Assembly: GCA_030682505.1 (NCBI GenBank)
Contig: JAUXOH010000059.1
Span: 1-40,253, forward strand
Reading direction: 5' to 3'
DNA: 40,253 nt
Source of the DNA: Candidatus Didemnitutus sp.
GTDB taxonomy: Bacteria > Verrucomicrobiota > Verrucomicrobiia > Opitutales > Opitutaceae
A program made the translations under genes and the position numbers. Below, piece after piece: positions 1-40,253 of the stretch. Below the pieces are notes generated by a model. The model was not told the origin of the DNA. It searched no databases and worked only from the letters and a program-made list of their open reading frames with translations. How positions within the stretch are numbered: position 1 is the first letter of the stretch; each line of letters starts with the position of its first letter.

Positions 1-66
1 CTCTGAGAATCGACGGATTTCGAACAAAAAAATCTCGGGCGATCAAATCGTCGGGCACAAAAAAAA

Positions 67-88
67 CGCCGGCTCCGAAGAGCCGGCG
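67..88 (-). terminator. Rho-independent terminator downstream of the Lys-rich micropeptide
   Basis: 9-bp perfect stem cgccggctc/gagccggcg; minus-strand loop is C(UUCG)G, followed on the minus strand by a run of T (aaaaaa at 61-66 on +). Confidence 0.8.
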
Positions 89-116
89 GAGTTGTTGGAA
101 GAAAGACCCGTGAGGG

Positions 117-185
117 TTACTTCTTCTTCTTGCCGGCTTTCGCAGCCTTCTTGGCAGGTTTCTTAGCAGCTTTTTTCTTGGCCAT
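117..185 (-). CDS. 22-aa lysine/alanine-rich micropeptide MAKKKAAKKPAKKAAKAGKKKK (histone H1 tail-like)
   Basis: Read directly: ATG at 185-183, TAA at 119-117; absent from ORF track because of length; immediately followed by a strong terminator hairpin. Confidence 0.65.
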   Translation of the reverse strand: MAKKKAAKKPAKKAAKAGKKKK

Positions 186-321
186 GCGTGAATTTTTAGG
201 ACGAAACGCGGAATAACGCACGAAAAAAATTTTTGTTGGCTTGCGATTTTCACCCACGCGTTTGGTGGCAGAAAAGCGCAGCCGCGCAACGGGCGGCGGA
301 TTTTGCGCGCGGATTTTTTTT

Positions 322-2019
322 TCAACGCGCGTAAAGTTGCGCGAGTTCCTTCAAATAAGATGCGGTGCTTGCGAATTGTTCATCCAACTGCGCGCCGGTG
401 TAGCGCCACTGCCAATTTCCGGTTGGTTTGCCCGGAGTGTTGAAGCGCGCGTCGGAACCAAGGGAAAAAACATCCTGCAACGAGAAGATCGCGAGGCGGG
501 AAGCGCACGCATACGCCGCGCGGATGAAGTCCCACGCGATTTCTTCCCCGGAGATGCGGAGATAACGGCGGGCAAAGTCGCGTTCCTGCGCGCTGGCGGT
601 GCCATACCAGCCGCGGGTGGTGTCGTTGTCGTGCGTGCCGGGGTAGATGACGCTGTTGGGCGTCGCGTGGTGCGGCAGATAGCCGTTTTGCGCGGTATCA
701 CCAAAGGCGAACTGGAGGACGAGCATGCCGGGGAGTCCGGTTTGGCGGCGCAGCTCGTGCACCGACTCGGTCAGGTCGCCGAGATCCTCGGCAATGATGC
801 GGGCCTTCGGGAAAGCGCCATGAAAGGCGCGAAACAGCTCCAGGCCCGGTCCGGGCAGCCATGTGCCGCGGCGGGCGTTCTCGGCGGGGAGAGGAATGCT
901 CCAATAAGTGTCGAAACCACGGAAGTGATCGATGCGCACGACGTCATAGAGCGCAAAGGCGGCGCCCAGGCGCTCCTTCCACCAGCGATAGTCGTCGTTG
1001 CGATGGGTTTTCCACGTGTAGAGCGGATTGCCCCAGAGTTGGCCGTCGGCCGAGAAGTAGTCCGGCGGCACGCCGGCGACCGCGGTTGGCTGCAGGGTTT
1101 CCGGATCAAGTTCGAAAAGCCCGGGATTGGCCCAGGCATCGGAGGAATCGAGCGCGATGAAGATGGGAATGTCGCCGATGATCTCGATGCCGCGGTCCCG
1201 GGCGGCGGTGCGAATCAATTCCCATTGTCCGAAGAACAGATACTGGGTGAAGGCATGCTCCTCGATCTGGGTGGCAAGCTGGGCCCGGAGCGGCGATTTG
1301 ACCGCCGTGGTGTAGGTGCGCTCGGCGAGGGGCCATTCGGTCCACGAGCGGCCGTCGAAATGGTCCTTGAGCGCACGATAGAGGGTGTAGGCATCAAGCC
1401 AGGCGGCGTGCGTGCGCTTGAATTCCGCGAAATCACCGAAGGGGAGAGCGGGCCGGAGGGACTGGTAGTTGGCGAAGGCCTGTTGCAGCAGCGGCAGCTT
1501 GATCCGGTGGAGCGCCTCGTAATCGACCTGAGCGGTGGAGAGCTTGGTCAGCGGCAGGAGCGCGTCGGCCTCCAACAGCCCGGGGGCAACGAGCGCCTGG
1601 AGATCGATGAGATAGGGATTCCCGGCGAAGGCGGAGAAGCACTGGTAGGGAGAATCGCCGTAGCTGGTGGGCCCGAGCGGACAGATCTGCCAGTATTTGA
1701 GTCCGGCCTGCTGCAGAAAATCGAGAAAGCGCACGGCGTGGGCATCAAAGACCCCGACGCCTTGATCGCTGGGGAAGGCGGTGGGGTGCAGCAGGAGCCC
1801 GGCACCGCGTTGCGTGAGCCAGTTGAAAAGCGGCAAGGGCGCATCGCCCTCAGCGGGCTTGGATGAACGGGGGGCGGCGGCGGGTTTTTTCACGGGGAAG
1901 GGCAGGGAGGGCGCTGGCGTTGAAGGTGGATCAGGGGAGGCTAATTTGCCGGTGGGCAATGGTGACCGATTCCGGTTGATCGACACAAAATCAGGATTCC
2001 GGCCACCGCGCGGGATCAA
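322..2019 (-). CDS. malQ: 4-alpha-glucanotransferase (amylomaltase, GH77)
   Basis: 565-aa ORF with RGAGLLLHPTAFPSDQGVGVFD, YWQICPLGPTSYGDSPYQCFSAFAGNPYLIDL, VRIDHFRGF, IIAEDLG, YPGTHDNDTTRGW. Listed start is a TTG overlapping ggt TGA; true start may be downstream. Confidence 0.93.
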   Translation of the reverse strand: MIPRGGRNPDFVSINRNRSPLPTGKLASPDPPSTPAPSLPFPVKKPAAAPRSSKPAEGDAPLPLFNWLTQRGAGLLLHPTAFPSDQGVGVFDAHAVRFLDFLQQAGLKYWQICPLGPTSYGDSPYQCFSAFAGNPYLIDLQALVAPGLLEADALLPLTKLSTAQVDYEALHRIKLPLLQQAFANYQSLRPALPFGDFAEFKRTHAAWLDAYTLYRALKDHFDGRSWTEWPLAERTYTTAVKSPLRAQLATQIEEHAFTQYLFFGQWELIRTAARDRGIEIIGDIPIFIALDSSDAWANPGLFELDPETLQPTAVAGVPPDYFSADGQLWGNPLYTWKTHRNDDYRWWKERLGAAFALYDVVRIDHFRGFDTYWSIPLPAENARRGTWLPGPGLELFRAFHGAFPKARIIAEDLGDLTESVHELRRQTGLPGMLVLQFAFGDTAQNGYLPHHATPNSVIYPGTHDNDTTRGWYGTASAQERDFARRYLRISGEEIAWDFIRAAYACASRLAIFSLQDVFSLGSDARFNTPGKPTGNWQWRYTGAQLDEQFASTASYLKELAQLYAR

Positions 2020-3743
2020 TACCCGGCGGCGTGTCCGTCTTTGCGGCTTTCGCTGGCGCCAACATAGGTGGCGTTGGCGTGATCGCGATGGATGGCCTGA
2101 TAACCCCCGAAACCACCGTTGCCAATGCGGACGTTGTGGCCGCGTTGCATCAGCGCCCGCACGCTTTCATACGGCACGCCGCTTTCCACCTCCACGAAAC
2201 CACCGTCGGTCATTTTGGGATTATCGTAATCGGACGAGCCTTCGTGCTGCCAACGCGCGGCGTCGCCTGCCTCCTGGATGTTCATGCCCCAATCGATCAG
2301 GTTGCACACGATTTGGACGTGGCCCTGCGGTTGCATGGCCCCGCCCATCAAACCGAACGAGAGCCACGGCTTGCCGTCCTTCATGATGAACGCGGGGATG
2401 ATGGTGTGAAAGGGGCGCTTGCCGGGAGCGTAGGCATTGGCGTGCGCCGGATCGTGCATCACGAACATTTCGCCGCGGTCCTGAAAGGCAAAACCGAGTC
2501 CGGGCACGACGATGCCGCTGCCCATGCCCCGGTAGTTGCTTTGGATCAGCGACACCATGTTGCCTTCGGCGTCGGCGGTGGAGAGGCAGATCGTGTCGCC
2601 CTCTTGCAACGCGGGATTGCCGGCATCGTAGGAACGGCGGGCCCGTTCGCCGATCAGTTTGCGGCGCTCGGCGGCATACGCCTTGGAAAGCAGGCCCGGC
2701 AGCGGAATCCGGGAAAACTCCGGATCGGCGTAAAACTTCGCGCGATCCTCGAAGGCGAGTTTCTTGGCTTCGATCATGACGTGCAGCGCCTCGGGTGAGT
2801 TGTAGCCCATCGCCTTCAGGTCGTAGGCTTCCAGAATGTTCAGCATCTGCAGGGCCGCGATGCCCTGACCGTTGGGCGGCAGCTCAAAAACATCATAGCC
2901 GCGGTAATTCACCGACGCGGGCTCGACCCAGGTGGACGTGTGCTTTTCCAGATCCACCTTGCGCAGATGGCCGCCCTGGGCGCGCATGAACGCGTCGATC
3001 TGGTCGGCGATCTCTCCCTGGTAGAAGACCCCGCGGCCTTTCTCGCCCAACAGTGTCAGTGTGTTGGCGAGATCGGGATTCTTGAAGATCTCACCCTTGG
3101 CGGGGGCGCGTCCGCCGGGGGCGAAGGTGGCAAGGAAAGCCCCGGGAAGCTGGTCGGCTTGGGCGTTGCGCACGCCGATGTTCCAAAGGTAGCCGATGTA
3201 TTCCGTGACCGGAAAGCCCTCGCGGGCGTAGCGGATGGTCGGGGCGAGCACGTCGCGCATCGGCAATTTGCCGAACTTGGCGTGCAATTCGAACCACGCA
3301 TCGACGGTGCCCGGAACGGAAATGGGCAGGAAGCCGCGCGGCGGGATGTTGGTTCGGCCCTGTTGCTTCAATTCCGCCCGCAATCGCTCTGCGCTCAACC
3401 CCAGCGGCGAGCGACCGGATCCGTTGAGGCCGTAAAGTTTTTGGTCGCGGGCGCTCCAAACGATGGCGAAAAAGTCGCCGCCAATGCCGTTGCCGGTGGG
3501 CTCCATCAATCCCAGGGCGGCGTTGGCTGCGATCGCGGCATCGATGGCGCTGCCACCGGCCTTGAGCACGTCGAGGGCGATCTGCGTGGCCAGGGGGTGC
3601 GAAGTCGCCGCCATGCCGTGTTGGGCGATCACTTCCGATCGCGTGGCGAAGGCGCGGCCATTGACCCGGTCGGGCTGTGCGAAGGCCGCGCCAACCACGG
3701 TGAACACGAGCACGAGCCGCGAGGCAGAGCGAAGAAGGTTCAT
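2016..3743 (-). CDS. ggt: gamma-glutamyltransferase family protein, secreted
   Basis: Signal peptide; GGSAIDAAIAANAALGLMEPTGNGIGGDFFA; catalytic-region-like EGDTICLSTADAEGNMVSLIQSNY; GGAMQPQGHVQ. Confidence 0.9.
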   Translation of the reverse strand: MNLLRSASRLVLVFTVVGAAFAQPDRVNGRAFATRSEVIAQHGMAATSHPLATQIALDVLKAGGSAIDAAIAANAALGLMEPTGNGIGGDFFAIVWSARDQKLYGLNGSGRSPLGLSAERLRAELKQQGRTNIPPRGFLPISVPGTVDAWFELHAKFGKLPMRDVLAPTIRYAREGFPVTEYIGYLWNIGVRNAQADQLPGAFLATFAPGGRAPAKGEIFKNPDLANTLTLLGEKGRGVFYQGEIADQIDAFMRAQGGHLRKVDLEKHTSTWVEPASVNYRGYDVFELPPNGQGIAALQMLNILEAYDLKAMGYNSPEALHVMIEAKKLAFEDRAKFYADPEFSRIPLPGLLSKAYAAERRKLIGERARRSYDAGNPALQEGDTICLSTADAEGNMVSLIQSNYRGMGSGIVVPGLGFAFQDRGEMFVMHDPAHANAYAPGKRPFHTIIPAFIMKDGKPWLSFGLMGGAMQPQGHVQIVCNLIDWGMNIQEAGDAARWQHEGSSDYDNPKMTDGGFVEVESGVPYESVRALMQRGHNVRIGNGGFGGYQAIHRDHANATYVGASESRKDGHAAGY

Positions 3744-3882
3744 GGCCGGACGCTACCCCGCCGGTTGGTCGGGTCAATCGGCGAGCGTCTCGTCGGCGGA
3801 CGGCAGATTGGTCGGGAGCTCCGGGGTCACGCGGGGAGTGGAACAGCTCTGGCCCCGCCTTTCAACCCTGCGGAAGCGCGGT

Positions 3883-4683
3883 TCAGGCGGTGCGCTGGCG
3901 CACGGCCTCGAAGAGCGTGATGATCGTGGCCATGGCGACGTTGAGGGAGTCGGCCTGGCCCACCATCGGGATGCGCACCAAGGAGGAGCTGTTCTTCAAC
4001 CAGAAGTCGCTCAACCCATACTGCTCGCTGCCCATCACGATGGCGAGCGGGCCGCGGAGGTCGGCTTGCGTGTAGAGCAGCTTCGTATCGGGGGTGGTGG
4101 CGACGATGCCGATGCCGCGCTCGATCAGCCACGCGTGCACCGTGGCCGAGTCGGCAATAACCACCGGCACGGAAAACAGCACGCCGGTCGACGACCGTAC
4201 GACGTTGGGGTTGAAGACATCGGTGACCGCATCGCAGACGATGACGGCCCCGACCCCGGCGGCGTCGGCGCTGCGCAAAATCGTGCCCAAATTGCCGGGC
4301 TTTTCAATCGATTCGACCACGAGGAGCAGCGGTTGCGTGCCCAGCGAGAGCTCCGCCAGCGTGCGTTTCCACTGGGGCGCCACCGCCAGCAGGCCGTCGG
4401 GCCGGTCGCGGTAGGAGACTTTGGCAAAGGCCTCCTTGGAGAGCTCGGTCAATTGCGCACCGGCGGCCGCAGCCTGCTCGAGCAGGGCCGGTTCGTTTTC
4501 CCCGAGAAACCACTCGGCGCAGAAATAGAGGTCTTGCAGCGCCACCTTCTTCTCCAGTGCCCGCCGCACCTCGCGATAGCCCTCGACCAAGAACAGCCCG
4601 GATTCATCGCGCTCCCGACGCTCGCGCAGGCGCACGAGCTGCTTCACGCGGGGGTTCTGCAGACTGGTGATTTTCTCGGCCAT
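3883..4683 (-). CDS. TrmH/SpoU-family RNA 2'-O-ribose methyltransferase
   Basis: MAEKITSLQNPRVKQLVRLRERRERDESGLFLVEGYREV; SPOUT motifs ESIEKPGNLGTILRSADAAGVGAVIVCD, NVVRSSTGVLFSVPV, LAIVMGSEQYGLSDFWL. ORF-track start (4863) lies in an intergenic repeat; ATG 4683 preferred. Confidence 0.9.
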   Translation of the reverse strand: MAEKITSLQNPRVKQLVRLRERRERDESGLFLVEGYREVRRALEKKVALQDLYFCAEWFLGENEPALLEQAAAAGAQLTELSKEAFAKVSYRDRPDGLLAVAPQWKRTLAELSLGTQPLLLVVESIEKPGNLGTILRSADAAGVGAVIVCDAVTDVFNPNVVRSSTGVLFSVPVVIADSATVHAWLIERGIGIVATTPDTKLLYTQADLRGPLAIVMGSEQYGLSDFWLKNSSSLVRIPMVGQADSLNVAMATIITLFEAVRQRTA

Positions 4684-4693
4684 GGAAACGGTC

Positions 4694-4845
4694 CCCACGA
4701 AACACACGAAATGGACCAAAGAGCCAAACCAAACTTGCGGCGGCTGAAACCGGCGCCACCGGTCTGTGCCGGCCACGGAAGCGCAAAGGCGGAGTGGAAA
4801 TTGGCTTCCTCTGGCCGCTTTCGTGTCTTTCGTGTGTTTCGTGGG
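4694..4845. repeat. Inverted-repeat-bounded intergenic element (18-bp perfect arms cccacgaaacacacgaaa / tttcgtgtgtttcgtggg)
   Basis: Arms at 4694-4711 and 4828-4845, 116 bp between; spurious translations read KHTKDTK / HETHERHES / FVSFVCFVG / PLRLCASVAG, patterns I associate with dispersed junk in Verrucomicrobiota-type genomes (recollection). Confidence 0.6.
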
Positions 4846-6139
4846 CAAAAAGAAAAAATTCAACGACCATCCCTTTCCTTATCGTGCCGAGATCGAGTTC
4901 GAGATCGCGACGCTGACCAATCGCGGGGTCGGGCTGGGCCGCGTGGTGTTGCCGGACGCGGTGCCCGGGCAGGCGGGCGGCGGCTGGGTCGTGATGGTGC
5001 CCTTTACCTTGCCGGGGGAGCGCGTCCGCGCACGCGTCTACCGCAACCACAAGAACTACTCCGAGGCCGATCTGCTGCGGATTCTCACCCCCGCGCCCGA
5101 GCGGATTGCGCCGCGGTGCGCGCTGTTCGGCCAATGCGGTGGCTGCCAATACCAGCACCTCAGCTATCCCGCGCAGGTGAAATGGAAGCGCCAGCAGGTG
5201 GAGGAGCTGCTGCTCCACCTAGCGGGAGTGACTTTCGCCGTGGCCCCGGTCATCCCGTCGCCGCGCGAATTTGGCTACCGCTCCAAGATCACGCCGCACT
5301 TTCAATTGCCGCGCGACCGCGACGAAGCGCCGGGCGATCGCGTGCCCGCGGCGCCGCCCATTGGTTTTCTGAAACAGGGCTCACGCTTTGACCTCGTCGA
5401 TGTGCCGCGCTGCGAGATCGCGACCGACGAGATCAACGGGAAACTGACAACCGTGCGCGCCGACGCGCAGCGGAAGATCCAGGCGGGTGAATTCCAACGC
5501 GGCGCCACGTTGCTCTTGCGGCATGCGCAGGAGGGGGTCGTGACCGACCATGATGCGGTGATCCACGAAAAGATCGGCGACCTGACGCTGCGGTTCCTTG
5601 CCCGGGATTTTTTCCAAAACAATCCGTTCATCCTTCCCGCCTTCACGGACTATGTGCGCGGGCAGGCGGCGGCCAGCGGGGCGCGGTTTCTGGTTGATGC
5701 GTATTGCGGCAGTGGGCTCTTCGCTCTCGCGTGCGCGCCGGCCTTTGACCGCGTCACCGGCGTGGAAGTAAGCGAGACCTCGGTCAAGTTCGCCCGGGAA
5801 AACGCCACGGCCAACGGGATCGACAACGCCTCGTTCACGGCGGGTGACGCGGCGACAATCTTCGGTGGACTCGATCCGGCATTCGTGCCGGCCGACACCG
5901 CGGTGGTGATCGATCCGCCGCGCAAGGGTTGCGACGAGTCGTTTCTGCAGCAACTGATGGCCTTCGGGCCGCGCACCGTGGTCTATGTCTCGTGTGATCC
6001 GGCGACGCAGATGCGCGACCTCGCCCACTTCCTGGCCGCCGGTTACGAACTCACCGCCGTGCAGCCCTTCGACCTCTTCCCGCAAACGCGGCACCTCGAA
6101 TGCGTGATCACGCTGGTGCGCAATACACCGGTGGCGTAG
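4841..6139 (+). CDS. TrmA/RlmC/RlmD-family class I SAM-dependent RNA (uracil-5) methyltransferase
   Basis: CALFGQCGGCQYQHLSYPAQVKWK Fe-S cluster motif, FFQNNPF, VDAYCGSGLFAL, VIDPPRKGCDESFL, VVYVSCDPATQMRDL. Likely GTG start at 4841 (residue 26 of the 4766 ORF). Confidence 0.9.
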   Translation: MGKKKKFNDHPFPYRAEIEFEIATLTNRGVGLGRVVLPDAVPGQAGGGWVVMVPFTLPGERVRARVYRNHKNYSEADLLRILTPAPERIAPRCALFGQCGGCQYQHLSYPAQVKWKRQQVEELLLHLAGVTFAVAPVIPSPREFGYRSKITPHFQLPRDRDEAPGDRVPAAPPIGFLKQGSRFDLVDVPRCEIATDEINGKLTTVRADAQRKIQAGEFQRGATLLLRHAQEGVVTDHDAVIHEKIGDLTLRFLARDFFQNNPFILPAFTDYVRGQAAASGARFLVDAYCGSGLFALACAPAFDRVTGVEVSETSVKFARENATANGIDNASFTAGDAATIFGGLDPAFVPADTAVVIDPPRKGCDESFLQQLMAFGPRTVVYVSCDPATQMRDLAHFLAAGYELTAVQPFDLFPQTRHLECVITLVRNTPVA

Positions 6140-6145
6140 CCGGGA

Positions 6146-8683
6146 TCAGGTGCTTAACATCCGCTGCAGGACTTCGCGCAATTCCTGCGGACGCGGTGGC
6201 TTGCTCAGAACTGCATCGACCACTGAGGGTGCGTTGCCGTCCTGCTGCATGATCTTGCCCCAGCCAGTGAGCAGCACAATGCGGGCGTGGGGTGCCGTTC
6301 TTTTCAAGGCGGTGGCGAACTGGTTGCCATCCATGCCGGGCATGCCGAGATCGGTGAAGACGACGTCGAAGGCGCGGCCTTGCGCGGCAGCTTCGCGGTA
6401 GAGCCGCAGTCCCTCTTCACCCCCCCCCGCCACGGTCACGTCGTGGCCTTCATGGCGGAACAATGCCTCGAGGACGGTGCGCAACATGGGCTCGTCATCC
6501 ACGCAGAGGACACGACGGACCTCGCCGGCGGCGGCGCGGACGAACGGGTCGTTGGTTGCGGTTTGCTCATGCGCGGTGATCGGAAAAAACAAGCGCATGG
6601 TGGTGCCGCGACCCTTGGCGCTTTCGACGGCGATCCGGCCAACGTGACGTTCCATCACGCCAAAGACCATGGCGAGACCGAGGCCGGTGCCGAGCTGGCC
6701 CTTGGTGGAGAAGAAGGGTTCAAGGCAGCGCGCGCGCGTCTCCTCGTCCATGCCCACGCCGGAATCGCCAACGTCGACGACGACGTGGTCGTTGTCCACG
6801 CGGGTGCGCAGTGTGAGCGTGCCGCCCTGCGGCATGGCGTCGACGGCGTTGAGCACGAGATTGATCAACGCTTCGCGCAACTCGGAGTCGTTTCCGCTGA
6901 CCGAGGGAAGCCCGGGCGCAAACTCGGTGGCGAGATGGATCACCACGCCGCGCGCCTGCGGCATGTCTCGCCATCGCGGGCGGGTGAGTTCGATGACTTG
7001 CTCGACAAGATTCGTAAGATTGAAACTGGAGTGGGCGTCCTGCGTGTCGCGCGGACGGTAGAATTCGCGCAGGCGCGAGACGATTTTTGCAATGTCCCGT
7101 CCGGCGGTGAGCACGTGCCCGAGCTGTTTGCGTCCGTCGGGCGTCAGCCCCTGCTCATGCTCCAGCAGGATGGAGGAGAAGGCGACGACGGGGGTCAGGG
7201 TGTTGTTGATGTCGTGGGCGATGCCGCTCGCCATCTGGCCGAGGGCGCGCAGCCGCTCCTGTTGCATGACGGCGCGCTGGCTCTCGCGCAGCTCGGTGTA
7301 GGCCCGCTGCAACTCGGAGTAGAGGCGCGCCTGCGAGCCGGCGACGGCGACTTGCTCGGCCAGCATGCCGAGGAACTCGCATTCGCCGCTGGAAAACGCG
7401 GACACATTGGCGCGGGCGACGACGAGGAGGCCGAACAAGCGGCGCTCGACCATCAACGGCACGGAGACGACGGAGCGGAGACCGGCCGCGGCGAAATCAG
7501 CGAGCGGAAGAACACGTTGGTTGGCGGTATCGGGAAAATAGGTTTGGTGACCGGTGCGGCAATCAGCGAAGGCGGCCAGGCCGGGGAGAAAGGAGCCCTG
7601 CGGCGCGAGCGGATGCTCCGTGTCCGCCGCGGGGGTGCCGCGCCGCCGGGCGGCGGCGACAACGAGGCTGTCGCCATTGCGGTCGGTGACCGAGACGCTG
7701 CCGAAATCGACCGGCAGGCGCGCCTCGAGCTCGCCGAGCACGATGCGTACGATGCTGTCGAGGTCCTGGCGATTGGCGATGCCGTTGGCGATGCGGTTGA
7801 GGAGGCTGATGCGGGAGAGCTGTTGCTGGAGGGCGTGCTCGGCGGAGATGCGGACGGCGACCTGCTGGCGGAGCTCCGCGGTGCGCTCCTGCACGCGCAG
7901 ATCGAGCTCATCGCGCGCGGCACGCAGCGCGCCGTCTTGTTGCTCGATTTGATGGAGCATCGCGTTGAAACCATTGAAGAGCACGCCAAGTTCGGCGTCG
8001 TGCCCCTGGGGAGCGCGAACCCGGTAGTCTTTCTCCTCGGAAATGCGCCGGGCCACCTCGGCGAGTTCGGCGACGGGGAGGGAAACCACGCGCTGAAAAG
8101 CCGACGAAAGACCGTAAGCCGCGAGGACCGAGATCAAGAGCAGGGCACCGGCGATGACAAGGTAGCGTTGCAAGCGTTCGTCGAGCGAGCGGAGGTCGAT
8201 GGCGAGATGGAGCACCCCGAGAGTGCGATCGCCCCCACCGATGGGGTGGGTGAGTTCCAATCGACCTCCGGTAAAGCGCGGCTTCTCCGCGCCAACGAGC
8301 ACGGGCCGGGAAAATGACGGGGTGCCGGCGCGCCGGTAAAGCGCAAAGGGCGCTCCTTCGCGATAGAGCGTTGCTTCCATCACGTTGGGTTCACCGACCA
8401 AAGCCCCCAGCACCTCGGCGGCGGCGGCTTCGTCATTGAAGGTGAGGGCCGCGGCGGTGCTGTTGCCCACGATGGCCGCCAGGGTGCCGGCATTCTCGAG
8501 TGTGACGCGGCGAAACGTCAGCACATCGTGCAGGATGAAGCCGGTGCAGGCGAGCGCGAGGGCGAAGCAGCTCGTGCCCGTGATGATCAGGGTCAACTTG
8601 CGCTTGATCGAGAGGCGGCGAAACGAACTCGGCAGACGGGAGAGCACGGTATTGCTAGGAAGGACGATCCACTTGGCGGGCAA
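6146..8683 (-). CDS. Hybrid sensor histidine kinase: CHASE8-like sensor - HAMP - GAF - HisKA - HATPase_c - REC
   Basis: Two TMs flanking ALTFNDEAAAAEVLGALVGEPNVMEATLYREGAPFALY; HAMP; GAF; SGIAHDINNTLTPV H-box; NLVLNAVDAMPQGG, GDSGVGMDEE, GTGLGLAMVFG; C-terminal VLCVDDEPMLR...VFTDLGMPGMDG...LSKPPRP receiver. Confidence 0.92.
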   Translation of the reverse strand: MPAKWIVLPSNTVLSRLPSSFRRLSIKRKLTLIITGTSCFALALACTGFILHDVLTFRRVTLENAGTLAAIVGNSTAAALTFNDEAAAAEVLGALVGEPNVMEATLYREGAPFALYRRAGTPSFSRPVLVGAEKPRFTGGRLELTHPIGGGDRTLGVLHLAIDLRSLDERLQRYLVIAGALLLISVLAAYGLSSAFQRVVSLPVAELAEVARRISEEKDYRVRAPQGHDAELGVLFNGFNAMLHQIEQQDGALRAARDELDLRVQERTAELRQQVAVRISAEHALQQQLSRISLLNRIANGIANRQDLDSIVRIVLGELEARLPVDFGSVSVTDRNGDSLVVAAARRRGTPAADTEHPLAPQGSFLPGLAAFADCRTGHQTYFPDTANQRVLPLADFAAAGLRSVVSVPLMVERRLFGLLVVARANVSAFSSGECEFLGMLAEQVAVAGSQARLYSELQRAYTELRESQRAVMQQERLRALGQMASGIAHDINNTLTPVVAFSSILLEHEQGLTPDGRKQLGHVLTAGRDIAKIVSRLREFYRPRDTQDAHSSFNLTNLVEQVIELTRPRWRDMPQARGVVIHLATEFAPGLPSVSGNDSELREALINLVLNAVDAMPQGGTLTLRTRVDNDHVVVDVGDSGVGMDEETRARCLEPFFSTKGQLGTGLGLAMVFGVMERHVGRIAVESAKGRGTTMRLFFPITAHEQTATNDPFVRAAAGEVRRVLCVDDEPMLRTVLEALFRHEGHDVTVAGGGEEGLRLYREAAAQGRAFDVVFTDLGMPGMDGNQFATALKRTAPHARIVLLTGWGKIMQQDGNAPSVVDAVLSKPPRPQELREVLQRMLST

Positions 8684-9236
8684 GACTCAGGAGCTTGGAA
8701 CTCAGGTTGAGTCCGGCGGCGTTGGCGTTGCCGAGGTTGATCTCGAAGCGGACCTTGTTCCGTTCCATGACGAAGCGGATCATGCCGCCGCTTGAGAGAA
8801 GGCTGGCGTCGTTGCCGGCCACCAGGGCCGGACTGCGCGCCTTGCGCAAGGCGGCAAGGTGCTGGGTCATGCGCGACTGCTCGGAGTCGCTGATGAAGAT
8901 GACCTGGCACGAGGCGAGGTCTTCGGCTCGGCTGCCGTGCGCGATCTCAAAGGCGCGCCCCTCCCATTTCTGACCGGCCACGACTTCCGCAAGATCATTC
9001 TGGAAGGGGTCCTCGCCGAGGATGCCAATGCGGATCGGCGCCGTGGCGTCGGGGAAAGCGTGGGCCGGCCAAGTGACATATTTGGCGAAGTTGAAGAGGA
9101 AGGCCGCCTTGACCTGATATTCCGTGGCAGACGGCGTCGCACCAAGGCGGCCAAGGCCCAGCAGCAGCATCGCGATCCACAGGAGGAGACGGCGATCTCG
9201 TCCCGTTCGGTGTCTTGCGACCGGATCAGTAATCAT
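8655..9236 (-). CDS. YfiR family periplasmic protein (DUF4154)
   Basis: Signal sequence then EYQVKAAFLFNFAKYVTWPAHAFPDATAPIRIGILGEDPF...GRAFEIAHGS...CQVIFISDSEQSR; ATG 9236 overlaps the upstream receptor stop. Confidence 0.9.
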   Translation of the reverse strand: MITDPVARHRTGRDRRLLLWIAMLLLGLGRLGATPSATEYQVKAAFLFNFAKYVTWPAHAFPDATAPIRIGILGEDPFQNDLAEVVAGQKWEGRAFEIAHGSRAEDLASCQVIFISDSEQSRMTQHLAALRKARSPALVAGNDASLLSSGGMIRFVMERNKVRFEINLGNANAAGLNLSSKLLSLARQVDRPS

Positions 9237-11274
9237 ACCGGAGACGGATTTGGAAACTGCGACGCACTTCCGTGGGGGGGACGAGGATGGTGCCCGGCGT
9301 GAATTCGGGGTGGTGCGGGTCGGTGAGATTGCGACCGTTGAGCGAGATTTCCCAGCGGGCGGAGGGGTGCCATGCGAGGCGCGCATCGAGTCCGAGGCGG
9401 GCTGGAACACCCAGCGATTCGAGCTGATCGGTGTAACTCGCGCGCCAGTCGAATTCCCAGCTGCGGCCGAGATCATGTTGCGACCAGAAGGAGGCCTGGT
9501 TTCGCGGGCTGCGGCCCTCCTCCGCCTCGGCGTCAATCGATAGGCTGTCGGGTCGGGCAGTGAGGCGCAATTGCAATTGGGAGTAAGTGGCGCGGAGGCG
9601 CCAGGAAGGGGTGACCTGCCAGGCGAGCGAGAGTTCGGCCCCATGGGAGGAGCCGTCCAACATGTTTCCGATGGTGGTGGATACGGTTACGGGGGACGTG
9701 ATGAGCCCGGGAATGGCGAGAGCGCCAAGGAGAGGCAGTGACGAGGGGTCGATCTCGGTGGTGCGCAAGCGCGAGTAGTCGTGATAGAAGACGGCGAGAT
9801 CGATCGACATTCGCGGGTTGGGGCGAAGACGGTAACCGGCCTCGTAGGCGGTCAGGAGTTCGGAATCGAAGGACCGGTTCCCTTGAATGTGGGCAAAGAG
9901 GATCGGCAGGCTGGTCAATTGATGCAGTGTAATGTCGGCATCCGACCGGGAGGGTGTGCGGGCGGCGCGGGCTACCGAAGTCCACAGGGTGTGTTGCTCG
10001 TTGGGGGTCCAGAGAAGCCGGGATCCGGGTTGAACCTCCCAGCCGGTGAAATCGTTGCGCTCGAACTTGGAACCGATGATGAGGTGGAGCACATCTTGGC
10101 GCAGCGGAATGTCATCTTGGAGGAAGACGTTCCAAAGATCGGTGCGGCGGCTGGCGGGATTCAACGAAACGGTTGGCGTGTTTCCAACGTCGTCGACCGT
10201 CGTGCGGAAGCCGGTGCCAAGGGTCAATTTTTGGCCATTGGCAGCGATGAACCCGTGCTGCGCCTCAAGATCGAAGGTCTGGCGGTCTTCCCGAAAAATG
10301 GCGGTGTCGCGGTGGGTGTAGTCGAAGTAGCCCTGCACCATTAACTCGCCTCCGAGCACCTCGGGACGCGTCCAGCGGGCGAGGAGGTTGGTACCGGCGA
10401 GGCGGGGTTCATCAACGACCGGGGCGAAATAGGGCGGAGCGGAATTGGGGATCAGGAAGACGGTGTGTTGGCGTCCGGCATAGGCGTCGCCCTGCACGGT
10501 AAGGAGGGCGCCGTTCGTGTCCGTGCGATCAAAGCGGAAGCCCGTCTGGGCAAGTTTCCAGCTGTCGAGTCCGCGGCCGCCGCCGGCGAGTTCGGATTCA
10601 GCATAGCGGGAATACTTCGCATAAACGCGATAATGGGAGGTCTGGGAGAGTGCGGCACCGTAGCGGACAGTGAGCGAACCCGCCGAGTCGGTGCCCGCGA
10701 CGGTCGACACCATCGTGCCGACGGTTTGCGCCGCAGTCTTGGTGAGAATATTGATCACGCCGTTGACGGCGTTGGCACCCCACAGGGTCGCTCCGGGGCC
10801 GCGGACCACCTCGATGCGTTCGATGTCTTCCAGAACGGTGTCTTGAGCATCCCAAAAAACTCCGGAAAACAAAGGCGTGTAGAGGCTGCGGCCATCCCGC
10901 AACACGAGCAATTTGTTGGCAAAGACATCGGGGAAGCCGCGGGCGCTGATGGCCCAACTATGGGCGTCGACGGCGGCCACTTGCATTCCGGGCACGAGGC
11001 GAAGGGCGTCGGGGAGGTTGCCTGAACCCGAGCGCCGCAAGTCATCCGTCGTCAGGGCCGAAACCGCGGCGGGGGCGAGAGCCAATTTTTCGGGGTGCTT
11101 GGAAACTGAGGTGATCTCGATCTGCAAGAGCTCTTCGAGCGACATTTCGGCCAAGTTGGAATCTGATGCCCGCTGAGCTGAAAGCGGCAGGCTTAGTGCG
11201 GAAAAAACACCGAAAACGACGATGAGCCGGGTAGGCGAACAGGCCGGGCGGCCCACTTGCATTAATTTAGTCAT
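9226..11274 (-). CDS. TonB-dependent receptor
   Basis: Plug domain SLEELLQIEITSVSKHPEKLALAPAAVSALTTDDLRRSGSGNLPDALRLVPGMQVA; IERIEVVRGPGATLWGANAVNGVINILTK; C-terminal aromatic IRLRYDY. Confidence 0.93.
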   Translation of the reverse strand: MTKLMQVGRPACSPTRLIVVFGVFSALSLPLSAQRASDSNLAEMSLEELLQIEITSVSKHPEKLALAPAAVSALTTDDLRRSGSGNLPDALRLVPGMQVAAVDAHSWAISARGFPDVFANKLLVLRDGRSLYTPLFSGVFWDAQDTVLEDIERIEVVRGPGATLWGANAVNGVINILTKTAAQTVGTMVSTVAGTDSAGSLTVRYGAALSQTSHYRVYAKYSRYAESELAGGGRGLDSWKLAQTGFRFDRTDTNGALLTVQGDAYAGRQHTVFLIPNSAPPYFAPVVDEPRLAGTNLLARWTRPEVLGGELMVQGYFDYTHRDTAIFREDRQTFDLEAQHGFIAANGQKLTLGTGFRTTVDDVGNTPTVSLNPASRRTDLWNVFLQDDIPLRQDVLHLIIGSKFERNDFTGWEVQPGSRLLWTPNEQHTLWTSVARAARTPSRSDADITLHQLTSLPILFAHIQGNRSFDSELLTAYEAGYRLRPNPRMSIDLAVFYHDYSRLRTTEIDPSSLPLLGALAIPGLITSPVTVSTTIGNMLDGSSHGAELSLAWQVTPSWRLRATYSQLQLRLTARPDSLSIDAEAEEGRSPRNQASFWSQHDLGRSWEFDWRASYTDQLESLGVPARLGLDARLAWHPSARWEISLNGRNLTDPHHPEFTPGTILVPPTEVRRSFQIRLRYDY

Positions 11275-11510
11275 GAAGCAAAAAGGCCCATAAAATCATT
11301 AAATGCTGATGGGTAATTGTTTGGGGTGACGACAAGATCTCTTGATCCGCTGTTCGGATGAAGAGTACATGGCCATCAATCGACCGCGCTGGGCTGTACT
11401 CAAGAGAGATTTTGCCCGGATCGGAGGCCGAGCGGGCTGCACCGAGCGCGAGCACGTGCCGCGACTGAATTTTTGCGGAAGTCCCGATGCAATAACGAAG
11501 GGATCGCAGC

Positions 11511-13622
11511 CTATTCTTTCTTCGCGTCGAAGTTGGGTTTTTCGAGCGTGGGTTTGCCGCCGATGTGGCGGCTGAGCCAGCTTTGCATTTCCCAGTGCCA
11601 GTAGATGCCGTTCTGCGGGGTCAAAATCCAGTGGTTCTCGTTGGGAAAGATGACGAGGCGCGAGGGTACGCCGAGGGCTTGCAGCACGCCGTAGAGTTCG
11701 AGGCCGTTGCCGTAGGGCACGCGGTAATCGAGTTCGCCATGCAGCACGAGGGTGGGGGTCTTGAAGTGCTTGGCGTAGAACATCGGGTTCTGTCGCTGCA
11801 TCCCCTCGAGGTTGTCCCACGCTTTGCCGCCCATGACCTCGGGGAAGCCGTGCGGCACGTCGGCGGCGTATTGCGCGTAGGAGCTGTTCACGCCGGCGTG
11901 GTTGATGATGGCCTTGAAGCGATCCGTGTGTCCGAGCACCCAGGCTGCCATGTAGCCGCCGTAGCTCGCACCCGCGGCGGCGAGGCGGTTGCGATCGATG
12001 TTGGGAAAGCGCGCGAGGAGGTGGTCCGTGGACTTCATGATGTCCTCGAACGGCATGTCGCCCCACTCGTTGACGATGCTCATGGCGAACTTCTCGCTGA
12101 ACCCGGTTGAGCCGTGGCGATTCACCCACGTGACGATGTAACCGGGCGCGGCGAACAACTGGGTGTTCCAACGGTAGCTCCACGAATCGCGGCACATCGT
12201 GTGCGGGCCACCGTGCATCAGCTGCACCAAGGGGTAGGTCTTGGTGGCGTCGTAGCCCGGGGGCAGCACGAGCCAGCCATGGATGTCGTGGCCCTTCGCG
12301 CCCTTGAACCAGTAGCTCTCGACTTGGCCGAGGGCGAACTGGGCCATGCAGGCGTCGTTGAAATGCGTGAGCTGGCGCGTGGCGCCGGTCGCGGGTTCGT
12401 GTACGAAGAGTTCGTTGGGGCGGTTGGTCGTATCGTTGAGGAACACGAGATGGCCGGTGCCGACCTCGACGTTGGAAGAGGTGCCGGCACCATAAACCGC
12501 GGTCAGACCCGTGCCGTCGAGCGCGAGACGAAAGACGGGAACGTAGCCCTTTTCCTCGGCGACGACCCAGAGGAATCTGCCGTCGGCGGCGAACTTGGTC
12601 TCGGCGATCGAGTAGTCGAGCGACGGGTTGAGCTCGGTGTTGGTGCCGGTGGCGAAGTTGTGCCGCCAGAGCTTGGAGAACTCGCCGTTATGGATCGTCT
12701 CCTCGGTGCGCGTGTAAAGGAGGGAGCGGCCATCCGGAGAGAAGACCGGCCCCGAGTCGCTGCCGAGGTTGTCGGTCGTGAGATTCTTCCACTCCCCGGA
12801 ACCATTGGTCGGCACGAGATAGAGGTCGGCGTTGTGGTGACCGGCGTAGGGCCGCGGGGTGGTGTTGTAAACGAGCGCGATGGACCCGCCGTCCGGCGAA
12901 ACCTCGAAATTGGTGGTGCCGGATACCGAGAACAACTGCGTCGCCTTGGGGGTCAGATCAACGAAGTCCTTGGTCGCGACGTCCACCTTGAGCAGCCGTT
13001 GGGCGAGGTTGTCGGTCAGCCAATGATCGAAGAAACGATACTGCCGGTCTTCGGTGACCTTGGCGGTCATCTTCGAGTCCTTGCGGCGCTTGATCTCCTT
13101 CTTCATCGCCGCGAGATCGGTCTTTGCCCACTGGCCGACCAATTCGGGAATGACCGACGTGGCGACGACGAGGTGGTTTCCGTCGGGCAGCCACTTGGGT
13201 GCGGAGATCGAGTAGGGGAGCTCGAGGATCTTCTCGGCTTCGCCGCCGCCGAAAGGAATGACGTAGAGCGCTGCGGCCTCGTCTTCGCCGCGCTTGGAAG
13301 TGAACGCGATGCGACTGCCGTCGGGGCTCCACGCCGGCGAGCCATCGCTGGCGTTCGCGGTGGTCAGGCGACGCGTGGTGCCGCTGGCAACATCCACCAG
13401 CCAGAGATTGGTCGTGCTCTTGTTTTTCTCGATCGACCACTCCTGCACGGTGAAGACGACGGTCCGGTCATCGGGCGACAAGGCGGGACTGCCGAGGCGT
13501 TTGATCGCCCAGAGATCCTGCGGGGTGAGGAGCCGCTGGTCGGCGGCAAACGCGGTGAGGGAGAAGGCGACCGCGATGAGGAGAACAATCAGACGACGGG
13601 GTTGCATGTTGCCGCCAGCCAA
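11511..13622 (-). CDS. S9 family serine peptidase (acylaminoacyl/dipeptidyl peptidase type)
   Basis: WD40-like propeller (SPDDRTVVF, SPAWSPDGSRIAFTSKRGED); catalytic GASYGGYMAAWVLGH, ELDYRVPY, NENHW. Probable ATG at 13607. Confidence 0.92.
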   Translation of the reverse strand: MAGGNMQPRRLIVLLIAVAFSLTAFAADQRLLTPQDLWAIKRLGSPALSPDDRTVVFTVQEWSIEKNKSTTNLWLVDVASGTTRRLTTANASDGSPAWSPDGSRIAFTSKRGEDEAAALYVIPFGGGEAEKILELPYSISAPKWLPDGNHLVVATSVIPELVGQWAKTDLAAMKKEIKRRKDSKMTAKVTEDRQYRFFDHWLTDNLAQRLLKVDVATKDFVDLTPKATQLFSVSGTTNFEVSPDGGSIALVYNTTPRPYAGHHNADLYLVPTNGSGEWKNLTTDNLGSDSGPVFSPDGRSLLYTRTEETIHNGEFSKLWRHNFATGTNTELNPSLDYSIAETKFAADGRFLWVVAEEKGYVPVFRLALDGTGLTAVYGAGTSSNVEVGTGHLVFLNDTTNRPNELFVHEPATGATRQLTHFNDACMAQFALGQVESYWFKGAKGHDIHGWLVLPPGYDATKTYPLVQLMHGGPHTMCRDSWSYRWNTQLFAAPGYIVTWVNRHGSTGFSEKFAMSIVNEWGDMPFEDIMKSTDHLLARFPNIDRNRLAAAGASYGGYMAAWVLGHTDRFKAIINHAGVNSSYAQYAADVPHGFPEVMGGKAWDNLEGMQRQNPMFYAKHFKTPTLVLHGELDYRVPYGNGLELYGVLQALGVPSRLVIFPNENHWILTPQNGIYWHWEMQSWLSRHIGGKPTLEKPNFDAKKE

Positions 13623-13675
13623 GCCGAACGGCGCCCCGAGTCAAAGCCGGCCGCAAGGAATCCGGTCTGCTGCTG

Positions 13676-14395
13676 CTATCGGTATTCCACCCACTCCGGC
13701 GTCGAATACTGTTCGATCAGGCCTTCCGCTTCGTGTTCCTGAAATTCAGGCCAAGGGGTTTCCGTCGCCGGGGCGCCGAGCGCGCGCCCGAGTGCCGCGG
13801 CAAAGGTCTCGGCAAAGGCATCCCAGTCGACCGCGCCAACGCTGTTCTTTTCGATCGATCCCTGGAAGAGCAGGCCCTGCTTGTTGCGCTTTTGCGCGGC
13901 ACCGGCGATTTTCGATCCGGAGCGCGGGTTGACGACATCGTAGAGTTCCGCGCGTTGGAAGCACACGCCCGGCCCCGGAGCGCAGGTTTCGCTCCCTGCC
14001 GTCGGCAAGCACGCCGTTTTCACTTCCGCCGGTTGGCCGAGGGCGACCAGCGCGGCGGCGAGGCACTCGTGCACCACGCGGTAGGATTGCGAGGCGCGTT
14101 CATCATAGAGGAGGTGGCCGCGCGGCACGACGAGGGCATAGGTCCAGTCGTGGCGGTGATCGACGATCCCGCCCCCGGTGGGACGGCGGCACAAATCGCC
14201 CGGCAGGTCGGCGGCAAGGTGGTCGCGCACGAACGCGATCTTCTGCCCGAAACCAAAGGTGACGGCCGGTCCACGCCATTCATAGTGACGGAAACGCGGT
14301 GCGGCCGGCTCCGGGTAGCGCTGCAGCAGGAGAAAATCGACCGCCATGTTTTCGGCGGCACCGGCGGTGCGAACAGGGAGGACATGCAGGTTCAT
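13676..14395 (-). CDS. Lipoate--protein ligase A/B family protein
   Basis: NMAVDFLLLQRYPEPAAPRFRHYEWRGPAVTFGFGQ; CRRPTGGGIVDHRHDWTYALVVP; KIAGAAQKRNKQGLLFQGSI. ATG at 14395 (MNLHVLPVRTAGAAEN). Confidence 0.85.
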   Translation of the reverse strand: MNLHVLPVRTAGAAENMAVDFLLLQRYPEPAAPRFRHYEWRGPAVTFGFGQKIAFVRDHLAADLPGDLCRRPTGGGIVDHRHDWTYALVVPRGHLLYDERASQSYRVVHECLAAALVALGQPAEVKTACLPTAGSETCAPGPGVCFQRAELYDVVNPRSGSKIAGAAQKRNKQGLLFQGSIEKNSVGAVDWDAFAETFAAALGRALGAPATETPWPEFQEHEAEGLIEQYSTPEWVEYR

Positions 14396-14475
14396 CGGAG
14401 AAAGGGCCCTGACACGGAACGGTGAGTGGAGCGGAAAATCAATTCCGCGCTGCAAATTTCTGGCGGGCCGGACGC

Positions 14476-16041
14476 CTACCGGCCCGGCGTATCAAGCAGG
14501 GTGCGCACGGCGCGCAACAGGGCGCTGAGGGCAAATGGCTTGGGCAGGTGGTGCACCGAGCGGGGCGGCAGTCCCGTCAGCGCCGCACCCAGCGGTTCGA
14601 CCGACACCATCAGGATGCGCAGCCGGCTGTTCGCCTTGGCGAGGGCCCGGACCAACCGGGCGGAATCGCCGGTGTTGCCATCGAGCAACACAAGGTGGGG
14701 CGGAGCAGATTTGCCGACATTCGCCAACGCCAGACCGGCGTTGGTGTATTCGACGACTTGGTAACCGTCGACGGCCAGCATGCCACTGACCATTTTGCGG
14801 AGCACTGCATCGGATTCGACGATCCAGATCAGCTCAGTGCCCTTGCTGGAGGGCAGGCTGGGCAGGGCGCTGTTGAAGGCCTGCTCGGGCTCCGCCGTCT
14901 CCGGCAGAAGGATCTGAAACGTAGTGCCGACCTCCGGTTTGCTTTCCACCGTCATCGAGCCTTCCGCGCCACGGATGATGCCGCTGGCCATCGCCAAGCC
15001 GAGTCCGGTGCCGTGGGCCTTGGTGGTGAAGAACGGCTCGAACATGTGCGCGACGGTGGCAGCATCCATGCCGATGCCGGTGTCGGTCACCGCGATGCCA
15101 ATATAGCGGCCGGGGATGAGGCCCTCCGCGGCCTTCGTCTGCACGTGATTGAAGGTGCGCAACTGCAGCTTGCCGCCCTGCGGCATCGCATCACGGGCGT
15201 TGAAACAGAGGTTGAGCAAGACCTGTTGGAATTGCGTCGGGTCGATGCGCAGATTCCCCAGATCCGAGGAAAGGCGCAGTTCCAGATTCACGCCGTCCCC
15301 GACCACGCGCCGCAAGATGTCGGCGATCTCGCGGATCAGGATATTCACGCTGACCACGCGGACCTCCGATTCCTGTCGCCGGCTGAATTCGAGGATCTGG
15401 CGGGCAAGCGCGGCGGCCTTGATGCCGGCGCGGTGGATTTCCTGCAGATCCCTCTTGGCGGCGGGCGGACCCGAGATCTTTCCCGCGAGAATTTCGCAGT
15501 AGCCGTTGATGATCGAAAGGAGGTTGTTGAAATCATGCGCGACGCCGCTCGTCAGTTGACCGACCGTGTCGAGCTTCTGGGTGTGAATCATCGCGTCCCG
15601 CAGCCGTTGTCGTTCCGAGGCGTCCCGATAGATCGCGACCAGATAGCCCTTGTGCAACGGGTTGATGCGCCAGTCGGCGTAGAACGCCACTCCGTCCTTC
15701 CGGTGCAGCCAATTCTCGCCGTCCATGATGCGACGCTTCTCGCTGACGGCGGAAACCTTGGGGGCCAGCGCAGTCTTGGGACCGTGCAAGATCCGCGTAT
15801 GCTTGCCGACGAGTTCCGCCGGAGTGTAGCCGGTGAGGGTCGCAAAACACTCGTTGGCAAAAACGATCTCAACCCCGCCACCCACGCACTTGTCGCGGGT
15901 CACCAAGGCCGCTTCGGGCAGGGCGGCGAGGGTCGCAATCGCCCCGGCCAGCGTGGAGTCGGCCGGCGAATTCCTTCGGGGTTTGGGGGATGGGCGTGGC
16001 ACCGGGGTTGAGTTGAGAAACAAGGCAGAAAACAGCTGCAT
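14476..16041 (-). CDS. PAS domain sensor histidine kinase with C-terminal receiver-like domain
   Basis: PAS (IVFANECFATLTGYTPAELVGKHTRILHGPKT), SGVAHDFNNLLSIINGYCEIL H-box, NLCFNARDAMPQGG, GTGLGLAMASGI, then IWIVESDAVLRKM...LVLLDGNTG...HLPKPFAL. Confidence 0.9.
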   Translation of the reverse strand: MQLFSALFLNSTPVPRPSPKPRRNSPADSTLAGAIATLAALPEAALVTRDKCVGGGVEIVFANECFATLTGYTPAELVGKHTRILHGPKTALAPKVSAVSEKRRIMDGENWLHRKDGVAFYADWRINPLHKGYLVAIYRDASERQRLRDAMIHTQKLDTVGQLTSGVAHDFNNLLSIINGYCEILAGKISGPPAAKRDLQEIHRAGIKAAALARQILEFSRRQESEVRVVSVNILIREIADILRRVVGDGVNLELRLSSDLGNLRIDPTQFQQVLLNLCFNARDAMPQGGKLQLRTFNHVQTKAAEGLIPGRYIGIAVTDTGIGMDAATVAHMFEPFFTTKAHGTGLGLAMASGIIRGAEGSMTVESKPEVGTTFQILLPETAEPEQAFNSALPSLPSSKGTELIWIVESDAVLRKMVSGMLAVDGYQVVEYTNAGLALANVGKSAPPHLVLLDGNTGDSARLVRALAKANSRLRILMVSVEPLGAALTGLPPRSVHHLPKPFALSALLRAVRTLLDTPGR

Positions 16042-16153
16042 GCTGTGCCGCCCTCCGGGGCCGTGTCAAAGCCGGGTTGTGGCAATCCCGGGGCGTGCGA
16101 TTTTTCTCTTCAAGGTGTGCCTCGGCCCGCCAAGCTGGGCCACCGCCCCGCCC

Positions 16154-17389
16154 ATGAGCCCCTCATCCTACCTCGATCAGCATGAAAGCGACCTCGTCGC
16201 CCTGCTCCAAGACCTCGTCCGCCTGCGCACGGTCAATCCCCCGGGTGAAAACTATGGCGCGATCACGACGCGGCTGGTTCGCGAATTGCGCGCTTGCGGA
16301 TTGCGCGTGCGGCGCCTGGCGATTCCCCGTTCGCTCCAGCAGCGAATTCAGCCCGATCAATTGGCGCACCCTCGCTACAACGTCGTCGCCTTCTGGGATG
16401 CCGCGGCGAAAAAAACCATCCACTTCAATGCGCATTACGATGTGGTGCCGGTTTCCGGGAAATGGCGGCACGGCGACCCGTTCAGCGGCACCGTTGAGAA
16501 GAACTGGATTTACGGCCGCGGCACCGCGGACATGAAGGGAGCCATCGCCAGCCTGCTGTTCGCCCTGCAGGCGCTGCGCTCCACCAAGACGAAGCCCCTT
16601 TGCAATGTGGAGGTATCGTTTACGGCCGATGAGGAGACGGACAGCGCGTTGGGCGCGGCGTGGCTGGTGAAAAACGGGAAGCTGCGGGCCGACTACGCCG
16701 TGGTCTGCGAAGGCGGCGAAGCCGACCAGGTCTGCTGCGGACACAACGGTGTCCTCTGGTTCAATGTCATCGTGCACGGTCGCGCCGCGCATGGGTCCAC
16801 CCCGCAGAAGGGGATCAACGCGCTGGAAAAAATGGCGGCGTTGGTGCTCGAGTTTGACGGTTACAAGCAGCTCCTCGCGCAACGCACGTTTCGCACGCCC
16901 GCGGGCAAGGTCATGAGTCCCACGATCAATCTCGGCGGTGTCTTCGCGGCCGGCGAGGGAGGCAAGATCAACACTGTGCCCGCGCGGGCGAGTTTCTCCA
17001 TCGACCGCCGCGTGTTGGCCATCGAGGACCATCTCGCCGCCGAACGCGAACTGCGGTCATGGCTGAAGCAGGCGGCGGCCAGGATTCCGCACTGCCGCAT
17101 CACCGTCGAGCGGGTCTCGGAAAGCTCCTCGTGCTACAGTGAACCCACCTCGCCGTTTTTTCAGGCGATGCAGCAAAGCGTGGCCCGCGTCCGGCGCCGG
17201 CCGGCGAGCGCGATGGTCTCAACCGGTTTCAACGACATGCATTTCTTTGCCCATCACCTGCAGATCCCCACCCTCGGTTACGGGCCGGGCGGAGTGGATT
17301 TCCACGCCGTTGATGAACGCGCCAACGTGCGAGAACTCGTGAAAGCCGCCAAGATCTACACCGACTTGTTGACGACGTTTGCCGGCTGA
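16154..17389 (+). CDS. M20 family metallopeptidase (ArgE/DapE/ACY1 type)
   Basis: HFNAHYDVVPVSGKWRHGDPFSG, GRGTADMKGAIASLLFAL, FTADEETDSALGAAWLV; ATG at 16154 (MSPSSYLDQHESDLVALLQDLVRLRTVNPPGENY). Confidence 0.92.
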   Translation: MSPSSYLDQHESDLVALLQDLVRLRTVNPPGENYGAITTRLVRELRACGLRVRRLAIPRSLQQRIQPDQLAHPRYNVVAFWDAAAKKTIHFNAHYDVVPVSGKWRHGDPFSGTVEKNWIYGRGTADMKGAIASLLFALQALRSTKTKPLCNVEVSFTADEETDSALGAAWLVKNGKLRADYAVVCEGGEADQVCCGHNGVLWFNVIVHGRAAHGSTPQKGINALEKMAALVLEFDGYKQLLAQRTFRTPAGKVMSPTINLGGVFAAGEGGKINTVPARASFSIDRRVLAIEDHLAAERELRSWLKQAAARIPHCRITVERVSESSSCYSEPTSPFFQAMQQSVARVRRRPASAMVSTGFNDMHFFAHHLQIPTLGYGPGGVDFHAVDERANVRELVKAAKIYTDLLTTFAG

Positions 17390-17408
17390 TCGGGCGCGGG
17401 CCGGCGCT

Positions 17409-18323
17409 TCAGGGCAAGGCGGCGAGCACGCGCCGGGCGAGAGCTGGAATTATCCTTCGATTGTTCGCGTGTTCGCGGCCTTGCGTAAACGTCACGATGA
17501 CCACGCGTCCCCCGCCGGGCAGTTCGATCAGGGCGGCATCGTGCCGCACGGTGCTCATCCAGCCGGACTTCGACCATAATTTCGCCCCGGCGGGCAGCGC
17601 GGGACCCGTGAAGCCCACGCCTTCAACCTCCGCGTCGCCCGCGACCGCCTGCGGATCGCGCGCCATGAGTTCAAGCATCAGGGCCGAGCGTTCGGGCGTG
17701 ACGCAATGTGCTTGGGCGATGGCGGCGAGCAGTCGCGCGGTGTCGTTGGTCGAAAGATAATTGCGCGCCGGCAGGTTGACGACGGCATCCTGCTTCTCGC
17801 GGCCATACGGACCTTCGGCCCAGGTCTTGCGCACCGCGAGCACGTCGCGGTAGCCCTGCGACTCGAACCATCGCGTCACCGCCAGGCGTTGCCCATGCCA
17901 CGTGGCGAGTTCGCCCAAGGGAAGTTCGGGGCCGGCGGTCGTCCGGGTGATGGAATCCACGACGGCGGCGGTCGCGTCGTTGTTGGACTCTACGATCATG
18001 TCGCGAAGGGCGCGCTGCAACTCGGCCGAGTCGGCGAGTTCTCCGGCCGCCAACAAGTGGTGGGCGTAGGCGAGGAAAAACAGTTTGATCACACTGGCAG
18101 GATAGATCCGGGAAGCGCCGCGGTAATCGGCCTGTGTGGGCTCGGCCCCGCGAAGATCAAGGACGGTCACGGAGAGCTGGTCTGCTTGGAGTTCGGGCGC
18201 GGCGAACTCGGCGCGGGTGGCGGCCACGGCGTCGTCGACGGCCTGCTGGAGCGCACCGGTTCTTCCCGAGGCGAGCGCGGTGGTCGCGGCGGCGAGGGCG
18301 AAGGAGAGGGCGCCGATTTTCAT
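17409..18323 (-). CDS. Serine hydrolase, class A beta-lactamase-like (PBP/beta-lactamase fold), secreted
   Basis: YPASVIKLFFLAYA (SxxK), VESNNDATA (SxN-like), KSGWMSTVRHDAALIELPGG; signal peptide MKIGALSFALAAATTALA. Confidence 0.85.
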   Translation of the reverse strand: MKIGALSFALAAATTALASGRTGALQQAVDDAVAATRAEFAAPELQADQLSVTVLDLRGAEPTQADYRGASRIYPASVIKLFFLAYAHHLLAAGELADSAELQRALRDMIVESNNDATAAVVDSITRTTAGPELPLGELATWHGQRLAVTRWFESQGYRDVLAVRKTWAEGPYGREKQDAVVNLPARNYLSTNDTARLLAAIAQAHCVTPERSALMLELMARDPQAVAGDAEVEGVGFTGPALPAGAKLWSKSGWMSTVRHDAALIELPGGGRVVIVTFTQGREHANNRRIIPALARRVLAALP

Positions 18324-18907
18324 CCGGTGCGCCAGCCTTGGCGGATCATCGCCACCGCGATGGCAGCGAGCAGCATGGAGACGATTTTCGAGATGGCGCG
18401 CATGCCTGTCGGACCGATCTTGCGGCCCAGCCATTCGCTATAATGCAGGGCCAGGATCACGAGGCCGAGATTGGCGGCCAAGGCCACGAGGGTGACGAGC
18501 AGGCCGACCGCCGCGCTTTGCGCCAGCACCAGCAAAGTCGTGATCGAGGCGGGCCCGGCGATCAGCGGCATGCCGAGCGGGACCACCCCGAAATCCTCCG
18601 GCAACTTCTCCGGCTCCGAGGGCGACTGGATGAGATCCTTCGCGGCGAGAATGAAGAGGATCAGGCCGCCCGCGATCTGGAAATCACTCACGGAAATGCC
18701 CACGGCGGTAAAGACGGTCTTGCCGAGGAACAGAAAGCCGAGCGCGACCAACCCCCCGGTCCAGACGGCCTGATCGGCGATCTTCTGGCGGCGTTCCCGG
18801 GGGATGTTCTGCCCGAGCCCGAGAAAAATGGCCGCGAGGCCGATCGGATCGATCGCCACGAAGAGCGGAATGAAGGCCTGCAGAAACTTGGATCCCCACT
18901 CGAGCAT
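18320..18907 (-). CDS. marC: MarC family integral membrane protein (UPF0056)
   Basis: FIPLFVAIDPIGLAAIFLGLGQNIPRERRQKIADQAV; GMPLIAGPASITTLLVLA; six hydrophobic segments. Stop overlaps the next gene's ATG (ATGA). Confidence 0.88.
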   Translation of the reverse strand: MLEWGSKFLQAFIPLFVAIDPIGLAAIFLGLGQNIPRERRQKIADQAVWTGGLVALGFLFLGKTVFTAVGISVSDFQIAGGLILFILAAKDLIQSPSEPEKLPEDFGVVPLGMPLIAGPASITTLLVLAQSAAVGLLVTLVALAANLGLVILALHYSEWLGRKIGPTGMRAISKIVSMLLAAIAVAMIRQGWRTG

Positions 18908-18989
18908 GGACGCGACGCTGGCCCGCCGTCCGAAAAAAGCAACGCGCCTCCTCGGGCAACGAATGGCAAGGGATGCGGAGATAAGGCCC

Positions 18990-19018
18990 TTGTTCCAGCC
19001 GGGATCCGGAATTACACT
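18990..19018 (+). promoter_or_regulatory. Putative sigma70-type promoter for the 90-aa protein gene
   Basis: ttgttc (18990-18995), 17-bp spacer, tacact (19013-19018); aaggag Shine-Dalgarno just before ATG 19045. Confidence 0.4.
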
Positions 19019-19044
19019 GGGTCAATCTCGGAAAGGAGCCCCCT

Positions 19045-19317
19045 ATGTCAGCAATTAAGATCCATCTCGATGCCGCCGAATTGAATCCCGTGGTGCGCCT
19101 TGCGCAAACGCTCAAGGTAACGCCCGAGGATATCGCTTATGCCGCGCTGAATCGCATGATGCTCGAAGCGCGCACCCCTGAAGCGCAGTCTGAAATCATC
19201 CACCTCGCCCGCGCCAAGGCCAACAACCTGCCGCGCTGGGCCGACAGTGCCGGGTCGGTGCACGCCTACGAGGGCATGCGCGACTGCGAACCGGAACGGA
19301 GCAAGTATTCGGTCTAG
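19045..19317 (+). CDS. Small uncharacterised protein (90 aa), possibly ribbon-helix-helix-like
   Basis: Good SD (ggaaaggag), ATG, short strand IKIHLDA followed by NPVVRLAQTLKVTPEDIAYAALNRMMLEA. Confidence 0.7.
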   Translation: MSAIKIHLDAAELNPVVRLAQTLKVTPEDIAYAALNRMMLEARTPEAQSEIIHLARAKANNLPRWADSAGSVHAYEGMRDCEPERSKYSV

Positions 19318-20237
19318 TCGGCCAAGGCCGTCAACGCGGTCACCAACCGCGGTGCCGTGAAGCGAAAGCCTTCCGCCTCCAGGCGCGAGGGGAAGGCGTA
19401 TTGACCCTCGAGCACGAGGCTCGGTTCCGTTTGGAGAAAAACCAACGCGATGGCGCGCACCACGGGTGAGGGTGCCGGGGGACACCAGGGCCGGTTGACC
19501 ACGTCGCGGAGCGTGCGCATGAATTCCGCATTCGATACCGGCTCCGGTGCGCACGCGTTGTAGGTGCCGCGCATCGGGTCGTTTTCCACCGCGCGCAAGA
19601 AAATCTCCTCGAGGTCGTGCAAGCCGATCCAACTCATGCCTTGGTGCCCGGAGCCGGCCGCACCGCCGAGAAACCACTTCGTCAGCCGCGCCAACGGAGG
19701 AAAGGCGCCCCCGCGGCGGCCGAGCACGACTCCGATGCGCAGGACCACCGCACGCACCCCGGCGGGGCACTCGGCGGCCAAGGCCGCTTCCCAGTCGCAG
19801 CAGACGTGGGCCAGAAAACCGGAACCCGGCGGGGTGGCCTCATCACAGCGGCCCGGTCCGTTGCCATAGATGCCCACCGCACTGCCTTGCACCCACACGG
19901 CCGGGGGCTGGGCGCACGAGCGCAGGGCCGCACCGAGGGCGCGCACGGCGGCGAGCCGCGAGTCGCGGATGCGGCGGCGGTTTTCCTCATGGTGCACGCA
20001 ATTGATCGAGGCCCCCGCCAGATTGATCACCGCGTGGGCGCCCTCGCATTCCTTGGCCCACGGCGCGGCCTCGATGGGTGCGTCCACGTTCCATTGGACC
20101 TCGCGAATGCCGTCGCCGCGTCGGCGGGGCGACGAACGGGTCAGGACCACGACCTCGCAGCCCCGCTCGCGGAAGCGGCGGGCCAGGGCGGAGCCGATGA
20201 AGCCACTGCCACCGGCGAGGATGATTTTCCTGTTCAC
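19314..20237 (-). CDS. TIGR01777-type NAD-dependent epimerase/SDR family protein
   Basis: VNRKIILAGGSGFIGSALARRFRERGCEVVVLTRS; VINLAGASI; WVQGSAVGIYG; GTYNACAPEPVSNAEFMRTL. GTG start at 20237 inferred. Confidence 0.88.
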   Translation of the reverse strand: MNRKIILAGGSGFIGSALARRFRERGCEVVVLTRSSPRRRGDGIREVQWNVDAPIEAAPWAKECEGAHAVINLAGASINCVHHEENRRRIRDSRLAAVRALGAALRSCAQPPAVWVQGSAVGIYGNGPGRCDEATPPGSGFLAHVCCDWEAALAAECPAGVRAVVLRIGVVLGRRGGAFPPLARLTKWFLGGAAGSGHQGMSWIGLHDLEEIFLRAVENDPMRGTYNACAPEPVSNAEFMRTLRDVVNRPWCPPAPSPVVRAIALVFLQTEPSLVLEGQYAFPSRLEAEGFRFTAPRLVTALTALAD

Positions 20238-20333
20238 GGCACCATCCAAAGGACTTCGCCGGTCCGACGCAAACCGTAGGTCCGGCTTTACGTGCGTCGG
20301 TGATTGTGTCGGGGATAGGGGCGTTCCACCGGC

Positions 20334-21431
20334 ATGTCCGCCCCCTCCCTTAATTTCTACGACCTGACCCGCGACGAGCTGCTGGCCTTGGCGTCGCGCT
20401 GGGGCTTTCCGGGCGTGCACGCCGCGCGTTTGTGGAGCTACGTCTATTTGGAGGGCATGGAAGCTTGGACGGAGATGGCAGAACTCCCGGCGCGTTATCG
20501 CGGGAAGGCGGAAGCGGAGCTGGCGTTCCATCGGTTGGACACCGCGGATGAAAAGCACAGCAGCGACGGGTTTACGCGGAAATACCTGCTGGCCTTGGCC
20601 GATCACCGGCAGATTGAAACCGTGCTCATGCGTTACACCGGGCGGGTGACGGCCTGCATCAGCAGCCAGGTTGGCTGTGCCATGGGCTGTGTGTTTTGCG
20701 CGACCGGCCAGATGGGCTTCATGCGGCATCTGACCACGGGCGAGATCGTCGCGCAGGCCATGCACATCGATGCGGTGCTGCGCGGCACGCACGCGGACGC
20801 CGCCCTGGCCCAAGCCGACGCCTCCTCGCCCCACGCCCGCCACGAACGCCTGCGCAACCTCGTGCTCATGGGCATGGGGGAACCGCTGCACAATTACGAC
20901 TCGGTGATGAAGGCGATCGATATTTTGCGCGACCCGAGCGGGCTCTCGATTGCCGGCAAACGCATTACGCTGAGCACGGTGGGCGTTATCCCGGGCATCA
21001 TCCGCCTCGCTGATGAAAGCCGACCGTTTCATCTGGCCGTTTCCCTGCACGGCGCCACGCAAGCCGAACGCGAGATGCTCGTGCCCGTGGCGAAAAAATG
21101 GCCGCTGGACGCGTTGATGGACGCCTGCCGCTACTATATCGCGAAGCAGCAGCGGCGCATCTTCTACGAGTGGACCTTGATCGAAGGGAAGAATGACTCG
21201 GCGGAAAACGCCCATGCCGTCGGTCGGTTGCTGCAGGGCCAGTTGGCGCAGGTGAACCTGATCCCGCTCAATCCAACGGCGGGCTTCGATGGCGAGCCGA
21301 CCGGACGCGACGCGGCCAAGCGTTTTCAGCAGATTCTCGCGGATTACGGGTTGCCCAGCACCGTGCGGCAGCGGCGCGGCATCGACATCGCGGCCGGTTG
21401 CGGCCAGCTCGCCGTGGCGAAACCCCGCTGA
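20334..21431 (+). CDS. rlmN: 23S rRNA (adenine(2503)-C(2))-methyltransferase, radical SAM
   Basis: CISSQVGCAMGCVFCATGQMGFMRHLTTGEIVAQ; LVLMGMGEPLHNYDSVMKAI; RITLSTVGVIPGI; LIPLNPTAG. Confidence 0.94.
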   Translation: MSAPSLNFYDLTRDELLALASRWGFPGVHAARLWSYVYLEGMEAWTEMAELPARYRGKAEAELAFHRLDTADEKHSSDGFTRKYLLALADHRQIETVLMRYTGRVTACISSQVGCAMGCVFCATGQMGFMRHLTTGEIVAQAMHIDAVLRGTHADAALAQADASSPHARHERLRNLVLMGMGEPLHNYDSVMKAIDILRDPSGLSIAGKRITLSTVGVIPGIIRLADESRPFHLAVSLHGATQAEREMLVPVAKKWPLDALMDACRYYIAKQQRRIFYEWTLIEGKNDSAENAHAVGRLLQGQLAQVNLIPLNPTAGFDGEPTGRDAAKRFQQILADYGLPSTVRQRRGIDIAAGCGQLAVAKPR

Positions 21432-21455
21432 GGGAGCGGGACCGAGTCGGACGAA

Positions 21456-22832
21456 CTAGGCGAATCGCGCCGCCAGCCCCGACACGCCGGCCGTCTGTGC
21501 GGCCTCGGAGGCGAGCCAGGCTTGCACGTGTTGAAGCGCGACGGCGTCAGGAGTAAGCCCGCGCTGCTTGAGCCGCAGCAGGGCGGTGACCAGCGCAAGT
21601 TGCGCGCGAACATCCGTGGGATTGTCCTGCGCGGCTTGAAGAAAAAGACCGGCCGACGTTGGTTGATGCGCTGAGGGCAGGAGATCCTTTTCGCCGAAGA
21701 ACAAGGAAAGGGACCCACCGAGAGCCTGAATGTAACTGACCGGCACCGCGGGCGCCTCGTAGGGCAGACCGTTGCCAGCCGGGAGAGCCTTCCACTCCAT
21801 GTAAGTGCGGAAATGGAGATGAAACTTTGCCAGCACCGCATTGGCGTCAACCGGCGTCCAGCGGGTGGAGAAACTCTTGAGTTCGCGGAATTTCTTCACC
21901 TCCCAGATGCGCAGCGTGAGTTCGTAGTCCGCGTTGCGATTGCGCAACGCGGCCGTGACGACGTAGTCGAGCCCGCCCTGCACGGATTGATTGAGTTCGC
22001 GGAGATTGTCGGGGGTCCATTCCGAGGGGAAGAGGGCGTAGTGCTTCGGGGCGAAGACGCCGACGCCCGCCACGGGTTCATAACCCGCGCCAGAGGAAAA
22101 CGACTCGGCGAACCAGAGCGGCAGCCCGCGGGTGAAGCGGCCGAGCTCGTCTTCCGGCTGGGTCGCGCGTTCCATCACGTTGTCCTCACCGAGCAGGGCG
22201 CATTGGGCGAAGGCCACGCGGCGCAGCTTGCCGGTTTGGCGGGGAAGGAGGGTGGCAGCGAACTCTTCCAGTCCGTAGAACCAGATCGGTTTGCTGATGC
22301 TCACGAGGCTGATGGTGGTCTCTTCCGCGCCGAGGTCGGGCGCCGCGTGGGCCGAGACGCTGATCTCGGCAATGGCGCGGGAAAACCCGACGAGCCGATC
22401 CTCAAGCTCGGGGCGACCGAGGGAGAAGAGCAGATCCAGGATATGTTGCGCCTGTTCGGGTTGGCGCACGGCGAGGTAGGCTTGCAACAAATTGACTCCC
22501 GGTCCGGGGCCGTGGAGTTCGGCGTCGTAACGCGGAGCGAGCAGCTCGATGAGTTCGCGCACGTGACCGTGGGTGCCGAGGTTGGCGGAAATCGTGAGCA
22601 GCACGTCGGGACGATCGCCGGCGGAAGCGAGCACGGCGTCGTGGATCGCGGTCGCGCCCGGCAGGTCGTGGGCTTCGAGCAGGGCGCGGGCGGCGGCCAG
22701 TTGCGGCAACACGCCACCGGCAATCGCGGGCCTCGGCGCGCTCGCCGGGGGCGTTGTTTCCACCGGTGCGTTGACCGGGTCGGCCGGGCCCGGCGCGGGT
22801 TTTTTGGCAGTGAAGCGATCGAGGAATCCCAT
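21456..22832 (-). CDS. Uncharacterised protein (about 458 aa) with N-terminal TPR-like helical segment
   Basis: MGFLDRFTAKKPAPGPADPV start at 22832; helical repeats ARALLEAHDLPGATAIHDAVLASAGDRPDVLLTISANLGTHGHVRELIELLAP; no family firmly recognised. Confidence 0.75.
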   Translation of the reverse strand: MGFLDRFTAKKPAPGPADPVNAPVETTPPASAPRPAIAGGVLPQLAAARALLEAHDLPGATAIHDAVLASAGDRPDVLLTISANLGTHGHVRELIELLAPRYDAELHGPGPGVNLLQAYLAVRQPEQAQHILDLLFSLGRPELEDRLVGFSRAIAEISVSAHAAPDLGAEETTISLVSISKPIWFYGLEEFAATLLPRQTGKLRRVAFAQCALLGEDNVMERATQPEDELGRFTRGLPLWFAESFSSGAGYEPVAGVGVFAPKHYALFPSEWTPDNLRELNQSVQGGLDYVVTAALRNRNADYELTLRIWEVKKFRELKSFSTRWTPVDANAVLAKFHLHFRTYMEWKALPAGNGLPYEAPAVPVSYIQALGGSLSLFFGEKDLLPSAHQPTSAGLFLQAAQDNPTDVRAQLALVTALLRLKQRGLTPDAVALQHVQAWLASEAAQTAGVSGLAARFA

Positions 22833-22876
22833 TTCGGCTTTGAGCAAAACGCGGACCCCGCCGCTGGCGAACAGAA

Positions 22877-23857
22877 TCAACGCCCCGGCGCCGGCAGATC
22901 CTCCACCCCGACCCCGGCGCGCACCGTCAGGATGGCCAGCACCTTGGGCACATACATCCGGGTTTCGGACGGCAGGGCGGGCGAGATGTCCGCAAAGGTC
23001 TTCGCCTGGCGTGCGCTGAGCGTGCGTTGCACCCGCCCGGGTCCGGCGTTGTAGGCCGCGATCGCGAGCGGCCAGTCGCCGAAGCGCGCGTGGAGGAACT
23101 TCAGATAGCGGGCGGCGGCTCCGGCGTTTTTCTCGGGGTTGCCGCGTTCGTCGGGGAGAAAAGTGCTCAGGCCGAGTTCGCGGGCGGTGGCGGGCATGAG
23201 CTGGAACAACCCCTTGGCGCCGACGGGACTGACGGCGTCGGGATTGAAGGATGATTCCGCCTCGGCCATCCACACGAGCGCGGGTGAGAGACCTTCGGCC
23301 GAAAAAACCGGGCGCAGGCGGGGGAGCAAAGCGGCGGCGCGCGGCGGAACAACTCGGGCTTCCATGCGATCCAGCCAGAGGTCGTAGTGGGGAATGATGG
23401 GCGCGGACTTGGGTTGTTTGGGCAGGGTCGGCGCGGGTGTCTTCGGCGCGGGCGATGGAGTGGGCGACGGGGTCGGCTGACGGATCGCGACCGCGGCGGC
23501 ATCCACGTAGTCGAGGCGTTCGGTCAGCCAGTCGGTGTAGATTTCGTAACCGGGCAGGACTTGCAGCGCCGCCAAGGCCGCGCGCGCCTCGGGAGCGTAG
23601 GCGGCGAGGGCTTCCAAATCGCTTTCCTCCAAGGCGTGCTGGAGCCGCTCCGCAAACCGGTTGAATTCCTCGCGGCTCGGAAAGCGGTAGTCGCGCTGGA
23701 TCTCGTCCGGCGCATATTCCTCGAACAGCGCTTTGCCCTGTTCAAAGAGCGCATCAAGATCGAGCGCCGGCTCGGGCTCGGCGGGTTTGGCGGGTTGAGC
23801 CCAAGCCGCGCCGCCCAGTGCGGCGAAAACCATCAACAGCGAAAGGATGCGGGTCAT
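22877..23857 (-). CDS. Lytic transglycosylase (SLT domain), secreted
   Basis: Signal peptide MTRILSLLMVFAALGGAAWAQ; ESSFNPDAVSPVGAKGLFQLMPATARELG; NPEKNAGAAARYLKFLHARFGDWPLAIAAYNAGPGRV. Confidence 0.92.
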   Translation of the reverse strand: MTRILSLLMVFAALGGAAWAQPAKPAEPEPALDLDALFEQGKALFEEYAPDEIQRDYRFPSREEFNRFAERLQHALEESDLEALAAYAPEARAALAALQVLPGYEIYTDWLTERLDYVDAAAVAIRQPTPSPTPSPAPKTPAPTLPKQPKSAPIIPHYDLWLDRMEARVVPPRAAALLPRLRPVFSAEGLSPALVWMAEAESSFNPDAVSPVGAKGLFQLMPATARELGLSTFLPDERGNPEKNAGAAARYLKFLHARFGDWPLAIAAYNAGPGRVQRTLSARQAKTFADISPALPSETRMYVPKVLAILTVRAGVGVEDLPAPGR

Positions 23858-23870
23858 GAACCCTATTGAC

Positions 23871-24140
23871 CGCGAGCCGTGGAGGATGCTCCCTCGCGCC
23901 GATAAGTGATTGCGGCAAAGACTCCGGCCCAGACGATGCCGGCGAGATGGGCGAGCGGCACGAGGCGAATGGACGCATCGGAAAATCGGGCGAACCACGG
24001 CGCGCCGCTCGCGCCAGAGGAAAGGAACGCCAATCAGAAAAGACCCGCTGATGGCGAGTCCCGAAGGCGCGCCCGCCAGCAACAGCAAACCCGCGACCAC
24101 GGTTACTCCCAAGATCACCGCGCCAAACGATGAAGATTCA
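23871..24140 (-). pseudogene. Frameshifted small multi-TM membrane protein
   Basis: Frame A: VILGVTVVAGLLLLAGAPSGLAISGSFLIGVPFLWRERRA; continues after about 24000 in a second frame: PWFARFSDASIRLVPLAHLAGIVWAGVFAAITYRREGASSTARGQ*. Junction sits in cggcgcgccg. Confidence 0.5.
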
Positions 24141-24252
24141 TGGCGGCAGCATCCCCGGCGCCGGGCGCGATTCAATGCTGTTTTCCGGGCGATCCGCCCA
24201 ATCCCGCGTTGACCGCAGGGGCATGGCGGCTAGTTAGACCCCTCCAACGAGA

Positions 24253-25614
24253 ATGAACCGGGTATTCATCAAGACCTACGGGTGCCAAATGAACGAGCGC
24301 GACAGCGAGGCCGTGGCGGCCATGCTCCGCGCCCGGGGCTACCGCATGGTGCAGGACGAGAGCGCCTGCGATGTCATGCTGCTCAACACCTGCAGCGTGC
24401 GCGACATGGCCGAGCAAAAAGCCATCGGCAAGGCCGTCCACGTGATCCAGAAAAAGAAACGCAACCCGCGCTTCGTCTTGGGCATTTTGGGTTGCATGGC
24501 GCAAAACCGCGGCGCCGAGCTGCTCGACGCCCTGCCCGACGTGGACCTGATCGTCGGCACGCAGAAGTTTCACCAGGTTCCCGACTATCTCGACAACCTG
24601 CGGGCGGCGCAGGAGGCCGGCGCGCCGATCGCCAGCACGATCATCGACATCGCCGAGGAGGCGGATTCGCAGAATACCATTCGCGAACACGTGCTGGAGG
24701 ACCGGCAGGTCACCGCGTTCGTTTCCATCCAGCAGGGCTGCAACATGGATTGCGCCTTCTGCATCGTGCCGAAGACGCGCGGTGACGAGCGCTCGCGGCC
24801 GATGGACGAGATCGTGCGCGAGTGCGAGGAACTTGCCGCGCGGGGCGTGCGCGAAATCACGTTGCTCGGCCAGATCGTCACCAGCTACGGCCGCCGCGAC
24901 TACACGCACACCGGCGGCGTCACGCCCTTCGTGCAACTGCTCGAGCGCGTCAACGCCATCCCCGGCCTCCAGCGCATCCGCTTCACCTCGCCGCACCCCC
25001 GCGGGTTCAAGGAAGACCTGATCGCGGCCTACGGGCGGTTGGAAAAACTCTGCGAATACGTGCACCTGCCGTTGCAATCGGGCAGCGACCGGATCCTGCG
25101 CGCAATGAACCGGCCCTACACCCGCGAGCGCTACCGGCAGATTGTGGACGATCTGCGCCGGGTGCGGCCCGACATGTATTTTTCGACGGACATCATTGTC
25201 GGCTTTCCTGGCGAGACGGAGGAGGAGTTCCAGCAGACCCGCGAACTCTTCGAGGCCTGCAACTACGACATGGCCTACGTCTTCAAATATTCCATCCGCT
25301 CCGGCACCCCGGCGGCCGGGATGGCCGATCAGACGCCGGACGAAGTGAAGGAGGAGCGCAACCAGGTCCTCCTGCGCATCCTCGAGGCAAATTCCAACCG
25401 CCGGAACGCCACCTTGCTCGGCACCACGCAGGAAGTGTTGGTGGAGGGCCCCGACAGGAAGGGCCTCGGCTACATGGGTCGCACGCGCGGCAACCGCATC
25501 GTGCACTTCGCCGCCACCGAGCGACTCATCGGCGAACTCGTGCCCGTCCGGATCGACCGCGTTTCCACCGCCGTGCTCTACGGTGAACTGGCGTTGACGG
25601 GGGTGAATTCGTGA
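24253..25614 (+). CDS. miaB: tRNA (N6-isopentenyl adenosine(37)-C2)-methylthiotransferase
   Basis: FIKTYGCQMNERDSEAVAAML; LNTCSVRDMAEQKA; QQGCNMDCAFCIVPKTRGDERSRP; C-terminal TRAM-like domain. Confidence 0.95.
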   Translation: MNRVFIKTYGCQMNERDSEAVAAMLRARGYRMVQDESACDVMLLNTCSVRDMAEQKAIGKAVHVIQKKKRNPRFVLGILGCMAQNRGAELLDALPDVDLIVGTQKFHQVPDYLDNLRAAQEAGAPIASTIIDIAEEADSQNTIREHVLEDRQVTAFVSIQQGCNMDCAFCIVPKTRGDERSRPMDEIVRECEELAARGVREITLLGQIVTSYGRRDYTHTGGVTPFVQLLERVNAIPGLQRIRFTSPHPRGFKEDLIAAYGRLEKLCEYVHLPLQSGSDRILRAMNRPYTRERYRQIVDDLRRVRPDMYFSTDIIVGFPGETEEEFQQTRELFEACNYDMAYVFKYSIRSGTPAAGMADQTPDEVKEERNQVLLRILEANSNRRNATLLGTTQEVLVEGPDRKGLGYMGRTRGNRIVHFAATERLIGELVPVRIDRVSTAVLYGELALTGVNS

Positions 25615-25693
25615 AGCAACCCGGTCGCCGAGAACCGGAGGTTGTCTTTGGTCGCGGTTTATTCCTCTGTTCCTTCGGGCTGTCCTTGAACCT

Positions 25694-26239
25694 ATGAATC
25701 TTTTTTCCGCCACCCTGCTCTCCGGGTTGATGCTCGCCGTCCTCGGCGTGCTCCTGACGTTGAACAGCGCCCGCGTGCGCACCACCGCCAAGGCGCTGCC
25801 CCGTTCCCAGCGCGGCGCCTGGCTGTTCTTCGGCCTCGGCGCGCTCTGGTTTCTCTGGCGGCTGTCCAAACTCGGCGAGGCGGACCTGATTTTCTTTCAG
25901 GGTCCGATGCCCGTCATGCTCGGCTTTGGGACGCTGGCCGCGCTGGCCTTCATCTATGCACCGGACTTTCTCGCGGTCCGCGGGCTGTCGATTTTGACCC
26001 TGTTGATCGCCGAACCGATGCTGCATGCCGCCTACATGGAGTGGCAGCATCCGCAGCGCCTGCTGATGGTTTCGGCGGTTTATGTGGCCATCACGTTCGC
26101 GCTTTACCTCGCGGCCGCCCCCTACCGGCTGCGCGATTTCTTTGAGTGGTTGTTTCGCCAACCCGGCCGTCCCCGGGTGCTGGGGGCGATCCTGCTCGCC
26201 TACGGGCTCGCCACCACGGCGGCGGCGTTTACTTACTGA
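25694..26239 (+). CDS. Uncharacterised integral membrane protein (181 aa)
   Basis: Multiple hydrophobic segments; upstream of and 3 bp from gmk, same strand. Confidence 0.75.
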   Translation: MNLFSATLLSGLMLAVLGVLLTLNSARVRTTAKALPRSQRGAWLFFGLGALWFLWRLSKLGEADLIFFQGPMPVMLGFGTLAALAFIYAPDFLAVRGLSILTLLIAEPMLHAAYMEWQHPQRLLMVSAVYVAITFALYLAAAPYRLRDFFEWLFRQPGRPRVLGAILLAYGLATTAAAFTY

Positions 26240-26242
26240 GCC

Positions 26243-26860
26243 ATGGCCGACTGTCCGACCGTGTTGCTCATCCTCGCCGGACCGGCGGGCGTGGGCAAAA
26301 GCACCCTGTGCGAACGCCTCGTGCGCGAGGTGCCGGGCTTCGAGCGCGTCATTACCGCCACCACGCGGCCGGCGCGACCCAACGAAGTGGACGGGCGCGA
26401 TTATCACTTCCTGAGCGACGAGCAGTTCGACGCGAAGCGGGAGGCCGGCGAATTCCTCGAGTGGGCTTGGGTGCACAAGCGCTACCGCTACGGCACGCTC
26501 AAGTCCGCCGTGCTCGGCCGCCTGCCCCACACGGGTCTGGTCATGAACATCGACGTGCAGGGCGTGCGCAGCATCCGCAGCGCGGTGGAAAAAATGCCCG
26601 ACCTGACGGGACGTCTGATCACCATGTTCGTGGCGCCCGACTCGATCGACGTCCTGCGCGAACGCCTCGAGGGCCGCGGTCCGGTCACGGCCGAGGAGTT
26701 GGGTCGCCGCCTGCAAAGCGCCGAGTTCGAAATGGCGGAGCGCAGCAGCTATGATTACGTGATCCATAGCAGCACGAAGGAGCAGGATTTCCGCGCCTTG
26801 CTGGCCTTTTGGGAACAGGCGAAGGCGAAGCTGGCAGCCACGCCGGCCGGGCGGACGTAG
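26243..26860 (+). CDS. gmk: Guanylate kinase
   Basis: LLILAGPAGVGKSTLCERLV P-loop; TTRPARPNEVDGRDYHFLSDEQFD; NIDVQGVRSIR; RLEGRGPVTAEELGRRLQSAEFEMAE. Confidence 0.94.
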   Translation: MADCPTVLLILAGPAGVGKSTLCERLVREVPGFERVITATTRPARPNEVDGRDYHFLSDEQFDAKREAGEFLEWAWVHKRYRYGTLKSAVLGRLPHTGLVMNIDVQGVRSIRSAVEKMPDLTGRLITMFVAPDSIDVLRERLEGRGPVTAEELGRRLQSAEFEMAERSSYDYVIHSSTKEQDFRALLAFWEQAKAKLAATPAGRT

Positions 26861-26887
26861 AACCGGCCGGACCCACACGATCACCCC

Positions 26888-27937
26888 ATGCCAACCTCAT
26901 CCCCCCAGCCCCCGCCGGTTCCCCTCGAAGTGTGGCGGGATTTGCTCGCGGCGGCGAAAGAGTTCCGCACGGCGCGCCCGTGGGAATTTCTCGGAGACCG
27001 GGATGTGTTCGCGCTGATGGACGGGCAGCGGCAGCCGTGGTTCCCCTCGGTGCTGGGGGCGGGCGGGGAGGTTTTTGGCGTGGTGCTGTATCGCGGCCTG
27101 GCCGGCCTGAGTTTTTTGTTCGAGGCCTCCGTGATATTGAAAGCCGACCCGGACAGCGCGATGTTCCTGCAGGATGCGCTGATGCTTGACTGGGGGGCGA
27201 AGAAGGATTTGCGCCCGCCGGATCTCGCCGTGCTGGCGGCCCTCGGGCACGTCCCCCGGGCGCGCGAACGCCAGGCCTGGCCGTGTTTCCGCAGCCACCG
27301 CCCCGGCTGGTTTCCGTGGTTTCTGGAGGAGGGCGAGGCGCGTGAACTCACGGCCGGCCTGCGCGCCACCCTGGCCTGCGTCGAACTCGCGCGCGGGCAG
27401 CCCGGTTTTTTTTCGTCCCGCGCCAAAGCCGCTGACTTGCTGCCCACCGTGACGATGCGCGAGGCTCTCGCCGGGTCGCTGCGGCCGGCTCAGGTCGAGT
27501 GGCGGCACTGGCAACTGCCGCCACCAGCCTTGCCGGCTGTCGTGATGCCCACTCCCGGGATCGAGGCGCTCGCCGCCTTGCCGCAAGCCGCCGGGGGCAT
27601 CATGGAATTCGACGTTTTTCACTCGTTCCCTCCGGTGGCCGACGGTGCGCGCCCCTACTTTCCCCGTCTGGCGCTGATCGCCGACGGCCGCTCTGGTTTT
27701 ATCCACGGGATGGAAATGGCCGCGCCCGGACGAACATGGCAGGAGTTGACCTCCGCGATCTGGACGCAGGCGGTGCGGCAGGCCGGCGCGCGTCCGGAGT
27801 TCATCCGCGTGCGCCGGCCGGAGTGGATGGCGGAGCTGCGCCCGCTGGCGGAAGCACTCGGAGCCCGCCTGCTGTTTGAGGACAGTTTGCCGGCCATCGA
27901 CGAGGCGCGCCAGGCACTCGATCGTTTCAACCGCTGA
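26888..27937 (+). CDS. Uncharacterised protein, probably DUF7309/DUF6930-type
   Basis: VWRDLLAAAKEFRTARPWEFLGDRDVFALMDGQRQPWFPSVLGAGGEVFGVVLYRGLAGLSFLFE N-terminus; C-terminal FIRVRRPEWMAELRPLAEALGARLLFEDSLPAIDEARQAL; family naming from memory. Confidence 0.7.
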   Translation: MPTSSPQPPPVPLEVWRDLLAAAKEFRTARPWEFLGDRDVFALMDGQRQPWFPSVLGAGGEVFGVVLYRGLAGLSFLFEASVILKADPDSAMFLQDALMLDWGAKKDLRPPDLAVLAALGHVPRARERQAWPCFRSHRPGWFPWFLEEGEARELTAGLRATLACVELARGQPGFFSSRAKAADLLPTVTMREALAGSLRPAQVEWRHWQLPPPALPAVVMPTPGIEALAALPQAAGGIMEFDVFHSFPPVADGARPYFPRLALIADGRSGFIHGMEMAAPGRTWQELTSAIWTQAVRQAGARPEFIRVRRPEWMAELRPLAEALGARLLFEDSLPAIDEARQALDRFNR

Positions 27938-27985
27938 ACCCGCCCCCGGGGCACGGAGTGGCGCGCGCACCCTCGCTGCGCGGGT

Positions 27986-28091
27986 CCGCTCCGATGACGG
28001 TGTAGCCCGGCCAAGCGGCGGGGAAACAAACGACGAAAGGAGGCCCCTCGCTCCGAGGGCGGCCCGGAGGACGTGGCGAGCTGGAGCGGAC
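27986..28091. repeat. Imperfect palindromic intergenic element (arms gtccgctcc / ggagcggac)
   Basis: gtccgctcc at 27986-27994 and its reverse complement ggagcggac at 28083-28091, with internal hairpin ccctcg-ctc-cgaggg and cccggcc/ggcccgg segments. Confidence 0.4.
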
Positions 28092-28202
28092 GTTGCGTCC
28101 AGCGGCGCAAAAGGGAACTCCGGTCGGCCCGGCGGTCATGCTGGACCTCAAGTCCTACTCGGATCGGCTGGAGGCGTTGCTCGGTCCGTCAGCCGCAGGG
28201 AC

Positions 28203-28517
28203 CTACAAGCGCACGCCATCTGGCCGGTTGTTCGCGCCGCCGCCGAAATAAACCGGGGGGCAGAGCCGCTGGAAATCCTGAAAACGGCGGGCTCCGGTTG
28301 CGACTCAACGTCAGGCTCCCGGCCATGTTTGGCGCCCCGGACCCGGTGGCGAGTGCGCCTCGATGGGCGGGGGTTGGTCACGATCGGAGAGAGGGGATGC
28401 CGAATTCGAAATGGCGGAGCACGGCGGCCGCGACCACGCGATTCACGGCCGCAGAAGGAGCGGGATTGCCGCGCGCTGCTGGTCTTTGGGGAACAGGTGC
28501 GGACAAAGTTGGGTTAA
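28203..28517 (+). pseudogene. Decayed partial guanylate kinase (C-terminal half)
   Basis: gccgaattcgaaatggcggagcacggc at 28398 matches gmk gccgagttcgaaatggcggagcgcagc at 26719; composite AEFEMAEHGGRDHAIHGR / QKERDCRALLVFGEQVRTKLG* vs gmk AEFEMAERSSYDYVIHSSTKEQDFRALLAFWEQAKAKLA; upstream VRLPAMFGAPDP and RVRLDGRGLVT match GRLITMFVAPDS and LRERLEGRGPVT; several frameshifts. Confidence 0.8.
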
Positions 28518-28571
28518 TATTCTGGACACCCCGGGAGCAATCGGGCGTGGTGCCGTGACGGGCCAAAACGA

Positions 28572-31007
28572 ATGACTGCAGTGAAACGTCTTTGTCTGGT
28601 TGCGCTGTGTGGACCTTGCTGGCTGTTGAGCGGTTGCGCCAGCGCGGAACGGCCGATCCCGGCCGTGGAAATGCGTGCAACCACGGCCGATGCGCTGGAG
28701 GCATTGGCGCGGGATGAGATCATCCGGGCCGTGAGGATCCTGCGGCCGCTGGCCGACGCAGGCCAGGCGGATGCACAACACGTGCTGGGTTTTCTCTATG
28801 ATCTTGGCTTGGGCGTGGCCTACGACCCCAAGCTCGGTGCGGTGTGGCAGCGGAAAGCGGCGGACCAATCCCATTATTGGGCGCGCCTTTATCTGGGATG
28901 GAAGTATGCGATCGGACTTGGTCTTGAGGAACCGGACCGAGCAAGGGGTGGTGAGCTCCAATCAGTCCTGTTTCGGGAGTCTCCCCCGCCCCGATTGGTT
29001 CCGGTAGAATGGATGACCGTGTCGGGCAGGAGCTTCTTGCCAAATTACACGCGCGCGGCACGGTGGCTGAGGGATCGTGCGGAGGCCGGAGATGGCGTGG
29101 CGTGTTTCAATTTCGCAGAGTATCATTTTCTTGGGATGCTCGGCGGAAAGCCGAACCCCAGCGAGCACCTCCGCTGGTTGAGGATCGCTGCCGCTAGCGG
29201 CAGTGTGCCCGCCCTGTTGCGACTCCGGCTTTATCATGAAAGCGGATTCCTGATGGAAAAGGATGACGCCGCCGCATTGGAATGCCTGCGCCAAGCGGCC
29301 ACGGCGGGAGATGCCGCGTCGCAATACGAACTGGGTCGCCACTATGTCGGCGGGAAGGGCATGCCCCCTGATATCTTGCAGGCGGTCCGGTGGTATCGGC
29401 TGGCTGCCGACTCCAATCATCTTCCGGCGATCAACGCGTTGGCTGACCTATTGCGGACTGGTGCCGCCGGCGTGCCACAGGATTACCCTGCCGCGCTCTC
29501 GTTGTCCCGGAAAGGGGCTGCGTTGGGGGATGTTGAAGCGCTGGCTGATTTGGCGGGCATGTTGCGCAAGGCCCAAGGAACGCCCCGGGACCTGCCGGCA
29601 GCTGCCCGGCTCTACCGGACGGCAGCTGATCAGGGTTACGCCTATGCCCAGATGATGGTTGGCTGGATGATAATTTACGGAGAACTGGGTGCTCCGGATT
29701 ACGTGGAGGCAAGATGGTGGCTCGAAAAAGCGGCGGACGGCGGCGACCGTCGCGCGATGCGCGAACTCGCGTTGCTCTACGAAAAGGGCCGGTTCAATCA
29801 GCCGGATGCCGCGCAAGCATTTGTTTGGATGGAGAAGGCGGCCCGCGAAGGCGATGCCTGGGCGCAAAACCGGGTGGGTTTCATGTTAAGGAATGGCGCG
29901 GGAATTGAGCAGGACGACGAGGAAGCGGTGAACTGGTTCCGGCTGGCCGCTGAGCACGGGGAGCCAATGGGCGCGGCAAATCTCGGGTTTCACTATCTCT
30001 ATGGGCGCGGAGTTCCTCGTGATGTAACACTTGCGTTCACCCATTTGACTTCGGCCACGCGGCAGTTGGCGGATGAGTGGGCTGCGGGGGTGTTTGTCGA
30101 TATTTTCCGGAACGCGTCGCCGGAGGAAAAGCCGGTTTTGCGAGCGCTGCTACAAGCGTGTATAGTCGACCCGGCGCTGACCCAAGCCAAGGGCGCGTTG
30201 CCCGAGGCGTGTGCCGAAGCGATATTCCTCCTGCCACCCCGGAGTGAAACATCCTTGGCGCAGCAATTGCTGGCGAAGTTGGAGACCAGCGGACGGGAAG
30301 AGTCATTGGCTTTGCTTGCTTGGCACTCGTTCATTGGCCTCAGTGTGCCCTACGATCTGGAGAAAGCCCGGTCATTGGCAACAAGAGCGACTTCAAAGGA
30401 TGGCGGCTTCGCCCTCGCCAGTATAGAAAGCGTGGCGGCGCCGTTGTCAGAAGCGCGAAAGCAGGCCAGTGCCGAGCTGCACCGGCTTGCGAATGCCGGC
30501 CATACTCGAGCGGCCATGCTCCTTGCCCACCGCTATGCCGCTGGACTGGCCGAAGAACAGGATTTTGCCAAAGCCCTTCACTATTATAATCGAGCCGCAG
30601 CCAGACGATTCAGTCCGCAGGAATCCTCCATCAAGCAGCTCCTTGCACGCCTTGGTATCGACGTTGAGCCGCCGCCAAAGAAAGCCGCAGCTGTCGATCA
30701 GCCGCCTGCACTATCGGCGGATTACCCGTTGCGGCCGGAACTTCTTTTTCAACCCCACTATCCGTATGAGCTTCGTTTGTCCGGTCTGGAAGGGAAAGTC
30801 GAAGTGGAGGCGATTGTTGATGAATCTGGCAAAGTGACTGACGTTGAGATTGTCGCCGCGAGTCATCCACTCTTTGCGGCCTCGGCCGCCTCGACCGTGC
30901 GGCGATGGCGGTTTCTCCCTGCGACCAAGGAAGGGACTCCAGTAGCAAGCCGGTTTGCCCAGGTTCTTTACTTTCATCTCGCCCCGGCCCGTGAAGAAAT
31001 CGATTGA
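28572..31007 (+). CDS. Sel1-repeat lipoprotein with C-terminal TonB domain
   Basis: Lipobox LLSGC; many Sel1 repeats (AASQYELGRHYVGGKGMPPDILQAVRWYRLAAD); C-terminal YPYELRLSGLEGKVEVEAIVDESGKVTDVEIVAASHPLFAASAASTVRRWRFLPATKEG typical of TonB_C. Confidence 0.9.
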   Translation: MTAVKRLCLVALCGPCWLLSGCASAERPIPAVEMRATTADALEALARDEIIRAVRILRPLADAGQADAQHVLGFLYDLGLGVAYDPKLGAVWQRKAADQSHYWARLYLGWKYAIGLGLEEPDRARGGELQSVLFRESPPPRLVPVEWMTVSGRSFLPNYTRAARWLRDRAEAGDGVACFNFAEYHFLGMLGGKPNPSEHLRWLRIAAASGSVPALLRLRLYHESGFLMEKDDAAALECLRQAATAGDAASQYELGRHYVGGKGMPPDILQAVRWYRLAADSNHLPAINALADLLRTGAAGVPQDYPAALSLSRKGAALGDVEALADLAGMLRKAQGTPRDLPAAARLYRTAADQGYAYAQMMVGWMIIYGELGAPDYVEARWWLEKAADGGDRRAMRELALLYEKGRFNQPDAAQAFVWMEKAAREGDAWAQNRVGFMLRNGAGIEQDDEEAVNWFRLAAEHGEPMGAANLGFHYLYGRGVPRDVTLAFTHLTSATRQLADEWAAGVFVDIFRNASPEEKPVLRALLQACIVDPALTQAKGALPEACAEAIFLLPPRSETSLAQQLLAKLETSGREESLALLAWHSFIGLSVPYDLEKARSLATRATSKDGGFALASIESVAAPLSEARKQASAELHRLANAGHTRAAMLLAHRYAAGLAEEQDFAKALHYYNRAAARRFSPQESSIKQLLARLGIDVEPPPKKAAAVDQPPALSADYPLRPELLFQPHYPYELRLSGLEGKVEVEAIVDESGKVTDVEIVAASHPLFAASAASTVRRWRFLPATKEGTPVASRFAQVLYFHLAPAREEID

Positions 31008-31009
31008 AG

Positions 31010-31516
31010 ATGAACACCCAAGTAGCGCTCTTCTCTCTCACGCTTAGCATCCTCTTTTTCGCCACCGCCGCGCCGGGAGGGTCGGATCAGGAGCCGCATC
31101 CCTTGATCGCGGGCCGCGAACTGGCTTGGCAGACGGATTTTTCGAAGGCGCTGGCAGAGGCACATCGTTCGCAAAAACCCATTCTCCTCAATTTCACAGG
31201 CTCTGATTGGTGCGCTTGGTGCCATCGATTGTGGGACGAGATTTTCCAAACACCCGCGTTCTCCGCTTATGCCGCAAAAGAACTTGTTCTGGTCGAGTTG
31301 GATTTTCCCCGCAAAAAACCGCTACCCGACACGCTGAAGAAACAAAACCACGCGTTGGCGGAAAAATATCGTGTCACAGGATATCCCACCGTGGTCTTTC
31401 TATCACACACGGGAACCGAACTTGGCCGCCTCGCCTATATGCAGGGGGGGCCAAAGACATTCATCCGGGAATTGCGGCGGCTCGCTGGGGGCCATTCGTC
31501 GCAGCCCAGGCCTTAG
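31010..31516 (+). CDS. Thioredoxin-like protein (DUF255/thioredoxin_7 type), secreted
   Basis: Signal sequence; ILLNFTGSDWCAWCHRLWDEIF CxxC; VTGYPTVVFLSHTGTELGRL. ATG 31010, 2 bp after previous stop (31004 TTG is alternative). Confidence 0.88.
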   Translation: MNTQVALFSLTLSILFFATAAPGGSDQEPHPLIAGRELAWQTDFSKALAEAHRSQKPILLNFTGSDWCAWCHRLWDEIFQTPAFSAYAAKELVLVELDFPRKKPLPDTLKKQNHALAEKYRVTGYPTVVFLSHTGTELGRLAYMQGGPKTFIRELRRLAGGHSSQPRP

Positions 31517-31531
31517 TCCGATCCGGATACG

Positions 31532-32515
31532 ATGCGCTTTCCAGTCAGCGATCACTGCGACGGGTTTCGCTTTTTCAATCCCGCGGGCCGGCCGCAGGCG
31601 CGGTCGTTCCTCGAATTGCCGCGCTGGTGGCATCAGCAAACCGTGCTCGGCCACGGCACGGCGTGGCCGCGGAATTTGCCCCCGCCGCTGAGACCGACGC
31701 TGCCCGCGCGCGTCGCGCCGGGTGACGTCGCCGTGACTTTTATTGGTCACTCCACCTTCTTGCTGCAGTTTGCCGGGCTGACCGTGCTGACCGACCCGAT
31801 GTTCTCGCGCCATGCCGGTCCGTTTGGCCTGCTCGGACCGCAGCGGGCGCGACCTGCTGCCCTGCGGTTGACTGAACTGCCACCAATCGACGTCGTGCTG
31901 GTGAGTCACAACCACTACGACCACCTTGATTTGCCGACCCTGCGCTGGCTGGCCCGCGAACGCGCCCCGCTGTTCGTCACCACGCTGGGCAACAAACAAT
32001 GGCTGGAACAACGCGGGGTGAGCAACGTCGTCGAGCTCGATTGGTGGCAGGAGCACGAGGTTGCCGCGGCCGGGCTCGTGATCACCGGCACGCCCGCGCA
32101 GCACTTTGCGGCGCGTTCGCCGTGGGATCGCTGCCGCTCGTTGTGGGGCGGCTTCATGCTGCGCACTCCGGCGGGTTCCGTGTTTTTCTGCGGTGACTCG
32201 GGGTGGGGACCGCACTTTGCCGAGATTCGCGCGCGGCTCGGTGTGCCCGCCCTCGCGCTGTTGCCGGTCGGCGCCTACGAACCGCGCTGGTTCATGACCC
32301 CCGTGCACATGAATCCGGCCGAGGCGGTGCGCGCGCACCGGGCGCTCGGCGCGACGCGCAGCCTCGGCATGCACTTCGGTACCTTTCAGCTGACCAACGA
32401 GGGGATCGATGCGCCACTGCGGGACCTCGCGGTTGCGCGCGCAGAGCAGGGACTGCGGCAGGAGGATTTCGACACGCTCGACTTCGGCGGAGTGCGGGTA
32501 GTGGCCCTCGCGTGA
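31532..32515 (+). CDS. MBL-fold metallohydrolase (UlaG/NAPE-PLD-like)
   Basis: VTFIGHSTFLLQFAGLTVLTDPMFS; VLVSHNHYDHLDLPTL; FCGDSGWGPHF; MHFGTFQLTNEG. Confidence 0.92.
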   Translation: MRFPVSDHCDGFRFFNPAGRPQARSFLELPRWWHQQTVLGHGTAWPRNLPPPLRPTLPARVAPGDVAVTFIGHSTFLLQFAGLTVLTDPMFSRHAGPFGLLGPQRARPAALRLTELPPIDVVLVSHNHYDHLDLPTLRWLARERAPLFVTTLGNKQWLEQRGVSNVVELDWWQEHEVAAAGLVITGTPAQHFAARSPWDRCRSLWGGFMLRTPAGSVFFCGDSGWGPHFAEIRARLGVPALALLPVGAYEPRWFMTPVHMNPAEAVRAHRALGATRSLGMHFGTFQLTNEGIDAPLRDLAVARAEQGLRQEDFDTLDFGGVRVVALA

Positions 32516-32536
32516 CGGTGCTAGGGCCCAACAAAA

Positions 32537-32561
32537 AACCGGTGGCGCGAGGCCACCGGTT
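32537..32561 (-). terminator. Rho-independent terminator for the DUF4097-like gene
   Basis: 10-bp stem aaccggtggc/gccaccggtt with 5-nt loop; minus-strand T-tract (acaaaaaa on +). Confidence 0.7.
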
Positions 32562-32591
32562 GGAAGACAGACGAGAGGCAACCGCGCGGGA

Positions 32592-33632
32592 TTACTTTGC
32601 TTTGCGCAGCGTGATCGAGCCGTTCATCGAGGAGAGGGAGATGTCGACCCCGCCACCATTGAGGGTGCCGGTGATGGACTTCCCGCCGAAGGCTGCGTCA
32701 GGCATCCGCGGAACCCGCGGGGCGCGGGGCGCGCGAGGCGCGCGCGGGACCATTTGGTCTTTCGCGTCGCGGTCGGACTCGAGGTCTGAGTCCTCGGCGA
32801 GACGTGAGGCTTCGTTGGCAACCTCGCGGGCAACTTCCCGCACGACTTCCCGGGCCACCTGCATGGCTTCGCGCACGGCGAGGGCAACCTCCTGCGCTTC
32901 CGTCGCATGTCGATTGTACGTGCGCCCGGTCTTCTCGACCTTGGTGGTCAGCATCTCTTCGGAGAAGTTGGTGCGAATGCTGCCGTTGTGGGTGCGCATC
33001 TTCAGATTTGCCTTGGTGTCGGCGGGCAGGCGCACATCGATCTCGCCATTCATCGAGGTGATCGAAACGGGCTTGGTCGGCGCGGCGCGAAACGACACGG
33101 CGACTTCGCCGTTCATCGTGTTCACCACGGCGGAGCTGCCGATGTTGGTGAGGGAAACCTCGCCGTTCATGCCGTTCACGTCGATGTCGCCGTCAATCTC
33201 CTGGATGGAGATGTCGCCGCCCATTTGGGTGCTGATCGAGAGGTGGGTGTTGCGGGGCACCCGGATGGCAAAGTCCGTCCCCTGGGTCGCCCAGGGTTTT
33301 TCGCCGGCGATGGACAGGGTAACCACATTGTTCTTCTCGTTCAGCTCGAAGGTGACCTCGTCGTCGAGGCGGCGGAAACCGTCTTTGTCGACTTCCCCCT
33401 GGCGCATCTTCTTTTGCAGGGAAGAGGTGACGACCACCTCGTTGCCATCGGTGCCGACGATCTTGATGTCGGCCCACGGCAGGGAAAGTTTGAGCAGGCC
33501 GGGCTTGGTTTGATCGCTGAACTTGACGCGGGAAGCGTCGTCCTGCGCGAACAAGCTGGGGCTCGCCGTGGTGATGGCCAACAGTGCGAACACGGTGCGG
33601 CCAAGATGAAGGAGGGCAGAGGGACTTTTCAT
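32592..33632 (-). CDS. DUF4097-like surface/periplasmic beta-repeat protein
   Basis: Signal peptide; repeated MGGDISIQEIDGDIDVNGMNGEVSLTNIGSSAVVNTMNGEVAVSF...SMNGEIDVRLP...HNGSIRTNF; Ala/Glu/Arg helical and PRAPRAPRAPRVPRMP insert before last strand. Confidence 0.85.
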   Translation of the reverse strand: MKSPSALLHLGRTVFALLAITTASPSLFAQDDASRVKFSDQTKPGLLKLSLPWADIKIVGTDGNEVVVTSSLQKKMRQGEVDKDGFRRLDDEVTFELNEKNNVVTLSIAGEKPWATQGTDFAIRVPRNTHLSISTQMGGDISIQEIDGDIDVNGMNGEVSLTNIGSSAVVNTMNGEVAVSFRAAPTKPVSITSMNGEIDVRLPADTKANLKMRTHNGSIRTNFSEEMLTTKVEKTGRTYNRHATEAQEVALAVREAMQVAREVVREVAREVANEASRLAEDSDLESDRDAKDQMVPRAPRAPRAPRVPRMPDAAFGGKSITGTLNGGGVDISLSSMNGSITLRKAK

Positions 33633-33661
33633 GATAGTGGTGGTTTGAGGGAGGAAGGGGC

Positions 33662-34567
33662 TCAGGCGGCTTTCGCCGGAACCGGTTCCTTGGCCAGGGC
33701 GTTGGGTTGAGCTTCGGCGGGCGTGGGTGTGCGGAGAGAGGCGAGGGCGCGCTTGGCGGCGTCGCGCACGTTCTTGTCGGCGGATTCGTCGCGGCTGAGT
33801 TGTTCGAAGAGCGGTGCGGCGTTGACGTCGCGCACGCTGGCGAGGAGTTCAATCATCGCCATTTGGACGAGGGGGGCGGATTCGCGGGGGAGGGCGGCGA
33901 GCAGACCGGCGCGCACCACCTCGTCGTTGGCGTGGAGCGCGAGGGCCTCGACGGCGGAGAGGCGGACGTTGAGCGACGGATCGAAGGCGAGTGCGCCGAC
34001 AAGGTCGGTGAGCACCTTGCGGTCGGGGTTCTTGAGCTCCATCGTCGCGAGCACGCCCTGCAGGCGATCGCTGGTGGATTTCTGTTGGAGCAGCGAGAAG
34101 GTGACGAGTTTGCCCATGCCATCGACCTGCGCGCGGAGGGCCGCGAGTTCGGTCTTGGCCGTGTCATCGGTTGGCAGCACGACGGCGGGCGTGGGCAGAA
34201 ACCGGGAGCCGGCGAACACCCCGGCGACGAGCAGTGTGATGGCCAAGGCAAATTGCAGGGCGGGTTGCGCGGGGAGAATCGCCTCGAAGAACCGGTCGAT
34301 CCGGCTCTTCGCGAGAGCGAAGGGGCTCGGCGCATCCGCTTCGCGCTGGTGCGTCTCGAGCATGGCGTAGAACTGTTCCCGCAGGCGCGGACTGGCTTGC
34401 TCCACCGGGAGGTCGTCGAGTTTGCGGGTGATCTCCTGGAGCGCGGACCATTCGCGCTGGCACGTGGGGCACGAGGCGAGATGGCTGCGCAGCAGGGCGG
34501 CCTCGTCGGGTTGGAGCGTGCCTTCCTGGTGGTCGATGAAGAGTTCTTGGACGCGTTGGCAGTTCAT
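33662..34567 (-). CDS. Anti-sigma factor-like protein: zf-HC2 + TM + HEAT-like repeats
   Basis: CQRVQELFIDHQEGTLQPDEAALLRSHLASCPTCQREW zinc-finger; TM ALAITLLVAGVFAGSRFL; HEAT-like LSAVEALALHANDEVVRAGLLAALPRESAPLVQMAMIELLASV. Confidence 0.87.
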   Translation of the reverse strand: MNCQRVQELFIDHQEGTLQPDEAALLRSHLASCPTCQREWSALQEITRKLDDLPVEQASPRLREQFYAMLETHQREADAPSPFALAKSRIDRFFEAILPAQPALQFALAITLLVAGVFAGSRFLPTPAVVLPTDDTAKTELAALRAQVDGMGKLVTFSLLQQKSTSDRLQGVLATMELKNPDRKVLTDLVGALAFDPSLNVRLSAVEALALHANDEVVRAGLLAALPRESAPLVQMAMIELLASVRDVNAAPLFEQLSRDESADKNVRDAAKRALASLRTPTPAEAQPNALAKEPVPAKAA

Positions 34568-34594
34568 GGCGGAAAGGGGATGGAGGATGAGGAC

Positions 34595-35227
34595 TTAGAC
34601 CGCTTGTTCGCGGCGGATTTTGAAATAAACATCGCGCAGCTCCTTCAGGGCGCGGTGGACGCGGACTTTGACGGCGCCGACGGTGGTATCCATCAGGCGC
34701 GCGATTTCCTTCTGCTCGACGTTTTGCAGCCGGGAAAGCACAAGGACTTCGCGGTGTTCCACGGGCATGCGGGCGAGGGCGATCCGCAGGAGGTTGAGGT
34801 CATCGGCCACGACGGCCTTGTGATCGGGCGACAGGCCGGAATCAGGATGGTGATGGAGATCGCTGGGGTCGGTGGGTGCGGCGGCTTTGGCGTTCTTGCG
34901 GAAGTGATCGGCGGCGACTTTGCGGGCGAGATGATAGATCCACGCGGAGAACTTGCCCTCGTCGCGGTAGGTGTGCCGGTATTTGAGGATCCGATAGAAA
35001 ACCACCTGCACCAGATCTTCGCTGAGGGCCGGCTGGTTGGTCATGCGAACAAAGAACGCGTAGAGGCGCTGCTGGTAGCGTTCGAAGATCTCCCCGAGCT
35101 TGGCGACTTCGCCCGCTCGCACGGCAATCATCAGTTCGTGATCGGTCGCTTCCAAGGTGGAGGGGAAGTTAGCGATTCTGGCTGGGGAGGGAACCCGGAT
35201 TTCGGCGGTGGGGAGTGCGAGCGACAT
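34595..35227 (-). CDS. ECF-type RNA polymerase sigma factor
   Basis: EIFERYQQRLYAFFVRMTNQPALSEDLVQVVFYRILKYRHTYRDEGKFSAWIYHLARKVAADHFRK (sigma2); MPVEHREVLVLSRLQNVEQKEIARLMDTTVGAVKVRVHRALKELR (sigma4). Confidence 0.92.
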   Translation of the reverse strand: MSLALPTAEIRVPSPARIANFPSTLEATDHELMIAVRAGEVAKLGEIFERYQQRLYAFFVRMTNQPALSEDLVQVVFYRILKYRHTYRDEGKFSAWIYHLARKVAADHFRKNAKAAAPTDPSDLHHHPDSGLSPDHKAVVADDLNLLRIALARMPVEHREVLVLSRLQNVEQKEIARLMDTTVGAVKVRVHRALKELRDVYFKIRREQAV

Positions 35228-35339
35228 GGAACAGGATCATGGTGGCGTGTCGTGGGGAATACCGTCCGCGGGACCAATGGTTACAGATTTTCTCAGAAAA
35301 CGACTGGCGCGGGGCGGGGGGCGCCGTCAGTTTTTCCCC

Positions 35340-36266
35340 ATGAATCGTCGCGATTTCGTCTTCACGGGTTCCGCGGCCGTCTCGTTGGGGTTGTTCGCGA
35401 GAGGCTCGCTCTTTGGTCAGACCACTCCGCCGGCGGCGCCGGCAACGCCTCCCCTCGTCACTGAATTCACCGCCTTGCGCCGCGGCGCCGGTCTCTTCAC
35501 GGGGCGCGGCGGCACCATCGGCTGGCTGGCCAATCGCGATGGCCTCGCGGCGGTTGATACGCAGTTCGCCGCGACGGCCGCGAAGTTTCTCGAGGACCTG
35601 CCCGGCCGCGACGGTCGGATGCTCGATGTCGTGATCAATACGCACCACCACGGGGATCACACGAGTGGTAACGCGACGATGCGACCGGCGACCCGTCAGA
35701 TCGTGGCCCACGAGGCCGTGCCCGCCTTGCAGCGGGCCGCCGCGGCGAGGAGCCCGCAGATGGGCGAACCGACCGTGGCGGATACGCTTTTCGCCGCCGC
35801 TTGGCGCACCGAAGTGGGCGACGAAGTCATCTCCGCGCGCCATTTCGGTGCCGCGCATACCGGCGGCGACATCATCGTGCACTTCGAGCGGGCCAATGTC
35901 GTTCATGTCGGTGATCTCGTCTTCAATCGGATGTATCCGGTGACCGATCGGTTGGGTGGTTGTCAGGTGCGGCAATGGATCAACGTGCTTGAGACGGCGG
36001 CCGCCACCTATCCCGGGGACGCGATCTTCATCTTCGGCCACGGCAATCCGCGGTTCGGAATCACGGGTGCCACGGCCGACCTTCATGCCATGCGCGATTT
36101 CCTGACGGGATTGGTCGAGCACGTGCAGGCGGAAATCAACGCCGGCAAATCCAAGGCCGAGATCGTGACCCGCCAGAACCTGGATCAATTCCCGGATTAT
36201 CATGCGGCGCAAAACAGCCGGTTGCCCGTCAACCTCGCGGCGGTCTTCGACGAACTGACAGCGTGA
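35340..36266 (+). CDS. MBL-fold metallohydrolase with Tat-type signal
   Basis: MNRRDFVFTGSAAVSLGLFARGSLFG; NTHHHGDHTSGN; HTGGDIIVHFERANVVHVGDLVFN. Confidence 0.9.
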   Translation: MNRRDFVFTGSAAVSLGLFARGSLFGQTTPPAAPATPPLVTEFTALRRGAGLFTGRGGTIGWLANRDGLAAVDTQFAATAAKFLEDLPGRDGRMLDVVINTHHHGDHTSGNATMRPATRQIVAHEAVPALQRAAAARSPQMGEPTVADTLFAAAWRTEVGDEVISARHFGAAHTGGDIIVHFERANVVHVGDLVFNRMYPVTDRLGGCQVRQWINVLETAAATYPGDAIFIFGHGNPRFGITGATADLHAMRDFLTGLVEHVQAEINAGKSKAEIVTRQNLDQFPDYHAAQNSRLPVNLAAVFDELTA

Positions 36267-36333
36267 GCACCGCCAGCGTGCCGGCGCAGTTTTGATTCGC
36301 CCGCCTCGCGTCGGTTTGCACTGTCGGAGCGTC

Positions 36334-38289
36334 ATGTCGCGTCATTTTGCCTTCAGCCTGGTTGGGCGGGTGCTCGCGGTTGCCCTGCTGGCAACCGCCG
36401 GGTGGGTGTCGGCGGCCGAATGGCGGCCGGGCGCGCGCGTGATTGTGGAGAAGGCCGGCTTTGGGCACCGCGCGATCATCGTGCGAGCCGAACCGGCGCG
36501 TTGCTTCGTGGCATATGAAGGGACGGACGAGACTTTTGACGAGTGGGTCGAGCTTGATCGCCTGCGCAGTGTTCGGCCGCAAACCACCGAAACCGCCGAA
36601 CCGCCCGCAGACAATGACCGGGAGACGAAAGAAGCCGACGCTGACTTGCCGGTGCCGGAGCCCTTGCCGCGCGGACTGGAATTGCCGCGCGCCGCCCGTG
36701 GCGCGGTGTTGGCCGAGGCCTGGCTTGAACAATTGCCGCGCACGGAGCCCGGCTTGCCGGTGCTTTTCAATGCCGCCGCGCTGGCCTTGCCGCGTTTCGA
36801 CTTTGGCCAGGTCGCCGGCATTCCGACTGCCCGTCCGCCCCTGCGCACGGCCCTGCTCCAGTCGCAGGGGCGCGTGCGCGGCTTTGCCGCCATTGAGGAT
36901 GGCGTCGTGCTCTACAGGCGCGATGACCAGCAGGGTTTCGTGGCCGAGGGCAGACTCGACCTCGCGGTCTTGGAGGGCTTTGCGCCCGAATTTCTTCTGG
37001 CCGATGACTTCAACCACGACGGGGAGACGGACCTGATCGTCGCCGGGGGTCCGATGGTGCAGGTTTTCTATGGTTCCAATTCCGGCCGGTTTGGACCGTC
37101 CGGCTCGGCGTATCGGGGGCTCGCCCCGGTGCGGGGCGTGGCCGCGGGGCGGTTTTTCACCGGCGCGCTTTCGACGGGGATCGCGGTGATCGAGGGCTTC
37201 GACACGTTTCGCCTCCTGCGCTTGGCGCAAAGTGGGATTACGCCCGTCGATGAGCCGTATCGCGTGAAGTTCGATCGCATTACGCGGATCGCCGCCGGTG
37301 ACTTCGATGGGGATGGGTTCACCGACGTTGCCATCACGGCGGAACATCGCGGCCGGAGCACGGGCGCGTGGATGTATTTCAATCACCACGGGGCCAACAA
37401 GCCCTTCCTCTGGCCCGTGGGCGGGCGCGATGATTTTGCGCGCGATCTGGTCGTCGCCGATCTGGATCGCGACGGGCGCGACGATTTGATCATGACCGAC
37501 AGCGAGGCGGAGCACGGTGATCGCATCCGCGTGGTTTTTGGCTCCGCCGGCCGCGCGGGCTGGGAGGACCCGTGGGATTTGATCAGCTCCGAGTTCGGTC
37601 TTGGCCTCGGCACCGCGTCGATCACGGTGGGGGACTACAACCGCGATGGACGAATCGACATCGGGGTGGCCGGACGCAACGGCCTGCGCTTCTACCTCGG
37701 TGCGGATTATCGGCGGTTCAGCCGCAATCCCGTCTGGCCGCGTTTGGTAGCAGGCAGTGATTTTCCAGAGCAGCGCGTCTTTCTGGGCGGCGATTTCGAC
37801 GGCGACGGCGGCTTGGACCTGCTCGGGCATACGCCGGCCTTTGCGACCGGCTACAATCTGCTTTTTAATGTCACGGCAACCGCACTGGACGGTGTTCACG
37901 TGCCCCGACCGCTGTATCGCCGCACTCCGACGCAGGCGGGCACGACCGTGGCCAAGATCGACGGAACCCCCGACCCGTTGCCGCCGGGTGTGCCGCAAAT
38001 CCGCTATCTGGCCAGTCGCGCGGAACCCTACGGCCAATGGCGCTATCGCATCGTCGTCGAGGTGGCGGTGATCAGCGACAACGTCATCGAAGCCCTGGAC
38101 GCGACGTGCCAATACGACAACGTCGACCAGCCACTGCAGGTGGTCTCGGCTGTTGCGCGACGGATGAACGATCAACAATGGAGCGTCGAAATTGTGCTGC
38201 CGCGCGGGCGGGTCTACGAATTCCGCGTGACTGCGCGAGACGACAAGGGCAGGGAGTCCGAACCCCTGCGCGTGACCGTGAATCCCTAG
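36334..38289 (+). CDS. Secreted FG-GAP/VCBS propeller protein with N-terminal SH3/Tudor-Agenet-like module
   Basis: Signal peptide; five D-x-[DN]-x-[DN]G calcium-loop motifs (DFNHDGETD, DFDGDGFTD, DLDRDGRDD, DYNRDGRID, DFDGDGGLD); N-terminal VAYEGTDETFDEWVELDRLR. Confidence 0.87.
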   Translation: MSRHFAFSLVGRVLAVALLATAGWVSAAEWRPGARVIVEKAGFGHRAIIVRAEPARCFVAYEGTDETFDEWVELDRLRSVRPQTTETAEPPADNDRETKEADADLPVPEPLPRGLELPRAARGAVLAEAWLEQLPRTEPGLPVLFNAAALALPRFDFGQVAGIPTARPPLRTALLQSQGRVRGFAAIEDGVVLYRRDDQQGFVAEGRLDLAVLEGFAPEFLLADDFNHDGETDLIVAGGPMVQVFYGSNSGRFGPSGSAYRGLAPVRGVAAGRFFTGALSTGIAVIEGFDTFRLLRLAQSGITPVDEPYRVKFDRITRIAAGDFDGDGFTDVAITAEHRGRSTGAWMYFNHHGANKPFLWPVGGRDDFARDLVVADLDRDGRDDLIMTDSEAEHGDRIRVVFGSAGRAGWEDPWDLISSEFGLGLGTASITVGDYNRDGRIDIGVAGRNGLRFYLGADYRRFSRNPVWPRLVAGSDFPEQRVFLGGDFDGDGGLDLLGHTPAFATGYNLLFNVTATALDGVHVPRPLYRRTPTQAGTTVAKIDGTPDPLPPGVPQIRYLASRAEPYGQWRYRIVVEVAVISDNVIEALDATCQYDNVDQPLQVVSAVARRMNDQQWSVEIVLPRGRVYEFRVTARDDKGRESEPLRVTVNP

Positions 38290-38394
38290 CCGGGCAGGGG
38301 AGCGAGGGCCCGGAACGAGGCGTCCAGTGGGCAGGATCCGGATTTCGCTGGAACGTGAATTCACTGAGAGGTTCTCTTCAGCTGGTCTGATAAA

Positions 38395-38446
38395 CACCTG
38401 CACCATAAATACTTTATTTAAAACAGCGAAATTTCGCTTGCAGGTG
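38395..38446. promoter_or_regulatory. AT-rich nested palindromes upstream of etfB
   Basis: cacctgca (38395-38402)/tgcaggtg (38439-38446) enclosing perfect 14-bp palindrome agcgaaatttcgct (38425-38438) and ataaatactttatttaaaa. Confidence 0.4.
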
Positions 38447-38680
38447 AACAGGGGGTGGTTTTCGTGTTTGTTTGCGTCGGCGTTTGCCCTTTTGTTGAGC
38501 GCTGTCGCCCGGCCGACTGCGGTTGGTTCACTCCCTACTTTGCTTTCCCATGGCACTCCCCCTGACCCACTCGCGCCCGTTGAATCGGCAGGCAGGTAGT
38601 TGGGTTCGGGTGCCGGGGGCGGTTACCAACCCGCTTGCCGCACCGGGACAGTCGTTGCTACCCTCACCCTCTTTGTTCGC

Positions 38681-39436
38681 ATGAAAATCATCGTCCCTCT
38701 CAAACGCGTCCCCGACGCCGACACGCGCATCCGCCTGCTGCCCGATGGCAGCGGGATCGACACCGATGGCGTGAAGTTTGCCGTCAACCCCTTCGACGCC
38801 ATCGCCCTCGAGGAAGCGCTGCGGTTGCGCGAAAAAATCGGCACCGCCGAGATCGTGGCGGTGAGCATCGGCAGCCCCGAATGCGTGGAGCAACTGCGCA
38901 CCGGCCTTGCCATGGGTGCCGACCGCGCGGTGTTGATCAAGGCCGCCGACTCGCTCGATTCCCTCGCCGTGGCGAAAGTGCTCGCGGCATTTTACCAGAA
39001 GGAGAAGCCCGAACTCGTGTTCCTGGGCAAGCAGGCCATCGACGACGATTCCAATCAGGCCGGCCAGATGCTGGCGGCGTTGCTCGGGATCGCGCAGGCC
39101 ACTTTTGTTTCGAAACTCGAACCGCTCGAGGGCAACCAGCGCTTCAAGTGCAGCCGCGAGACGGATGCCGGCATCGAAACCGTCACGGTTGCCGTGCCGG
39201 CGGTGTTGACGGCGGATTTGCGACTGAACGAACCCCGCTACGTCTCGCTCCCGGGCATCATGAAGGCGAAGAAGAAACCGCTCGAAGAGCTTGCGCTGGC
39301 CGATCTCGGCGTCGACGCCACGTCGCGCACCAGCGTGCTGAAACTCGAAACCCCGCCGAAGCGCAAAGCCGGCGTCAAGGTCAAGACGGTAGACGAACTG
39401 ATCGAGCGTCTCCGCCACGAAGCCAAAGTCCTTTAA
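38681..39436 (+). CDS. etfB: Electron transfer flavoprotein subunit beta
   Basis: MKIIVPLKRVPDADTRIRLLPDGSGIDTDGVKFAVNPFDAIALEEALRLRE; GKQAIDDDSNQAGQMLAALLGI; MKAKKKPLEEL. Confidence 0.93.
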   Translation: MKIIVPLKRVPDADTRIRLLPDGSGIDTDGVKFAVNPFDAIALEEALRLREKIGTAEIVAVSIGSPECVEQLRTGLAMGADRAVLIKAADSLDSLAVAKVLAAFYQKEKPELVFLGKQAIDDDSNQAGQMLAALLGIAQATFVSKLEPLEGNQRFKCSRETDAGIETVTVAVPAVLTADLRLNEPRYVSLPGIMKAKKKPLEELALADLGVDATSRTSVLKLETPPKRKAGVKVKTVDELIERLRHEAKVL

Positions 39437-39447
39437 CTTTCCGTCCC

Positions 39448-40253
39448 ATGTCCAAAATTCTCGTCATTGCTGAACACGCCAACGGGCAGTTGAAACTCGC
39501 CACCGGCTCGGCAGCGGGTTGCGCCCAACAAATCGGCACCGCCACCAACGCCACGTTTGACGTGCTGGTGCTCGGTTCCGGAATTGCCGCGACCGCGCAG
39601 GCTGCGGCCAGTTACGGGGCGGAAGCCGTCTTGACCGCCGATGAGGCGAAGCTGGAGCACCCGCTCGCCGATCGTTACGCCCACGTCATCGCCCAGGTGG
39701 CGAAGGAACGCGGGGCGGAATACATCGTCGCCGCCGCTTCGACCTTCAGCAAGGACGTGCTGCCCCGTGCCGCCGCGCTGCTCGATGCCGGCATGATCAG
39801 TGATGTGGTGGGAGTGGAACCCGCCGCTGACGGACTGACGTTTCGGCGCGTGATGTTTGCCGGCAACGTCATTGCCACCGTCCGACTGGCAGGAGCCGTC
39901 AAGTTTCTCACGGTGCGCAGCGCCGCGTTCGCCGTGCCCGCCGCCTCGGCCGCCGCTTCGCCGATCACGGCGGTGGTCGTGGATGCCGCAACCCTGCCCG
40001 CCCTGATTGAATTCAACGCCTGTGAGCAGAAAGCCGCCGGCCGACCGGATCCCACCGAGGCCCGGGTCGTGGTCTCGGGTGGCCGCGGCGTGAAGACGGC
40101 GGAGGATTTCGAACGCCTCGTCGGTGGTCTCGCCGACAAACTCGGGGCGGCGGTCGGTTCGTCGCGGGCCCTCGTCGACGCGGGCATCACCCCCAATTCC
40201 CTGCAGATTGGACAGACCGGCAAGGTGGTCGCGCCCGATCTCTACATCGCGCT
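39448..40253 (+). CDS. etfA: Electron transfer flavoprotein subunit alpha (5' part; runs off window)
   Basis: ATG at 39448: MSKILVIAEHANGQLKLATGSAAGCAQQIG; ends VVSGGRGVKTAEDFERLVGGLADKLGAAVGSSRALVDAGITPNSLQIGQTGKVVAPDLYIA; not in ORF track because it lacks a stop. Confidence 0.92.
   Translation, partial: MSKILVIAEHANGQLKLATGSAAGCAQQIGTATNATFDVLVLGSGIAATAQAAASYGAEAVLTADEAKLEHPLADRYAHVIAQVAKERGAEYIVAAASTFSKDVLPRAAALLDAGMISDVVGVEPAADGLTFRRVMFAGNVIATVRLAGAVKFLTVRSAAFAVPAASAAASPITAVVVDAATLPALIEFNACEQKAAGRPDPTEARVVVSGGRGVKTAEDFERLVGGLADKLGAAVGSSRALVDAGITPNSLQIGQTGKVVAPDLYIA

Follow-up and report, generated by a model that had tools for sequence, protein, structure and literature searches.

The window, that is, the whole 40,253-nucleotide stretch of Candidatus Didemnitutus DNA analyzed here, contains at positions 6146–11274 of the minus strand three genes with overlapping ends that, judging from open reading frames and Pfam matches, encode a TonB-dependent receptor, a YfiR-like protein, and a hybrid kinase, in this order (Table 1). 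The first-pass annotation had described the same genes, positions, and domains. The ATG at 9236, which sits within the 3' end of the receptor gene, is most likely the start of the YfiR-like gene. On the same strand, 236 bp upstream of the receptor, lies a gene for an S9-family prolyl oligopeptidase-type protein (11511–13622), and another minus-strand kinase gene (14476–16041; PAS-HisKA-HATPase and a weak receiver match) is located away from the cassette.

Table 1 Features of the receptor–YfiR–kinase cassette (window coordinates)
Feature	Position	Strand	Basis or remark
TonB-dependent receptor, 682 aa, TOL_0244 type, no STN	9226–11274	-	Pfam, NCBIfam NF053590
Conserved N-terminal segment of receptor, SLEELLQIEITSVSKHPE, TonB box-like by inspection	11089–11142	-	Conserved across cassette receptors
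YfiR-like periplasmic protein, 193 aa	8655–9236	-	PF13689, NF053591
YfiR-like N-terminus, signal-peptide-like	9135–9236	-	
YfiR-like C-terminal helix, domain positions K145 (8694–8696) and S148 (8685–8687); predicted kinase-docking face	8685–8696	-	Top two CHASE8-covarying positions
Hybrid sensor kinase, 845 aa (TTG 8683) or 833 aa (GTG 8647)	6146–8683 or 6146–8647	-	Pfam
CHASE8 periplasmic domain, between transmembrane helices 8522–8599 and 8105–8173	8204–8515	-	PF17152
AAALTF motif of CHASE8, equivalent to AAVVF, the YfiR-binding motif of YfiN	8438–8455	-	Alignment with Pseudomonas-type YfiN
HAMP	7940–8092	-	PF00672, 6.5e-8
GAF	7340–7768	-	PF01590, 1e-13
HisKA (H490, TTG numbering) and HATPase_c	6575–7243	-	HisKA 1.3e-7, HATPase 1.1e-21
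Receiver (REC) domain	6167–6511	-	PF00072, 1.7e-18

The receptor, correctly recognized at first pass as the outer-membrane neighbor, matches the Pfam plug (7.5e-20) and barrel (2.6e-27) profiles and scores 658.2 bits with NCBIfam NF053590, above the curated cutoff of 645. No match to the STN domain was detected in this receptor or in the 31 cassette receptors scanned. From its sequence, we infer that the conserved N-terminal segment is the TonB box.

The YfiR-like protein matches Pfam DUF4154 (PF13689, YfiR/HmsC-like; 7.1e-43, 146.6 bits, cutoff 24.9) and NCBIfam NF053591 (TOL_0243 YfiR-like; 154.4 bits, cutoff 125) but falls below the cutoff for YfiR proper (NF053586; 29.1 bits versus 85). 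By NCBI's models, this is a TOL_0243-type YfiR-like protein and not YfiR proper. Its AlphaFold model (pLDDT 96) has YfiR as the nearest PDB folds, with a TM score of about 0.7 to Pseudomonas aeruginosa YfiR; further fold matches are substrate-binding proteins with a single lobe and the lobes of ABC substrate-binding proteins (5z6v, 3lft, 3lkv). For the single-domain protein 5z6v, the resemblance is limited to the fold, and a YfiR profile search of PDB sequences did not retrieve it.

The sensor of the kinase passes the profile search for CHASE8, the domain proposed at first pass (PF17152; E-value 2.8e-13 to 2.6e-12), scoring 47.3 bits where 27 is the cutoff; failure of this profile, named as a refuting outcome in the first-pass annotation, did not occur, and the sensor is CHASE8 as proposed. 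In the AlphaFold model of the kinase N-terminus (pLDDT 90), two long helices surround a PAS/CACHE-like sheet. The GAF-HisKA-HATPase-REC output in place of GGDEF was likewise borne out by Pfam, and D778 is the likely phospho-acceptor of the receiver. The kinase matches NCBIfam NF053592, a model of the sensor region, over the full length (1–223) with 188.2 bits, just under the cutoff of 194, which by profile makes it a relative of this family, not a member by cutoff.

Distribution and variants of the cassette

The assembly contains only two YfiR (DUF4154) genes and two CHASE8 genes, and these form two adjacent pairs. In the second pair, on contig C215, a receptor is directly upstream and a CHASE8-HAMP-PAS-kinase downstream; the receptor (536 versus 645) and the kinase (153 versus 194) of this copy score under the NCBIfam cutoffs. 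Given that the genome's only two genes of each kind pair up, each with a plug-domain receptor upstream, the YfiR-CHASE8 adjacency exceeds chance. Among the 19 plug-domain receptors of the genome, the two from the cassettes score 219–224 bits and the next one 56 with a cassette plug profile that was built partly from receptors it then scored.

We counted matches above cutoff in 241 Verrucomicrobiota genomes, of which 28 carry YfiR and 30 carry CHASE8, such that 27 have both, 1 has YfiR only, 3 have CHASE8 only, and 210 have neither (Fisher p = 3e-31). A CHASE8 gene lies within 1.5 kb of 39 of the 44 YfiR genes in this phylum and within 4.5 kb of 40; of the remaining four, one is cut off from its surroundings by the end of a contig, one lacks a CHASE8 neighbor, and two are cis fusions with a kinase. 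When the 40 CHASE8 partners were aligned, 39 had HATPase_c, one an MCP signaling domain, and none GGDEF. The distribution is patchy, since both other sampled genomes of the genus lack YfiR and CHASE8. CHASE8 kinases also occur without an adjoining YfiR gene (loci L077–L085).

A receptor is directly upstream, on the same strand, of 31 of the 44 Verrucomicrobiota YfiR genes, and several YfiR-kinase pairs have no adjacent receptor, which counts against the receptor step of the relay considered below. Conversely, 23 of the 34 Verrucomicrobiota receptors of the cassette subfamily adjoin YfiR, which speaks for the relay, and the 11 without such a neighbor speak against it. Cassette-subfamily receptors without YfiR include those in loci L319, L323 (genome G236), L320, and L321; the receptor of L319, like that of L323, is directly followed by a histidine kinase.

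A survey of gene neighborhoods in public genomes, the check named in the first-pass annotation, yielded 80 loci, many of them in metagenome bins; because its starting point was an alignment of Verrucomicrobiota sequences (10 rows of YfiR), it is not an unbiased census. The full trio of receptor, YfiR, and CHASE8 kinase was found in ten named phyla, namely, Verrucomicrobiota, Acidobacteriota, Gemmatimonadota, Bacteroidota, Pseudomonadota, Nitrospirota, Myxococcota, Ignavibacteriota, Planctomycetota, and Thermodesulfobacteriota, as well as in candidate division FCPU426. Among the 60 Pseudomonadota YfiR loci examined, the partner within 2 kb is a kinase in 31 and a GGDEF protein in 19; an OmpA gene, called by motif search rather than by profile, appears only with GGDEF (11 loci), and four GGDEF loci have a receptor directly upstream. 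On a FastTree tree of 186 YfiR sequences, GGDEF requires 6 changes and OmpA versus TonB 1; this tree is unrooted with few resolved forks, so that the order of the states is not readable from it. Judging from the sequences compared, the kinase form is the common one across phyla, and in Pseudomonadota, YfiBNR with its GGDEF and OmpA partners makes up a single branch beside the kinase trio. The kinase partner suggested at first pass is retained; the description of YfiR control as "rewired" to it is overstated, since the word implies that this organism departed from the YfiBNR plan.

Other outputs and architectures were encountered as well. In locus L042 (3281–4978), a YfiR-associated CHASE8-HAMP protein carries, according to Pfam, a C-terminal MCP chemotaxis signaling domain that replaces the kinase, and L106 and L112 group with this locus on the YfiR tree. 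In four loci (L072:1–2043, L074:5002–7749, L267:3120–5090, and L268:2545–5187), YfiR and a histidine kinase are parts of one protein, linked by a coiled-coil-like stretch and a transmembrane helix; these cis fusions lack CHASE8. An apparent receptor-YfiR fusion in L138 was rejected because the frame crosses assembly gaps read as X.

The predicted docking site

In Pseudomonas, the YfiR-YfiN contact has been mapped genetically; on the YfiN side it involves the AAVVF motif, and on the YfiR side the C-terminal part (Malone 2012, PMC3375315). Of the 164 kinase-type sensors, 161 retain the phenylalanine of the AAxxF motif, as do all 19 of the GGDEF type. We calculated APC-corrected mutual information for 34,040 YfiR × CHASE8 column pairs from 199 operons; the top pairs, 148-66 (z 7.1) and 145-56 (z 6.5), are beside this motif, so that the strongest covariations in the alignments fall at the genetically mapped interface. 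Thirty shuffled pairings gave maxima with a mean of 5.1 and a highest value of 6.3 against the observed 7.1, and the control comparison of YfiR with the kinase catalytic domain from the same operons reached 5.0; in the kinase-only subset, one shuffle rose to 6.8 versus the observed 7.2. R148 accompanies D66 in 50 of the 51 cases of D, and K145 accompanies T56 in 71 of 78 cases; the window residues, K145/A56 and S148/A66, differ from these common pairings. Mean-field DCA on 107–199 paired operons did not separate YfiR × CHASE8 from shuffles or from the YfiR × kinase control, and when the tree was taken into account, a sign test of the K145-T56 pair gave a borderline result (median p 0.06). Altogether, with a modest APC-MI separation, covariation lends moderate support to the docking site and supplies named residues for a direct test of YfiR-CHASE8 binding.

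Taken together, the conservation of the operon, the covariation at the known YfiR-YfiN interface, and the YfiR-kinase fusions support regulation of the kinase by the YfiR-like protein, and these comparisons suggest that its target is most likely a kinase rather than a diguanylate cyclase. Redox control through the disulfide that stabilizes YfiR (Cys145-Cys152; PMC4655355) appears unlikely here, given that the cysteine pair is found in only 1 of 164 kinase-class sequences versus 13 of 19 in the GGDEF class; the window protein has L and R in these columns.

A putative relay and its alternatives

We propose a three-protein relay from the outer membrane through the periplasm to the cytoplasm, a model that, as a whole, we regard as fairly probable. 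The receptor would bind an extracellular substrate, and its occupied or TonB-engaged state would set the amount of the YfiR-like protein free to reach the inner membrane. There, the C-terminal helix of this protein would dock on the AAxxF hinge of CHASE8 and thereby set HAMP and the autophosphorylation of H490, from which the phosphate would pass to the C-terminal receiver and then to a further partner. The scheme builds on the observed domains, the operon with its second copy in this genome and its conservation in other phyla, the distinct plug scores of the cassette receptors, and the covariation and conserved motif at the docking site. Physical YfiR-CHASE8 binding, a receptor-YfiR contact, the ligand, and the target are the parts of this scheme that we infer; by analogy with YfiN, the control would be repressive.

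Capture and release of the YfiR-like protein by the receptor itself, depending on ligand or TonB state, is the more tentative part, which we consider somewhat doubtful. The top pair in the YfiR × receptor plug comparison (z 7.4) was judged too weak against a shuffled maximum of 6.5 in 107 operons; in this set, no covariation signal for a receptor-YfiR contact was clear of the controls. This result also fits a reading in which the receptor only imports the ligand, and the YfiR-like protein binds this ligand and in turn switches the kinase without touching the receptor, as does the match of the predicted YfiR-like fold to one lobe of substrate-binding proteins. However, we know of no ligand for any YfiR-family protein. 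In crystal structures of YfiR bound to YfiB, furthermore, the C-terminal region of YfiR is used for contact between proteins (PMC4655355), and we consider substrate sensing by the YfiR-like protein rather unlikely. It is very unlikely that the receptor is instead the regulated output, its expression being adjusted by a YfiR-like protein and kinase that sense the envelope state: two-component genes commonly adjoin their targets, but here the receptor gene heads an overlapping operon with the regulators, and one receptor subfamily is kept across phyla. The sevenfold increase of the Thalassolituus oleivorans receptor TOL_0244, the namesake of the family, on n-C28 alkane (PMC6304351) would be compatible with such regulation.

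The cassette occurs commonly among environmental bacteria from many phyla. If the proposed relay works, an outer-membrane receptor is linked to a kinase by one small soluble protein, and the outputs (kinase, GGDEF, and MCP) have been swapped over evolution. Capture and release by the receptor, if true, would be a third inward route for TonB receptors besides STN/FecR and the carbohydrate hybrid systems.

Relationship to known systems

By analogy with TonB-receptor transducers of the FecA-FecR-FecI type, the outer-membrane receptor of the cassette is proposed to signal inward; FecA-type receptors, however, have an STN domain, whereas the window receptor has none and the relay would consist of the YfiR-like protein and the kinase. 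At the level of the receptor alone, the cassette also resembles OmpS of Alcanivorax dieselolei, a TonB-dependent receptor that is 40.3% similar to TOL_0244 and was reported to detect alkanes and trigger chemotaxis (PMC6304351).

The window trio is one copy of a widespread, catalogued putative signaling cassette, not a one-off rewiring, and the first-pass interpretation as a whole is partly supported. In an in silico comparison that included Opitutus terrae, Malone 2012 (PMC3375315) already reported divergent Yfi systems that lack YfiB and whose output is a kinase, HPT, or MCP; like the window, they combine YfiR with a YfiN-type sensor, but that text has 0 occurrences of a TonB receptor, which the window has. 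NCBIfam release 20 (2026) contains models for all three proteins (NF053590, receptor; NF053591, YfiR-like; NF053592, sensor histidine kinase, YfiR-like protein-associated), which name the families by association; the window proteins match them best or near-best, the receptor and YfiR-like protein above the cutoffs and the kinase just under, and matches extend to the other copy in this genome and to Pseudomonadota and Bacteroidota loci. In open-access PMC text, we found no paper that tests the function of the trio or that connects a TonB receptor to YfiR or YfiN.

YfiBNR of Pseudomonas and enterobacteria (YfiN/TpbB, YfiR, YfiB) shares with the window a YfiR-family protein beside a CHASE8-HAMP membrane signal protein, with conserved AAxxF motif and C-terminal YfiR face. 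It differs in having GGDEF instead of GAF-HisKA-HATPase-REC as output, the Cys145-Cys152 disulfide that the window protein lacks, and, at the operon level, the OmpA lipoprotein YfiB where the window has a TonB receptor as the outer-membrane gene. To these earlier descriptions, the present analysis adds the covariation at the known interface, the near-invariant AAxxF motif in kinase-type sensors, the absence of the disulfide from the kinase class, and the mapping of the OmpA partner to one branch.
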